From contig JACAFF010000005.1 in the NCBI GenBank assembly GCA_013388455.1, positions 1 to 64,000 of the forward strand: a stretch of 64,000 bases of DNA, read 5' to 3'. Shown here piece after piece: positions 1 through 64,000 of this stretch. Every line of letters begins with the position of its first letter. Positions within the stretch are counted from its first letter, which is position 1. This DNA is from Nitrospirota bacterium. Lineage in GTDB: Bacteria; Nitrospirota; Thermodesulfovibrionia; Thermodesulfovibrionales; SM23-35. Under the pieces are notes generated by a model that did no database searches, was not told where the DNA came from, and worked only from the letters and a program-made list of their open reading frames with translations. The translations under genes and the position numbers were made by a program.

Positions 1-267
1 AATGTAGAGGTTGTAAATAAAGTTACAGAAGGCAGACCGCATATTGTTGACAAAATAAAAAATAAGGAGATAAATTTTGTAATCAATACAGTTACAGGCG
101 CACAGGCGCAGAAAGATTCTTTCTCTATACGACAGAGTTCCCTTCAGTATAAAGTACCTTTTACCACTACAATATCAGGAGCTTTTGCGGTTGTGAATGC
201 AATCGAGATGTTTAAAAAAAAGCAAATACATATAAGAACAATCCAGGAATACCACAGAAGAAAATAA
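1..267 (+). CDS. carB: Carbamoyl-phosphate synthase large subunit, C-terminal end (partial)
   Basis: The frame open from base 1 to the TAA at 265-267 encodes the last 88 residues of a carB-type protein. The stretch NFVINTVTGAQAQKDSFSIR followed by SLQYKVPFTTTISGA is typical of the C-terminal MGS-like allosteric domain, which regulates the ATP-dependent synthesis of carbamoyl phosphate for pyrimidines and arginine. The catalytic ATP-grasp domains lie outside the window. The gene ends cleanly with no sign of decay. The arginine gene argG lies further along but not in the same operon. Confidence 0.9.
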   Translation, partial: NVEVVNKVTEGRPHIVDKIKNKEINFVINTVTGAQAQKDSFSIRQSSLQYKVPFTTTISGAFAVVNAIEMFKKKQIHIRTIQEYHRRK

Positions 268-303
268 GCTCAACACGAAAGATGCATTTGAAATTAAATC
301 TCC

Positions 304-320
304 TAAGCCCAAATAATGCA
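304..320 (-). repeat. Copy of the TGCATTATT-GGGTTA dispersed motif
   Basis: Read on the minus strand this is TGCATTATTTGGGCTTA, which matches 14 of 17 bases of the motif found twice around fmdB (54752-54768 and 55122-55138). It lies about 100 bp upstream of metK. The flank to the right (TTTTTGAGTAA) is a weak inverted partner of the left arm. Confidence 0.45.
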
Positions 321-323
321 TTT

Positions 324-352
324 TTGAGTAACAGCATATAAATTTATAAAAT
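324..352 (+). promoter_or_regulatory. Candidate sigma-70-type promoter for metK
   Basis: TTGAGT at 324-329 and TAAAAT at 347-352 are separated by 17 bases. They lie 69 bp upstream of the metK ATG, and a strong ribosome-binding site (GGGGGTGA) precedes that ATG. No SAM riboswitch fold was recognised in the 153 bp gap after carB. Confidence 0.35.
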
Positions 353-420
353 ATGTTAAAATTATAATTTACAAAGTATTTATTCTATAAGTAGAAATAT
401 TATATTTGTGGGGGTGAATA

Positions 421-2864
<2,444 letters not shown>

Positions 2865-2865
2865 T

Positions 2866-3312
2866 ATGAAAGGGAAAGTCGTTTCAGTAAATATAAGCGA
2901 TAAGAAAGGAATTCGAAAAAAACCTGTAAAAGAGGCTTTTATGAAAGCTAATTTTGGTATTGAGGGTGATACTCATGCATCTTCAAGGTGGCACAGACAG
3001 GTTAGTCTTTTGGCTCTGGAGAGTATAGAGAAGATGAAGAAACAGGGACTTAAGGTAAATCCTGGTGATTTTGCAGAAAATATCACAACCGAGGGAATCG
3101 ATCTTCTTAGTCTCCCTGTTGGGACAAGAATGTCAATTGGAGATAATATAGAAGTTGAAGTGAGTCAAATAGGAAAGGTATGCCATACCCGCTGTGAAAT
3201 ATATAAAATGGCCGGCAATTGTATTATGCCCACTGAAGGAATTTTTGTAAGAGTCCTGAAAGGAGGGAAGATCGAAAAGGGAGATGAAATAGCGATCAGC
3301 TATCTGCCTTAA
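2866..3312 (+). CDS. MOSC domain protein
   Basis: The 148-residue protein is a stand-alone MOSC domain, the family named after the C-terminal domain of molybdenum cofactor sulfurase and thought to bind sulfur or Moco. Seen here are GIEGDTHA near residues 31-38, the segment VNPGDFAENITTEG and the cysteines C106, C110 and C119 in the segment CHTRCEIYKMAGNCI, of which the last corresponds to the conserved MOSC Cys. It begins just after the ahcY stop and precedes a MogA/MoaB gene, which supports a role in molybdenum cofactor handling. The exact partner enzyme is not shown by the sequence. Confidence 0.85.
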   Translation: MKGKVVSVNISDKKGIRKKPVKEAFMKANFGIEGDTHASSRWHRQVSLLALESIEKMKKQGLKVNPGDFAENITTEGIDLLSLPVGTRMSIGDNIEVEVSQIGKVCHTRCEIYKMAGNCIMPTEGIFVRVLKGGKIEKGDEIAISYLP

Positions 3313-3468
3313 GAATTCTAAAAACTCACCAATATTGTCTTTTATCGATTTAAGGAAGTTTGCCAGTCGGGCCCTCCTGTAATTCTTGAGATTCTGCTGT
3401 AAATGAGAAATTTTTGAGAGATAAATAAACCTCTTCAAAATATCATCATTTTTCCTTATCATATATAC

Positions 3469-3951
3469 ATGATTACTGTTGCTGTTTTAACAATGAGTGA
3501 TAAAGGCTCAAAGGGCGAACGTGAGGATTTAAGCGGACCACTCATTGAAGATATGCTGAAGAAAATAGGTGCGGAAGTAAAATATTATGAAATCCTGCCT
3601 GATGAAAAGGATTTAATTAAAAATAAACTTATTGAGTACAGTGAAAAAGTCGATCTCATACTTACAACAGGTGGGACTGGGCTTTCGCCAAGAGATGTAA
3701 CACCTGAGGCAACCCTTGAAATCATCGACAGGGAGGTGCCGGGTATCGCAGAAGCTATGAGGGCTGAAGGGTTGAAAAAAACGAGTAGGGCTATGCTTTC
3801 AAGATCAATAGCAGGCATCAAAGGTGCGTCATTAATCATAAACCTTCCTGGAAGCCCTAAGGCAGTAAAGGAAAATCTGGGAGTTATTCTGGATGCAATA
3901 CCTCATGCGATTGAAAAAATTAAGGGAGATACTTCAGAGTGTGCACGTTAA
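3469..3951 (+). CDS. mog: Molybdopterin adenylyltransferase, MogA/MoaB family
   Basis: Members of this family adenylate molybdopterin before molybdenum (or tungsten) insertion. The 160-residue protein is a single MoCF-biosynthesis domain with the signature TTGGTGLSPRDVTPEA at 66-81 and NLPGSPKAV at 125-133, which form the molybdopterin-binding site. The start MITVAVLTMSD is typical. A 156 bp gap separates it from the MOSC gene, but both are on the same strand and share the cofactor theme. MogA and MoaB cannot be told apart with certainty by eye. Confidence 0.88.
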   Translation: MITVAVLTMSDKGSKGEREDLSGPLIEDMLKKIGAEVKYYEILPDEKDLIKNKLIEYSEKVDLILTTGGTGLSPRDVTPEATLEIIDREVPGIAEAMRAEGLKKTSRAMLSRSIAGIKGASLIINLPGSPKAVKENLGVILDAIPHAIEKIKGDTSECAR

Positions 3952-3995
3952 TCCCTCGTAAATAAAATGGTTAAAAGCAGTTTTATATTATAAAA

Positions 3996-4718
3996 ATGCA
4001 GGATATTTCTTACACGCTGGCCTTTATTGCCGGTTTGCTATCATTTATATCACCGTGCGTTCTACCTTTGGTTCCATCATATGTCTCTTTTATAACTGGA
4101 CTTTCTTTCAAAGATCTGACAGTTACTTCTGATAAAAAAAGGATCAGATATCTGACGCTTTCAAACTCACTTGCATTTATTGCCGGTTTCTCTTTCATTT
4201 TTGTAACACTTGGAATTTCGTCATCCGTTATCGGGAGATTTTTGTTTGAATATCTGGATTTAATAAGGATAATCGGGGGAGTACTGGTAATTATCTTCGG
4301 ACTTTTCATATCAGGTATTTTAAAATTGGACCTCTTAATGAAAGAGAAAAAATTTCATTTAAGCGGAAAACCTGCAGGATATATCGGCACTTTTTTCGTA
4401 GGAATGACATTTGCTGCAGGCTGGAGTCCCTGCATCGGCCCGATACTTGGCAGCATCCTTCTTTATGCAGGCTCAAAAGGATCTGCACTTTATGGGCTTA
4501 AACTGCTCTCAATATATTCTCTCGGTCTTGCCGTGCCTTTTATCCTTTCCGCACTTGCTATGAATATTTTTTTAAGCTATTCCCAAAAAATTGTAAAATA
4601 CATGCGTTTCATTATGCTCATAAGCGGCATTATTCTGATTGTCTTTGGTATAATGCTCCTTACTGATCAAATAAGAATAATCGGTAGAATACTGCCTGAT
4701 GTTGGAATAAAATTCTAA
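3996..4718 (+). CDS. ccdA: Cytochrome c biogenesis protein CcdA
   Basis: CcdA carries reducing equivalents from cytoplasmic thioredoxin across the inner membrane, feeding heme-attachment or periplasmic disulfide-reduction systems. The 240-residue protein has six predicted hydrophobic segments. The two redox cysteines sit in SFISPCVLPLVPSY (C21) and GWSPCIGPILG (C146), the family signature. The stop overlaps the end of the convergent trpS by 4 bases. No partner thioredoxin-like (ResA/CcmG) gene lies beside it. Confidence 0.93.
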   Translation: MQDISYTLAFIAGLLSFISPCVLPLVPSYVSFITGLSFKDLTVTSDKKRIRYLTLSNSLAFIAGFSFIFVTLGISSSVIGRFLFEYLDLIRIIGGVLVIIFGLFISGILKLDLLMKEKKFHLSGKPAGYIGTFFVGMTFAAGWSPCIGPILGSILLYAGSKGSALYGLKLLSIYSLGLAVPFILSALAMNIFLSYSQKIVKYMRFIMLISGIILIVFGIMLLTDQIRIIGRILPDVGIKF

Positions 4719-5701
4719 AATAATCCTATTGCTTCCCTAACTAATTGCATGGTCTCACGCGCAACCTTTCTTGCTTTTTTTGTTCCTTGATCCACAATAT
4801 CGTTGAGAATATCTGGATTATTTAAGAGTTCATTGCGTTTTTTCCATATAGGCTCTAAAACCTTAAACATATTCTTAATGAGGATTTTTTTGCAATCAAT
4901 ACAACCGATACCGGCTGTTTTACAACCAATTGCCACTTGCTCTTTTTCTTCTTTTGAGGAAAAAATCTTATGTAGCTGGAAAACTGGTGAAAGTTCAGGG
5001 TTCCCGGGGTCGGTCTTTTTTACCCTTGCGGGATCAGTAACCATTGTTAAAATCTTTTGCTCAACTTCCCTGGGTGTATCTGAGAGATAAATAGCATTAT
5101 CATAACTCTTTGACATCTTTCTACCATCAGTGCCTATTACTTTCGGGAACTCTGTAAGTAACGCTTCAGGTTCAGGAAAAATCTCTTTATACAGATTATT
5201 GAAACGTCTTGCAATCTCACGGCTTATTTCAAGATGCGGGACTTGATCAATGCCAACAGGTACATATTTTGCTCTATAAATTATAATATCAGCTGTCTGA
5301 AGGAGTGGATAGCCAAGAAATCCATACGTAGATAAATCTTTCTCTTTGAGTTCAGATTGTTTCTCTTTATATGTTGGAACCCGCTCAAGCCAACCAAGAG
5401 GAGTTATCATTGAAAGTAATAGATGTAATTCTGCATGCTCAATAACCTTTGATTGAATGAATATTGTACATTTTTCGGGATCAAGACCAGCTGCTAAAAA
5501 GTTTATTAAGATGTCAATTGTATAATCTTTTATTGATGATGTTTCTGCATATCCTGTTGTGAGGCTATGCCAATCAGCGACAAAGTAAAAACAATCGTAT
5601 TTGTCCTGGAGATTAACCCAGTTCTGTAAAGCTCCAACAAGATTTCCGATATGAAGCTTTCCACTCGACTGCATACCACTCAAAACTCTATCTTTATTCA
5701 T
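4715..5701 (-). CDS. trpS: Tryptophanyl-tRNA synthetase
   Basis: This class I synthetase charges tRNA-Trp. The HIGH-type motif is HIGN at 17-20 and the KMSKS loop is intact at 195-199. The 328-residue length is normal. C260, C267 and C270 (GCKTAGIGCIDCKK) lie in the C-terminal helical domain; similar cysteines occur in some bacterial TrpS and may bind a metal or cluster, which is inferred only. The gene is convergent with ccdA and is followed upstream by the M50 protease gene on the same strand. Confidence 0.96.
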   Translation of the reverse strand: MNKDRVLSGMQSSGKLHIGNLVGALQNWVNLQDKYDCFYFVADWHSLTTGYAETSSIKDYTIDILINFLAAGLDPEKCTIFIQSKVIEHAELHLLLSMITPLGWLERVPTYKEKQSELKEKDLSTYGFLGYPLLQTADIIIYRAKYVPVGIDQVPHLEISREIARRFNNLYKEIFPEPEALLTEFPKVIGTDGRKMSKSYDNAIYLSDTPREVEQKILTMVTDPARVKKTDPGNPELSPVFQLHKIFSSKEEKEQVAIGCKTAGIGCIDCKKILIKNMFKVLEPIWKKRNELLNNPDILNDIVDQGTKKARKVARETMQLVREAIGLF

Positions 5702-5728
5702 AATATCACCTCATAAAAACTTAACACT

Positions 5729-6397
5729 CTAAAACATTTGAAGGATGGTTAAAAAAAAATTTACGAGTGGGATGACAAAATAATGTGCAATCCCTGTTAT
5801 TATTAGAAATAGTACTATTAAAAATCCGAAAGGCTCTATCCTGCTGAAAGATACTGCCTGCTTGTAAGGCAATATCCCTGTTAAAACCCGCCCACCATCA
5901 AGAGGGGGGATTGGAATCATATTAAATGCTGCAAGCACAACATTTACAACTACACTTGATTCGAGTATCATTTTCAAAGGAATTAATATTGTTGATATCA
6001 CAGATGATGGCATGAATATAGATAAAGGAACGACAATTAATTTGAGAATAAGTATGCTAATAACTGAGAGTAATATGTTAGTTATCGGTCCTGCAGCAGC
6101 TGATATTGCCATATCTCGTTTAGGATTTTTGAAATTCATGGGATTTATAGGGACTGGTTTTGCATAGCCAAAGACAAATTGGCCATTAGTAAAAATTATT
6201 AACATAAGCGGCATTAATATAGTACCAATTGGATCAATATGAGCGATAGGATTCAATGTAAGCCGACCCATCATCCTGGCTGTCGGGTCTCCCAATTTAT
6301 TCGCCACAAATCCATGAGAGACTTCATGGAAGGTAATTGCTATCAAAATAGGGAATGCCGAAATAATTACCTGCTGTGCAGTACTTGAAAAATCCAA
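5729..6397 (-). CDS. Site-2 protease family membrane metalloprotease (M50)
   Basis: This is a short (222-residue) M50-type intramembrane protease without a PDZ domain. It has the zinc-binding HEVSH at 24-28 in the first membrane helix and the second signature NMIPIPPLDGGRVL, which supplies the Asp ligand, near residue 165. About five hydrophobic segments are visible. Members beside trpS are common in several phyla, but substrates are unknown. It lies 27 bp upstream of trpS on the same strand and is probably co-transcribed with it. Confidence 0.88.
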   Translation of the reverse strand: MDFSSTAQQVIISAFPILIAITFHEVSHGFVANKLGDPTARMMGRLTLNPIAHIDPIGTILMPLMLIIFTNGQFVFGYAKPVPINPMNFKNPKRDMAISAAAGPITNILLSVISILILKLIVVPLSIFMPSSVISTILIPLKMILESSVVVNVVLAAFNMIPIPPLDGGRVLTGILPYKQAVSFSRIEPFGFLIVLFLIITGIAHYFVIPLVNFFLTILQMF

Positions 6398-6542
6398 TGA
6401 TTTTTAGCCTTTCTATCCATTGTATTTACTTGTAAAAATAGGATAAGACCGTGGAAAAATTATATTTCAATACTAAAAACTATACTGTGTATGAAAAACT
6501 ATTGTCAAGGTGGTTAAAAGAAAGTTATAATGTTTATTAAAG

Positions 6543-7304
6543 ATGACTGCAGTAGTCATAATTCCCGCCCGTTATGATTCGACCCGTTTTCCGGGAAAGC
6601 TATTGTATCCCCTTAAAGGCAAACCCATAATTCAATATGTTTATGAAAACTCAAAGCAATCTGATCTCGCACAAGATGTTATTATTGCAACTGACAGCAG
6701 AACGATTTTAAATGAAGTTAATGCTTTTGGTGGCAAAGCTGTTATGACTGATATAAAGCATCCTTCTGGTACTGATAGAATAGCAGAGGTTGCAGCTTCA
6801 TTGAATTATGATATAATTGTCAACGTGCAAGCAGATGAACCCCTAATACGTCCTGAAATGATTGATGAAGTAATTACTCTCCTGGAAGATTCAAGAGCCT
6901 CAATCGGAACATTAGCGAATAAAATTGATAATTGGGAAGAGATTTTAGATCCAAATACAGTAAAGGTTATTTTTGATAAAGATTGGTTTGCAATATATTT
7001 TTCGAGGGCTCCGATACCATATCACAGAGATGAATGGAGAAACTTGTCAGAAATTCAAAATTCAAAATTTAAAATTCAAAAAATTTATAAACATATAGGC
7101 ATCTACAGTTACAGGAAAGATATACTCCTTTCACTCACAAAAATGAAGCAAACACCTCTGGAAAAGATTGAAAAACTAGAACAATTACGTGCAATCGAAA
7201 CCGGGTTGAAGATCAAAATAAAAGAGACAATCTTTAAAACTCATGGGGTTGATACCCCTGAAGACTTGGAAAGGGTGGAAAAATGTCTAAATACATCTTT
7301 GTAA
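6543..7304 (+). CDS. kdsB: 3-deoxy-manno-octulosonate cytidylyltransferase (CMP-Kdo synthetase)
   Basis: KdsB activates Kdo with CTP for transfer to lipid A. Hallmarks are [16 protein letters not shown] at the N-terminus, [10 protein letters not shown] at about 93-102, and the C-terminal [11 protein letters not shown]. At 169-180 the protein carries an insertion-like stretch rich in N, S, K, F, I and Q, encoded by near-repeats of attcaaaa at about 7047-7085, where E. coli KdsB has an unrelated loop. The frame stays open. The gene overlaps pyrG by 22 bp, and the kdsA and kpsF genes follow, so the whole Kdo pathway up to CMP-Kdo is clustered with the gene for its CTP supply. Confidence 0.94.
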
Positions 7305-8959
7305 CAGGTGGAGTCGTTTCAGCTCTTGGTAAAGGTATAGCTGCTGCTGCTACGGGTGCTCTGCTTGAGGCACGGGGTTTGAAAGTTACACTGCAAAAAC
7401 TTGACCCATATATCAATGTTGATCCAGGGACTCTCAGCCCCTTTCAGCACGGCGAAGTTTATGTAACTGACGATGGGATAGAAACAGATCTTGACCTTGG
7501 CCATTATGAAAGATTTACTTCGATAAGGACATCAAAAGCAAATAATTATACAACAGGAAAGATTTACTACAATGTAATAATAAAGGAACGACAGGGGGAA
7601 TATTTAGGTGAGACTGTCCAGGTAGTCCCTCATATTACTGATGAGATAAAAAGGGCAATAAAATCTGTTAGTAATGACTATGATGTCGTTATTGTTGAAA
7701 TCGGAGGAACCATCGGGGACATAGAAAGCCTTCCTTTTCTTGAAGCAATAAGACAAATCAGATATGACGTTGGTAGGGAGAATGTACTTTACATGCATCT
7801 TACTCTCATTCCATATGTAAAAACAGCAGGGGAGCTTAAGACAAAACCCACACAACACAGTGTGAAAGAGTTCAGGGAGATAGGTATTCAACCAGATATT
7901 CTGTTATGCCGAACTGAGGTTCCTTTGCCTCCAGAAACAAAAAAGAAAATAGCAATACATTGTAATCTCGATATAGATGCAGTTATAGCCGCAATAGATG
8001 TAGAAACGATTTATGAAGTGCCGCTAATGTTACATAATGAAGGTCTTGATCAACTTATAGATAAAAAACTCAGATTGAATACAAAAGAATCGGAGCTAAC
8101 AATCTGGAAAGATATAGTTAGAAAAATAAAAGAACCTAAGAATGAGGTCAACATTGCTATTGTTGGCAAGTATACGGGTCTGAAAGATTCCTACAAAAGC
8201 CTTTATGAAGCACTTATTCACGGGGGCATCGCTAATGATACACGTGTGAATCTGAACTGGGTGGATTCAGAAGAGATTGAAATCCATGATCCTGATAGAT
8301 TTTTAACTGATGCTGACGGGGTTCTTGTGCCAGGCGGATTTGGATATAGAGGAATTGAAGGCAAGGTAAAGGCTATCCGGTATGCACGTGAAAAAAAGAT
8401 TCCATATTTCGGAATATGTCTTGGGATGCAGTGCGCTGTAATAGAATTTGCAAGAAATATATGCGGTTTGTCAGCAAATAGTACAGAATTTAATTTTAAT
8501 ACAAAAGATCCTGTTATATATCTCATGGAGAGATGGTATAACTTCAGAAAGGGAAGCCTTGAAGAGCGTTCAGAAGAATCAAATAAAGGTGGTACCATGA
8601 GACTAGGAGCTTATCCATGTATTCTAAAAGAAAATTCTAATGCCTTCAGGGCGTATGGCATAAAGGAAATTTCAGAACGGCACAGACACAGATATGAATT
8701 CAATAACACATACAGGGATATATTAACAAGTCATGGTTTAAAAATTAGTGGTTTAAGCCCTGATGGAGAATTAGTAGAAATTATAGAAATAGAAGATCAT
8801 CCCTGGTTTCTTGGATGTCAGTTTCATCCTGAATTCAAATCAAGGCCAACAGACCCTCATCCCTTATTCAGGGCCTTTATTGAAGCATCTCTTAGAGAAA
8901 AAAGGTCTTTATTCCCTTATATGGAGATAAGTACCGAAGAAAAAGGCAGAGGCATATGA
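7283..8959 (+). CDS. pyrG: CTP synthase
   Basis: PyrG makes CTP from UTP, ATP and glutamine. The 558-residue protein has the N-terminal synthetase domain with [11 protein letters not shown] (9-19) and [10 protein letters not shown] (41-50), then a class I glutaminase domain with the nucleophile Cys379 in GICLGMQ and a C-terminal [11 protein letters not shown] 7283 has a GGGTGG ribosome site and lies inside the end of kdsB, which points to translational coupling. CTP is the co-substrate of KdsB, so the arrangement makes metabolic sense. Confidence 0.97.
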
Positions 8960-8983
8960 TAGCAATGAATCTTATTAATAAAT

Positions 8984-9811
8984 ATGACTAAGGAAATAAA
9001 AATCGCAAATGCAAAGATTGGAGGGGATAACCCCATTTTCATCATTGCGGGCCCTTGTTCAATTGAAAGTGAAGAGATTGTATTTTATTCTGCTGGTAAA
9101 TTAAAGAAAATATGTAGTTCGCTTAATCTTTTTCTTTTATTCAAAAGTTCATACGATAAAGCAAATCGGACTTCTATATCTTCTTTCAGGGGGCCTGGTT
9201 TACAAAAGGGGCTTGAAATTCTCTCACGTGTAAAAAGCAAATATAATATTCCCATCCTTTCAGATGTTCATTCGGTGGAAGAAATAAAACAGGCATCAGA
9301 AGTTCTCGATGTCATCCAGATTCCAGCTTTTCTATGTAGACAGACTGACTTGATTCTTGCAGCCGCTAATACAGGTAAACCAGTAAATATAAAAAAGGGT
9401 CAATTTATTGCTCCGTGGGATGTAAAAAATATCATTAAAAAATTTACTTCAACAGGTAATCATAAGCTCTTCATTACTGAAAGAGGAACTTCTTTCGGAT
9501 ATAACAATCTCGTTGTTGATTTCAGGTCTTTTCCAATAATGCGATCATTTGGTTATCCTGTAATCTTTGATGTTACACACAGTCTTCAATTACCAGGGGG
9601 AATGGGAAAAAGTTCAGGCGGTCAGAGAGAGTTTGCAGAACATCTTGCAAGAGCAGCGGTGGCAGCGGGTGTTGATGGGCTTTTTATAGAAGTCCATCCA
9701 GATCCAGATAAAGCTCTGTGCGATGGCCCAAATATGATCAGATTAGATAAAGTAAAAAAGATACTTACTATTGTTAAAACAATAGATGGATTAATAAAAA
9801 ATAAAAGGTAA
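8984..9811 (+). CDS. kdsA: 3-deoxy-8-phosphooctulonate synthase (Kdo-8-phosphate synthase)
   Basis: KdsA condenses arabinose 5-phosphate with phosphoenolpyruvate. The 275-residue protein shows the family landmarks FIIAGPCSIES near residue 19, SSYDKANRTSISSFRGPG near 58-75, KKGQFIAPWD near 136-145 and FDVTHSLQLPGG near 193-204. It sits 24 bp after pyrG. Downstream is the arabinose-5-phosphate isomerase that supplies its substrate. Whether the enzyme is metal-dependent was not decided. Confidence 0.96.
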   Translation: MTKEIKIANAKIGGDNPIFIIAGPCSIESEEIVFYSAGKLKKICSSLNLFLLFKSSYDKANRTSISSFRGPGLQKGLEILSRVKSKYNIPILSDVHSVEEIKQASEVLDVIQIPAFLCRQTDLILAAANTGKPVNIKKGQFIAPWDVKNIIKKFTSTGNHKLFITERGTSFGYNNLVVDFRSFPIMRSFGYPVIFDVTHSLQLPGGMGKSSGGQREFAEHLARAAVAAGVDGLFIEVHPDPDKALCDGPNMIRLDKVKKILTIVKTIDGLIKNKR

Positions 9812-9859
9812 TGCAAGTGATTTTAATTGTTCCAGAAAAGATTGGAGAAGAAAATTTTT

Positions 9860-10828
9860 ATGGTTAATATTCTCGACATTGCTAAAAGAGTCTTGAAAAT
9901 AGAGGCGGAAGCTATCTTTTCATTAATAGAAAAAATGAACAATAATTTTGAAAAGGCGGTTGAAATAATTTACAGTAGCAAAGGAAGGGTTGTGGTTACC
10001 GGCATGGGGAAATCAGGAATTGTTGGTAAAAAGATTGCAGCTACTCTTGCTTCAACTGGAACACCTGCCTTCTTCCTCCATCCTGCAGAAGCAAGTCACG
10101 GAGACCTCGGAATGGTTACATCCAATGATGTGATTATCGCTATTTCAAATAGTGGTGAGACAGAGGAGATACTCGGATTAATCCCCTTTCTGAAAAGATT
10201 CAATATCACTATTATCTCAATAACAGGAAGTATGGATTCATCACTTTCCAAGGCTTCTGATGTAGTATTGAATATTTCTGTCAAAGAAGAAGCTTGTCCA
10301 TTTGGTGTTGTTCCAACTGCTTCGACAACTGCAACAATGGCTATGGGAGATGCACTCGCAATTGCTCTACTTTCAAAAAGAGGCTTTAAAGAAGAAGATT
10401 TTGCATTTTTTCACCCAAAAGGAAGCATCGGCAAGAAATTCTTCGTTAAAGTTAAAGATCTAATGCATTCAGGTAATAACTTGCCTCTGGTATACACAGA
10501 TACTCTTACATCAAAGGCGTTAATAGAGATGTCTGCTAAAAGATTAGGACATGCAATTGTAATTGATAGGGAAGGCTGTTTACGGGGTGTGATAACAGAT
10601 GGGGATATTCGTAGAGGACTTGAAAAGCATGGAGGAAAGTTATTCGAGATGCTGGCAGGTGAAGTAATGACAAAAAATCCAAAAACCATACCAGAAGAAG
10701 AGTTGGCAGCCAAAGCATTATCTATTATGGAAAGTTATTCAATAACAGCCCTTATCGTTCCTGATAAAGAAGGGAAACCCGTAGGAATTATTCATCTTCA
10801 TGACATACTGAAACAGGGAATAGTTTAA
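9860..10828 (+). CDS. kdsD: Arabinose-5-phosphate isomerase (KpsF/GutQ/KdsD)
   Basis: The enzyme converts ribulose 5-phosphate to arabinose 5-phosphate, the first committed step of Kdo synthesis. It has a SIS sugar-isomerase domain (VVVTGMGKSGIVGKKIAATLASTG, with HPAEASHGDLGMV and ISNSGETEEI) followed by two CBS domains from about residue 195 onward. ATG 9860 matches where relatives begin (MVNILDIAKRVL); a TTG at 9827 is also in frame but has no ribosome site. A GGAG lies 12 bases before ATG 9860, a rather long spacing. It completes the kdsB-kdsA-kdsD set. Confidence 0.93.
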   Translation: MVNILDIAKRVLKIEAEAIFSLIEKMNNNFEKAVEIIYSSKGRVVVTGMGKSGIVGKKIAATLASTGTPAFFLHPAEASHGDLGMVTSNDVIIAISNSGETEEILGLIPFLKRFNITIISITGSMDSSLSKASDVVLNISVKEEACPFGVVPTASTTATMAMGDALAIALLSKRGFKEEDFAFFHPKGSIGKKFFVKVKDLMHSGNNLPLVYTDTLTSKALIEMSAKRLGHAIVIDREGCLRGVITDGDIRRGLEKHGGKLFEMLAGEVMTKNPKTIPEEELAAKALSIMESYSITALIVPDKEGKPVGIIHLHDILKQGIV

Positions 10829-10834
10829 CTCCAA

Positions 10835-11428
10835 TCAGACTGATACAGCCCATTTTAGTCTTGTAATCAGGCGTTCAAATTCCATCCCATAACGTTCTTC
10901 ATGTTCTGATAGAAATTCTGAAAGTCTTGCCTGTACTGCTTCATCAACAGAAACTGCAGCTTGAAGAACCGTTCTCCCATCTGGCATTCTTACAGGCTTG
11001 AGACGCAACTGCGGATTTCTCTCAATCGCTTCTCTCATCTCTTTCTCAGCCCTTTCTTTGCCATCCCGATATTCACTTCTTATCAATTCTATCGCCTTAA
11101 TCATATCCTCAATCATAGAAATATTCTTGGAGTTTTTTAAGGTTTCAATAGCAAGTATCCCGTCTTTTCGTTTCTGGAATTCTTCAGGAATGTCTCCAAG
11201 TCCTATTGCATCTATCAAACTGATCTGCGCCTCTATTAGGAGAGATAAATTATAGCCTTTCAACTTCTGCCACAATCCATCACGGTCAAGTTGGCCTTTA
11301 TAAAATTCTGCAAGTACAGATTTCACTTTCTCTTTGTTTTCTAAATTTTCCTTTTCTTCAGCAGTAAGCTTCCCGATCTCTTCTGCTTTTTCCATAGCCT
11401 TCTCAAAAGCACTTTTAATTTTACCCAT
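10835..11428 (-). CDS. Conserved-looking hypothetical protein, helical
   Basis: I do not recognise this 197-residue protein. It is soluble, highly charged and probably mostly helical. The first 60 residues are rich in Lys and Glu. A central part (LIEAQISLIDAIGLGDIPEEF) is more hydrophobic, and the C-terminal third contains PVRMPDGRTVLQAAVSVDEAVQ. There is no signal peptide or membrane helix. It is convergent with kdsD, 6 bp away, and has a GGAAGGAGTT-type ribosome site just upstream of its ATG. Base composition looks like its neighbours, so it is probably a real vertically inherited gene of unknown role. Confidence 0.75.
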   Translation of the reverse strand: MGKIKSAFEKAMEKAEEIGKLTAEEKENLENKEKVKSVLAEFYKGQLDRDGLWQKLKGYNLSLLIEAQISLIDAIGLGDIPEEFQKRKDGILAIETLKNSKNISMIEDMIKAIELIRSEYRDGKERAEKEMREAIERNPQLRLKPVRMPDGRTVLQAAVSVDEAVQARLSEFLSEHEERYGMEFERLITRLKWAVSV

Positions 11429-11514
11429 AAGAACTCCTTCCTTCTTTTATAAATCTCGTTAAAACTATTTTACAAATATTAATATATCTAAAGCTACCTC
11501 TATCATATAAAACT

Positions 11515-11648
11515 CAAATCCAGCGATAACCAGAATAAAGACTTATCTATTCGGTTATTGCGAGCATCAAGAGGGAACGTGGCAATCTCACTATAAAAAA
11601 AAGATTACTTCGTTTCACTCGCCATGACGATTTTTATCGCTGAATTTG
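11515..11648. repeat. 134 bp palindromic MITE-like repeat
   Basis: Outer arms CAAATCCAGCGATAA (11515-11529) and TTATCGCTGAATTTG (11634-11648) are inverted and match at 14 of 15 bases. Inside lies a second, degenerate inverted pair: TTATTGCGAGC (11555-11565) with GGCAATCTC (11581-11589), against AGATTACTTCG (11602-11612) with CTCGCCATGACG (11618-11629). The inner part resembles the GTCATTGCGAGG...GCAATCTC palindromic repeats that are widespread in bacterial genomes. No transposase is present. The element fills most of the 406 bp gap upstream of the efflux operon; the rest of the gap shows no gene. Confidence 0.7.
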
Positions 11649-11834
11649 GGGAAAAGTTATGTTGATCAGAAAAATATAGCCCCGAAAAATTGTCCTTTCA
11701 GGATTCAAAAGTTAGGGTGTTGGATGATTAAATTAAGGACTTATATTTGAAAGAAAAGGTATATTATGATAAATTTCATGATTGGGTATTAAAAATTAAT
11801 TGATATGTAAAAATTTTTAAGGGGTTATGGTGAA

Positions 11835-13184
11835 ATGAAAATTTATGACAACAACTCAAAATATATCGTTAAGATTGCAAGAAATTTAAAAATTCTTCTC
11901 ATAATAGTAGCTCATTTAACCATGACTTTACTTCGCAACTCAGAGGCTGAGTTATTAACATTGAAGGACTGTATACAACTTGCAGCAAAGAATAGCAGAA
12001 TTTTAAAGATCATCCAGCATGAAGAGGCAATTGCAGAAAATGATACTTTTTTTGCACGGTCAAAGATGCTGCCTGATGTGAATGCAAATTTATCATATAC
12101 GTCACTCGCTCACCAGCCTGCTGCTATATTTGGGATTCAAACTGTTCCGTTATCCGAAAAAAATTATTTTTCATACAGTCTAAGCATCCAGCAGATACTT
12201 TATGACTTCAGAGAAAATGCTGCCCGGTATGGAGCGAGCAAAGCAATCCTGAATACAAAGAAACTCGATACTGAACGGGTCAGAAATATTGTACTTCTTG
12301 ATGTTATCATTCTTTACTTTGATCTTCTTGAAGCAGAGAAGTTACTTTCGGTAGCACAAAAAGAGGTTGATAGATTTGAGACTCACCTCATTGACGCAAG
12401 GAATCTTTACGAAGCAGGCGTTATAACCAAGAATGATCTTTTACAGGCAGAAGTGAAAATATCTGATGCAAAACAGAAATTGCTCTCTGCAAAAAATTAC
12501 AGAGAATTAATAGTTTCACGTTTGAACAATGCGATTTTAAGACCCCTGACCGCTGAAATAGAGGTAACCGATAACTATGGGGTTACGTCAGATACACTCG
12601 AAATTGATACAGAGTTCGCATGGGGAAAGGCAGAAAAAAATCGACTTGAGTTAGCAATTATTGATGAAACTCTTAAATCACTTGATTTTGAGCAAAAAGC
12701 GAAAAGGTCTGAATACTTCCCTCATTTTTTTGCAAGAGGAGGATATGATTATACAGAAAATCGTTATCAAGTTCATGAGGGAAATTGGTCTTTACTTTTA
12801 GGAATGGGCATTAATTTATTTCAAGGAGGCAGCACCAGAGCAGAACTCTTGAAGATAGAAAATCAGAAGCTAAAACTAAAAGAACAGAGAAATAAGCTAA
12901 TTGATGAGATAAGGCTTGAGGTAAAAAAGTATCTCCTTGATATAAGAAACGCAAAAGAACGTGTAACAGTCACAAAAGATTCAGTCCTACAGGCAGAGGA
13001 GAATCTTAGAATAAATAAATTGAAATATGAAGAGGGTATAGGAACTGCAACAGATGTAGTTGATGCAGTAACTCTTCTCACCATAGCAGAAACAAACTAC
13101 TACAGGGCACTGTATGATATGAGAAGAGCTGAAGCATCTCTCTTATATTCGATGGGAATCAATTTGCTGGAGGTATATCAATAA
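11835..13184 (+). CDS. TolC-like outer membrane efflux protein
   Basis: This 449-residue protein has an N-terminal hydrophobic segment (about residues 18-36, signal-peptide-like although with a long N-region) and two OEP repeats rich in long helices, with LTLKDCIQLAAKNS at the start of the first and ENLRINKLKYEEGIGTATDVVDA in the second, both typical of the TolC family. It would form the outer-membrane exit duct of a tripartite pump. The next gene starts on the base after its stop codon, followed by an EmrB-type transporter, so the three form one operon. A GGTGA ribosome site precedes the ATG. Confidence 0.9.
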   Translation: MKIYDNNSKYIVKIARNLKILLIIVAHLTMTLLRNSEAELLTLKDCIQLAAKNSRILKIIQHEEAIAENDTFFARSKMLPDVNANLSYTSLAHQPAAIFGIQTVPLSEKNYFSYSLSIQQILYDFRENAARYGASKAILNTKKLDTERVRNIVLLDVIILYFDLLEAEKLLSVAQKEVDRFETHLIDARNLYEAGVITKNDLLQAEVKISDAKQKLLSAKNYRELIVSRLNNAILRPLTAEIEVTDNYGVTSDTLEIDTEFAWGKAEKNRLELAIIDETLKSLDFEQKAKRSEYFPHFFARGGYDYTENRYQVHEGNWSLLLGMGINLFQGGSTRAELLKIENQKLKLKEQRNKLIDEIRLEVKKYLLDIRNAKERVTVTKDSVLQAEENLRINKLKYEEGIGTATDVVDAVTLLTIAETNYYRALYDMRRAEASLLYSMGINLLEVYQ

Positions 13185-14282
13185 ATGGAAGAAAAAAATC
13201 AGAATATAAACAACCAAAAAAGAAAAAGGGTCGCCTTAATAATATTTGCGGTTATAGGCATAATCTCAATAATTGCCGCTTTTATATATATTCAATATAA
13301 AAAGACTCATATCTCAACAGACGATGCGTTTGTCGATGGTAGCATCCATACCATTGCTTCAAAGGTCCCGGGAACTGTAAAAAATATATATGTAACGTCT
13401 AATCAATTCGTAAGAATGGGAGAACTTCTTCTCGAACTTGATCAATCTGATTATGAAGTCAAATTGAACGAAGCATTATCAGGTGTAAATGCAGAAAAAG
13501 CAAAACTTGCAGAAATTGATGCCAGAATTGAAGTGGCAAAGTCCTATCTTTCAGAAATAACAGCAAACATTGAAGTTGCGAAAGCAAATCTCGAAGCAAA
13601 AGAAGCACAACTGAAACAGGCAGAATTTGATAAGCAAAGAGGAGAAAATCTTTACCGTAAAGAAGGAATTTCAAAAGAACGCTATGAAAAAATATCAACT
13701 TTGTATGCTGTTGCATTGGCAGAGGTTAAGTCTGCTCGAGAACAGCTTAAACAGGCAGAAAATACTTTAAAGACTCAAAGATCGGTTGTGCGACAAACTG
13801 AAATTTTAAAGACTGCTCAAATATCTTTAATTAAGGAAAAAGAAGCTAAGCTGAAAGCAGCAGAACTTAATTATTCTTACTCTAAAATCTATTCTCCAGC
13901 AGATGGATATGTAACAAAAAAATCGGTTGAGCTGGGAAATCAGATAAAGGCAGGTCAGCCGTTAATGGCAATCGTTCCACTTGATGAATTATACGTAACT
14001 GCAAATTATAAAGAAACTCAACTTGGGAAAGTAAAACCAGGCCAAAAGGTAAAGATAAAAATAGATACATATCCAGGAAAAGTATTCTGGGGTAAGGTAG
14101 ATAGCATCATGGCAGGAACAGGTGCAGTTTTCTCGTTATTCCCACCAGAAAATGCTACTGGCAATTACGTGAAGATAGTGCAGAGAATACCTGTGAAGAT
14201 AGTTTTTGATAAAGATACAGACAAAGAACATATTTTGAGAATAGGCATGTCAGTTATTCCTACAATTTTTATTGAAGATTGA
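13185..14282 (+). CDS. emrA: EmrA-type membrane fusion protein (HlyD family)
   Basis: This periplasmic adaptor links an inner-membrane pump to the TolC-like duct. The 365-residue protein has a short cytoplasmic N-terminus, one membrane helix at about 17-36, the lipoyl half-motif HISTDDAFVDGSIHTIASKV, a long coiled hairpin (about 90-225) and the second lipoyl and barrel part beginning YSKIYSPADGYVTKKSV. DDAFV followed by a lipoyl domain is characteristic of EmrA and related adaptors. It is sandwiched between the tolC-like and emrB-like genes. Confidence 0.93.
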   Translation: MEEKNQNINNQKRKRVALIIFAVIGIISIIAAFIYIQYKKTHISTDDAFVDGSIHTIASKVPGTVKNIYVTSNQFVRMGELLLELDQSDYEVKLNEALSGVNAEKAKLAEIDARIEVAKSYLSEITANIEVAKANLEAKEAQLKQAEFDKQRGENLYRKEGISKERYEKISTLYAVALAEVKSAREQLKQAENTLKTQRSVVRQTEILKTAQISLIKEKEAKLKAAELNYSYSKIYSPADGYVTKKSVELGNQIKAGQPLMAIVPLDELYVTANYKETQLGKVKPGQKVKIKIDTYPGKVFWGKVDSIMAGTGAVFSLFPPENATGNYVKIVQRIPVKIVFDKDTDKEHILRIGMSVIPTIFIED

Positions 14283-14290
14283 TAATCTAA

Positions 14291-15820
14291 ATGAATAAAT
14301 GGCTTGTTGCTCTCACTGTAATGCTTCCGACTCTTATCGAGATTATTGATACATCTGTTGTCAATGTCTCGCTTGATCATATTCGAGGAAGCCTTTCTGC
14401 CGGTATTGATGAGTCTACATGGACAATAACTTCATATCTCGTCTCAAATGCCATCATTATCCCGATGACGGGTTGGCTCAGTAGACTTTTTGGAAGAAAA
14501 CAGTATCTAATATTTTCAATATCACTATTTACTCTTAGCTCTTTTCTCTGTGGTTCTGCATGGAGTCTCCAGAGCCTTGTTTTATTCCGGGTATTACAGG
14601 GAATTGGAGGAGGGGCTCTTCAGCCAATTTCACAATCGATTCTTCTTGAAACTTTCCCGAGGCATCAACATGGAATGGCAATGGCAATATTTGGTATCGG
14701 CATAATGTTTGGACCAATTATCGGACCACTACTTGGAGGGTGGATAACCGATAATTGGTCCTGGCACTGGATATTTTATATCAACGTCCCAATCGGTATT
14801 ATATCGATAATTCTTACGATGCTCTTCATTGTTGATCCAGCTTATATGAAAAGAGTGAAGCTGAAGATTGACTATTGGGGACTTATGTTACTTGCACTTG
14901 GACTCGGTTGTCTTCAGATAGTTCTCGATAAAGGTCAGCAGGAAAACTGGTTTGAATCAAATTTTATAGTAGGCTTAAGTATAATTTCTGCAGCTTCACT
15001 GATCCTTTTTGTTTTTGTAGAATTATACGCAGAATATCCAGTTGTAAATCTTAAGGCATTCAGAAAAATTTCTTTCAGCATAGGAAATCTTATCATGTTC
15101 ATGGGCTTCTTTAATCTATTTGCAAGTATTGTGCTCCTCCCTATTTATTTACAGTCGCTTATGGGGTATACCTCATTTCTTGCTGGATTTGTTCTCGGTC
15201 CGGGAGGGCTCGCAACACTTATTGCATTACCTATCGCAGGTTTTCTTGTTAATAAGGTAAATCCAAAATTTTTTCTTGCCTTTGGAATCATTGTAAATGC
15301 CTTTGCAACTCATCTGATGTCTGAATTTAACCTTTACGCTAATTTCTGGACAGTCATATGGCCTCGGATTGTTTTAGGAATCGGCATGGGATTTTTCTTT
15401 ATCCCTCTTACAACATTAACAATGTCAGGGATTAAAAAAGAGGATATGGGGAATGCTACAGGAATATATAATCTCATCAGGAATCTCGGAGGTAGCTTTG
15501 GCGTTGCTTTTGTTACAACTATGCTCTCAAGGCGTGCACAGTATCACCAAACACATCTTGTTGAACACTTAACACCGTTTGACAACTCTTATCATATCTT
15601 TTCTGAACAAAGTGCACAGCAACTTCAAAATATGGGATTTGAAAGTACCCTTTCTGAGCATGGTGGACTTGCTTTAATTTATAAAGAACTACTGAGACAG
15701 GCATCAATGATGTCATTCAATGATGCATTTTATATTGTCAGTATGATAATGATAAGCGTTCTTCCACTTGTCTTCTTTATGAAAAAAGAAAAAGGTGAAA
15801 CTTCCAGAGTAATGCATTAG
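14291..15820 (+). CDS. emrB: EmrB/QacA-type drug:H+ antiporter (MFS, DHA2 family)
   Basis: The 509-residue integral membrane protein has about 14 hydrophobic segments, the DHA2 pattern. Visible motifs are LIEIIDTSVVNVSLDHI in the first helix (motif D1), GWLSRLFGRKQYL (motif A) and GIGIMFGPIIGPLLGGWI (motif C, antiporter signature). It exports hydrophobic compounds or drugs using the proton gradient; the substrate cannot be predicted. It is the last gene of the tolC-emrA-emrB operon. The downstream genes are on the other strand, 3 bp away. Confidence 0.94.
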   Translation: MNKWLVALTVMLPTLIEIIDTSVVNVSLDHIRGSLSAGIDESTWTITSYLVSNAIIIPMTGWLSRLFGRKQYLIFSISLFTLSSFLCGSAWSLQSLVLFRVLQGIGGGALQPISQSILLETFPRHQHGMAMAIFGIGIMFGPIIGPLLGGWITDNWSWHWIFYINVPIGIISIILTMLFIVDPAYMKRVKLKIDYWGLMLLALGLGCLQIVLDKGQQENWFESNFIVGLSIISAASLILFVFVELYAEYPVVNLKAFRKISFSIGNLIMFMGFFNLFASIVLLPIYLQSLMGYTSFLAGFVLGPGGLATLIALPIAGFLVNKVNPKFFLAFGIIVNAFATHLMSEFNLYANFWTVIWPRIVLGIGMGFFFIPLTTLTMSGIKKEDMGNATGIYNLIRNLGGSFGVAFVTTMLSRRAQYHQTHLVEHLTPFDNSYHIFSEQSAQQLQNMGFESTLSEHGGLALIYKELLRQASMMSFNDAFYIVSMIMISVLPLVFFMKKEKGETSRVMH

Positions 15821-15823
15821 CTT

Positions 15824-16630
15824 TTATTTTTTCAGCACTTCATAGATTTCTTTTACAAGCTTAAGCTGGGATTCCTCATCGAGTTGCATTCCACTCTCCA
15901 AAAAACTGATATACTGATGGATTTCAGAATCTCCCTTCCTCAGCCATTCAATTTTTTCATTCTGTTCCCTGATCTCTATATCAAATTTTTCCAGAGATAA
16001 ATCTAAATCGAATCTTTTATTCAGGAAAGAGAGAGCCAATTTTATTGATGAAGGATCCTCATTGGCTGCAAGATAAAATGGTATTTCTACCCAGATACTT
16101 ATCCCTGGAATTCCTCTCTTTTGTGCTATCCATAACAGATAACTGTTAATGGCAGGTGGTCCTTCCCATGTCATTTCCTCAAGCCCATAATCTTGAAGAC
16201 TTTCTTTAATCTCAGGTTTGTTGAAAACCATAAAAATTCTTCGGGGAGCAGTATGAGCAGACAAAGAAATCATTCCGCTAATTGTATATATTTGTTGTAT
16301 TTTGCAATAATCTTCAGCTATATCTAATAAAGCGCTTAAAAATCTATAGTGTTCATAGTCTGGTTGATCTGATAAAAAGATCAGTAAATCTTTTCTTGCT
16401 GTATAGAAAAAAGTACTTTCAGGGAATCGAGCAACATCATCTTCTACAGCTACTCCAGCAAAAGAAAAAAAATTAGCAGGTTCTATCCTGCAAAACTGTC
16501 GGCTGTCAAGTCTTTCTTGTAAAAAATTAATCACCTTCTGTGCGGTCATGGCTGTATCATTACGCCATCCAACAATAAGGTATGTTTCTTTAAATTCAGG
16601 AAAGCTGTCGAATTTAAAAGGACCTTTCAT
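15824..16630 (-). CDS. PAC2 family protein (second of a tandem pair)
   Basis: The 268-residue protein resembles the proteasome assembly chaperone (PAC2) fold found in archaea, actinobacteria and other bacteria. It has the N-terminal TYLIVGWRNDTAMTAQKVINFL, the central LLIFLSDQPDYEHYRF and ISGMISLSAHTAPRRIFMVFN, then SYLLWIAQKRGIPGISIWVEIPFYL. It is more divergent than its neighbour: the usual GxGNxG is replaced by NDTAMTAQK. Its start lies 17 bp inside the end of the upstream PAC2 gene, so the two are translated together and may form a heterodimer. Function in bacteria is not established. Confidence 0.8.
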   Translation of the reverse strand: MKGPFKFDSFPEFKETYLIVGWRNDTAMTAQKVINFLQERLDSRQFCRIEPANFFSFAGVAVEDDVARFPESTFFYTARKDLLIFLSDQPDYEHYRFLSALLDIAEDYCKIQQIYTISGMISLSAHTAPRRIFMVFNKPEIKESLQDYGLEEMTWEGPPAINSYLLWIAQKRGIPGISIWVEIPFYLAANEDPSSIKLALSFLNKRFDLDLSLEKFDIEIREQNEKIEWLRKGDSEIHQYISFLESGMQLDEESQLKLVKEIYEVLKK

Positions 16631-17540
16631 CCCCCATCTCTCCCTTTTTTAAAAATTCTGAGATCTCCTCCCATAATCTTTTTCTGTTCTCTTCTGTCAA
16701 AGGTTGTATTTCAGTCTGTTTGTGGTAACTGATCTCTTTCAATCTTTCCAGTTGTTCTTTTACCTCTGGAGGAAGCTGGCTGTAAAAGTCTTCAATCTTT
16801 TTTTCAGCCCTTCTAACACGCTCATCAAATTCAGGGAAATCAATTTCTATATTGAGTATTTCACCAAAAACTTCAAGAACAGATTTTGAAGCTTTTGGAT
16901 AAGATATTGTTAATCCCTGAAGGTAAATAGGTATTTCTCCCATCAGGCAAATACCTTCAAAACCCCTTTGTTTTGCAACTCCTAATAAAAGTCCGTTCAG
17001 TCCAGAAATAAAACCCTGTCCACCTCTACCCTCGATTTCTGACATTAACAGGGTTTTGGAATATTTTTTTATCTCGTCTTTCAATCTTTCTGTATTGGGC
17101 ACAGCCCAGACCCTTGACCTCATGCTATGGTGTATCAAAGCTACTGCTGCCCCAGAAGTATAAACTCTTTTACAGCCAAACTCTTCAGCTACATCAAGGA
17201 CAAGATTGGCCATTCTATAAGCCTCTTCACCTTCAGAATATGAAGATGTACCCTGTTTCTTTGGCTGTTCTTCACCGATAAAAAATATTAAACTATTTTC
17301 TCCGGAACTATGGTAATAAAATTTGTTAACTGGGAATATCAAATCTTCTAAAAGCCCGGCTTTTATTTTAACTTTTCTTGGATAGAAAAATTCCCAGCTT
17401 TCTATCTCAGCAAATAATTCTGCCTTTAGCATTCCTCTTAACGTATCAACAGCTATGAGACCGATGTTGCCAATTCCAGGCCAACCAACGATAATGTCAG
17501 CATTAAATAGGTTTGGTTTTTTATAATAAATTATTCCCAT
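16614..17540 (-). CDS. PAC2 family protein (first of a tandem pair)
   Basis: This 308-residue PAC2 protein is the more canonical of the pair, with DIIVGWPGIGNIGLIAVDTL at about 15-34, LIFFIGEEQPKKQGTSSYSEGEEAYRMA in the middle, VYTSGAAVALIHHS and GLNGLLLGVAKQRGFEGICLMGEIPIYL. The last 70 residues are a charged helical tail (RVRRAEKKIEDFYSQL). PAC2 proteins in archaea and eukaryotes assist proteasome assembly. No proteasome, Pup or Mpa/ARC gene is in this window, so the link is family-level only. It is the first gene of a two-gene minus-strand operon. Confidence 0.84.
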   Translation of the reverse strand: MGIIYYKKPNLFNADIIVGWPGIGNIGLIAVDTLRGMLKAELFAEIESWEFFYPRKVKIKAGLLEDLIFPVNKFYYHSSGENSLIFFIGEEQPKKQGTSSYSEGEEAYRMANLVLDVAEEFGCKRVYTSGAAVALIHHSMRSRVWAVPNTERLKDEIKKYSKTLLMSEIEGRGGQGFISGLNGLLLGVAKQRGFEGICLMGEIPIYLQGLTISYPKASKSVLEVFGEILNIEIDFPEFDERVRRAEKKIEDFYSQLPPEVKEQLERLKEISYHKQTEIQPLTEENRKRLWEEISEFLKKGEMGDERSF

Positions 17541-17632
17541 ATTATTATAGCTTTATTCTATTTATAGTTTAACAAACAGCATAAAATTATGTTGATTTAA
17601 TACAAAATATAAATGTCACTACCAAAGTAGGA

Positions 17633-17660
17633 TTGAAAAAATAATATAAGACATTAAAAT
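17633..17660 (+). promoter_or_regulatory. Candidate promoter for the response regulator gene
   Basis: TTGAAA (17633-17638) and TAAAAT (17655-17660) are spaced by 16 bases, 36 bp before the start codon at 17696, which has a TTGGAG ribosome site. Confidence 0.4.
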
Positions 17661-17695
17661 ATAATTAAAAGCAAAACTATTTAATTGGAGTTTCA

Positions 17696-18574
17696 ATGGA
17701 AGATAATCGCAAACAGAATCTGCCGCGGAAAAGACATTCAATATTAATCGTTGATGATGATGTTGTCTTGCTTAATATGTACAAAGAACTTCTCATGCTT
17801 GAAGGCTATATCTGCGAGACAGTTTCTAATGGTAAATCTGCTATTAATTTACTTAATACAAAAAGATTCGATGTAATTATTATTGATATTGTCTTGCCTG
17901 ATATGACTGGTTTTAAACTTACAGAAAAAGTGAAAATTTTGAACCCTGATAGTGTTGTGATTATTATGACCGGATTCTCTGATACTTTTTCTTATGATGA
18001 TGCAATAAAAGCAGGTGCCACAGATTTTCTTAAAAAACCTTTTACTTTGAAAGAGCTTCTGGTAAGAATAGAACATGCCATAGAACATGAATTTTTACGA
18101 ACTATGTCGTTAAGAGATGAATTAACAGGCCTATACAACAGAAGAGGTTTTTTTACTTTAATAGAGCATTACTTCAAATTGTCCATGAGAGATCACAGGG
18201 GCTTTTTTATATTATATTCTGATTTAGATGATTTAAAGAAAATTAATGATGCACTGGGACATACAGCAGGCGATTCAGCTTTAATGGATACAGCCTTTAT
18301 ACTAAAAGAAAATTTCAGGGATTCAGATATTATTGCACGAATAGGCGGTGACGAGTTTGTCGTAGCACCAATATGGACTAGCGGGGATAGTATTGAGGTA
18401 ATCTTAAGCCGCTTTTATTATGCTCTGGAGAATTTTAATTTACAAAAGGCTCGCAAATATAAGCTTTTACTCAGCACTGGAACAGCTTTCTTTGATCCAG
18501 TTTCGCCATGCTCTATTGATGAATTATTGAATCAGGCAGATAAATCTATGTATAAGAGTAAAAGGTGGAAGTGA
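17696..18574 (+). CDS. Response regulator with diguanylate cyclase (GGDEF) output
   Basis: The 292-residue protein joins an N-terminal receiver domain to a GGDEF domain, a PleD/WspR-like layout that makes cyclic di-GMP when phosphorylated. In the receiver the acidic pocket is D20-D22, the phospho-acceptor D64 (IIIDIVLPD), T92 and K114. The cyclase domain starts with DELTGLYNRRGF (141-152) and has an intact GGDEF at 217-221. An inhibitory site RDSD lies at 208-211, the standard five residues before GGDEF, so product inhibition is expected. No histidine kinase lies next to it, so this is an orphan regulator here. Confidence 0.95.
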   Translation: MEDNRKQNLPRKRHSILIVDDDVVLLNMYKELLMLEGYICETVSNGKSAINLLNTKRFDVIIIDIVLPDMTGFKLTEKVKILNPDSVVIIMTGFSDTFSYDDAIKAGATDFLKKPFTLKELLVRIEHAIEHEFLRTMSLRDELTGLYNRRGFFTLIEHYFKLSMRDHRGFFILYSDLDDLKKINDALGHTAGDSALMDTAFILKENFRDSDIIARIGGDEFVVAPIWTSGDSIEVILSRFYYALENFNLQKARKYKLLLSTGTAFFDPVSPCSIDELLNQADKSMYKSKRWK

Positions 18575-18609
18575 AATTTCAAACAGCCTGCCTTAGGCCT
18601 TGAAATTTA
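18573..18609. repeat. Inverted repeat at the 3' end of the diguanylate cyclase gene
   Basis: AAATTTCAA (18574-18582) pairs perfectly with TTGAAATTT (18600-18608), with an inner GCCT/AGGC pair (18586-18589 and 18595-18598). It overlaps the stop codon region. There is no run of T after it on either strand, so it is not a classic terminator; it may protect the mRNA end or act as a weak termination signal. Confidence 0.5.
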
Positions 18610-18679
18610 TCAGAAATAATTTCCACTGAAAACGGTTTTTTATAAAGAATCTGTAAAATTATACCATTCGACAAAAATT

Positions 18680-18904
18680 TTATTGATTTACAGTAATCAG
18701 ATTTTTTGCCTTCTTAAGATCATTTGGGAAAAGATCAATCGGAACCTTATCTCTCCCAAGGGTTTTGAAAACTATATAACGGGCACATTCAGAATTATTG
18801 TCGAGACAGTACCTTTTTTTATACATCTGTGCGGTTGCAGGCATATTCGCCATTTTGTCATTAAAGAAAGGACAATTCTTTAAACATTCACAATCTTTTG
18901 CCAT
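18680..18904 (-). CDS. Small cysteine-rich protein
   Basis: The 74-residue protein has five cysteines, C5, C7, C11, C33 and C40 (pattern CECLKNC, then YCLDNNSEC), followed by a basic/hydrophobic tail (FKTLGRDKVPIDLFPNDL). The spacing suggests a metal or iron-sulfur site. I recall similar small proteins annotated only as hypothetical in Nitrospirota and delta-proteobacterial genomes, but cannot verify this here. A GGAG ribosome site precedes the ATG. It faces the diguanylate cyclase gene convergently. Confidence 0.72.
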   Translation of the reverse strand: MAKDCECLKNCPFFNDKMANMPATAQMYKKRYCLDNNSECARYIVFKTLGRDKVPIDLFPNDLKKAKNLITVNQ

Positions 18905-19056
18905 ATTTATTCTCCTTTATACAAAATTATACATTTCAGAAAACCCTTCTAAGTCCTCCTGATTTTTTAAAAGCAAAGAATATGCCGGAAAATAAATTTC
19001 AATAAATCAATTAGTTATAAAATATGATAAATGGTATTATCAACAAAAATGATAAA

Positions 19057-19395
19057 TTATTTTTTCAATTGACTAAAACTCTCAATGACTTGACTGGACT
19101 TGCTCGCATGATTAAAAATAACCGCCCTCAGGACATCGATCCCAAGTTTCATATTCCTTTTTACCGTCTATTCAGGTCTCAAAGGCAAAAACCTGTAAAA
19201 GAAATCATCGAGGCGATCACACTCCCACCAACCGTCCATATAGGACTCGCCAAGTCCAAGACTTCCATCGCTGAGAACCCTTCTGAAGAAATTCTCATTA
19301 TTAATTCGTATGTCCCAGGGACTGGACCCATCAATAGTGATTCCCGCAGGATATGAAATCGTCTGAATAATCTCTCTGCGTTTTCCTGTCTTCAT
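19057..19395 (-). pseudogene. cfa: Remnant of cyclopropane-fatty-acyl-phospholipid synthase (5' part)
   Basis: The first 75 codons match the N-terminus of Cfa: DGSSPWDIRINNENFFRRVL then SLGLGESYMDGWWECDRLDDFF, a near-perfect copy of the family's GESYMDGWW block. A TAG at 19168-19170 interrupts the frame. Beyond it, in the same frame, the next 37 codons still resemble Cfa (TVKRNMKLGIDVLRAVIFN, where intact enzymes have a similar helix ending in an IFNLQSKSR-type block) until a TAA at 19057. The SAM-dependent methyltransferase domain that should follow is absent. The gene is therefore decayed, with an internal stop and loss of about three quarters of its length. The surrounding 18905-19523 region contains no other gene. 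Confidence 0.85.
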
Positions 19396-19523
19396 GTGTC
19401 GTCAGAAAGCGTAAAACTTTTATATCAATATTAGTAGGTGGGAATTTCAAGTTTTGTTAATATGTTCCATTGCATATCAATTTAAGATGGAAAGCAACAA
19501 TGAAGTAAGAAACTTGTAGAATT

Positions 19524-19763
19524 CTAATCCTTGAATAATCCTGAACCGTCCTCTTCCTGTTTTTCATCGATTTCTGAGAGGGCTTTTTTCACTTCCTCCT
19601 CTGTAGTCCTCAGGCTCCCTTTGCAGAACTTGATGAGATGTGATGCCCTCTTCACTTTCTCGGTGAGAACATCAACATTGATATTCTCAGATTCCATATC
19701 GTTTATAATCTTCTCAAGCTCCTCAATAGCTTGAGAATAAGTCATCCTCTTTTTTTCGCTCAT
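19524..19763 (-). CDS. xseB: Exodeoxyribonuclease VII small subunit
   Basis: The 79-residue protein has the XseB pattern: MTYSQAIEELEKIINDMES, then VDVLTEKVKRASHLIKFCKGSLRTTEEEVKKAL. It forms the small subunit of exonuclease VII, a single-strand-specific nuclease. The start overlaps the end of xseA by 41 bp, the usual coupled arrangement. Confidence 0.93.
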   Translation of the reverse strand: MSEKKRMTYSQAIEELEKIINDMESENINVDVLTEKVKRASHLIKFCKGSLRTTEEEVKKALSEIDEKQEEDGSGLFKD

Positions 19764-21159
19764 CTTTAGTTTCCCTCTCTATATCTTCTACGATGCTTAT
19801 GATAAAACCACTACTCAATCTGGTATTTATTATATCATTCTTTATAACAGTGGCTGTATCTCTTAAGGCTCTCCCTTTAAGATAAGTTATACTATATCCG
19901 CGCTTGAGAATATTTTGAGGGTTAAGAAGACGTATCCTGTTTTCATAGTTTTCAAGCTTCTGTTTCTGAATGGAAAATATATGAGATGGATAGATATTTA
20001 GCACTTTCATGAAATCCTTTATTTTCTGATAACTATTCATAATCAACATTTCTGTAACATTTCTAAGATTTCCTTCATACTCCTTTATACTTATAGAAGG
20101 TGCTCTGAGTGCTGAAAGTGCTGTTGCCTGAAGATCATAGATATTGTTTTGCAATGAAACCTTAATATTTTTCATATAATTCAAGGTAGAGACAAAAAAA
20201 ATGTCAGCAGATGTCCTTAAATAATGCTTTTCCCTTTCCATAAAGTCATTTACTTTAATTTTAAGCCTGTGTTGCAGTTCATCTATTTTTTCTTCGAAAT
20301 CCTTTGATTTCGTAATCAGAAACTCTGCAACAGCAGTTGGCGTGATGAGTCTTTTGTTGGCTACATGGTCAGCAACAGTCTCATCCTTTTCATGGCCTAT
20401 ACCGGTAAATACGGGAAGTGGAGAAAGTGCTATTGTCTTTGCTAAAGAATAACTATCAAAACAGTGCAGGTCTATAACAGATCCACCTCCTCTGATAATC
20501 ACTATAGCATCGAAATGTTTTCTTTGCTTTATGCATTTTTCAAGAGCGGTTATTACAGATTGCTCTGCTTTTTCTCCTTGCATATAGGCTTGAAATAATT
20601 TGTAATTAAACCTGTATCCGTAAGGATTATTATTTAATCTACTCTGAAAATCTCCGTAACCTGCTGCTCCTTCCGCGGATATCACAGCAATTCTCTGAAT
20701 AACTGGAGGTAATTCAAGAAGTTTATTCTTTTTAAGAATGCCTTCTTTTGTGAGTCGTTCGATGATTTCTCTCCGCTTGAGCATCATTTCACCCAGTGTA
20801 TAGCGAGGATCGATTTCTTTGATATTCAGCGACAAACCATGCACTCCGTGATAAGTTACTTGCACCAGCATAAGAATCTTCATGCCTGCCTGAAGATTCT
20901 GACCTGTAAGAGCTTTAAATTTTACTGTGATCTGATTAAAATTGTAAGACCAGATCGTAGCTTTCATTTTCGCTAATATAATGTCTTCTTTTTTTTCGAC
21001 TAAATCCAGATAACAGTGACCTGAATTAAAGTGAAAATTGATTTGTGCTATTTCGGCAATAACCCAGTAGTCATCATAAAGCGATGATTGAATAAGAGTT
21101 TTAATAAGAGAAGCAAGTTCACTCAATGTTAGGTATACCATATGTTTAGTATATGACAT
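19723..21159 (-). CDS. xseA: Exodeoxyribonuclease VII large subunit
   Basis: The protein has the N-terminal OB domain (YWVIAEIAQINFHFNSGHCYLDLVEK) and the catalytic region with RIAVISAEGAAGYGDF, VIIRGGGSVIDL, FTGIGHEKDETVADHVANKRLITPTAVAEFL, and a C-terminal coiled stretch. The frame stays open to 21435, but the upstream part is not family-like and runs antisense through a mini-gene and its terminator, so the real start is near 21159 (MSYTKHMVYLTLSEL) or 21177. No clear ribosome site marks either start. xseB follows. Confidence 0.9.
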   Translation of the reverse strand: MSYTKHMVYLTLSELASLIKTLIQSSLYDDYWVIAEIAQINFHFNSGHCYLDLVEKKEDIILAKMKATIWSYNFNQITVKFKALTGQNLQAGMKILMLVQVTYHGVHGLSLNIKEIDPRYTLGEMMLKRREIIERLTKEGILKKNKLLELPPVIQRIAVISAEGAAGYGDFQSRLNNNPYGYRFNYKLFQAYMQGEKAEQSVITALEKCIKQRKHFDAIVIIRGGGSVIDLHCFDSYSLAKTIALSPLPVFTGIGHEKDETVADHVANKRLITPTAVAEFLITKSKDFEEKIDELQHRLKIKVNDFMEREKHYLRTSADIFFVSTLNYMKNIKVSLQNNIYDLQATALSALRAPSISIKEYEGNLRNVTEMLIMNSYQKIKDFMKVLNIYPSHIFSIQKQKLENYENRIRLLNPQNILKRGYSITYLKGRALRDTATVIKNDIINTRLSSGFIISIVEDIERETKDERKKEDDLFSSY

Positions 21160-21260
21160 AGAATTATTTTTTAACATAACTAAGCCATTTTTATTCATAA
21201 TAAGATTAAGATATAGACAGGACATGGTAATTAATGGGAAGAATAAACTGGTTAGTAGTA

Positions 21261-21289
21261 TTGAAATCAATTTAGCATTTCTGTAGAAT
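21261..21289 (+). promoter_or_regulatory. Promoter of the 17-codon mini-gene
   Basis: TTGAAA (21261-21266) and TAGAAT (21284-21289) are separated by exactly 17 bases. Transcription would start near 21296, just before the ribosome site and mini-gene. Confidence 0.55.
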
Positions 21290-21318
21290 ATTTGTATAAC
21301 TAAGAGGAGGTAATGATT

Positions 21319-21372
21319 ATGTGTAAAAAATGTGGATGTGGGACAACTACTAAAAAGAAAAAGAAAAAATAG
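21319..21372 (+). CDS. 17-residue Cys/Lys mini-protein
   Basis: The reading frame encodes MCKKCGCGTTTKKKKKK. A textbook GAGGAGG ribosome site lies at 21304-21310, 8 bases before ATG 21319 (an in-frame ATG at 21313 is too close to it). A promoter precedes it and a strong 18 bp terminator hairpin follows 6 bases after the stop, so it is a complete, independent transcription unit of about 120 nt. Three cysteines in CxxCxC could bind a metal and the Lys tail could bind nucleic acid; both are guesses. The same RNA could also act as a small RNA. Confidence 0.6.
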   Translation: MCKKCGCGTTTKKKKKK

Positions 21373-21378
21373 AGAAGT

Positions 21379-21414
21379 AAGAAAGGCAGGGTCTTTAAAG
21401 ACCCTGCCTTTCTT
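21379..21414. terminator. Strong bidirectional intrinsic terminator
   Basis: A perfect 36-base palindrome: the left half AAGAAAGGCAGGGTCTTT (21379-21396) is exactly complementary to the right half. The GC-rich core GGCAGGGTC/GACCCTGCC is flanked by A-rich and T-rich ends, so it can end transcription of the mini-gene. Confidence 0.85.
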
Positions 21415-21529
21415 GTCTGCAACAAAATTGCCCAAAATAAAAATAACCTTTATTTATCTATCTTCTTGATTCTTTTAACAATTCTCTTTAAACTGTAAAA
21501 TCAATATTTAAAATAGAAAGAAATAAAAC

Positions 21530-22576
21530 ATGTATAATATCAGCAAATGCATGAACTTAAGGATAAGATTTTTATTGTTATTTTCCATATTTGTCCTTAT
21601 TGTTTCTTTTGCTTTTGCACAGAAAAAGCAGGAAGTTTTACTGAAATTCAGTAAGCAAGATAACCTTATGCGAATTGTTTTTAAAGCAGAAGAACAATTT
21701 GTTAATAAGGCAAAAATAACCACTACAGAATCACAAATAAAAATAGAGTTTAATGAACCCTTCCTATTAACTTCTGAAAAAGTTTTTCCTTTCGAGATAT
21801 TGACAGAAGAGAAATCTGTTATTGTTAATCTCCAAGAAAAAAGTGAAATAAAGATCTTCAGGCTTCCTTCACCCCCACGCCTTATATTTGACATAAAAAC
21901 TAAGGAGGTAGAACAGGAAAAACAAAGCGAGAAAATTCCTAAAAATCAAAAAGAAAAAGAGCAGGAAAATGCACAAGAAAAAGTGCCTGATAAACAGATT
22001 TCAGGAAGGTTATCGAAAGTTTTTATTTTAGATCCAGGACATGGTGGTTATGAATTCGGGATCACCTCTGGAAATATTAATGAAAAAAATATTACGCTAA
22101 ATCTTGCAAAGATTTTGAACGATATCCTTGTTAAAAAAGGCAGAAAGGTTTTTCTAAGTCGTAAGGTTGATCAATTTCTTTCATTAAGTGACAGAATTAC
22201 TTTTATTAATAAAAATAATCCGGATATCTTCATAAGCCTTCATGTTTCGATTTCGAATAATTTTATCATTTACAGTCCTTACTTTAATGAACAGAGTCCG
22301 ACTGAAATAGCAGATTTTTACAGTATCACTTCAAGACAGAAGAAACATATCAGGAAAAGCAAGATTCTTGCTGAGAGTATTGCTAAAGCTTTAAAGGAAG
22401 AATTTAACATGAGTGTTATTCGAAGAGAAATGCCTCTTCCAGTTCTTCATTCAACGGCTGCACCAGCTGTTATGATAGAGTTTCCCTTAACAAAATTCAT
22501 GAGTTACGACCAAAAAATAAATGAAAAGCTCGCAGATACTATAATTAAAGGGATTGAATTATATGAAAAGCAATAA
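21530..22576 (+). CDS. N-acetylmuramoyl-L-alanine amidase (AmiC-type, Amidase_3)
   Basis: The 348-residue exported enzyme cleaves the peptide from N-acetylmuramic acid in peptidoglycan. It has a signal peptide (about residues 11-30, ending FAFA), an AMIN-like beta domain (about 35-122), a charged Glu/Lys/Gln linker (125-158) and an Amidase_3 domain. Zinc ligands are H171 (DPGHGG), E185 and H238 (SLHVS), with the catalytic E317 (MIEFPL). The start may instead be ATG 21551 (MNLRIRF). A GerMN protein gene follows 23 bp downstream. Confidence 0.92.
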   Translation: MYNISKCMNLRIRFLLLFSIFVLIVSFAFAQKKQEVLLKFSKQDNLMRIVFKAEEQFVNKAKITTTESQIKIEFNEPFLLTSEKVFPFEILTEEKSVIVNLQEKSEIKIFRLPSPPRLIFDIKTKEVEQEKQSEKIPKNQKEKEQENAQEKVPDKQISGRLSKVFILDPGHGGYEFGITSGNINEKNITLNLAKILNDILVKKGRKVFLSRKVDQFLSLSDRITFINKNNPDIFISLHVSISNNFIIYSPYFNEQSPTEIADFYSITSRQKKHIRKSKILAESIAKALKEEFNMSVIRREMPLPVLHSTAAPAVMIEFPLTKFMSYDQKINEKLADTIIKGIELYEKQ

Positions 22577-22599
22577 ATTTTTATCTTATATCCAGCTAT

Positions 22600-23241
22600 A
22601 TGTTAATTGTGAATAAAGATAAAAAGATAATTATGAGTAGAAAAAGAATCATCTGGATTATAGTTCTTATAATTATTTTTATTTTTGTTACCATAGCAGG
22701 ATATTTATATTTTTCTGATATGTTTTCTAAAGATAAGATTGCTCGGGAAACAGTTCAAGATATACAGGATACAGAAGACTTATCAACGCTTAGAATTTAT
22801 TATCCATATGAAAACAGCCTTCAGCAGGAAGAGCGAAAGATTCAGAGAAGGATCAGTGAGATAGCTATCGCAGAAGCCACTATTGAAGAATTTTTAAAAG
22901 GGCCTGCTGCTCAACCATCTTCACTCATACCAAAAGATGTAAGTCTCATTGGTGTTTACAAAGGCGCTGACATGATACTATATGTTAACCTCTCAGATGA
23001 ATTCAGAAGAAATTTTCAGGGAGATGCCTTAACAGAATTTCTCATTCTAAAAGGTTTATATGAAAGCATAATATCTAATGTAGAAGATATTCATGATTTG
23101 AAGATTCTTATAGAAGGAAAGGAAGTTGAAACGCTTGGAGGGCATCTTTATCTGTTGTATCCTTTAAAAGACATTGTGTCTATTGACATAACAAGTCAGG
23201 AAGTTGAAAACATTCAGCAGAATCCCCAAAAACCTGAATAG
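22600..23241 (+). CDS. GerMN domain protein, membrane-anchored
   Basis: The 213-residue protein has one N-terminal membrane helix (about 18-38) and a GerMN domain (about 65-195). Key parts are TLRIYYPYENSLQQEERKI, a segment with AIAEATIEEFLKGPA, and ILYVNLSDEFRRN. GerMN domains occur in spore proteins GerM and LpqB but also in many non-spore-formers beside cell-wall amidases, as here. Function is probably envelope related but undefined. ATG 22633 (MSRKRIIW) is an alternative start. Confidence 0.85.
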   Translation: MLIVNKDKKIIMSRKRIIWIIVLIIIFIFVTIAGYLYFSDMFSKDKIARETVQDIQDTEDLSTLRIYYPYENSLQQEERKIQRRISEIAIAEATIEEFLKGPAAQPSSLIPKDVSLIGVYKGADMILYVNLSDEFRRNFQGDALTEFLILKGLYESIISNVEDIHDLKILIEGKEVETLGGHLYLLYPLKDIVSIDITSQEVENIQQNPQKPE

Positions 23242-23246
23242 AATTT

Positions 23247-24533
23247 TTATCTCTGGACAAATTTTTCAATGATTCTCATAGATCTTTCAACAGCACCCGT
23301 ATTTTTTCTGTAAATTTCCTGTGCCTTTATACCAATTTCCATTGCCTTTTCTGGAACAAGAAGTAAGTTTTTTATTGTTGAAAAGAGCTCGTTTTCCTGG
23401 ACCATCATTATAGCTCCCTCTTTGATAAAATCTTCAATAATAGGAAAATTCTCCATATGCGGACCACAGATTATTGTTTTACCCCAGTAAGCAGGCTCAA
23501 GGGGGTTCTGACCTCCGTACCCTCTGAAACTTTTACCTATGATTGCGATATCAGATATTCCATAAACTGAAGATAATTCACCAACAGTATCAAGAAGAAT
23601 AACAATGGAGTGTAGTGATTTACTTGCAGGAATATCTTGGTTGCCGAAAGATGAACGTTTAATGTATGCGATTCCTTTTTCTTTGAGTAAATTTTCAACA
23701 GCTTTAAACCGTTCTGGATGTCGCGGGGCTAAAATTAGATTGAGTTCATGGAACTCTTTTTTAAGTTCCATGTATACAGATATTATTAGGTCTTCCTCTC
23801 CTTCATGAGTACTCCCTGCTATTAAAACCCGCCCTCTTATATTCTCTGCCCATGACGGTATTTTCGATGGGGGCTTAGTATCAAATTTAAAACTGCCTGT
23901 GTTCAAAACTTTTTCTTTGTGAACTCCGAGTTCTTGAATTCTTTGAACATATAAATCGTTCTGCATGCAAAAAAAATCAACACAGGAAAGGACTCTTTTC
24001 ATAAAAAAGGAAATCTTTTTATAGCCATGAAATGACTTTTTCGATATCCTTCCATTTAAAACAACTACAGGTATACCTTTTTCCTTAAAGACCCTGAATA
24101 GATTCGGCCAGAGTTCAGTCTCAATAACAATGAGGATTTCTGGTTTTATCCTTGTAAGCATCGAACGTAAAATAAATGCACTGTCGAAAGGTAGATAAAG
24201 AATCAATACACTTTCCGGAGCATGTTCACGTGCGACTTTCTGACCGGTGTCTGTTATTGTCGAAATTATAATTTTTTTTGATGGGTAACAATCTCTTAAT
24301 TTATATAATAATGGCAGAGATGCCATAACCTCACCGACAGATACTGCATGAATCCAGAAGCTTGAAGATGTATGAGAGTCGGGATATGAATCGAAAAACC
24401 CTAACCTTTCTCTTAACCATCGATTTCTTATGCCCTTTGGTCGTTTTAAGTACTCAAATGGCAACAAAAAGATAATCACAATACTATATATTAGACTATA
24501 AAATAAATACATTCCTATAACTTTTTCTCCCAA
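23247..24533 (-). CDS. waaA: 3-deoxy-D-manno-octulosonic acid transferase
   Basis: WaaA (KdtA) transfers Kdo from CMP-Kdo to the lipid A precursor at the inner membrane. The 428-residue protein has an N-terminal membrane anchor (about 5-23), the family blocks FWIHAVSVGEVMASLPLL and ETELWPNLFR, and a GT-B C-terminal half with AGSTHEGEEDLI, LAPRHPERF and GGQNPLEPAYWGK. Its start lies 19 bp inside lpxB, so the two are coupled. Whether it adds one or two Kdo residues cannot be told. Confidence 0.95.
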   Translation of the reverse strand: MGEKVIGMYLFYSLIYSIVIIFLLPFEYLKRPKGIRNRWLRERLGFFDSYPDSHTSSSFWIHAVSVGEVMASLPLLYKLRDCYPSKKIIISTITDTGQKVAREHAPESVLILYLPFDSAFILRSMLTRIKPEILIVIETELWPNLFRVFKEKGIPVVVLNGRISKKSFHGYKKISFFMKRVLSCVDFFCMQNDLYVQRIQELGVHKEKVLNTGSFKFDTKPPSKIPSWAENIRGRVLIAGSTHEGEEDLIISVYMELKKEFHELNLILAPRHPERFKAVENLLKEKGIAYIKRSSFGNQDIPASKSLHSIVILLDTVGELSSVYGISDIAIIGKSFRGYGGQNPLEPAYWGKTIICGPHMENFPIIEDFIKEGAIMMVQENELFSTIKNLLLVPEKAMEIGIKAQEIYRKNTGAVERSMRIIEKFVQR

Positions 24534-25744
24534 CCTGCTAACTCTATAACCATTTCAGCAACTCTATCAGAGGCTTTCTTCCCTGTGAAAGGTTCTCTTA
24601 TCAAATTATACGCCTTGATCATCTCTTCCCTGTAATTTTTGTCAAAAATGATCTTTTTCAATTCTTTAATTACTGCTGTTGGATTTGCCTCCCTCTGTAA
24701 AAATTCTTTAACAATTTCTTTCCCTGCAAGTATGTTGACAAGCGATATGTGTTTTACCTTTACAATAAGTTTTCCAAGAAAAAATGTGATAGGAGAAAGT
24801 TTATAAACAACAACCATAGGAACTCCGAGGAAAGCTGTCTGCAATGTTGCTGTTCCTGATGCAACTACTGCAAGATCAGATGCAGCAAGAACCTCAACTG
24901 ATGCTCCTTTATTTATCATTGCGCCTTCATTTTTCAAAGCATTCAGATAGAAATGATACTGTTCCTCATCTATATTTGGGGCAAGAGGTATACATATTTG
25001 ATAGTTCCGTTCTAATTGAATCTCTGTATCTTTTCTAAGCTGCCTGACAATATCAACCATGAAAGGTAAAAGTCTTTTTAATTCATGAGGCCTGCTTCCA
25101 GGGAGAAGTGACAGAAGAGATTTTTTCGAATCAAATCCGAGATGAGTTTTTATATTTTTTCGCTCTTCAGGATTCTTTATAATATGTGATAAGTTAGATA
25201 AATCTCTATCCTTAGCTTTTATATTAATAGATTGCAGAGTGGTATCAATCTCTTCGAGTATTGGATGTCCGACAAATTCGCAGGATAACCCTGCATCTTT
25301 ATAAATTTTCTCTTCAAATGGGAGAATTAAAGCCATTCTCTGGACTAAAGTGGAGATTTTTTGGACTCTCCCTTTCCTCCACGCCCATACCTGAGGGCTG
25401 ACATAGTATAAAATCCTTATCCCCAACTCTTTAGCCTTTTTTGCCAATTTCAGATTAAAGTCAGGATAATCTATTAGCACAAGGACATCAGGTCTGCATT
25501 CTTTAAGGATATTTACACTATTTTGGAAAGAATTTTTAATCTTCCTAAACGATGATAAGGCTTCTACAAGTCCAAAGGCATCTGATATATCTGAAATGAT
25601 TTCTACACCTGCCTCTATCATCCGTTTACCGCCAACGCCCATGATACGAATATCAGGATGTTTTTTCTTTAATGCCTTTGCAAGGAGAGAGCCATATAAT
25701 TCCCCAGAGCTTTCGCCAGAGATAATGACTACTGTTTTCATCAT
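24515..25744 (-). CDS. lpxB: Lipid-A-disaccharide synthase
   Basis: LpxB joins UDP-diacylglucosamine and lipid X into the lipid A disaccharide. The 409-residue protein has the N-terminal IISGESSGELYGSLLAKAL and GVGGKRMIEAGVE, then VLIDYPDFNLKLAKKAK, YYVSPQVWAWRKGR, LLPGSRPHEL and the C-terminal VVASGTATLQTAFLGVPMVVVYK, all family signatures. There is an extra charged stretch near 175-195. It lies between the gnnB-like aminotransferase and waaA in a run of genes for lipid A. Confidence 0.96.
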   Translation of the reverse strand: MMKTVVIISGESSGELYGSLLAKALKKKHPDIRIMGVGGKRMIEAGVEIISDISDAFGLVEALSSFRKIKNSFQNSVNILKECRPDVLVLIDYPDFNLKLAKKAKELGIRILYYVSPQVWAWRKGRVQKISTLVQRMALILPFEEKIYKDAGLSCEFVGHPILEEIDTTLQSINIKAKDRDLSNLSHIIKNPEERKNIKTHLGFDSKKSLLSLLPGSRPHELKRLLPFMVDIVRQLRKDTEIQLERNYQICIPLAPNIDEEQYHFYLNALKNEGAMINKGASVEVLAASDLAVVASGTATLQTAFLGVPMVVVYKLSPITFFLGKLIVKVKHISLVNILAGKEIVKEFLQREANPTAVIKELKKIIFDKNYREEMIKAYNLIREPFTGKKASDRVAEMVIELAGWEKKL

Positions 25745-25754
25745 TTAAGGACTA

Positions 25755-26849
25755 TCAAACAAGGCTCCTGATTATTCCCGCTATTTTTCTTATAGCAGGT
25801 TCATCAAGTTCAGGATATATAGGAAGAGACAGGACTTCGCGAGCAGCCTTCTCAGCTTCTGGAAAATCTCCTTTTTCATAACCGAGAAATTTAAGGGCTT
25901 TTTGCAGATGAAGGGGTACAGGATAATAGACAACTGAGGAAATACCTTTTTGCCTGAGAATTTGCTGGATAGTATCACGTTTGCTGCTCCTGATTGTATA
26001 TTGATGGTAAACATGATAAGCACCCTTTTTTTCAACCGGACACTTAACATTATTTGAAAGAAGACTTGTGTAAAGTTCTGCGTGCTTTCTCCTCTTCCTG
26101 TTTAATTCGTTTATTCTCTTGAGCTTTACCAGCAATATTGCTGCCTGTATTTCATCAAGTCTGCTGTTAAACCCAACTCTGCTATGTCTGTAAGCTCCTT
26201 TTGAACCATGATTTCTTAATTCGCGTATTATTTCAGCAAGTCTTGAATTATTGAGAACAATCATTCCTCCATCACCGCAGGCTCCGAGATTCTTACTTGG
26301 ATAGAAACTGAAACACCCGGTATCTCCAAATGTTCCTACTTTCTTACCGTTGAATTCAGCTCCAAAGGATTGTGCGCAATCTTCAATTACTTTCAGTTTA
26401 TATTTTTTTGCTATCGTTAAAATTTTTTGCATATCAGCAGGATGACCGAACAAATGGACAGGAAGGATTGCTCTCGTCTTTTCTGTTATATTCTCCTCAA
26501 TCTGTTCAACGTCAATATTAAAAGTATCTCGTTCTATATCAACAAATACAGGGATTGCACCTGTATAAAGAATTGCCTCAACAGTAGCAAAGAAAGTGAA
26601 CGGAGTTGTAATAACTTCATCCCCAGGCCCTATACCGAGAGCATCAATCGATAAATGAAGAGCATCCGTACCCGATGCAACACCGACTGCTTCTCTAAGA
26701 TTAAGAAAATCTGCTACTTTTTTCTCAAAATCTAAAACTTTTTTGCCAAGTATAAAGTTACTGCTTTCAAATATTTCTGTCAGAATTTCAAAAACTTCAT
26801 CTTTAATCTCATGAAATTGTATTTTCAGATCAACCATTGGAATCATCAT
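25755..26849 (-). CDS. gnnB: DegT/DnrJ/EryC1 aminotransferase, probable GnnB (UDP-GlcNAc3N synthesis)
   Basis: The 364-residue PLP enzyme has the family's fold landmarks: VGVASGTDALHLSIDALGIG (56-75), EDCAQSFGAEFNGKKVGT, and the Schiff-base Lys186 in FSFYPSKNLGACGDGG. This family aminates sugar nucleotides. Next to a Gfo/Idh/MocA oxidoreductase and lpxB it best fits GnnB, which transaminates 3-keto-UDP-GlcNAc to UDP-GlcNAc3N in Acidithiobacillus and Leptospira. WbpE/WlbC-type enzymes for other diamino sugars are the alternative, since sequence alone cannot fix the substrate. Confidence 0.72.
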   Translation of the reverse strand: MMIPMVDLKIQFHEIKDEVFEILTEIFESSNFILGKKVLDFEKKVADFLNLREAVGVASGTDALHLSIDALGIGPGDEVITTPFTFFATVEAILYTGAIPVFVDIERDTFNIDVEQIEENITEKTRAILPVHLFGHPADMQKILTIAKKYKLKVIEDCAQSFGAEFNGKKVGTFGDTGCFSFYPSKNLGACGDGGMIVLNNSRLAEIIRELRNHGSKGAYRHSRVGFNSRLDEIQAAILLVKLKRINELNRKRRKHAELYTSLLSNNVKCPVEKKGAYHVYHQYTIRSSKRDTIQQILRQKGISSVVYYPVPLHLQKALKFLGYEKGDFPEAEKAAREVLSLPIYPELDEPAIRKIAGIIRSLV

Positions 26850-26873
26850 GTTGTATGACCCTCTTCTTTCTCC

Positions 26874-27800
26874 TTATTTAAATTTACCGTTCTTTATTAT
26901 TTCATTTATCTCGAGAACTACTTTTAATGCATTCCTCCCTTCTATAGCAGAGACCTTTGGTCTTCTTCTTTCTTTAACAGAGTGAATAAAATCCAACAAC
27001 TCTTCTTTTAGCGGTTCTTTATTCTCCGGATTTCTCTTATCGAATTCTATTATTCCTTCTTCCGTCCTGTAATAATGCTTTATCTCGGAAGTCTGATAGT
27101 CTATTGAAATATAGCAGTCCTTTTGAAAAATCTTTAGTGTCCTGTGTTTTTCAGGAGAGAGACGACTTACAGTTGCGAGTGCAGTACAACCATTTTCAAA
27201 TTCAAGCCATGCTTTTGCTACGTCAATTTTTTCAGTTAAAACTTTGGCACCAACAGCCTTCATATTTTTGATAGGTGAAGAGATAAAACTTAAAATAATA
27301 TCAATATCATGAATCATAAGGTCAAGTGTAACATCAACATCTGTCCCTCTGCCGAGAAACGGTGAAAGCCTCTCTGACTCGATAAACATCGGTTCTATCA
27401 CTGTGTCTGAAACAGCAAGCACTGCTGGATTATAACGCTCAAGATGACCAACCTGAATTATGCAATTCATATTCTGTGAATCTCTTATCAGCTTATCTGC
27501 CTCTTCAATAGTAACTGTGATAGGCTTCTCTATTAATATATCCTTGCCTGCTTTGATACATTCGATAGCTATATCATAGTGAGTAGTAGTAGGTGTAACA
27601 ATACTCAGTGCGTCAACTTTATCGAGTATATCTAAGTAATTAGTAAATGACTGACAACCATACATTGATGCATATTTATCAGCCTTATTTTTATCAATGT
27701 CAACAACCGCAAAAAGCTCTGCTTCCTCAAGTCCAGCAAATATTCTTGCATGATGCTGACCCAGGTATCCAACTCCAATAACACCAACCTTAACAGCCAA
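26874..27800 (-). CDS. gnnA: Gfo/Idh/MocA oxidoreductase, probable GnnA (UDP-GlcNAc 3-dehydrogenase)
   Basis: The 308-residue protein has a Rossmann NAD site (GVIGVGYLGQHHARIF, residues 6-21), the EKPITVTIEEAD block with the catalytic-type Lys, and VDVTLDLMIHDIDIILSF in the C-terminal domain. Its size and context (next to a DegT aminotransferase and lpxB) fit GnnA, which oxidises the 3-OH of UDP-GlcNAc. It lacks any added domain. The gene stands between trpD (12 bp upstream) and the aminotransferase (24 bp downstream). Confidence 0.7.
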   Translation of the reverse strand: MAVKVGVIGVGYLGQHHARIFAGLEEAELFAVVDIDKNKADKYASMYGCQSFTNYLDILDKVDALSIVTPTTTHYDIAIECIKAGKDILIEKPITVTIEEADKLIRDSQNMNCIIQVGHLERYNPAVLAVSDTVIEPMFIESERLSPFLGRGTDVDVTLDLMIHDIDIILSFISSPIKNMKAVGAKVLTEKIDVAKAWLEFENGCTALATVSRLSPEKHRTLKIFQKDCYISIDYQTSEIKHYYRTEEGIIEFDKRNPENKEPLKEELLDFIHSVKERRRPKVSAIEGRNALKVVLEINEIIKNGKFK

Positions 27801-27811
27801 AAAACCTCCTA

Positions 27812-28822
27812 TTATAGTTTATTACTCATTTTTTTCACTTCTTCAAGTTTTCTTAATGCTTTTCCTGAATCTATTGATTCAGATGCTATATTGAACGCTT
27901 CCTGAAGATCTTCTGTCTTTCCCGCAACAACTATTGCAATCGCTGAGTTCATTAGGACAATGTCACGCTTAAAGCCCGCTTCTCCTTTGAGAATTGACAT
28001 GGTAATTGAAGCATTTTCCTCTTTAGTGCCTCCTCGTATTTCATCAATAGTTCCTCTTCGTAAACCAAAATCTTCTGGTTGAATAAAAAAATTCTCTACA
28101 TTGCCATTCCTGAATCGTGAAATTATAGTTTTATCTGATATACTTATTTCATCAAGTCCATCCTCACCGTGAACGACCATAGCATCAATTGCACCGAGTT
28201 TTCCGATAACTTCTGCAAGTATTCTGGTGAGTTTATCAGAAAATACACCAAGTATCTGTCTCCTTGCACCAGCAGGATTTGTGATAGGGCCAAGGATGTT
28301 AAAAATGGTTCTTAGTCCTATCTCTCTCCGAGGCCCGATAGCAAATTTCATTGCAGGATGAAATAGTGGTGCGAATAGAAATCCAAATCCTGTCTCGAAA
28401 AGACACTTTTCTACATTTTGAGGAGACAAATCTATCTTTACCCCTAAGGCCTCAAGCACATCTGCACTTCCAGACTGGCTTGAAACAGAACGATTACCAT
28501 GTTTTGCAACTGGAATTCCAGCTCCTGCAACAACGAATGCAGTTGTTGTAGATATATTAAAGGTATGAGACATATCGCCACCGGTTCCGCATGTATCAAG
28601 AACTCCTTCAGGCGCCTGAATAGTAGTTGCCTTTTCTCTCATAATTCTTGCAGCACCTGTAATCTCTTCAACAGTCTCACCTTTGATTCTGAGAGCAGTA
28701 AGAAAAGCTCCTATCTGAGCATCTGTTGCTTGTCCCTCCATAATCTCCTTAATGGTCGCCGCTGTCTCAGCTTCTGATAAGTCGATATTGTTAACAAGCA
28801 TGTTGATAGCTTCTTTAATCAT
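27812..28822 (-). CDS. trpD: Anthranilate phosphoribosyltransferase
   Basis: TrpD attaches phosphoribose to anthranilate. The 336-residue protein shows [44 protein letters not shown], and the PRPP/metal motif DGLDEIS. It starts 8 bp before the end of trpG, so translation is coupled. No trpC, trpF, trpB or trpA follows; the next genes are for lipid A. Confidence 0.96.
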
Positions 28823-29393
28823 ACTTATAGCTTTGTTTTAAGAAATTTCGGAGCAAATCCTTTCCAACTTTGGTGAGTATAGACTCTGGATGGAATTGGA
28901 CACCTTCCACAATAAAATGTTTATGCCTCACGCCCATAATTTCTTCCCTATCTGTCCATGCAGTTATTTCAAGACATTCAGGAAGTGTCTCACGCTTTAT
29001 AATGAGAGAATGGTAACGTGTTGCTTCAAATGGATTCGGAAGGCCGTCAAAGATTGTTTTACCATCATGATATATAAGTGAGGTTTTCCCATGCATAAGC
29101 CGGGGTGCTCGTATAATTTCCCCTCCAAAAGCAGCACCGATAGACTGATGTCCGAGACATACACCAAGGATTGGAATTCTGCCTGAAAAAAGCTTAATAA
29201 CTTCTATGGATATCCCAGCCTCTTTGGGAGTACATGGACCGGGTGAAATAACAATTCTGTCAGGATTCAGTCTTTCAATTTCATGTAAGGTTATTTTATT
29301 ATTTCTGAATACCTTTATCTCCTCCCCAAGCTCACCAAGATACTGGACGAGATTATAGGTAAAAGAATCATAGTTATCGATCATCAATAACAT
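28815..29393 (-). CDS. trpG: Anthranilate synthase glutamine amidotransferase subunit
   Basis: This 192-residue class I glutaminase supplies ammonia to TrpE. Visible are [19 protein letters not shown] at the N-terminus, the oxyanion strand [11 protein letters not shown], the nucleophile Cys in [10 protein letters not shown] (near residue 79) and the His/Glu pair in QFHPES. In many bacteria the same subunit also serves PabB in folate synthesis. It sits 4 bp after trpE and overlaps trpD. Confidence 0.95.
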
Positions 29394-29397
29394 GACT

Positions 29398-30888
29398 TTA
29401 ACTTAGTTCCCTTTCTGCCATATCCACTGCGCTCATCATGCCCATTGCTTTATTAACTGTCTCCTCATATTCCTTTTCTGGAACTGAGTCAGCAACTATT
29501 CCAGCACCTGCCTGCACATAGACCATATCATCTTTTATTATAAGGGTTCTGATTGTGATACAGGTATCCATATTCCCAGAATAACTTATATATCCGACTG
29601 CTCCAGCATAAGGACCTCTTCTTAGAGGTTCAAGTTCTTCTATAATCTCCATGGCTCTCACTTTAGGCGCACCTGTTACTGTTCCCGCTGGAAAGCACGA
29701 CCCCAGAACATCAAATGCATCCAGTCCGGCTCTTAATATTCCCTCAACATTCGATACAAGATGCATCACATGACTGTAACGTTCGATATTCATTAATTCT
29801 GTAACTTCTACAGAACCAATTTCAGCAACCCTTCCCACGTCATTTCTTCCAAGGTCTACAAGCATAATGTGTTCAGCGATCTCCTTAGGGTCTTTTTTGA
29901 GATCTTCTTCAAGAGCTTTATCTTCTGCCTCAGTGTCTCCTCTCTTTCGAGTACCTGCTATCGGTCTGAGTATTATTTTCTTGCCTTCAAGCCTCACAAG
30001 TATTTCCGGAGAAGAGCCAACTAATTTTATATCTCCTGTATCAATGTAATACATATAAGGAGAAGGATTGATTACTCTAAGAGCCCTGTAAATATTGAAA
30101 GGTTCTGTAGTTCTTTTACGTTCAAACCGCTGTGAAAGGACAACCTGTACAACATCCCCTGAGAGAATATAATCTTTTCCAGTAATTACTGCCTGTTCAA
30201 ATGCATTTCTTGAGTGGTATGATGATACATATTCAGTAGATTGAGGGGATTGCTCCTGAGTCGCCTTATGTCTTTTATTTAAATTTTTTGTTTTTCTTAA
30301 TTTTTCGATGATACGTTCTATTTTATCTGTTGCTTCATTATATGCTTCTTCAACAGATTTATTATTAATATGTGCATTAGAGACAACTTTTATCCTTCCT
30401 TTGAAATTGTCGAATATCACTACAGTATCAGTTACCATAAGAAACATATCTGGTATATTAAGACCGGGTCTTTGTTTGTCAGGGATTTCTTCAAAGAATC
30501 TGACCATATCATATCCAATATACCCTACAAGCCCTCCATAAAATCTGGGCAATCCACTAACATCAACAGGTATATAGGACTTGAGTTCTTTCTTAATAAA
30601 TTCAAAAGGATTTTCAGTATACAATATCCTAGGTTTTTTACCTTTGTCCTTTATTTCTAAAACATTGCCACGACTTTTAATAATCTTTGACGGTCTTGAG
30701 CCAAGAAAGGAATACCTTGCCCATTTCTCACCTCCAATCATGCTTTCAAGAAGAAAAGAAGGAGTTCCTCCCAACTTCAAAGTTGCAGAAACCGGTGTTT
30801 CAGTATCAGCAAGAATCTCTCTGTAAACAGGAATAAGATTCCCCTTTAAGGATAGAGACTTGAAACTCTCAAAGTCAGGTTTAAGCAT
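29398..30888 (-). CDS. trpE: Anthranilate synthase component I
   Basis: TrpE makes anthranilate from chorismate. The 496-residue protein has the N-terminal domain and chorismate-binding domain with [39 protein letters not shown] and [15 protein letters not shown]. The allosteric motif L-L-E-S ([20 protein letters not shown]) for tryptophan feedback is present. It begins the minus-strand run trpEGD-gnnAB-lpxB-waaA. In the 95 bp before it I see no leader peptide with Trp codons. Confidence 0.96.
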
Positions 30889-30983
30889 ATTGACAAAGAT
30901 TTACCCTTTCTATTAGTATTTTTATAAATACCGTTCATTATAGCTCATTAGCCATTTATAAGTTAATAGCTGAGAAGTAAATT

Positions 30984-31059
30984 GCGGGAATAGCTCAGTT
31001 GGTAGAGCACAACCTTGCCAAGGTTGGGGTCGCGGGTTCGAACCCCGTTTCCCGCTCCA
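30984..31059 (+). tRNA. tRNA-Gly (GCC)
   Basis: The 7 bp acceptor stem GCGGGAA/TTCCCGC, D arm TAGCTCAGTTGGTAGAGC, anticodon GCC at 31017-31019 in loop TTGCCAA, T arm with GGTTCGAACCC and an encoded CCA are all present. Confidence 0.97.
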
Positions 31060-31064
31060 TAACG

Positions 31065-31139
31065 ACAGTTATCAGTTGTCAGTGAACAGTGATCAGTTAA
31101 AAAGGTGTTTAAACTAACAACTGAAAACTATTCACTAAT
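31065..31139. repeat. Short degenerate CAGTTATCAGTT-type repeats between two tRNAs
   Basis: The spacer between tRNA-Gly and tRNA-Cys holds near-repeats of CAGTTRTCAGT and CAGTGATCAGTT, and then AACAACTGAAAACTATTCACT, which is a rough reverse complement of the first part. It looks like a small slipped or palindromic repeat and codes for nothing. Confidence 0.45.
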
Positions 31140-31152
31140 CAATATAGTTTAG

Positions 31153-31228
31153 GGCGGCGTACCCAAGTGGCTAAGGGAGAGGTCTGCAAAACCTTTATGC
31201 AGCGGTTCAAATCCGCTCGCCGCCTCCA
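31153..31228 (+). tRNA. tRNA-Cys (GCA)
   Basis: Acceptor stem GGCGGCG/CGCCGCC, anticodon GCA in the loop CTGCAAA, T arm GCGGTTCAAATCCGC and an encoded CCA at 31226-31228 define this tRNA. Its last 22 bases overlap the 3' end of the protein gene on the opposite strand. Confidence 0.97.
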
Positions 31229-33039
31229 ACAAATAAAGAATCAAGAATCATAGGATCAAGTTTTTTATTTTCGAAATATTCCTTCTCAAGAGTCTCAATA
31301 TAAAATCTATCAAGGCCACTATTATTAAGGAAGTCTTCTCTCAATTCATTGTCTTTGTTCTTTATTATAAGAGGCAGTAAATGATTTATATAGAAAGATT
31401 CTTTTTTAAGATCCAGAAAAACTTTGTCAAAAAGCCTTTTTGATATTTCTCCCTTAACGCCTTTTTCGAATAGTTCCCGTGATATATCCTCGAGCAACTT
31501 TTCGCGTCCCTTTTTAGTATCAAGTAATGGATAAAAGCTTCGCACCCTTTCTTTTAGAGCTGAATACAAATTGCGATAAAGCTTTTCTTCATCAGATATT
31601 ATCTTTAATTCTGAAACAACATCTTTCAATGAAGAATCTCCTGCTGAAATCTTCTTAATTCCCTTAACTATAGTGTTGATCTTTTTTCTGCCATATTCAG
31701 TCACATATTTATTATCAAGAATTTCTTTTATAAATATTTCATGAAACAGTTTGCTATCAAGTTTATCGAACTCTCTCTTGTTTCCTATTAGGCTCCTTAA
31801 AGAATCTTCTGTAAATTCAATATTTTCCATAAAGGCTGTTTGATTCAGCAAATTATAGACATTATCAAATCTGTCAAAGTATGTAACTATTGATGTGAAT
31901 TCTTCAAAAAGGCTGAAATCATTACTTTCACGTGCTATTTCATCGCAGGCCCTTACAGTATCGAGTAGAATCTGCTCAAAACCCTTATCACCTTTTATTT
32001 GTGCTGTTTGCTTTGCCCTTATTAGCCTTATAATATCTTCATTTATTATATGCATCTTCAGTGAAGGAGCCTTAAAAAATAGACCCTGTAAAATTGCCCT
32101 AGTCTCTTTTAGATAATCAGGTTCTTCAAGGTCCTGTATTTGTTTTCCTTTTAAAAGTTGATTGTCAAGAGTTTCAAAGAGGGTTATAGGTATATTATTT
32201 CTTATACCGAGGGTTCTAAGCCTTCTAAGTCTTGCTAATTCAGATGGCTGTAAAATATCTTTTGAAATTCCGCTCAAAAGAATGTCTCTATATTCATCTA
32301 CTACATGTTTATTATCAGGATGCTTATACATAATATCTATTTTCATTCTTTCCTGTTGATATCTGTCTATGTTATAACGTGAAACTATATCCTCGATATA
32401 AATTTCTTCATTTGGAGACAGAGACCTTCCCTGAAAATAGAAATTCATGAAAGTTTTGTAGAATTCAAGATTTCCTTTATGAATCAGTTTAAATATAAAT
32501 ACAGTGGCATGTCGCTCCTTAAGCGCAGATACAAAATTATCAAGGACTTCTGTATCATGGTCATCTGCGATAAGTGATGTCCTTTTGAGAAATTTCCCGA
32601 CTGCACCGAGCAAATATTTTTGCCTCTTTTTATACTCTCCCTTAAAATCTGAAGATACAAAAAAGTAATAATTAACTACGGCATGTCCATGGAGAAAAAG
32701 ACGATAAAAGGACTCCTTACCCTCAATATCATTAGTGAAGATAACTCTTTCATTAGCATCGAGGAATGCTCCAAACATTATAAGCCTGTTTGCCACATTC
32801 TTCTTCATAAGATCCTTAAAAGGTTTTTCGACTCCAAACATATATTCGCAGAAGCTTCCACCTGTCCCCTTATAGTGTATTCCTTCTTCTGTCAAGGTAA
32901 ATTCATTTCCTCTTGAAAAAAACCTAATACCAGAAATGCTTTCATCATAAAAATATGTGTTATTAACACCAGAACCGCCAACTAATACAAAATACTCTAT
33001 GGGGCCAATATTGCCGTGGAGCCTGAGATCTTTAATCAT
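31207..33039 (-). CDS. Large conserved hypothetical protein (resembles TIGR04442 family)
   Basis: This 610-residue soluble protein has no known catalytic motif that I can see. The N-terminal 120 residues are distinctive (DLRLHGNIGPIEYFVLVGG, then SFCEYMFGVEKPFKDL and VANRLIMFGAFLDANERV); the rest is helical and charged. I associate this pattern with the uncharacterised TIGR04442 family of Nitrospirota and delta-proteobacteria, from memory only. A GTG at 33054 is also in frame; ATG 33039 is preferred because it is followed by the family-like start. The last seven codons and stop are read from the complement of tRNA-Cys. Confidence 0.8.
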   Translation of the reverse strand: MIKDLRLHGNIGPIEYFVLVGGSGVNNTYFYDESISGIRFFSRGNEFTLTEEGIHYKGTGGSFCEYMFGVEKPFKDLMKKNVANRLIMFGAFLDANERVIFTNDIEGKESFYRLFLHGHAVVNYYFFVSSDFKGEYKKRQKYLLGAVGKFLKRTSLIADDHDTEVLDNFVSALKERHATVFIFKLIHKGNLEFYKTFMNFYFQGRSLSPNEEIYIEDIVSRYNIDRYQQERMKIDIMYKHPDNKHVVDEYRDILLSGISKDILQPSELARLRRLRTLGIRNNIPITLFETLDNQLLKGKQIQDLEEPDYLKETRAILQGLFFKAPSLKMHIINEDIIRLIRAKQTAQIKGDKGFEQILLDTVRACDEIARESNDFSLFEEFTSIVTYFDRFDNVYNLLNQTAFMENIEFTEDSLRSLIGNKREFDKLDSKLFHEIFIKEILDNKYVTEYGRKKINTIVKGIKKISAGDSSLKDVVSELKIISDEEKLYRNLYSALKERVRSFYPLLDTKKGREKLLEDISRELFEKGVKGEISKRLFDKVFLDLKKESFYINHLLPLIIKNKDNELREDFLNNSGLDRFYIETLEKEYFENKKLDPMILDSLFVGGGERI

Positions 33040-33208
33040 AAAAAAATATATCACACAATTATAAAAATATTCTATTAAGTTAATTTTCGGAATAACTTTT
33101 CAGTAAAGAGAGGATAACAATTGGGTTCTGGGTAGGGTGTTGTATATTTTTTATAATTTATGCTAAGTTTTAAATTTGGAAGTCAATTAATCCATCGGAG
33201 GCTTATCC

Positions 33209-34405
33209 ATGTATAAAAAAATTATACTTGCATATTCTGGAGGTCTTGATACATCTGTTGCGATACAATGGCTGAAAGAGAAATATAAAGCAGAAATTAT
33301 CGCCTTCTGTGCAGATCTCGGCCAGGGGGATGACATTAAATCATTAAAAGAAAAAGCTTTGAAGAATGGGGCTTCAAAGGTTTATATCAAAAATTTACAG
33401 GCAGAATTTGTTAAAAATTATATTTACCCAATGCTCAGGGCAAATGCGGTCTATGAAGGTTCATACCTCCTTGGAACATCAATCGCCCGTCCTTTAATTG
33501 CAAAAGAACAGATTGAGATCGCATTAAAAGAGAAAGCTGAAGCTGTAGCACATGGTGCTACAGGAAAAGGAAATGATCAGGTAAGATTCGAACTTACCTA
33601 TTATGCGCTCAAGCCTGATATAAAAGTGATAGCACCCTGGCGAGAGTGGCCATTCAATTCGAGACAGGCTCTCATTGATTATGCAAATAAAAAAGGGATC
33701 CCTGTTAGTGCAACAAAAGCAAAACCTTATAGTATAGACAGAAACCTTTTTCACATAAGTTATGAGGGGGGAGTCCTTGAAGACCCCTGGAAAGAATCTC
33801 CATCTGATATGTATACAATAATAACACCACCTGAAAAAGCTCCTGACAAACCTTTATATATTGAAATCTCTTATAGAAATGGAGATCCTGTAGCAATTAA
33901 TAATAAGAGCCTTTCCCCTGTTAACTTATTAAAAATGCTAAATCTCATAGCTGGGAAGAACGGTATCGGAAGAGTTGATATAGTAGAAAACAGATACGTT
34001 GGAATAAAGTCAAGAGGTGTCTATGAGACACCAGGCGGAACTGTTTTGCATATCGCTCACAGGGCAATAGAATCAATAACACTCGATAGGGAAGTCATGC
34101 ACATGAGGGATTCTCTAATACCACATTATGCAGAGCTTATTTATTATGGTTACTGGTTTTCTCCAGAGCGGATTGCACTTCAGAGTCTTATAGATACGGT
34201 GCAGAAGAACGTCACAGGAACTGTAAGATTAAAGCTCTACAAGGGTAATTGTTCTGTCACCGGGAGGAAGTCTCCTCATTCACTATATAATCCTGAACTT
34301 GCAACATTTGAGGAAGAGAAAGTATATAATCAAAAGGATGCTGAAGGCTTCATAAAGCTTAATGCACTGCGTTTAATGTTACAGAAGATGAAAAAAAGCA
34401 AATAG
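33209..34405 (+). CDS. argG: Argininosuccinate synthase
   Basis: ArgG condenses citrulline and aspartate with ATP in arginine synthesis. The 398-residue protein has the PP-loop [12 protein letters not shown] at about 8-19, [29 protein letters not shown], and [17 protein letters not shown], all diagnostic. A GGAGG ribosome site precedes the ATG. A TATAAT at 33152-33157 could be its -10 box, with no good -35. argH is not adjacent; dprA follows after 8 bp. Confidence 0.96.
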
Positions 34406-34413
34406 CTTAATAT

Positions 34414-35508
34414 ATGTCCAAAATGTCTGAAATACAATATTGGATAGCGTTGTCCATGTTGCAGGATATAGGTCCTGTAAAAGCGAAGAGGTTACTGTCG
34501 ATGTTTAAAACACCTGAAAGAATTTTTAATGCAAAAAAGGATGAACTTTTTAAGATTGATGGTATAGGATCAAAACATTTTAAAAATATAAAAGAATTCA
34601 GTGCATGGGGTCTAATAGAAAAACAGTTGAAACTTATGGAGCAGAATGAGATTAAAGCTATCAATTTTCAAGATCAATTATATCCTGAATTACTGAGGGA
34701 GATTGTGGATGCTCCCATTGTTCTATATCTAAAAGGCAATCCCTGGCCACAGGACAGATATGCAATTGCAATAGTTGGATCACGCAAGCCAACAGATTAT
34801 GGTATAGTTGTTACTGAAAAGATCTCTGATGAGCTTGTATCAATGGGGTTTACAATAGTAAGTGGCTTGGCAAGAGGGATCGACTCTTTAGCTCACAGAG
34901 GTGCACTCAGGTCAGGGGGAAGAACGATTGCTGTATTGGGTTCAGGACTTGATAAACCTTATCCACCGGAAAATAGAATACTAATGGAAAAAATTGCTCA
35001 GAATGGTTATGTTCTGAGCGAATTTCCTTTAGGGACTCCACCTGATAAAGAAAACTTCCCAAGGAGAAACAGACTTATCAGCGGGCTTTCACTCGGCGTA
35101 CTCGTTATAGAAGCAACATCTGATAGCGGCTCCATTATTACCTCTAAGTATTCAATTGAACAGAATAGGGAAGTCTTTGCGGTTCCCGGAAATATTACCT
35201 CAAGCAATTCAGATGGTACTAATCAACTTATTAAAAATGGCGCAATACTTACAACCAATGCAAAAGATATTGTTACAGAACTTGCGCCTGTCCTGAAGGG
35301 GTTTATTAAAATCAAAGATAGGGCAAAGATTGAAATCACAAGCGAAGAAAGAGAAGTATGCACATTCCTCTCTGGTGAGCCAAAACAGATAGATATAATT
35401 TCAAGAGAAAGTGGTCTGCCTGCATCAAAGGTATTGGGCATTCTACTTGCATTAGAACTTAAAGGAGCTGTCAAACAAATAACAGGAAAGAGGTTTTATT
35501 TGGCATGA
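34414..35508 (+). CDS. dprA: DNA-processing protein DprA
   Basis: DprA loads RecA on single-stranded DNA taken up during transformation and is also conserved in non-competent species. The 364-residue protein has N-terminal helix-hairpin-helix (LQDIGPVKAKRLLSMF and IDGIGSKHFKNI), the Rossmann core with IVGSRKPTDYG, SGLARGIDSLAHRGAL, GSGLDKPYPPEN, FPRRNRLISGLS, and a C-terminal winged-helix domain. It overlaps topA by the ATGA junction, a widely conserved gene pair. Confidence 0.95.
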   Translation: MSKMSEIQYWIALSMLQDIGPVKAKRLLSMFKTPERIFNAKKDELFKIDGIGSKHFKNIKEFSAWGLIEKQLKLMEQNEIKAINFQDQLYPELLREIVDAPIVLYLKGNPWPQDRYAIAIVGSRKPTDYGIVVTEKISDELVSMGFTIVSGLARGIDSLAHRGALRSGGRTIAVLGSGLDKPYPPENRILMEKIAQNGYVLSEFPLGTPPDKENFPRRNRLISGLSLGVLVIEATSDSGSIITSKYSIEQNREVFAVPGNITSSNSDGTNQLIKNGAILTTNAKDIVTELAPVLKGFIKIKDRAKIEITSEEREVCTFLSGEPKQIDIISRESGLPASKVLGILLALELKGAVKQITGKRFYLA

Positions 35509-37895
35509 GTTCACTTGTAATTGTTGAATCACCTGCAAAGGCAAAAACAATCCATAAAATTCTTGGGAAAAAGTATGCAGTTAAGGCATCTATAGGTCAC
35601 GTAAAGGACCTTCCCGAAAAAAATCTCGGGGTTGACATAGATAATGGATTTCAGCCCAAGTATGTTGTTATTCCTGGAAAAGAAAAAATAGTCAAAGAAC
35701 TTAAAAAAGCATCTAAAGAGGCCGACGAGGTTTTTCTTGCTCCTGACCCTGACAGGGAGGGAGAAGCGATAGCCTGGCATATTGCATCTGAAATCTCTGA
35801 AAAAAAGTCACAATCTCCTAACGGGAAAATCTACAGGATTGTTTTTAATGAAATAACCGAACGTGCTGTAAAGGAAGCAATAAAAAATCCGACAAAGATT
35901 GACATGAATAAGGTTGAAGCACAGCAGGCAAGAAGAATTCTTGACAGGCTTGTAGGGTATAATCTCAGTCCGCTTTTATGGAGAAAGGTAAGGAAAGGGC
36001 TGAGTGCAGGCAGGGTGCAATCTGTTGCTGTCAAATTGATTGTTGATAGAGAACGTGAAATTAATGAATTCAGGTCTGAAGAATACTGGAGTATTAACGC
36101 AGAATTTGAAGGTTCAAGGCAGCCAACTTTCTGGGCCAGATTATACAAAATAAATCACCTATTAAGTGAATCAGTAAAACAGGCAGAAAAAACAGATAAA
36201 TTTCTTATCCCTGATGAGAAAACAGCAAACATACTCATTCAGGATTTGAAAAATAAGGATTTTATACTTAATAAAATTGAGCGTAAACAAAGAAAGAGAA
36301 TGCCGTATCCTCCTTTCATTACAAGCACTCTTCAACAAGAAGCAGCTCGAAAATTGAAATTTACTGCGAAAAAGACAATGGCAATCGCACAACAACTTTA
36401 TGAGGGGATAGAGCTTGGGGATGAGGGTTCAATCGGGCTTATTACATATATGAGGACGGATTCTCATCGAGTAGCCCCTGAGGCTCAGGAATGGGCAAGA
36501 AAAATGATTGAAAAAAAATTTGGCATGAATTATGTGCCTGAAAAACCTCCAATTTACAAAAGCAGATCATCAGCTCAGGAAGCACATGAGGCAATAAGGC
36601 CTACATATCATGATAAAAGTCCAGAAGAAATTAAGAAATATCTCACAAAAGATCAACATGCACTATATACACTCATATGGAATCGTTTTATTGCTAGCCA
36701 GATGTCACCGGCTCAACTTGAACTGACAACATTTATTATCCAGACAATAACTGATAATTCTAAAAGCTTACAGGATAACCCTTCCGCCGGGTTGCCTTCT
36801 TATGAATTTCGTGCATCAGGTACAGTGGTAAACTTTGATGGTTTCATGGCTCTATATACAGAAGGAAAAGACGAACTTGAAGAAGAAAATGGACTAACCT
36901 TACCATCGTTGAAGGAAAAGGAGTTCCTAAAGTTGATAAATATACAACCTAAACAGCATTTCACACAACCACCACCTCGTTATACAGAAGCGACACTTGT
37001 TAAAGCTCTGGAAGAAAAAGGAATTGGAAGACCAAGCACGTATGCAGCAATTTTATCAACAATACAGGATAGAAAATATGTTACCAAGTTTGATGGAAAA
37101 TTTAAACCTACAGAACTTGGTGTGGTTGTAAATGACTTCCTCGTTGAAAGGTTTACCGAACTAATAGATGTAGGTTTTACAGCAAAAATGGAGGATAAAC
37201 TCGACAGGATTGAGGATGGGAAGATGAAATGGGTTACTGTAGTGAATGATTTTTATAAACCATTCAGTACTAAGCTTAATGAAGCAATAAAAATTGTAGG
37301 CAAAGTTAAGCCAAAAGATATACCGACAGATACTGTATGTGAAAAATGTGGTCTTCCCATGGTTAAACGATGGGGTAGACACGGAAGATTTATGGCTTGT
37401 TCAGGATTTCCTAAATGTAGAAATACCAAGCCAATCGAAAATGCAGAACAAACACTAAATAATCAACAAGCTGTAGCTATTGCTCAAGAGACAAATGAGA
37501 TATGTGAGCAATGTGGGGCTCCAATGGTAATAAAATCAGGACGATATGGCAAATTTCTTGCCTGCTCAAAATATCCTGAATGCAAAAATACTAAACCCTT
37601 ATCCACCGGGATAAAGTGCCCAAAAGATGGAGGAGAGATTGTAGAGAGACGTTCGAAAAAGGGGAAGGTATTCTGGAGCTGCAGTAATTATCCTGAATGT
37701 AAATTTGCCTCGTGGTATAAACCTATTCCGAGCAAATGTCCTAAATGTAATGCATCTGTTCTCTTCGAAAAACAGAATAAAAAAACAGGGAATATAACTA
37801 TATTCTGTCAGAGCAAAGAATGCAGTTATAAAGATATACAAAAGGTGCATTCTGAAGAAGAAGTTTTAGCCACAGAAAAACAATTTTCAGGTTAA
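35505..37895 (+). CDS. topA: DNA topoisomerase I
   Basis: This type IA topoisomerase relaxes negative supercoils. The 796-residue protein has the Toprim domain (VESPAKAKTI, then DPDREGEAIAWH at 81-92), the active-site Tyr315 in GLITYMRTDS, and four C-terminal zinc-ribbon units starting at about residue 609, three of the CxxC...CxxxxxPxC type and a fourth more divergent. Four fingers is within the known range for bacterial TopA. It overlaps dprA by 4 bp. Confidence 0.96.
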   Translation: MSSLVIVESPAKAKTIHKILGKKYAVKASIGHVKDLPEKNLGVDIDNGFQPKYVVIPGKEKIVKELKKASKEADEVFLAPDPDREGEAIAWHIASEISEKKSQSPNGKIYRIVFNEITERAVKEAIKNPTKIDMNKVEAQQARRILDRLVGYNLSPLLWRKVRKGLSAGRVQSVAVKLIVDREREINEFRSEEYWSINAEFEGSRQPTFWARLYKINHLLSESVKQAEKTDKFLIPDEKTANILIQDLKNKDFILNKIERKQRKRMPYPPFITSTLQQEAARKLKFTAKKTMAIAQQLYEGIELGDEGSIGLITYMRTDSHRVAPEAQEWARKMIEKKFGMNYVPEKPPIYKSRSSAQEAHEAIRPTYHDKSPEEIKKYLTKDQHALYTLIWNRFIASQMSPAQLELTTFIIQTITDNSKSLQDNPSAGLPSYEFRASGTVVNFDGFMALYTEGKDELEEENGLTLPSLKEKEFLKLINIQPKQHFTQPPPRYTEATLVKALEEKGIGRPSTYAAILSTIQDRKYVTKFDGKFKPTELGVVVNDFLVERFTELIDVGFTAKMEDKLDRIEDGKMKWVTVVNDFYKPFSTKLNEAIKIVGKVKPKDIPTDTVCEKCGLPMVKRWGRHGRFMACSGFPKCRNTKPIENAEQTLNNQQAVAIAQETNEICEQCGAPMVIKSGRYGKFLACSKYPECKNTKPLSTGIKCPKDGGEIVERRSKKGKVFWSCSNYPECKFASWYKPIPSKCPKCNASVLFEKQNKKTGNITIFCQSKECSYKDIQKVHSEEEVLATEKQFSG

Positions 37896-37910
37896 AAACT
37901 GGAGGCTTTT

Positions 37911-38456
37911 TTGCGTTTTAGACCTTTTATTATTGGAATAGGCGGGGCGTATAGTGGAGTGGGCAAGACAACATGTGCATCTTTGATCCTTCGAAAACTC
38001 AGAGGCTGGGGAGCTATAAAATATACAAAGACTTCACTTTATAGTTCAATTACCGATGATATTAAAGTCCTGTCAGAACCTGGGAAAGATACAAAGAGAT
38101 TTCTCGATGCCGGTGCTGAAAAGGTTCTCTGGGTACAATGCCCTTTTTCAGAACTCAATGAAATTTTATCAATAGCTGTTGGAATGTTTGTAGAACAGAA
38201 AGGCATTGTGATAGAGGGTAATAGCGCTATCGACGTTTTAAAACCAGATATAGTTATTTTCATCTCTGGCTCAGAAGACAATAAATTCAAAAAAAATTCA
38301 AAAAAGATACTCCAGCTTGCAAATATAGTTATATATGATGATAAACCTCCCAGAGGCATTCCAGTGACCGCAAAACAATTCAAAAAAGATGATATTAATA
38401 AATGTCTGGACTTTATTGTTAAATACTTGGGACAGGAAAAGAGAGAAGATAAATGA
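37911..38456 (+). CDS. P-loop NTPase, MobB-like
   Basis: The 181-residue protein starts with a Walker A motif, GGAYSGVGKTTCASLIL, followed by a MobB-like body: WGAIKYTKTS, a DTKRFLDAGAEKVLWVQCP block and GIVIEGNSAIDVLKPDIVIFI. MobB assists attachment of nucleotides to molybdopterin. The family match is partial, so only a P-loop assignment is firm. It starts at TTG, which is supported by GGAGG five bases upstream; no ATG fits. Its stop overlaps the next gene by 4 bp. Confidence 0.7.
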   Translation: MRFRPFIIGIGGAYSGVGKTTCASLILRKLRGWGAIKYTKTSLYSSITDDIKVLSEPGKDTKRFLDAGAEKVLWVQCPFSELNEILSIAVGMFVEQKGIVIEGNSAIDVLKPDIVIFISGSEDNKFKKNSKKILQLANIVIYDDKPPRGIPVTAKQFKKDDINKCLDFIVKYLGQEKREDK

Positions 38457-38995
38457 ATAATCTTGCATTAGATGGAATAGCAAAAAAGGCTGTTTGTTTT
38501 TTTGCAATATTTTCTATACTATCGGGTTGCGGTAATATTATATATAGAACTTCAGGTATTTATAAAGAGTACTCTCATATTGAAAGCATTCTTGAACCTA
38601 TAAATAAAGTAAGAGCAGACGGTACTATGTGCGGAAGCAGATATTATAAACCAACAGGACATCTCTTATGGAATGAAATGCTTGCAGATACTGCTTTACA
38701 GCACTCACTTGATATGGCAAAAAATGGATTTTTAAGTCATGAAGGCTCTGATTCAAGCAGTCCTGGCGAAAGACTACATCGCGCTGGATATATCTGGACA
38801 TCTCATGGAGAGAATATTGGGCAGGGATACAGGACACCAGAAGATGCTGTCCGGGCTTGGCTCAGGAATGAACGCCATTGCAAAAATATCATGAATCCGG
38901 AATTTAAAGAGGCTGGCGCGTCATTTGCAAGGAGTAAAAATCTAAGGACTTACTGGACTCTCGTTTTAGGAACTTCTAAACACCAACTTGAATAA
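38453..38995 (+). CDS. CAP/SCP-domain lipoprotein
   Basis: The 180-residue protein has an N-terminal hydrophobic stretch ending in a lipobox-like ILSGC (Cys near residue 26), then a CAP (SCP/PR1) domain: INKVRADGTMCG, LLWNEMLADTALQHSLDMA, LSHEGSDSSSPGERLHRAGY, GENIGQGYRTPEDAVRAWL and HCKNIMNPEFKEAGASF. The conserved His and Glu cluster of the CAP cavity (SHEG, HGENI, RHCKNI) is intact. Bacterial CAP proteins are extracytoplasmic, of mostly unknown function. Confidence 0.88.
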   Translation: MNNLALDGIAKKAVCFFAIFSILSGCGNIIYRTSGIYKEYSHIESILEPINKVRADGTMCGSRYYKPTGHLLWNEMLADTALQHSLDMAKNGFLSHEGSDSSSPGERLHRAGYIWTSHGENIGQGYRTPEDAVRAWLRNERHCKNIMNPEFKEAGASFARSKNLRTYWTLVLGTSKHQLE

Positions 38996-39041
38996 TACAT
39001 TTGACTTTATGAACAAGCAGGCACCTCATATTAAAAAGTGC

Positions 39042-39057
39042 TAAACCCAATAATACA
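39042..39057 (-). repeat. Degenerate copy of the TGCATTATT-GGGTTA motif
   Basis: On the minus strand the site reads TGTATTATTGGGTTTA, one base shorter than the copies around fmdB. It lies 9 bp before the purL start. A second AACCCG occurs at 39061-39066, so the region is repetitive. Confidence 0.35.
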
Positions 39058-39066
39058 ATTAACCCG

Positions 39067-42000
39067 ATGATTTTATTACATTTTTTTCGCAAACCAGCTC
39101 TTTCTAAGGCAAAAACAAATGAACTGTTAGCCATTGCAAAACAAAAAATATCATCTGATATTGAGCATATTGAAACAGAATATTGCTATAATGTTGAAAC
39201 TTCTTCGCAACTAACAGAGCATGAGCTTGAAATACTCAGATGGCTACTTGCAGAAACTTTTGAGCCAGAAAATTTTGGTAATAAAAGTTTCCTAACGAAT
39301 AAGGAGGACTGCAACTCCTGCTCATCTCCCATCTATCATTACTATCTTTTAGAAGTCGGCCCACGTATGAACTTTACCACAGCATGGTCTACCAATGCTG
39401 TTTCTATATTAAATAACTGTGGTCTGACAAAAATTACAAGGATTGAGAGATCGAGAAGATATAAATTAGTCTTCAGTCAACCTTCAACCTTTAATCTTAA
39501 ACCTTTCCAAGATCTCATTCACGATAGGATGACAGAATGTTTGTATCCTGAACCTCTCTCAACTTTTGAAACAGGAATAAAACCAGAGCCTGTTTACATT
39601 GTTCCTTTAATTGAGGAAGGAAAAGAATCATTAAGAAAAATAAATATTACAATGGGACTAGGACTTGATGAATGGGATATAGATTACTACTATAATCTAT
39701 TCGTAAAAGAACTACGTCGTAATCCAACAAATGTGGAATGTTTTGACTTAAGTCAATCAAACAGCGAACATTCAAGGCACTGGTTTTTCAAGGGCAGACT
39801 GATTATAGATGGTAAAGAAACTGAGTATTCCCTTATGGATTTAATTAAATATCCATTAAAAAATTCACCAAATAACAGCATTATTGCTTTTAAAGATAAT
39901 TCAAGCGCTATTAGAGGATATGAAATATTATCTTTACGGCCTGAGCATGCTGGCTTGCCGTCACGTTTTAAACAGGAGCACCTTTTTTATCATATTATTT
40001 TTACAGCAGAAACGCATAATTTTCCCACTGGTGTTGCTCCATTTCCTGGAGCAGAAACCGGGACAGGAGGTAGGATACGGGATGTTCATGCTACAGGAAA
40101 AGGTAGTTTGGTAATTGCTGGAACTGCTGCATATTGTGTCGGAAATCTTCAAATACCTAACTATCTCTTACCATGGGAAGATTCATCTTTTGAATATCCA
40201 CCAAATCTTGCAACTCCGCTCCAGATTGAGATTGAAGCAAGTAATGGTGCCTCTGATTACGGGAATAAATTCGGTGAGCCTGTCATACAGGGCTTCACTC
40301 GCTCTTTTGGATTGAGACTGCCAGATGGCGAAAGAAGAGAATGGATAAAACCCATAATGTTTACTGGTGGAGTTGGCCAGATAGATGACAAACATATTGA
40401 AAAGAAAGAACCTCAAAAAGGTATGCTTGTTGTAAAGATTGGAGGTCCAGCATACAGAATAGGAATGGGGGGTGGCGCTGCCTCCAGTATGATACAGGGA
40501 GAAAATATCGAGGAACTTGATTTCAGCGCTGTACAGCGCGGTGACGCTGAAATGGAACAAAAGGTTAATAGAGTAGTCAGAGCATGTGTTGAAATGGGGG
40601 AGAGAAATCCTATCATAAGTATTCATGATCAGGGGGCAGGAGGAAACTGTAATGTTGTAAAAGAGATTATTTACCCTGCCGGTGCAAAAATAAATATCAG
40701 AAAAATACAACTCGGGGATAATTCACTTTCAGTTCTGGAAATATGGGGTGCGGAATATCAGGAAAATGATGCAATTCTCTTAAAACCTGAAAGAAAAGTC
40801 GAATTTCTTTCTATCTGTGAAAGGGAAAAAGTACCTTGTTCTTTCATAGGTGAAATCACAGGAGATGGGTATATCAGGCTGTTCGATGAGCATGATGGAA
40901 CAATACCGGTTAATCTTGAATTATCAAAGGTTCTTGGCGAAATGCCAAGAAAAATATTTATAATTGAAAGTATAAAACCTAAACTTGAATCACTCTTCCT
41001 TCCAGAAACACTAACAGTAAGGGAATCTCTCGAAAGGGTTCTCAGACTTATCTCAGTTGGTTCTAAAAGATTTCTTGTAAATAAAGTTGACCGCTCTGTT
41101 ACCGGCCTTATTGCCCAACAGCAGTGTGTAGGCCCACTTCATCTGACATTATCAAATGTGGCTGTAATTGCACAGAGTCATTTAACCTTAAGAGGAGCAG
41201 CAATTTCTATTGGTGAACAACCAATAAAAGGACTACTTAATCCGCAGGCAATGGCACGAATGAGCGTAGGTGAAGCTCTAACTAATATTTTATGGGCAAA
41301 GGTAAGTGCTCTTGAAGATATAAAATGTTCAGGGAACTGGATGTGGGCAGCAAAACTACCTGGAGAAGGTGCAAAGATTTATGATGCTGCTTTAGCTCTC
41401 AAAGATATACTCATTGAACTTGGGATAGCTATTGATGGAGGGAAAGACAGTCTATCTATGGCAGCAAAGGTAACTAATTCGTCTGGGGAAACAGAAACTA
41501 TCAAGGCTCCTGGCAGCCTCGTCATTTCCGCCTATGTTACCTGTCCTGATATAACAAAGATCATTACCCCGGATATAAAAAAACCTGGTATCAGCAAACT
41601 GATATATATTGATCTCGGGAATGGGAAATATAGAATGGGTGGAACTGCTTTAGCACAAGTATATGGTCAAATAGGGAATGAATCTCCTGATGTTGATGAC
41701 CCTAAATTACTAAAACGTTCATTTTATGTCATTCAAAGACTAATAGATGAGGACATCATTCTCTCAGGACATGACAGGAGTGACGGAGGTTTAATCGTTA
41801 CATTACTCGAGATGGCTTTTGCAGGCAATTGCGGAATCAAAATTAACTTAAACCTTAATAACCTCACAACATCCCAACATATATCTTTATTATTCTCCGA
41901 AGAACTCGGCCTTATTTTAGAATATTTTCCAGAACATGAAGATATAATTGAATCTTATCTTAAAGCTGATAGTATCCCCTATCTAATAATTGGAAATACA

Positions 42001-43053
42001 ATAAAAGAGAAAGTAATTGATATAGCAGTCAATAATCAAACCGTTCTGAAAGAAGACATGAGAGTTCTCAGAGCTATTTGGGAAGAAACAAGTTATCATC
42101 TTGATAGACTTCAGGCAAATCCAGAGTGTGTAGATGAAGAGAGAAAAGTAAATTTCGACAGAAAAGGCCCTGAGTATAAACTTACTTTTGTCCCACAAGA
42201 ATCTCCTTTTGTCTCCTGTGTATCCCCACTTAGTAAGGAAAGCCTAATTGAAGTTAGGCCGAGAGTTGCTATAATTCGTGAAGAAGGCAGTAATGGAGAT
42301 CGAGAAATGACTTCAGCTTTCTACATGGCAGGGTTTGAAGTATGGGATATAATGATGACAGATCTTTTAAAAGAAAAAATTAAACTCGATGAGTTCAGAG
42401 GGATTGCATTTGTTGGCGGTTTCAGTTACGCAGATGTTCTCGATTCAGCAAAAGGCTGGGCTGGAGTCATAAGATTCAATAAAAGACTCTTCGAACAATT
42501 TCAAAACTTTTATGAACGTCCAGACACATTCAGTCTCGGAGTATGCAATGGATGTCAGCTCATGGCACTTCTGGGCTGGGTTCCCTGGAGAGGGATACCT
42601 GATAAAATTCAGCCAAGATTTATTCAAAATAAATCAGGCAGGTTTGAATCCCGGTTTTCAACAGTAAAAATTTTACCAAGCCCTTCGATTATGTTGAAGG
42701 GGATGGAAGGTTCTATTCTCGGCATCTGGATTGCCCATGGTGAAGGAAGACTTTATTTCCCTGATGAAAAATTCCAAGAAGAGGTTCTACAAAAAAACCT
42801 TGCACCCATAAGATTTATTGACGACTATGGAGAGTTTACAGAAATATATCCGTTCAACCCTAATGGTTCTCCACGTGGCATAACTGCTCTCTGCACTCCT
42901 GATGGAAGACATCTCGCCATGATGCCTCATCCTGAAAGAGTGTTTCTTAAATGGCAATGGTCTTACATGCCCGAAGAATGGAAGAAAAATCTCAAAGCCT
43001 CACCATGGCTTAGAATGTTCCAGAATGCTTATAATTGGTGTAAAAAAGTATAA
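39067..43053 (+). CDS. purL: Phosphoribosylformylglycinamidine synthase (large, single-chain type)
   Basis: This is the long form (1328 residues) that carries the synthetase and glutaminase in one chain, as in E. coli, instead of the PurL/PurQ/PurS trio. Landmarks are the N-terminal PurS-like part, the linker with SNSEHSRHWFF, AETHNFPTGVAPFPGAETGTGGRIRD, IHDQGAGGNCNVVKEI, LSGHDRSDGGLIVTLLEMAFAGN, and a C-terminal class I glutaminase with the nucleophile in GVCNGCQLM and AHGEGR. The start MILLHFFRKPALS aligns with the usual beginning, although no clear ribosome site is visible. Confidence 0.96.
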   Translation: MILLHFFRKPALSKAKTNELLAIAKQKISSDIEHIETEYCYNVETSSQLTEHELEILRWLLAETFEPENFGNKSFLTNKEDCNSCSSPIYHYYLLEVGPRMNFTTAWSTNAVSILNNCGLTKITRIERSRRYKLVFSQPSTFNLKPFQDLIHDRMTECLYPEPLSTFETGIKPEPVYIVPLIEEGKESLRKINITMGLGLDEWDIDYYYNLFVKELRRNPTNVECFDLSQSNSEHSRHWFFKGRLIIDGKETEYSLMDLIKYPLKNSPNNSIIAFKDNSSAIRGYEILSLRPEHAGLPSRFKQEHLFYHIIFTAETHNFPTGVAPFPGAETGTGGRIRDVHATGKGSLVIAGTAAYCVGNLQIPNYLLPWEDSSFEYPPNLATPLQIEIEASNGASDYGNKFGEPVIQGFTRSFGLRLPDGERREWIKPIMFTGGVGQIDDKHIEKKEPQKGMLVVKIGGPAYRIGMGGGAASSMIQGENIEELDFSAVQRGDAEMEQKVNRVVRACVEMGERNPIISIHDQGAGGNCNVVKEIIYPAGAKINIRKIQLGDNSLSVLEIWGAEYQENDAILLKPERKVEFLSICEREKVPCSFIGEITGDGYIRLFDEHDGTIPVNLELSKVLGEMPRKIFIIESIKPKLESLFLPETLTVRESLERVLRLISVGSKRFLVNKVDRSVTGLIAQQQCVGPLHLTLSNVAVIAQSHLTLRGAAISIGEQPIKGLLNPQAMARMSVGEALTNILWAKVSALEDIKCSGNWMWAAKLPGEGAKIYDAALALKDILIELGIAIDGGKDSLSMAAKVTNSSGETETIKAPGSLVISAYVTCPDITKIITPDIKKPGISKLIYIDLGNGKYRMGGTALAQVYGQIGNESPDVDDPKLLKRSFYVIQRLIDEDIILSGHDRSDGGLIVTLLEMAFAGNCGIKINLNLNNLTTSQHISLLFSEELGLILEYFPEHEDIIESYLKADSIPYLIIGNTIKEKVIDIAVNNQTVLKEDMRVLRAIWEETSYHLDRLQANPECVDEERKVNFDRKGPEYKLTFVPQESPFVSCVSPLSKESLIEVRPRVAIIREEGSNGDREMTSAFYMAGFEVWDIMMTDLLKEKIKLDEFRGIAFVGGFSYADVLDSAKGWAGVIRFNKRLFEQFQNFYERPDTFSLGVCNGCQLMALLGWVPWRGIPDKIQPRFIQNKSGRFESRFSTVKILPSPSIMLKGMEGSILGIWIAHGEGRLYFPDEKFQEEVLQKNLAPIRFIDDYGEFTEIYPFNPNGSPRGITALCTPDGRHLAMMPHPERVFLKWQWSYMPEEWKKNLKASPWLRMFQNAYNWCKKV

Positions 43054-43058
43054 AATAT

Positions 43059-43134
<76 letters not shown>

Positions 43135-43145
43135 ACACCATCAAG

Positions 43146-43219
43146 CGCGCCTGAGAGGATTTGAACCTCCGACCCTCGGCTCCGGAGGCCGATGCTCTAA
43201 TCCACTGAGCTACAGGCGC
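43146..43219 (-). tRNA. tRNA-Arg (CCG)
   Basis: On the minus strand: acceptor GCGCCTG/CAGGCGC, anticodon CCG in loop CTCCGGA, T arm GGAGGTTCAAATCCTCT. The CCA end is not encoded. Confidence 0.95.
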
Positions 43220-43285
43220 GATGACGCTTGATCTTAACTCTTAACTGTAAATTTTTAACTACTAATTTCCCAATGCAAAATTTGC

Positions 43286-43362
43286 TGGGGTGAGTGAGGG
43301 GACTCGAACCCCCAACACCTGGAGCCACAGTCCAGTGCTCTGACCATTGAGCTACACTCACC
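43286..43362 (-). tRNA. tRNA-His (GTG)
   Basis: On the minus strand: acceptor GTGAGTG/CACTCAC with the extra G(-1) paired to C73 that marks tRNA-His, anticodon GTG in loop CTGTGGC, T arm GGGGGTTCGAGTCCCC and an encoded CCA. Confidence 0.96.
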
Positions 43363-43400
43363 ATCTAACAATAGTTTACAGTAAATAGTATTTAATTCAC

Positions 43401-43426
43401 TGCAAATTTATTTTACAAAATTTGCA
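43401..43426. repeat. Inverted repeat in a tRNA spacer
   Basis: TGCAAATTT (43401-43409) and AAATTTGCA (43418-43426) form a perfect 9 bp inverted repeat directly after the 3' end of tRNA-Arg(TCT). A related GCAAAATTTGC lies beside the tRNA-His end (43275-43285). They may be processing or weak stop signals. Confidence 0.45.
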
Positions 43427-43503
<77 letters not shown>

Positions 43504-43526
43504 TTTATATTAAGTTTAAATTAAAA

Positions 43527-44183
43527 TTATATGAGTTTATAAGAAATTCTGTCAATAACAGGCAACAAATCATCAAATTTATCAATTAAATAATCAGCAT
43601 TAAGAAGGTATATTCTATCCTTGTATCCATAGGTAACAGCAATAGTTTTTACACCTGCTCCTTTCCCAGCCTCAATATCATAATTACTGTCTCCAACTAT
43701 GACTGTTTCTTCCTTTTTGAAACCAAGATTTTTATATGAATAAATAACAGGAACAGGAGAAGGTTTTCTCTCGGGTGTTGTGTCACTACCAACTACAAGA
43801 TCAAAATAGTGAAGTAGATTTACCTGATCCAAAAGCTTTTTTGAAAGATTTTCCCTTTTATTGGATATAACCGCCATTTTATAATCTCTGAGTTCTGTTA
43901 GTGTCTCCTTTACCCCAGGATATATTATTGATTGGTCTGCAATATGTAACTCATAATATAAAAGAAATCGTTCAATCACCTCATCCCACATCATTAAATC
44001 TGAACCATCCATTACCTTTTCTACAAGCCTCGTTACACCTTCCCCTATCAGACCGATGGTCTCTTCAACAGTTAAGATTTTATTGCTAAAAGGTCTTATA
44101 GCATAATTTAAAGCATGCATAATATCTCTGCTCGTATCAACAAGAGTGCCGTCTAAATCAAAAATGATCAAAGATATCTTCAT
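43527..44183 (-). CDS. gph: HAD-family hydrolase, phosphoglycolate phosphatase-like
   Basis: The 218-residue protein has the HAD motifs: DLDGTLVDT near residues 9-17, VISNKRENLSKKLL, and VIVGDSNYDIEAGKGAGVKTIAVTYGY. The cap domain is of the small helical Gph/PGP type. It probably removes phosphate from phosphoglycolate, but related enzymes act on other phosphates. It lies just before the tRNA array on the same strand. Confidence 0.86.
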   Translation of the reverse strand: MKISLIIFDLDGTLVDTSRDIMHALNYAIRPFSNKILTVEETIGLIGEGVTRLVEKVMDGSDLMMWDEVIERFLLYYELHIADQSIIYPGVKETLTELRDYKMAVISNKRENLSKKLLDQVNLLHYFDLVVGSDTTPERKPSPVPVIYSYKNLGFKKEETVIVGDSNYDIEAGKGAGVKTIAVTYGYKDRIYLLNADYLIDKFDDLLPVIDRISYKLI

Positions 44184-44325
44184 TTGTAAATTATATCATA
44201 CGGAATATGTATGTTCTGAAAAGATGAGGATTTAGGCTAAATTACTATGAGATTTACAAACATATGAAACAGATGATATGGTAAAAATATATCATAAGCA
44301 AGATTTTCATATAAAGGAGTGTAAT

Positions 44326-44865
44326 ATGAAAACAAGTACTTTTCGCACAATCAGTTTCTTTTTAGTTTTTTTATTATGTCTTACATCTCTTTGCATTTCA
44401 GCAAATTCACCCTTAAAGACAAAAGCTGCTGATCTTTCCGATATACAAGGGGTATTTACTCTCATTCTTTATGGTGGAAGATTTGTTGATGATCTTGAAA
44501 GGGTCGCTATTTTTGATAAAGAAGGAGATCATTATTATTTTGAACCATATGCACCTGATTTTGATTACAAGGTTAAAAAATCTGTTCCTGATAAAGAAGT
44601 TTTTGAGCTGGCAAAAAGTTTTGTAAGTTCTCATTATGCATTTCATAAATATCTATTCAGCAAGATTCTGGATGCGAATGGGAATATTATAGGCTTTGAA
44701 TTGAGACCCCTCTATCATCCTTTTTCTTACAGCCTTGATGATGTTATTGATGTTTACTACTGGCTAAAAAAAGATGGAAAGGTAAAAGTTACGATCAAGC
44801 TCATTCAGCCTGTTGAACGACTTCTTTATCCAGGAGGTCCAGGTGAAGGTTCTGGAGGAGATTAA
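44326..44865 (+). CDS. Exported protein of unknown function
   Basis: The 179-residue protein has a clear signal peptide (MKTSTFRTISFFLVFLLCLT, then SLCISANS) and a mature part rich in aromatic residues (GDHYYFEPYAPDFDYKV, SHYAFHKYLFSKI). It ends in the Gly-rich tail PGGPGEGSGGD. I do not recognise the family. The start is set by AAAGGAGTG 6 bases before ATG 44326. The last 23 bp overlap the start of bioB, so the gene tail encodes the bioB ribosome site. Confidence 0.75.
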   Translation: MKTSTFRTISFFLVFLLCLTSLCISANSPLKTKAADLSDIQGVFTLILYGGRFVDDLERVAIFDKEGDHYYFEPYAPDFDYKVKKSVPDKEVFELAKSFVSSHYAFHKYLFSKILDANGNIIGFELRPLYHPFSYSLDDVIDVYYWLKKDGKVKVTIKLIQPVERLLYPGGPGEGSGGD

Positions 44866-45847
44866 CCAGATTGAAAAACGAGTTCTTCACGGTGATTCTT
44901 TAACAAAGGAAGATGCAAACTACTTAATCAGTATTTCAGATTCAAATATTTTAGACCTATTTTCTTCTGCGAATAGAATAAGAAATTATTTCAAAGCTAA
45001 TAGGGTTGAATTGTGTTCTATTGTTAATGCAAAATCAGGCGGTTGTAGCGAAGACTGTGATTTCTGCGCGCAGTCCTCAAAAAGTACAGCAAAGATAAAA
45101 GTCTACCCACTTCTCAGTAAAAGGACTGTTCTTCAGTTAGCTACTGAAGCAAAGCTATCTGGTGTAAAAAGGTTTTCATTAGTTATCAGTGGAAGAAAAA
45201 TATTAAAGAAAGACCTTTCAAATATAGCTGTTATGATTTCTGAAATCAAAGCCCTTAACCTTCTCCCCTGTGCAAGTCTCGGTTTTCTTACTAAAAAAGA
45301 ACTTTTAATGTTAAAGGATGCTGGACTCGAGCGTTATCATCACAATCTTGAAACCTCTGAACGATTTTTTCCACAAATATGCAGGACACACGGGTATAAA
45401 GAAAAGCTCGAAACCATACAGGTAGCAAAGTCTGCTAACCTGTCTGTATGTTCAGGCGGTATATTTGGAATGGGCGAGACATGGGATGATAGAATTGATA
45501 TGGCTTTTAACCTGAAGAAACTTGATATCGACTCTATCCCAATTAACTTTCTCATTCCTATTAAGGGTACACCTCTTGGTAAGAGAAAATATTTACACCC
45601 TTTTGAAGCACTGAAGATTGTCAGTCTTTATAGATTTATACTCCCACATAAAGAAATAAGAATCTGTGGTGGCAGAATGCAAATACTGGGGGAATTTAAT
45701 TCTCTTGTCTTCTTTGCTGGAGCTGACAGCCTGATGACAGGTAATTATCTAACCACATCAGGAAGAATGCCTGAAGAAGATATTAAGCTAATAAAAAAAT
45801 GTGGTCTTGTTCTTAATAATGCAGATATTGCTCGAAAATTTCTTTAA
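44843..45847 (+). CDS. bioB: Biotin synthase
   Basis: BioB inserts sulfur into dethiobiotin using radical SAM chemistry. The 4Fe-4S cysteines are in GCSEDCDFCAQS (C68, C72, C75 by the GTG start). Further landmarks are YHHNLETSERFF, TIQVAKSANLSVCSGGIFGMGET, PINFLIPIKGTPL and the C-terminal RICGGRMQ. GTG 44843 is chosen because AGGAGG lies 5 bases upstream; this start lies inside the preceding gene, so translation is coupled. bioA, bioD and bioF are not in the window. It is convergent with a LysR gene, overlapping by 4 bp. Confidence 0.92.
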   Translation: MKVLEEINQIEKRVLHGDSLTKEDANYLISISDSNILDLFSSANRIRNYFKANRVELCSIVNAKSGGCSEDCDFCAQSSKSTAKIKVYPLLSKRTVLQLATEAKLSGVKRFSLVISGRKILKKDLSNIAVMISEIKALNLLPCASLGFLTKKELLMLKDAGLERYHHNLETSERFFPQICRTHGYKEKLETIQVAKSANLSVCSGGIFGMGETWDDRIDMAFNLKKLDIDSIPINFLIPIKGTPLGKRKYLHPFEALKIVSLYRFILPHKEIRICGGRMQILGEFNSLVFFAGADSLMTGNYLTTSGRMPEEDIKLIKKCGLVLNNADIARKFL

Positions 45848-46776
45848 CTCGATGATTTTATTAAATTATTTTTTGTTGTTATACGGAATTTCTTGTATTC
45901 ATCGAGGATATATTCAAAGAATGCGTTATAAATTCTGGGAAGTGTTCTCTTTCTGTGGGTAACAATGTAAAATCTTCGATTCATTTGAATATCCGAAATT
46001 TTTATTTCTTTCAAAATATTATGTTCCAATTCATCAGAAACTGAAAATCTTGATATAATTGTAATACCAAGTCCCGCCTTAACTGCCTGTTTAACAGCAT
46101 CAGTAGAACCAAAAATACTCGCTATCTGGAGGCTATCAGTATCTATCCCGGCACTTTCCAGGAATTTCTCAGTAACTTGTCTTGTCCCTGAACCCTCCTC
46201 TCTGAATACCATTGGCATCTGGACCAACTCTTTTAAGGTCATCTCCAAATTCTTTGTAAAGGAAGGTGCAGAGACAGCAATTAGCTCATCTTCAATAAAA
46301 GGAACATAATCTACATCTTCATTGTCAAGTCTTGCTCCAACTATTCCAAGGAGCAATGAATGCTTTAAGATGTTTTCAATAATACCCTTTGAATCAGATA
46401 TTAGAATCTGAAATGAAATAGCTGGATATTTCTTCTGAAAAGCTGACATCATGCGAGGTATCAAGTATACTCCAGGGATAGTGCTAGCTCCTATAATCAA
46501 TTTACCTGAAAGGTCTTTTCTTATTTTCAGTATTTCTTCCTTCAGGGATTCAGCTTTTGCAATAATCTCTAACGAATGGGTATATAAAACTTCCGCCTCT
46601 TTTGTTGGGATAATACTCCTTCCTAATCTGTCAAAGAGTTTACATCCAAGTTCATCTTCCAATCCTTTAATATGGCTACTGATAGTGGGCTGAGTAAGAT
46701 AAAGCTCTTTAGATGCTCTCGAAAAGCTATTATTTTTATATACTAAGGTAAATACTCGTAATTGATGTATATCCAT
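45844..46776 (-). CDS. LysR-family transcriptional regulator
   Basis: The 310-residue protein has the N-terminal LysR winged helix (MDIHQLRVFTLVYKNNSFSRASKELYLTQPTISSHIKGLEDELG) and the effector domain (GKLIIGASTIPGVYLIPRMM). VFREEGSGTRQVTEKFL in the effector domain is characteristic of the CysB/CysL-like branch, which often senses sulfur or nitrogen metabolites. It is upstream of no obvious target except the siroheme gene 12 bp before it on the same strand, which suggests one operon with sulfur or nitrogen reduction as the theme. Confidence 0.9.
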   Translation of the reverse strand: MDIHQLRVFTLVYKNNSFSRASKELYLTQPTISSHIKGLEDELGCKLFDRLGRSIIPTKEAEVLYTHSLEIIAKAESLKEEILKIRKDLSGKLIIGASTIPGVYLIPRMMSAFQKKYPAISFQILISDSKGIIENILKHSLLLGIVGARLDNEDVDYVPFIEDELIAVSAPSFTKNLEMTLKELVQMPMVFREEGSGTRQVTEKFLESAGIDTDSLQIASIFGSTDAVKQAVKAGLGITIISRFSVSDELEHNILKEIKISDIQMNRRFYIVTHRKRTLPRIYNAFFEYILDEYKKFRITTKNNLIKSSS

Positions 46777-46787
46777 AAATATTAATA

Positions 46788-47447
46788 TTAATTATATTCT
46801 TTTCTTATATATTTTTTCAATAATAGGGTGATAACTTTCTTTGCCTCCATCACGCCTTTTTGTCTTAAAATATCAACCATCACGCGTGATCCTATATATT
46901 CTAAAAATTGCCTCCTCTTCTTCCTGTCATTTATAAACTTCATTGCTTTTGCGCGAATATTCTGTAAAAACTCCAGAAACTTAGAAAACTCTACTCCATA
47001 CTGATCTTCGAGTTCAATTCGAATAGTCTTTGCAAGTGCAGGACTGACTCCGCTTGTAGATATAGCTAATTTTAACAACCCACGATTTACAGTAGAAGGC
47101 ACAATAAAATTACAAAAATCAGGAGCATCAACAACATTCACAAGACATTGAGCATCTTGAGCAACCCGTTCGTTTACTGAAATATTGTCTGTTGCAGCAA
47201 TCACCAGAAATGCATCTTTCATATCACTTCTACGGTATCCTCGGCAAATATGTTTTAACCTCTTTTGTGATTTTATTTTCTCCAGCCTCCGGGTAATTTT
47301 TGGGCTTATCACGGTCACTTCTGCTCCTGTTTTTAAGAGAAAACTTATTTTCCGCTCAGCAACATGACCACCACCACATACAACAACTTTTTTTTTCTCG
47401 AGGTTTAGGAATACAGGATAATAAACCACTGTCTTTTTTTTAATCAC
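46788..47447 (-). CDS. Precorrin-2 dehydrogenase / sirohydrochlorin ferrochelatase (siroheme synthase N-domain)
   Basis: The 219-residue protein is a CysG-N/Met8p-like NAD enzyme: YYPVFLNLEKKKVVVCGGGHVAERKI at the N-terminus, VIAATDN, VNVVDAPDFCNFIVPSTVNRG and ISTSGVSPALAKTIR. It makes sirohydrochlorin and may insert iron to give siroheme for sulfite or nitrite reductase, or feed a heme route. The uroporphyrinogen methyltransferase domain found in full CysG is absent. It overlaps bamD by 8 bp and lies upstream of the LysR gene. Confidence 0.92.
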   Translation of the reverse strand: MIKKKTVVYYPVFLNLEKKKVVVCGGGHVAERKISFLLKTGAEVTVISPKITRRLEKIKSQKRLKHICRGYRRSDMKDAFLVIAATDNISVNERVAQDAQCLVNVVDAPDFCNFIVPSTVNRGLLKLAISTSGVSPALAKTIRIELEDQYGVEFSKFLEFLQNIRAKAMKFINDRKKRRQFLEYIGSRVMVDILRQKGVMEAKKVITLLLKKYIRKEYN

Positions 47448-48204
47448 TTTTTAAGGTATCTATTTCTTTCTTTACATCTGAAGCAAATTTGCTTTCTGGG
47501 TAAGTGTCAATGAGACGTCTAAAATACTCTGAAGCCATTTCCCTCTGATTAAGCTTTTTATATGCCATTCCAGTATAGTAGAGCACATCAGACAATTTTT
47601 TATAATCCGGATATTTTTTCAATAATTCTTCAAATCTGCCAATCGCAGCATTATAAGAACCTTTTTTGTAATAAAATTCACCGACAAGATATTCGTATTC
47701 AGCAATGATATTTCTGCACTGTTCGATTCTTACTTCGATAATATCCTTATATGGATTCCTTGGAAATATTTTTTTCAATTTCTCAAATTCTTCAAGTGCC
47801 TTAGCTGCTCCGCCATAACCTCTTTCAGGACCCTCTATCTGGTTAAAATACACAGTAGCAATCTGGTACTGAGCATAAGGAGCATACTGATGATCTGGAT
47901 AGGTTTCAAGAAATCTTTTATATTCAGTAACCGCAAGTTCAAACTCTTCCTCTTTAACATAAGAGTCTGCAATTCTGAGTTGTGCTAAGGGAGCAAATTT
48001 CTTTGTAAAGTCTCTGTTCTTGATTTCAAGAAAAATTGTCCGCGATTTTTCATAATCTTTTTTTTCGAGTAGCTCATTGGCTGTTTCGAATGATTTCTCA
48101 GCGTCAAATTTCTCAGGAGGTTTAACAGAAGACTTACCCGAACAGGATATTATGATGAAAATTAAAACAAACAAAATAATATTTATTCTTTTCAGGCAAT
48201 TCAT
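47440..48204 (-). CDS. bamD: Outer membrane assembly lipoprotein BamD
   Basis: The 254-residue protein has a signal peptide with the lipobox FIIISC (Cys near residue 21), then five TPR-like repeats: FETANELLEKKDYEKSRTIF, FELAVTEYKRFLETYPDHQYAPYAQYQIATVYFNQ, YNAAIGRFEELLKKYPDYK and MASEYFRRLIDTYPESKFA. The ERGYGGAAKALEEFEKLKKIFPRNPY part is typical BamD. It helps fold outer-membrane proteins as part of the BAM complex. Confidence 0.9.
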   Translation of the reverse strand: MNCLKRINIILFVLIFIIISCSGKSSVKPPEKFDAEKSFETANELLEKKDYEKSRTIFLEIKNRDFTKKFAPLAQLRIADSYVKEEEFELAVTEYKRFLETYPDHQYAPYAQYQIATVYFNQIEGPERGYGGAAKALEEFEKLKKIFPRNPYKDIIEVRIEQCRNIIAEYEYLVGEFYYKKGSYNAAIGRFEELLKKYPDYKKLSDVLYYTGMAYKKLNQREMASEYFRRLIDTYPESKFASDVKKEIDTLKSD

Positions 48205-48270
48205 TCTGAATATTATATCACGGATAATAATTATTCATCCTTGATTTTTTTCTTTATTAATCTTTATTTA

Positions 48271-48279
48271 TGCTATACT
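48271..48279 (+). promoter_or_regulatory. Extended -10 promoter for the 35-residue zinc protein gene
   Basis: TGCTATACT (48271-48279) is an extended -10 element (TGN-TATACT). The -35 region is poor. The start codon follows 44 bp later. Confidence 0.45.
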
Positions 48280-48323
48280 GAATGCAATCAAGCTTTTCAT
48301 AACAATTAAATTAAGGAGGAACC

Positions 48324-48431
48324 ATGGCAGTTAAAAAAGCAACATGCGCTGCAAAAACAACGAAAGGGAAAAGGTGTAAAAATCCGGTATCAGGAAAATC
48401 AAAATTCTGTGTAACTCATAAGAAAAAATAG
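48324..48431 (+). CDS. 35-residue zinc-knuckle protein (DUF5763-like)
   Basis: The peptide has the pattern C8-x9-C18-x10-C29-x2-H32 in ATCAAKTTKGKRCKNPVSG and KSKFCVTHKKK, which is the short zinc-finger pattern I know from DUF5763-type proteins. Lys-rich ends suggest nucleic-acid binding. AAGGAGGA lies at 48313-48320, 3 bases before ATG 48324, and an extended -10 box precedes it. The 372 bp gap between bamD and the radical SAM gene otherwise holds only this gene. Confidence 0.75.
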   Translation: MAVKKATCAAKTTKGKRCKNPVSGKSKFCVTHKKK

Positions 48432-48576
48432 AAATCTGTATAGAAAGCTTCTGACTTTTTTTTAAAAACTGTCAGATTAATTCTTAAAAAATTAATCGCA
48501 AGAATGAAATTTTTGTTTTTTTAACACCATCCCTTGAAATTTGTAGATAGCGTTTATTCTATGGTATCCTTATTCA

Positions 48577-51063
48577 GTGAATCTCATTTCGATACAAAAA
48601 CCAAGCAGGTATATCAATAAAGAAATTAATGCAATTTACAAGAAAGCCCCTGTTAAGGTTGCCCTTGCATTCCCTGACATTTATGAAATAGGGATGTCTC
48701 ATCTCGGGCTGAAAATTCTTTACAAAATTATCAATGACCTTCCTTTTGCCTCTGCAGAGAGGGTTTTTTCTCCATGGATTGATCTTGAAGCTCAAATGAA
48801 ATCAGGCAATATAATACTTGAATCACTTGAGTTCAACCGTCCTTTGAGAGAATTTGATATTATTGGTTTCAGTCTTCAATACGAACTTTCATTTACAACT
48901 GTTCTTAATATACTTTCACTTGGTGGTGTTCCATTAAGAACTGAAGACCGTGTAGAGCATCTTTTTCCACTTGTTATTGCTGGTGGGCCATGCACTGTAA
49001 ACCCCTTTCCAATGTCTCCTTTTATTGATGCCTTTTTAATAGGAGATGGTGAAGATGCGATAAAAGAAATACTAAATATATATTATTTATGGAAATCCGA
49101 AGGAGATGGTAAAAAAGAATCTCTCTTTTACGCTCTTTCAAATATTGAAGGTATATATGTGCCTGCTATTCATAAGACTCCCTTAAATATCTTTAATAAA
49201 AGTACAAAGAAAGAATATTTGATTAAAAGACGCTTCATTCAAAATCTTGATGATGCCCCCTATCCGGAAAATCCTGTCATCCCTTACACTGCAATTATAC
49301 ATGACAGAATTAACATCGAGGTTTCAAGAGGCTGTTCAATGGGTTGTAGATTCTGTCAGGCAGGCATAATATACAGGCCAGTTCGTGAAAGAAGTCCTGA
49401 TAAAGTTCTGGATTTAGCCAAAAAAAATCTTAAAAATACAGGTTATGATGAAGTCTCATTCACGTCTCTAAGTGCTGGGGACTATAGCTGCCTTTTACAG
49501 ATTGTGAAAAACTTCAATAATCTATTTCATAAAAAAAGAATCTCTTTATCTCTTCCATCCCTCAGGGTCGCATCGATAAATCGCAATATTTTAAAGGAGA
49601 TCAGGACTGTCAGAAAAACTGGCTTTACTATCGCACCAGAAGCAGGAACTCATAGACTGAGAAATGTAATAAACAAAGATTTTTCTGATTCTGATTATGA
49701 AAACGCTTTAAAAATACTTTTTGAAGAAGGGTGGCATAAACTTAAACTTTACTTCATGATAGGACTCCCAACAGAGACGACAAAAGATATTGAAGGAATT
49801 ATTCAGATGGTTATGCTCGCTTTGAAAATTGCAAAACAGAATACAAAACGGCGTGTAAATATTAATATCGGTATATCTCCATTCGTTCCAAAAGCACATA
49901 CACCTTTCCAGTGGTATGGACAGAATCCTATAAATGAGATGGAAGAGAAAAAAGGCTATATCACAAAAAAACTATCGAAAAAAGGGGTTTATATAAAAAC
50001 ACATAACTTAAATATGAGTTTATTAGAAGCTGCGTTTTCACGAGGTGATGCAAAACTCTCATCTCTCATTGAAATTGCCTGGTCACTCGGTTGCAGGCTC
50101 GACGGCTGGTCAGAAGTTTTCGACTTTGATAAATGGAAAGAAGCCATGAATCGAACTGGCTTAGATGTGGAAGAATATGCAAAAAAAACTTATACCTTTA
50201 CTGATACCCTGCCTTGGGAGAAGATAGATACCGGAGTTACAAAAGAATTTCTATGGAAAGAATATCAGAAGGGATTATCAGGAAACATAACAATTGATTG
50301 CAGAAAAGTCTGTCATAACTGCGGACTCCGTTGCGATCAGAAATTAAGAAGATACGAAAATAATAATATAAGTTATACAACTTCTCAACCTCTTCATTTC
50401 ATGCCAATAAGGATAAGGGCTGAATTTTCAAAAACAGGTTTATTGAAATATCTTTCGCATCTTGAGGTTATGTCAGTAATAATTCGCGCTCTCAGAAGGG
50501 CAGATGTTAACCTTGAGTATTCTAAAGGATATCACCCGGTTCCAGAGATATCTTTTGGTCCACCACTTGCTGTAGGTGTTGCAGGACTGTCTGAATATTT
50601 TGATATGAAAGTATTACAGCCTTTTGATCTCACAACTTATAAAAAAAATATTAATGCCGTTTTGCCTGAAGGTATATATATTAAGGATATGGCTGTTATA
50701 CCTTTTGATACAGAGTCACTTAATAGTTTCATTAAAAGATATGAATATGAGATAAAAGGGCTGAAATTAACAAATATAAATAAGTTTTTATCAGAAAAAG
50801 AGATTTTTTTTAAAAGGAACCAGAAAGAAGTCAATCTCAGGAATATGTTGGAAGAAGTAAAACAAATTAATGAAAATACAGTATCAATTATTCTGGTAGA
50901 TCATGAAGAAACGAAAGTAAGACTTAGCGAGATACTTCAAGTCATTATGAATACTCCATTTGAAGAACTTGACATTACACGTATATCACTATATGGTTGG
51001 AAAAGTGGTTGGATTAAACCTCTTCAAAAAAACAGCCTCCAGATGGTAGATTATATTGATTGA
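48577..51063 (+). CDS. B12-binding-like radical SAM protein fused to a DUF2344 domain
   Basis: The 828-residue protein joins an N-terminal cobalamin-binding-like region (KVALAFPDIYEIGMSHLGLKILY, IAGGPCTVNPFPMSPFIDAFLIGDGE), a radical SAM core with the cluster CSMGCRFCQAG (near 258-268), and a C-terminal domain from about residue 610 (RIRAEFSKTGLLKYLSHLEVM, then YSKGYHPVPEISFGPPLAVG). The last part matches the TIGR03936/DUF2344 domain that in many genomes is a separate gene beside RNase E/G, as rng is here. The start is GTG 48577, with no ribosome site. A tRNA- or rRNA-modifying role is inferred. Confidence 0.88.
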   Translation: MNLISIQKPSRYINKEINAIYKKAPVKVALAFPDIYEIGMSHLGLKILYKIINDLPFASAERVFSPWIDLEAQMKSGNIILESLEFNRPLREFDIIGFSLQYELSFTTVLNILSLGGVPLRTEDRVEHLFPLVIAGGPCTVNPFPMSPFIDAFLIGDGEDAIKEILNIYYLWKSEGDGKKESLFYALSNIEGIYVPAIHKTPLNIFNKSTKKEYLIKRRFIQNLDDAPYPENPVIPYTAIIHDRINIEVSRGCSMGCRFCQAGIIYRPVRERSPDKVLDLAKKNLKNTGYDEVSFTSLSAGDYSCLLQIVKNFNNLFHKKRISLSLPSLRVASINRNILKEIRTVRKTGFTIAPEAGTHRLRNVINKDFSDSDYENALKILFEEGWHKLKLYFMIGLPTETTKDIEGIIQMVMLALKIAKQNTKRRVNINIGISPFVPKAHTPFQWYGQNPINEMEEKKGYITKKLSKKGVYIKTHNLNMSLLEAAFSRGDAKLSSLIEIAWSLGCRLDGWSEVFDFDKWKEAMNRTGLDVEEYAKKTYTFTDTLPWEKIDTGVTKEFLWKEYQKGLSGNITIDCRKVCHNCGLRCDQKLRRYENNNISYTTSQPLHFMPIRIRAEFSKTGLLKYLSHLEVMSVIIRALRRADVNLEYSKGYHPVPEISFGPPLAVGVAGLSEYFDMKVLQPFDLTTYKKNINAVLPEGIYIKDMAVIPFDTESLNSFIKRYEYEIKGLKLTNINKFLSEKEIFFKRNQKEVNLRNMLEEVKQINENTVSIILVDHEETKVRLSEILQVIMNTPFEELDITRISLYGWKSGWIKPLQKNSLQMVDYID

Positions 51064-51065
51064 CT

Positions 51066-52571
51066 ATGGAAAACGAAATACTTATTAATGCAACGCGTGA
51101 TGAAATTAGAGTCGGCCTTCTCGAAGGAGGACAGGTAGTTGAATTCTATGTTGAGAGAAAACGTGATGCGAGCCTTGTGGGTAATATCTATAAAGGCAGA
51201 GTCGTAAAAATCCTTCCAGGGATGCAGTCTGCCTTTGTGGATATCGGGCTTGAAAAAGCAGCTTTCCTCTATGTTACAGACATCCACGCTGGGCTTGAAG
51301 ATTTTGCATCGTTTCTTGATGAAGAGGAAAAGGTAAATTCTATCGAGATATTCTCACGCAAAGGAAGACCTGACCTTACTATCGAAGAGCTGATTCAGGA
51401 AGGACAGGAAATCCTTGTTCAAGTATCTAAAGACCCTATTGGTAGTAAAGGGGCAAGGGTAACCTCATACGTTACACTTCCTGGACGTTATCTTGTTCTT
51501 ATGCCGAATGTTGAGCATATTGGCATATCGAGAAGAATATCTGACGAATTCGAACGTTTGAGACTCCGAACAATTGTCGAGAATCTAAAAATGAAGGGCT
51601 TTGGACTGATCATAAGGACAGCAAGCGAGGGATCCGTTGAAGAAGATTTAAAAAAAGATCTGGATTTCCTTTTAATGCTATGGGAAAACATTCAGAAAAA
51701 GAAAGACAGGGTTTCTGCCCCAACTCTTTTATACAGCGACCTCGACCTTGTATTCAGGAGTGTAAGAGACTTAATGATACAGGATGTAAAAAGACTTGTT
51801 GTTGATTCAGAAGAGGAATATGAACGAATTAAGGATTTTGTGAAAACATATTCAGAAAAGCTTCTTGGCAAAATAGAGTTGTATGAAGGAACAGAGCCAC
51901 TTTTTGAAGCTTTTGGAATCGAGCTTGACACTCAACGTGCTCTTGGCAGAAAGGTGTGGCTAAAATCAGGTGGGTATATTGTAATTGACCAGACTGAAGC
52001 AATGACTGTTATTGATGTTAATACTGGAAAGTTTGTAGGAAAAGAAGAGCTTGAAGATACTATTTTGAAAACTAATCTTGAGGCCGTTAAAGAAATCGCT
52101 TATCAAATCAGACTCAGAAACCTTGGTGGCATTATCATAGTTGATTTTATAGACATGGAAAGGTATGAAAACAGGGAAAGAGTTTTTAACGCCTTCACTG
52201 AAGCAATGAAAAAAGACCGGGCAAAAAATACCATTTCACATATATCAGATCTTGGTTTAATTCAGATGACAAGAAAACGAGTCAGGGAGAGTCTGGGTAG
52301 AACTCTATGCGAAACATGCCCTTACTGTGAAGGTAAGGGATTTGTGAAGTCTCCGAGAACTCTGTGTTATGAAATTTTCAGAAAGGTCATAAGACTTGCC
52401 CGGCACAGTGCAGAAAGAATTATTGTAACAGCACACCCATCAGTTGCAGAACTCCTCTCTGATGAAGAACGTGCTGGAATCGAAGACATTGAAACACGAT
52501 ATGGTGTTAAAGTTACCATAAGAGAAAGCCGCACCCTACATCAGGAAAATTATGAAGTGACCGTATTGTAA
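51066..52571 (+). CDS. rng: Ribonuclease E/G family
   Basis: The 501-residue protein is an RNase G-like endonuclease for rRNA and mRNA processing. It opens with ILINATRDEIRVGLLEGGQV, has the S1 domain with VGNIYKGRVVKILPGMQSAFVDIGLEKAAFLY, the catalytic metal site TVIDVNTGKF and IVDFIDME, and a zinc-link CETCPYCEGKGF. It lacks the long RNase E scaffold tail. A TTG at 51060 is also in frame, overlapping the previous stop; ATG 51066 fits relatives better. It is immediately downstream of the radical SAM gene. Confidence 0.95.
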   Translation: MENEILINATRDEIRVGLLEGGQVVEFYVERKRDASLVGNIYKGRVVKILPGMQSAFVDIGLEKAAFLYVTDIHAGLEDFASFLDEEEKVNSIEIFSRKGRPDLTIEELIQEGQEILVQVSKDPIGSKGARVTSYVTLPGRYLVLMPNVEHIGISRRISDEFERLRLRTIVENLKMKGFGLIIRTASEGSVEEDLKKDLDFLLMLWENIQKKKDRVSAPTLLYSDLDLVFRSVRDLMIQDVKRLVVDSEEEYERIKDFVKTYSEKLLGKIELYEGTEPLFEAFGIELDTQRALGRKVWLKSGGYIVIDQTEAMTVIDVNTGKFVGKEELEDTILKTNLEAVKEIAYQIRLRNLGGIIIVDFIDMERYENRERVFNAFTEAMKKDRAKNTISHISDLGLIQMTRKRVRESLGRTLCETCPYCEGKGFVKSPRTLCYEIFRKVIRLARHSAERIIVTAHPSVAELLSDEERAGIEDIETRYGVKVTIRESRTLHQENYEVTVL

Positions 52572-52626
52572 AGATATATCTGTCCAAAATGTGCCATTAG
52601 AAGTTTTTTTTCTTTCTTTCAACCAC

Positions 52627-52643
52627 TACGTCGATTTGACGTA
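52627..52643. repeat. Small perfect inverted repeat upstream of larE
   Basis: TACGTC (52627-52632) and GACGTA (52638-52643) are separated by five bases, in the 80 bp gap before larE. It could be a regulator site. Confidence 0.3.
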
Positions 52644-52675
52644 TATATCTTTTGGGAAGTAACATAAAAATATAC

Positions 52676-53476
52676 ATGTCAAAAAAATTAAAACATCTTA
52701 TTAATATTTTAAAAAACATGAAAAGTGCTGTGCTTGCTTATTCAGGGGGTGTTGACAGCACATTTCTTTTAAAGGCTATGCAACTTGCTGATATCAAAAC
52801 CCTTGCCATTACAGCTGTTTCTAAAATTAGATCTCCTGAAGATATCTTGAATGCAAGAAGATTTGCAGAAGCTGCTAAAGTTGAACATTTAGAAATAAAT
52901 ACCGATGAGCTTTCTATTGAAGAATTTGTAGAAAATACTCCTAAAAGATGTTTTATCTGTAAGGATCTACTTTTTAAAAAGTTATCGGATATTGCTAAAA
53001 CATATAATTACATGTTTATACTCGAGGCAAGTAATCAGGACGACCTTAAAGATTACAGACCCGGCAGATTAGCAGCAGAAAAATATGGGATACGAAGCCC
53101 TCTAATTGAAGCTGAATTTTCAAAAAAAGAAATCAGAGCACATTCAAAAAAATTAGGACTTTCAACATGGAATTTGCCTTCTTCTTCCTGTCTTGCAACA
53201 AGGTTTCCTTATTATCAGAGAATTACTACCGAATCACTCAGAAAAGTGCTTGAGGCTGAAGACTTTCTCAAATCCCTTGGATTTCAGGAAATACGACTGA
53301 GAGAGCATGGCAATATTGCAAGAATAGAAGTTTCAGTAAAGAAATTCCAGCTATTCTTAAGTCCTCAGAAAAGAACCCTTATTACAAAAACCCTTAAATC
53401 TCTCGGCTATTCCTATATAACTTTTGACCTTGATGGCTATCAAAGTGGTAGCATGAACAGAAATCTCAAGAAATAG
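52676..53476 (+). CDS. larE: LarE-like ATP-dependent sacrificial sulfur transferase
   Basis: LarE donates sulfur to pyridinium dicarboxylate adenylate when the nickel-pincer cofactor of lactate racemase is built. The 266-residue protein has the PP-loop SGGVDS at 23-28 and a conserved RCFICK Cys pair (C92, C95). C172 in SSSCLATRFPY is at the position of the donor Cys in Lactobacillus plantarum LarE. LarA, LarB and LarC are not in this window. A TTG start at 52652 is also possible. It is followed by an iron-sulfur protein gene. Confidence 0.85.
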   Translation: MSKKLKHLINILKNMKSAVLAYSGGVDSTFLLKAMQLADIKTLAITAVSKIRSPEDILNARRFAEAAKVEHLEINTDELSIEEFVENTPKRCFICKDLLFKKLSDIAKTYNYMFILEASNQDDLKDYRPGRLAAEKYGIRSPLIEAEFSKKEIRAHSKKLGLSTWNLPSSSCLATRFPYYQRITTESLRKVLEAEDFLKSLGFQEIRLREHGNIARIEVSVKKFQLFLSPQKRTLITKTLKSLGYSYITFDLDGYQSGSMNRNLKK

Positions 53477-53529
53477 AGGAGACTTAACTATTCTGGAAAG
53501 AATATTTTTGCCAGAAGGTATAACTCAAA

Positions 53530-54708
53530 ATGGAAGATTCAATTTATCTTGAAAAGCTTTCAAAGTGTATACGCTGTGGAAGCTGTAAGGCCTATTGCCC
53601 TACATATGATGAAGTTTCATCAGAGGCAATGAGTGCAAGGGGAAGGCTTGTTCTGCTATGGATGCTTGCATCAGGCCAGTTAGAAACTTCTTCCCTTTTA
53701 AATGATCGGATATTCAGTTGCACATTATGTGGAAAATGCATAAGTCTCTGTCCTCTTGAAATTGATATCAAAGAAGTTATCTATCATGGCAGAAAGATTC
53801 TCAGAAAAACTGATAAAAAGAGAAAGCTTCTTCGGTTTTTTCTGAATCTGTTCACAAAAAATTCCAACCTGAGTTTTAATATGCTCAATTCAACCAAGCA
53901 CATCCTTCTACCCTATCTCAAAAAAAAGGTAATTCCTTTTCCCTTTGAACTTCCTGAACATACATTGAAGGGCAGTCTACATGTAATAACTGTTCCTAAA
54001 AAGAGAGGTCGTGTAGCTGTATTCACAGGTTGTGCTGTTAATTTCTTGCTTCCTCATATCGGAGAATCCCTTATTAATGTCCTGCACGAGCTTGGATATG
54101 AGGTTATTTTACCTGCAGGTGAAGTCTGCTGTGGTTCGCCATTAAGAGCAGTCGGCCTTGAAGAAGAGGCTATCAAGCTTGCCCGTAAAAATAAAGACCT
54201 TTATAAAAGACTGAATGTTGAGGCAGTCTTAAGTCTTTGTCCAACATGTACTTTATCACTTAAAGAAGAGTATCCAAAAATGATTGGAGAAGGAATCGAT
54301 GCAATTGACATATCACTTTTCTTATCTAATAAGATTGATTACTTTCTAACAAAGCATCCGAAACCTAAATTTAAGTCGGCAATTTATCATGATCCATGCC
54401 ACCTGAAATATGGGCTTGGGATCGAAAAGGAGCCGAGGGAGATTCTTAAAAATATCGGAATAGATTTGATCCCTCATAAAAGTGATAGATGCTGTGGCTT
54501 TGCAGGGACTTTCTGTTTTTCTTTTCGTGAGATTTCAGAGGCTCTTCTGAATAACTGTATTAAGGAATACTCTTCTTCTGGAGCAGAAATGATCGTTACC
54601 TCATGTCCTGGCTGTATTATCCAGCTTGCGAAGGGTTTTAAAAATAAACCCGTTATACACATAATCGAAGTGATCGAAGAGGCAATATTTCAGTTAGTAT
54701 CTAAATAA
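53530..54708 (+). CDS. GlcF-like iron-sulfur protein (two 4Fe-4S, two CCG domains)
   Basis: The 392-residue cytoplasmic protein has two ferredoxin motifs, C13-C16-C19-C23 (CIRCGSCKAYC) and C64-C67-C70-C74 (CTLCGKCISLC), and two CCG-type domains of the heterodisulfide-reductase/GlcF family: AVFTGCAVNFLLPHIGESLI with GEVCCGSPLRAVGL, and YHDPCHLKYGLGI with DRCCGFAGTF. This is the Fe-S subunit of glycolate or lactate oxidases. No glcD-like flavin subunit lies next to it, although larE upstream hints at lactate metabolism. Confidence 0.88.
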   Translation: MEDSIYLEKLSKCIRCGSCKAYCPTYDEVSSEAMSARGRLVLLWMLASGQLETSSLLNDRIFSCTLCGKCISLCPLEIDIKEVIYHGRKILRKTDKKRKLLRFFLNLFTKNSNLSFNMLNSTKHILLPYLKKKVIPFPFELPEHTLKGSLHVITVPKKRGRVAVFTGCAVNFLLPHIGESLINVLHELGYEVILPAGEVCCGSPLRAVGLEEEAIKLARKNKDLYKRLNVEAVLSLCPTCTLSLKEEYPKMIGEGIDAIDISLFLSNKIDYFLTKHPKPKFKSAIYHDPCHLKYGLGIEKEPREILKNIGIDLIPHKSDRCCGFAGTFCFSFREISEALLNNCIKEYSSSGAEMIVTSCPGCIIQLAKGFKNKPVIHIIEVIEEAIFQLVSK

Positions 54709-54739
54709 GTTTTCTGCTATAATAAAATTGTACCTTTTA

Positions 54740-54768
54740 TTAACCTGAAAATGCATTATTCGGGTTAA
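54740..54768. repeat. Inverted repeat containing TGCATTATTCGGGTTAA
   Basis: TTAACCTGAA (54740-54749) and TTCGGGTTAA (54759-54768) are inverted and match at 9 of 10 bases, with the self-complementary AATGCATT in the loop. The right half, TGCATTATTCGGGTTAA (54752-54768), recurs exactly at 55122-55138. It lies 24 bp before fmdB. Confidence 0.6.
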
Positions 54769-54792
54769 TTTGACCAACTTCTGAGGTGAAAT

Positions 54793-55002
54793 ATGCCTAT
54801 TTATGAATATAAATGTACAAGTTGTGGGGAAGATTTCGAAAAGCTTATATTCGGAAATCAGGAAGTTTCTTGTCCAAAGTGTAGTTCAAAAAAGGTAAAA
54901 AAGAAATTTTCAGTATTCAATGCTTCAGGTACTGAAAAACCTTTAGCTGGAACTTCTTCATGCACCTCCTGCACAAAAGGCACATGCAGTACCTGCCACT
55001 AA
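54793..55002 (+). CDS. FmdB-type zinc ribbon protein
   Basis: The 69-residue protein starts MPIYEYKCTSCGEDFE and has a zinc ribbon with C8, C11, C27 and C30, then a Cys-rich tail (SSCTSCTKGTCSTCH) with five more cysteines. FmdB-type proteins are small and mostly unstudied; in one case they were proposed to regulate formamidase/amidase genes. The gene stands between two copies of the dispersed motif. Confidence 0.85.
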   Translation: MPIYEYKCTSCGEDFEKLIFGNQEVSCPKCSSKKVKKKFSVFNASGTEKPLAGTSSCTSCTKGTCSTCH

Positions 55003-55121
55003 AAATAAGCTTGTCTGCAGTAAAACAATCATTTATGGTTTTACGAATTTTATTATCCCTATGACAACAAAAAATAATTTAAAATAATCATATCGAGTTA
55101 AAGAAATTTTTGAGCAATATC

Positions 55122-55138
55122 TGCATTATTCGGGTTAA
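55122..55138 (+). repeat. Exact second copy of TGCATTATTCGGGTTAA
   Basis: This is identical over 17 bases to 54752-54768, but the left arm of the inverted repeat is missing. It abuts the stop codon of the convergent lipoprotein gene. Confidence 0.6.
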
Positions 55139-55567
55139 CTATGGATAGCTAAAGGGATTTTCTCTTTTAATCTTGATAAGTTTTAATGGTCTGCCCTCAA
55201 ACACAAAGACTGCCAGTCCACGCTCTTCTGTAATTTTTTCTTCCCATTTCCATGTTCCTTTCCATGAAATAGTTACAGAGACTGTTGAACCCTGAATTTC
55301 AACCCAGGTTGGTGTAAATATAAGTTCAGCATTATCAAAGGGTTTAATTGAACCAAATATTTCACTGAAGGCTTCCTCGGTAGAATTCTCTTTAAGGGTT
55401 CCTCGGTCATTTTCGATATAGGCTTTTTTGAGTGTGTCTGTAAGCTTGAAGGCTTCATGTGCTATTTTTGAATCATCTGAAACCTTTTTTACCTCTTTTT
55501 CAGAACATGAAACAAGAACAAGAATTATACTGACATAGAACAATACGCTGATATTTTTGTATCTCAT
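55139..55567 (-). CDS. Small lipoprotein of unknown function
   Basis: The 142-residue protein has a signal peptide with the lipobox LVLVSC (Cys near residue 21) and a small alpha/beta domain (FKLTDTLKKAYIENDRGTLK, then VTISWKGTWKWEEKITEERG). The fold suggests an NTF2-like domain, which is only a guess. It is a single gene, convergent with fmdB and downstream of gyrB on the same strand. Confidence 0.75.
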   Translation of the reverse strand: MRYKNISVLFYVSIILVLVSCSEKEVKKVSDDSKIAHEAFKLTDTLKKAYIENDRGTLKENSTEEAFSEIFGSIKPFDNAELIFTPTWVEIQGSTVSVTISWKGTWKWEEKITEERGLAVFVFEGRPLKLIKIKRENPFSYP

Positions 55568-55597
55568 TTTTCTTACTAAGTTGAGTATTCCTCTCTT

Positions 55598-58000
<2,403 letters not shown>

Positions 58001-58022
58001 TTATCCCATAATTATTTCTATT

Positions 58023-59153
58023 CTATATCCTCATTGGCATAATAACGCATTGATAAAATTCATTTCCGGCTTCTTTTACAAGAACTGGACTAAGTGGGTC
58101 CTGAAATTCAAAAACAACTTTTTCATCTGACATACCTCCAAGTACATCCAGCACATATCGCGCATTGAAACCGAGTGAAAGTTTATCAAATTTATATTCT
58201 ATTGCAACTTCTTCTTTTGCCTCACCGATGTCAGGGCTTGATGATGAGACGGTGAGGGTATCTTTATCAAGGTCAAACTTCACCGCACTTGCTCTCTCCT
58301 TGGACATAACAGATACCCTTCTTAATACCCTGATAAAAGGCTCTCTTCCAATGAACATCTTTTTCTCATTAGACTGTGGGATGACATTTTCATAGTTTGG
58401 ATAAGAGCCTTCTATTAGTCTTGTCAGGAATTGTATCTTGTCTATAGAGAAAAGAAGATGTTTTTCTCCAATAGATATTTTTACCTTCTTTTTCTCCTCG
58501 CTTCCATCAGAATCTGCAAGAAATTTTCTTAGCTCAGATACACCCTTCCTTGGAACAATAATTTTCTTTTCACTTTTCATTTCACTTTCCATATCTCTTT
58601 TGATTAATGCCAGTCTGTGGCCATCTGTTCCTACAACTATAAAATTTTTATCCTGAGGCTTCATATGGAAAAGAAGGCCATTCAGTGTATATCTTGTATC
58701 ACTTTCCCCTGCAGAATATAGCGTTTTCTCAATCATTTCCAGTAGAACTTCGGCGTCAATCAATAATTCTTCAACATCACCCAGGTTTGGCCATGCAGGA
58801 AAATCAGATGATGGAAGCGTAGCAATCTTAAAATTACTTGCACCCGATCTAATCTTCAACCAGCCTTCGGCTGTAGTTTCTTCAAGGCTTTCAAAATATA
58901 AATCTCCCTCAACTTCCCTTACAATCTCAAAAAGTTTTCTTGCAGGAATACAGAGCTTTCCCTCTTTTTCTATATTAGCTTCTAAAGGTTCTTTTATAGC
59001 AGTTTCAATATCTGTTGCAATTATATACGAACCCTTCTTGGATGCATGGAGAAGAAAGTGGCTCAGTATAGGCATTGTATTCTTCTTTTCAATAATATTC
59101 TGAATATTCGCAAGCTTTTCAAGCATCTCGTCCTTAGATATAGTTAATTTCAT
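58023..59153 (-). CDS. dnaN: DNA polymerase III beta sliding clamp
   Basis: The 376-residue protein has the three repeated clamp domains and family landmarks (ILSHFLLHA, VGTDGHRLALIKRDM, FLTRLIEGSYPNYENVIP, and the C-terminal YQCVIMPMRI that matches the usual conserved end). It forms the dimeric ring that tethers Pol III. It lies 31 bp downstream of dnaA. Confidence 0.97.
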   Translation of the reverse strand: MKLTISKDEMLEKLANIQNIIEKKNTMPILSHFLLHASKKGSYIIATDIETAIKEPLEANIEKEGKLCIPARKLFEIVREVEGDLYFESLEETTAEGWLKIRSGASNFKIATLPSSDFPAWPNLGDVEELLIDAEVLLEMIEKTLYSAGESDTRYTLNGLLFHMKPQDKNFIVVGTDGHRLALIKRDMESEMKSEKKIIVPRKGVSELRKFLADSDGSEEKKKVKISIGEKHLLFSIDKIQFLTRLIEGSYPNYENVIPQSNEKKMFIGREPFIRVLRRVSVMSKERASAVKFDLDKDTLTVSSSSPDIGEAKEEVAIEYKFDKLSLGFNARYVLDVLGGMSDEKVVFEFQDPLSPVLVKEAGNEFYQCVIMPMRI

Positions 59154-59184
59154 AATTCCTCCCTTTAAGCTAAAAGCTCTGTTT

Positions 59185-60516
59185 TCAACCTTTTAATTTT
59201 CGAATAAAACTCTCAATTAATCGGTTAAATGTTTCATCTTTTGTTCTTTTATCATCAATCTGTCTACAGGCATATAAGACTGTTGCATGATCTTTACCAC
59301 CAAAATTCTTCCCGATATCATTCAGAGATAGGTTAGTTAATTGCTTGGTAAGATACATTGCTATTTGTCTTGGTAAAGCAACTTCTTTGGTTCTCTTACG
59401 TGCTTTTAATTCAAGTAATTTAACGCCAAAATGATCACTTACAATTCGCTGAATTAAATCAGTTGTTACAGGTTTTTCTTCATCATCAATGAGATCACGA
59501 AGTATCTGTTTTGCCATTTCTTTATCTATAGGCTTTCCGGTAAGAGAAGATTGAGCGCCGAGCCGTATCAGACAGCCTTCAAGTTCACGAATATTAGACT
59601 TTACTCTTGAGGCAAGATAATAAGCAACATCATCAGATATATTAATCCGTTCTATTTCTGCCTTTTTTTGAATAATTGCAATCTTTGTTTCAAGTTCAGG
59701 TGGTTGAATATCCGCAATAAGACCCATGCTGAATCTTGATCTCAATCTGTCCGTAACAGCACCTATTTCTTTAGGAGGTCTGTCACTCGATATCACGATC
59801 TGTCTCTGCCTATCGTATATAGCATTAAAAGTATGAAAGAATTCTTCCTGTGTCTGTGTTTTATTTGCAATAAAATGTATATCGTCAAGAAGCAAAAGGT
59901 CAACATTTCTATATTTTTCTTTAAGTTCACTCATTTTTTCATGCCTTATTGCAGATACCACTTCATTAGTAAACTGTTCTGCAGAGACATAAATTACTAT
60001 TAAATCTGGCCTTTTATCAAATACCGCATTTCCAACCGCATTAATCAGATGTGTTTTACCCAGTCCAACTCCTCCATAAACAAAAAAGGGATTATATGTC
60101 TTTCCTAAAGCCTCTGCAACTTTCTTTGCTGCTGCCTGGGCAAATTGATTAGATGGGCCTGTAACAAAATTATCAAATGTATACTTTGGGTTTAAATAGA
60201 TTCCTCTACTTACAAGTTTCTGTCGTCGGTTTTCCAATAACATATCCATTTTTTTTACATTAGGGTCTATTTTCTCCGCAATTCTGTATCTAATATTAAC
60301 TGGATGTCCCAGAATACTACTTATTGTTTCTGATATTATTTCAGGGTAGTTATCTTCTATCCAGTCTTTAAAAAAACGGTTGGGGATATCAATTGTTAAC
60401 TGCTGTTCTTTAATCTGCGTGAGTTTAATTGGCCTGAACCACAGTTCAATTATACTGCTTCCAACTTTTTTTTCTATTTTTGAAAGACTATTTGACCATA
60501 TTTCCTCAACTGTCAT
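59185..60516 (-). CDS. dnaA: Chromosomal replication initiator protein DnaA
   Basis: The 443-residue protein has the N-terminal domain I (about 1-80), the AAA+ domain with Walker A GGVGLGKT (148-155) and Walker B LLLLDDIHFI, sensor regions (SSDRPPKEI), and domain IV with the DnaA-box binding signature KNFGGKDHATVLYACRQI. Domain II is short. It starts the run dnaA-dnaN-gyrB on the minus strand, and the candidate origin lies directly upstream. Confidence 0.97.
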   Translation of the reverse strand: MTVEEIWSNSLSKIEKKVGSSIIELWFRPIKLTQIKEQQLTIDIPNRFFKDWIEDNYPEIISETISSILGHPVNIRYRIAEKIDPNVKKMDMLLENRRQKLVSRGIYLNPKYTFDNFVTGPSNQFAQAAAKKVAEALGKTYNPFFVYGGVGLGKTHLINAVGNAVFDKRPDLIVIYVSAEQFTNEVVSAIRHEKMSELKEKYRNVDLLLLDDIHFIANKTQTQEEFFHTFNAIYDRQRQIVISSDRPPKEIGAVTDRLRSRFSMGLIADIQPPELETKIAIIQKKAEIERINISDDVAYYLASRVKSNIRELEGCLIRLGAQSSLTGKPIDKEMAKQILRDLIDDEEKPVTTDLIQRIVSDHFGVKLLELKARKRTKEVALPRQIAMYLTKQLTNLSLNDIGKNFGGKDHATVLYACRQIDDKRTKDETFNRLIESFIRKLKG

Positions 60517-60898
60517 TAAAACATACCCCTATATGTAAATTTTCTTATATTGACCAGCCTATCCAGGTATTTTGAAAATACTTAATTCCGTCCTTCAACT
60601 TTATTTATTAACATTTTATTAACAAGTGTTAATAACTTTTATTTTTCTAAATTTGAGAGGTATATCATTATATCCAAATACTAACATTCAAGACAAGAAA
60701 ATCTGTTATGTTTTTGTTGATAAAATTATTTTTTCTTTATTTTAAATTTTTTCTTTAAATTATAGTTCTTTTTTAAACCATTTATTCACAATTAAAAAAG
60801 TTTATTTATCATAATTAATTTTATTATTCAACATATCCACTCTTACTACTACAACAACTATTCTTAAATAATATATTTTATTAGTAGTAGAGACAAAA
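60517..60898. other. Candidate chromosomal replication origin (oriC) upstream of dnaA
   Basis: This 382 bp gap between dnaA and prfB has no gene and is extremely AT-rich, with long A/T tracts at 60721-60780. It has DnaA-box-like sites: TTATTCACA (60782-60790), ATATCCACT (60833-60841, 7 of 9 to TTATCCACA) and, on the minus strand, TTATCAACA (60715-60723). Beside the second is a run of NNA triplets, TTACTACTACAACAACTA (60843-60860), like the DnaA-trio that marks the unwinding site. GC skew was not measured. Confidence 0.6.
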
Positions 60899-61997
60899 TT
60901 ATTTTTTCTTTAAATATTCTTTTATAAAACTATCTATTTCTCCATCCAGTACTGACTCTACATTTCCTGTTTCCATATTAGTCCGGTGATCCTTTACCAC
61001 TCTATAAGGTTGAAGAATATAAGACCTTATCTGACTCCCCCAAGCAATGCCTTTTTTATCCCCTACAAATTCCTCAAGCTTCTTTTCCTTTTCTCTAATT
61101 TTAAGGTCGTAAAGACGAGCTTTTAGAATCTTCAGAGCAATAGTTCTGTTCTTATACTGTGAGCGTTCATTCTGACAACTTACAACAATTCCTGTTGGTA
61201 TATGAGTTAGCCTTACAGCAGATGATGTCTTATTGACATGTTGTCCACCTGCACCAGATGACCTGAAAGTATCCATTTTGATATCTTCTTCCTTTATATC
61301 AATATCAACATCGTCTTCAATCTCAGGATATACGAGTACCGCTGCAAAAGAAGTATGTCTTCTTTTATTAGCATCATAAGGTGATATTCTCACAAGCCTG
61401 TGAACACCAGCTTCTGATTTTAGATATCCATATGCAAATCGTCCTGTTATTGTTATGGTTGCACTTTTTATACCTGCTTCATCACCTATAATTAGATCAA
61501 CAATCTGAGTTGAAAATTTATGTCGTTCAGCCCACCTAAGATACATTCTCATAAGCATCTGAGCCCAATCCTGACTTTCTGTTCCACCTGCTCCAGGATG
61601 AATAGTGAGAATAGCATTATTTTTATCCATCTGACCTGAAAGAAGATATTCAATTTCAAGAGAATCTAAATCTTCTTTCAGACCTTTAATATCATTATGT
61701 AATTCATTAAGAAAGAGCTCGCCACTTTCTTCCTCGAGTATGTCTATCGAATCTTCCAGGTATGATAACCTGTTAGATAGAGACTCAAAATGTGAAACAA
61801 TATCTTCGAGTTGAGATTGTCTTTTAAGAAGTTCACGTGTCATCTGCGGAGATGACCACACTTTGTTATTAGAGAGTTTAGCCTTTATTGTTTTAATTTC
61901 TTCTTTAAGATTTGTTAAATCAAAGATAACCTCTTAAAGATTCTATTTTTTCCCTAAGATTTATTAGTTCTTCTTTTAATTCATTCTGTAAAAGCAT
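60899..61997 (-). CDS. prfB: Peptide chain release factor 2 (programmed +1 frameshift)
   Basis: RF2 releases chains at UGA and UAA. The first 25 codons begin at ATG 61997 (AGGAGG just upstream) and end at the in-frame TGA at 61920-61922; the remaining 340 or so codons continue in the +1 frame from GAT (Asp) to the stop at 60899. The main part carries the GGQ motif (SSGAGGQHVNKTSSAVRLTH). The gene start is usually misplaced at GTG 61861, which would cut off the N-terminus (GYL then DLTNLKEEIKTIKAK). The gene sits between the candidate origin and lnt. Confidence 0.95.
61919..61935 (-). promoter_or_regulatory. prfB frameshift site
   Basis: On the minus strand the site reads AAGAGGTTATCTTTGAT: an internal Shine-Dalgarno-like AGAGG, then CTT TGA T. 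The known element is AGGGGG-TAT-CTT-TGA-C; here the base after TGA is T, which still gives Asp (GAT). Confidence 0.9.
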
Positions 61998-62007
61998 AAA
62001 ACCTCCT

Positions 62008-63558
62008 TTATAATTTAAATTTTTTATATTTGCTTGATACATTTGACAATAATAATACTGACAGTATAATGCATATATAAATGAAAAGATCTCCATATTT
62101 AGAATAAAAACTTATTGTAGAATCAGTTTTTAGATTTTCTGTTAAAAATGTTTTTTGAAAAAGAGCCGTTTTAGATAATATTCTTCCATTGCTATCTATA
62201 AAACCTGAAATCCCTGTATTTGCAGCCCTGATTATAGGTTTTCTGTTCTCTATTGCGCGAAAAGTTGCCATGCTAAAATGCTGAAATGGTCCGGTAGTCC
62301 TCCCAAACCAAGCGTCATTTGTTATATTCACTATAAAATCTCCTCCATGTAAAAAAAACTTTCTGACAAGACCAGGAAAAATAACCTCGTAACAAATAAT
62401 GGTTGAAAAATCTCCAAAAGGGGTTTCGGCTTTAATATACCTTTCACCTTGCACATAATCCCCAATACCAACAACAAGTTTATTAATAAAAAAAAGGATT
62501 TTTTGTAGTGGTATATATTCCCCAAAAGGCACTAAATGTATTTTATCATATATATAAGTTACCTTTCCATATGGATCAAGCATTACAGCGCTGTTTGAAA
62601 ATAGATATTGTTCATTATTTTTTTCTTTAACCAGTATACTTCCAAAAAGAAGATAAGTATTTAATTGTTTATGAAAATCAATAAGTTCAGAAGAATATTC
62701 TTTATCTTCTTCGAATATAAAAGGTAAAGCAGTCTCTGGCCATATTATGATTGAGGGAGAGGCAAGCGATGCCCTGATTGATAGTTCCTTATATGTCTCT
62801 ATAACCTTATTTTGATAATAAGAGTCCCATTTTTTATCCTGTTCTATATTTCCTTGAATTATACTCGCCTTAAAAAATTTGCCCTGTCTCTCTTCATTTA
62901 ATCTCATATACCCATAAATAAATACTGAAATTGTTACCAAGCAGAGGATAGCAAATCCGATTACCGAATATGAAAGAGGAAAAAGAGGCACGTCTTTCAA
63001 GCGGTTCTTAAGTAGAAAAATATCAGCAAATGCACCATTAACGGACAGAATAAGGAACGATACTCCATATATACCAGTTATATCAGCTATCTGAATGGCA
63101 GTTAGAAACTTATATTGGCTGTATCCAATGCTTGACCATGGAAAGCCTGTAAATATATAAGAACGCAGAAATTCTAATACCGTCCAGAATAAAGGCGCAA
63201 TTAATAAAGCTGGTAGTTTTGTATGATTGATGCTGATTGAAAAAAGTATTGCAAAAATGCCTGTATATAGGCAGAGATAGGCACAGAGTAATATAACGAT
63301 CATAATGCTTATCAGAAAAGGAATATTACCATAGTGATTTATTGAATGATATATCCAGTAAAGTGTTCCGAAGAAATATGGAAGACCAAAAACAAAACCT
63401 GCTATAAAAGATTCCCTTGGATTCTTTTTGTATAGTGATAGTAAAAAAGGTACTATGGCTATCCATGCAAGGTAAAATATATCAAAAAAAGGGAAACAGA
63501 ATATGAGGATTGTCCCTGAAAGAAAAGCAGGTATATAATTTTTTAAAAACAATTTCAT
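62008..63558 (-). CDS. lnt: Apolipoprotein N-acyltransferase
   Basis: Lnt adds the third acyl chain to the N-terminal Cys of lipoproteins in the inner membrane. The 516-residue protein has about six N-terminal membrane helices, one C-terminal helix, and the carbon-nitrogen-hydrolase domain with the catalytic triad Glu (WPETALPF), Lys (YDKIHLVPFGEY) and Cys (ICYEVIFP). A GTG at 63570 is in frame; ATG 63558 is preferred. It fits with the several lipoproteins seen here (BamD, the CAP protein and the one beside gyrB). Confidence 0.95.
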   Translation of the reverse strand: MKLFLKNYIPAFLSGTILIFCFPFFDIFYLAWIAIVPFLLSLYKKNPRESFIAGFVFGLPYFFGTLYWIYHSINHYGNIPFLISIMIVILLCAYLCLYTGIFAILFSISINHTKLPALLIAPLFWTVLEFLRSYIFTGFPWSSIGYSQYKFLTAIQIADITGIYGVSFLILSVNGAFADIFLLKNRLKDVPLFPLSYSVIGFAILCLVTISVFIYGYMRLNEERQGKFFKASIIQGNIEQDKKWDSYYQNKVIETYKELSIRASLASPSIIIWPETALPFIFEEDKEYSSELIDFHKQLNTYLLFGSILVKEKNNEQYLFSNSAVMLDPYGKVTYIYDKIHLVPFGEYIPLQKILFFINKLVVGIGDYVQGERYIKAETPFGDFSTIICYEVIFPGLVRKFFLHGGDFIVNITNDAWFGRTTGPFQHFSMATFRAIENRKPIIRAANTGISGFIDSNGRILSKTALFQKTFLTENLKTDSTISFYSKYGDLFIYICIILSVLLLSNVSSKYKKFKL

Positions 63559-63723
63559 TTTTAAAAACACTCTGTAATATATATTTCAAAATCCAGTATC
63601 TATTTTACTTCATTTAAAAATAAACTGTATAAAATTGAATAAATAGCTACATAAGCTTTTCAAAAAATCTTTGAATCGTTCAAATACCTTGAAAAACTGA
63701 CAAATTTTCTGTTAAGATGTTAG

Positions 63724-64000
63724 ATGTCTGAGGAAATTCAAAGGGCAGGATTGCTTGTTCGTTCTGTCGCTAAAATCCTCGATTTTATTATTATAGCAGC
63801 AGCAATAGAAATTTTGCCGAAAGCGGGATTCCTCGCAGGTCTTACCTATCTTTTAGTCGGGGATGGCCTTTTTGGAGGTAGAAGTTTAGGGAAAAAACTG
63901 ATAGGGCTAAGGGTTATCTCTTTAGAAACTTATAAACCTTGTTCTTTCAAGGAATCCATACTCAGAAATAGCACTTTAGCTGTAGGTTACTTATTTTATA
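63724..64000 (+). CDS. RDD-family membrane protein (partial)
   Basis: The window ends inside this gene. The visible 92 residues start MSEEIQRAGLLVRSVAKI, LDFIIIAAAIEIL, and contain GLFGGRSLGKKLIGLRVI, the RDD pattern, with two hydrophobic segments (about 22-34 and 38-48). RDD proteins are small integral membrane proteins of mostly unknown role, some linked to ion transport. The gene is divergent from lnt. Confidence 0.8.
   Translation, partial: MSEEIQRAGLLVRSVAKILDFIIIAAAIEILPKAGFLAGLTYLLVGDGLFGGRSLGKKLIGLRVISLETYKPCSFKESILRNSTLAVGYLFY

Follow-up and report, generated by a model that had tools for sequence, protein, structure and literature searches.

The window analyzed here comprises 64,000 nucleotides of contig C5 from a 2.1-Mb Nitrospirota genome assembled in 44 contigs. 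It contains a gap of ~370 bp between two divergent genes, xseA on the minus strand and a gene for an N-acetylmuramoyl-L-alanine amidase (PF01520; positions 21530 to 22576, plus strand), and a candidate mini-gene lies on the plus strand within this gap. A check of the sequence located every part that a sequence-only reading had described between 21261 and 21414. These are a σ70-like promoter, TTGAAA-N17-TAGAAT (21261 to 21289, with TTGAAA at 21261 to 21266 and, 17 nt on, TAGAAT at 21284 to 21289); the Shine-Dalgarno sequence GAGGAGG (21304 to 21310), 8 nt 5′ of the ATG; a frame of 17 codons, MCKKCGCGTTTKKKKKK, followed by a stop (21319 to 21372); and an intrinsic terminator with a T-rich 3′ arm (21379 to 21414).

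The promoter is the top σ70-like site within 3 kb (10/12), a score that, taken alone, is matched by 4% of shuffles. The terminator had been described as a perfect 18-bp hairpin; a perfect dyad of 36 nt is indeed present, but it folds as a 16-bp stem with a tetraloop, and it can potentially act in both directions. An RNA of 125 nt that begins at the predicted start and ends shortly after the hairpin has a fold z score of −5.0, with 0 of 200 shuffles equally stable, and nearly all of this stability comes from the terminator. The predicted unit is thus monocistronic and ~120 nt long, consisting of promoter, Shine-Dalgarno sequence, 17 codons, and terminator.

The minus-strand xseA frame is open across the mini-gene, as had been pointed out, and runs from 19723 to 21435 (570 amino acids). 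Its Pfam domains for the exonuclease VII large subunit (PF13742 and PF02601) start only at residue 102, i.e., at ~21132, and the mini-gene is therefore intergenic. The part of the frame that crosses the mini-gene has no homology to XseA. The true start of xseA is most likely 21141 or 21159, and its probable true extent is 19723 to 21141. That automatic annotation could hide the mini-gene is consequently plausible, because the 5′ stretch of the frame that overlaps it does not belong to genuine XseA. The xseA gene is a neighbor and no part of the unit; the amidase gene, 3′ of the terminator, is not kept in this position in relatives. An Rfam search of the window at the gathering score returned only tRNAs and gave no structured-RNA match in the mini-gene region. 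The six tRNA genes of the window form two clusters, at 30984 to 31225 (plus strand) and 43062 to 43503 (minus strand).

Recurrence of the mini-gene in the GTDB family

We scanned both strands of 20 genomes of the GTDB family (92 Mb) with the pattern TGYAARAARTGYRRNTGYGG, a degenerate pattern of 20 bases, which fixes Cys2, Lys3, Lys4, Cys5, Cys7, and Gly8, and leaves tail, start, and stop free. The peptide is encoded in 8 of the 20 genomes, representing 6 of 15 genera, with one copy in each. Multiplying out the degenerate positions gives an estimate of ~0.04 matches expected by chance, and the same pattern read backwards, used as a control, had 0 matches in these 20 genomes. No mini-gene was found outside the family among 140 genomes of the order.

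Seven of the eight copies encode the 14-mer MCKKC[GNS]CGKG[GS]KKK followed directly by a stop, and the window copy (G000) differs from them only in its tail (TTTKKKKKK versus KGGKKK). Position 6 is G, N, or S; these residues are small and turn forming and would suit a tight C-x-C. A Lys tail is found in all eight copies, without being demanded by the pattern. Each copy has an ATG with a Shine-Dalgarno sequence directly 5′ of it. The spacing between the two is 8 nt in G000, G002, G006, G011, and G013, the latter four carrying GGAGG. In seven of the eight copies, TTG[AC]A[AT]-N17/18-TA[AG]AAT is found 28 to 37 nt 5′ of the ATG (the promoter region of G002, for example, reads TTGAAATCATTCCAGTGTGTCTGTAAAAT and that of the window TTGAAATCAATTTAGCATTTCTGTAGAAT); this motif, composed after the sequences had been seen, occurs in 118 of 160,000 shuffled upstream regions. 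A hairpin lies within 45 nt 3′ of the stop in every copy, matched by at most 5% of shuffles. Codon changes at the peptide amount to 82 synonymous and 39 nonsynonymous, with the Cys and Lys counts biased by the design of the search; because the pattern fixed those residues, synonymous counts at them are not independent evidence. The unbiased evidence is instead the tail, length, start, Shine-Dalgarno spacing, promoter, and hairpin.

This recurrence is the strongest argument against a chance origin. The frame is short and A-rich, and most genomes of the order, including 12 of the 20 in the family, have no mini-gene, as would be expected of a functionless open reading frame (ORF) arising by chance in an A-rich intergenic stretch. 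Against the ~0.04 matches expected and none in the control, however, the same peptide appears in 8 of 20 genomes with matching Shine-Dalgarno sequence, promoter, and hairpin, and we consider a chance ORF extremely improbable. The mini-gene is very probably genuine, though unannotated, and we infer that its frame is translated.

The surroundings of the copies are not conserved. Neighboring genes are unrelated between genera (a RuBisCO-like gene and an outer-membrane-type gene in G006, compared with xseA and the amidase gene in the window) and are shared only by two genomes of one genus, so that the mini-gene is linked to no single neighbor. Peptide, Shine-Dalgarno sequence, promoter type, and terminator recur together at different loci, which bears out the earlier proposal of an autonomous mini-gene; judged from the sequences, it forms a compact monocistronic unit that does not depend on its genomic context. 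These observations also bear on the reading of the frame as a leader peptide, in which translation of Cys and Lys codons would sense charged tRNA or metal and control the terminator ahead of a downstream gene. Like known leader peptides and attenuators, the mini-gene combines a Shine-Dalgarno sequence, a short ORF, and a terminator directly 3′ of it, and the next gene is codirectional in G000 and G002. In G006, G011, G018, G013, and G007, by contrast, the next downstream gene is convergent, which leaves nothing downstream to control and rules out cis-regulation in these five genomes. With no neighbor common to different genera, hairpin sequences that are unrelated, and a peptide that is conserved where its position is not, attenuation is very improbable as an explanation.

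A third reading, raised at the outset, is that of a small regulatory RNA, possibly dual function, in which the short ORF would be incidental. An autonomous transcription unit of ~120 nt with a strong terminator is what such an RNA would look like. When genera are compared, however, the regions flanking the ORF agree at an almost random level (9 to 21 matches in 60 downstream positions), while the peptide persists, even in its tail, which the pattern had left free. What the copies share beyond the frame is a type of promoter and a hairpin of some kind, but no RNA sequence, and there is no Rfam match; the dual-function proposal was rejected on these grounds, and a regulatory RNA seems improbable. 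It had been proposed to look in relatives for the peptide start with the same terminator, and conservation of the hairpin without the peptide was to count against a gene. The pattern found is the opposite: the peptide recurs in 8 of 20 genomes, and the hairpins are unrelated in sequence between genera.

Likeness to the N terminus of HypB

At the extreme N terminus of Escherichia coli HypB, MCxxCGC is a high-affinity Ni(II) site with a subpicomolar Kd, in which Cys2, Cys5, Cys7, and the terminal amine act as ligands, Ni(S)3NH2 (PMC7055735). The window peptide starts with MCKKCGCG and so carries the N-terminal MCxxCGC metal-binding motif of the HypB prefix (NF053667 and NF053668); as in the prefix (E. 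coli MCTTCGCG; HypB_prefix_1/2), three Cys residues and the terminal amine would be available as ligands. In one study by isothermal titration calorimetry (ITC), the isolated peptides CTTCGCG and MCTTCGCGEG bind Cu with a Ka of ~1e6 M−1, and neither Ni nor Zn is bound by them (PMC6848105). Because these isolated peptides bind Cu, the motif can bind metal without the rest of HypB; because the same study saw Cu and no Ni or Zn, the identity of the metal of the mini-peptide is uncertain. This identity of motif, together with the published in vitro data on HypB peptides, lends support by analogy to the earlier suggestion of a minimal metal-binding peptide.

The differences from HypB are equally clear. 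The window peptide stops after codon 17 and has no G3E GTPase domain, and the stand-alone gene, for 14 to 17 amino acids ending in a Lys tail, comes with a promoter and a terminator of its own and lies in no hyp operon. Mini-peptides also tolerate G, N, or S between the last two Cys residues, unlike the HypB prefix. At 17 amino acids the window peptide is too short for a profile scan, and relatives were scanned instead; a related Omnitrophota 20-mer has its best score to NCBIfam HypB_prefix_1 (E value, 0.0033; 18.8 bits), below the cutoff of 30. On these grounds the mini-peptide falls outside the HypB family, although by analogy it would work like the HypB prefix. Its shortness, high Cys content, and presumed thiolate metal binding also recall bacterial metallothioneins and comparable small metal buffers, but it has just three Cys residues in 14 to 17, and no metallothionein family model matched the longer relatives at the cutoff.

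The genome's single HypB is encoded on C41, away from the mini-gene, and lacks the prefix. Fourteen HypBs were found in the family; the 13 with an intact N terminus are all prefix-less, and the 14th is truncated. Where examined, genomes without the mini-gene encode this same short type of HypB, and a link between the mini-gene and the type of HypB was rejected, since prefix-less HypBs occur with or without it and the two form no complementary pattern. Genes of the NiFe-hydrogenase type (PF00374) are present in all 20 family genomes and are therefore not discriminating, so that a link to hydrogenases was likewise rejected. The mini-gene does not track HypB, and it is dispensable, because it is absent from 12 of 20 genomes, all with hydrogenases. 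Given this patchy presence, hydrogenase maturation can also proceed without the mini-gene.

As a separate observation, four [NiFe]-hydrogenase large subunits have in-frame TGA codons in the N-terminal L1 motif (L318 in G002:C20, L319 in G013:C10, L320 in G007:C15, and L321 in G011:C49), which reads RIUAVUPT or RICGVUPT and not RICGIC. These codons are candidate selenocysteine replacements at an uncommon site. The mini-gene is present in each of the four genomes (post hoc Fisher P of ~0.014).

A detached HypB-like prefix is the best reading of the mini-gene, because the motif binds metal on its own, the HypBs of the family are prefix-less, and hydrogenase genes occur in 20 of 20 genomes. By analogy with HypB, we think it somewhat probable that the product is a free-standing, thiolate metal-binding micropeptide that serves as a buffer or carrier. 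The monocistronic micro-gene would give rise to a cytosolic peptide of 17 residues whose N-terminal MCxxC[GNS]CG forms a compact thiolate metal site, while its Lys-rich end, TTTKKKKKK in the window and KGGKKK in relatives, may anchor the peptide on an acidic protein or on nucleic acid. The peptide would then buffer or carry Ni or Cu(I)/Zn and so do the work of a HypB prefix separately from HypB. Here we infer the metal binding, the metal, and the role of the tail alike.

Similar micro-ORFs in Omnitrophota and phages

In Omnitrophota, the phylum of G401, we found short forms with the same layout (MCKKCGCQKKKPRK, MCKSCGCKKKPRK, MCKTCGCQDKKKPKPK, and MCATCGCRSKPKKKAKKKKK) and forms of 36 amino acids (e.g., MCKTCGCSPCKCGKKIVKGVCEGCGKKSDECSCLKK), many of them with Shine-Dalgarno sequences and terminators. 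Six of the latter (L048, L051 to L053, L055, and L056) have ~10 Cys residues in the metallothionein-like arrangement MC[KQ][TV]CGC[ST]PCK.CGK.....C.GCGK...C.C.K. These peptides match no Pfam or NCBIfam family above the cutoff; against Pfam Metallothio_Euk, the 36-amino-acid forms reach an E value of 0.02 and 15.3 bits (cutoff, 22). In Pseudomonadota, the pattern occurs in 3 of 349 genomes, in each case in HypB itself, and most of the exact occurrences of MCKKCGC across the GTDB collection are internal or out of context.

Among the viral contigs of IMG/VR, MCxxCGC starts behind a strong Shine-Dalgarno sequence are common, the largest group being MC[TAS][AS]CGCGLKDKKDPGYGKGPAKKKAAPAKKAAPKKK and others MCATCGCRKKPKPKPSKGR and MCKSCGCGKKHKKKK; a control pattern with CxxxC spacing had 0 matches in 2.9 million viral contigs. 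Phage micro-ORFs with MCxxCGCG and a Lys-rich stretch (e.g., MCTACGCGLKDKKDPGYGKGPAKKKAAPAKKAAPKKK) share the N-terminal motif, the Shine-Dalgarno sequence, and the basic tail with the mini-gene, and several are followed by terminators. They differ in encoding 13 to 50 amino acids and in lying within phage structural or lysis regions, and they have no PHROG match. Two further kinds of frame were seen in viral contigs. MCHKCGHDNS(K/E).., of 12 to 16 amino acids behind GGAGG, occurs in L093, L104, L106, L120, and ~20 others and could be either a further phage micro-ORF or the beginning of a gene that overlaps. In the phage frames L248, L250, L278, and L299, the Cys-rich stretch MCASCGCGCK..KGCKC.CK.CR.AR runs straight into a downstream protein starting MSVEK.., as a Cys micro-ORF that is fused to this protein or overlaps it.

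The tails of these peptides bear on a further alternative, in which the product would be a tiny basic protein that binds nucleic acid, the ribosome, or another polyanion through a Zn-stabilized Cys knuckle and a poly-Lys tail. That the Lys tail could bind RNA, as had been suggested, is possible. All eight family copies have this tail even though the pattern left it free, and the Omnitrophota and phage versions carry long basic tails (e.g., GPAKKKAAPAKKAAPKKK); for Omnitrophota and the first viral scan, however, the search pattern itself required K tails. The tail varies while MCxxCxCG is constant, a contrast partly due to search design, and with three Cys residues and no fourth ligand a structural Zn knuckle would be sparsely coordinated, although the terminal amine could serve. 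We regard a binding role of this kind as rather unlikely and favor the detached, HypB-like metal site.

Sequences this short cannot prove common ancestry across bacterial phyla and phages. Relatives of the mini-peptide gave no family above the cutoff in Pfam, NCBIfam, or PHROGs; tblastn against phage and plasmid records gave no match, and a literature search for “MCKKCGCG” did not find it. Gene callers and family libraries miss such mini-genes. We suggest, tentatively and at somewhat less than even confidence, that peptides of 13 to 40 residues with MCxxC[GNS]CG and a Lys tail make up a widespread but unrecognized class of micropeptides that bind metal and occur in Nitrospirota, in Omnitrophota, and in many uncultured phages. 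They would be free-standing HypB nickel grips that buffer or deliver metal, and their genes would rank among the shortest autonomous protein genes known.

A gene of 14 to 17 residues with its own promoter and terminator and with conservation across genera is near the lower size limit of protein genes. It raises the questions of whether the metal-binding prefix of HypB can exist as a separate gene and whether detached thiolate grips may act as metal buffers or carriers in cells and phages.
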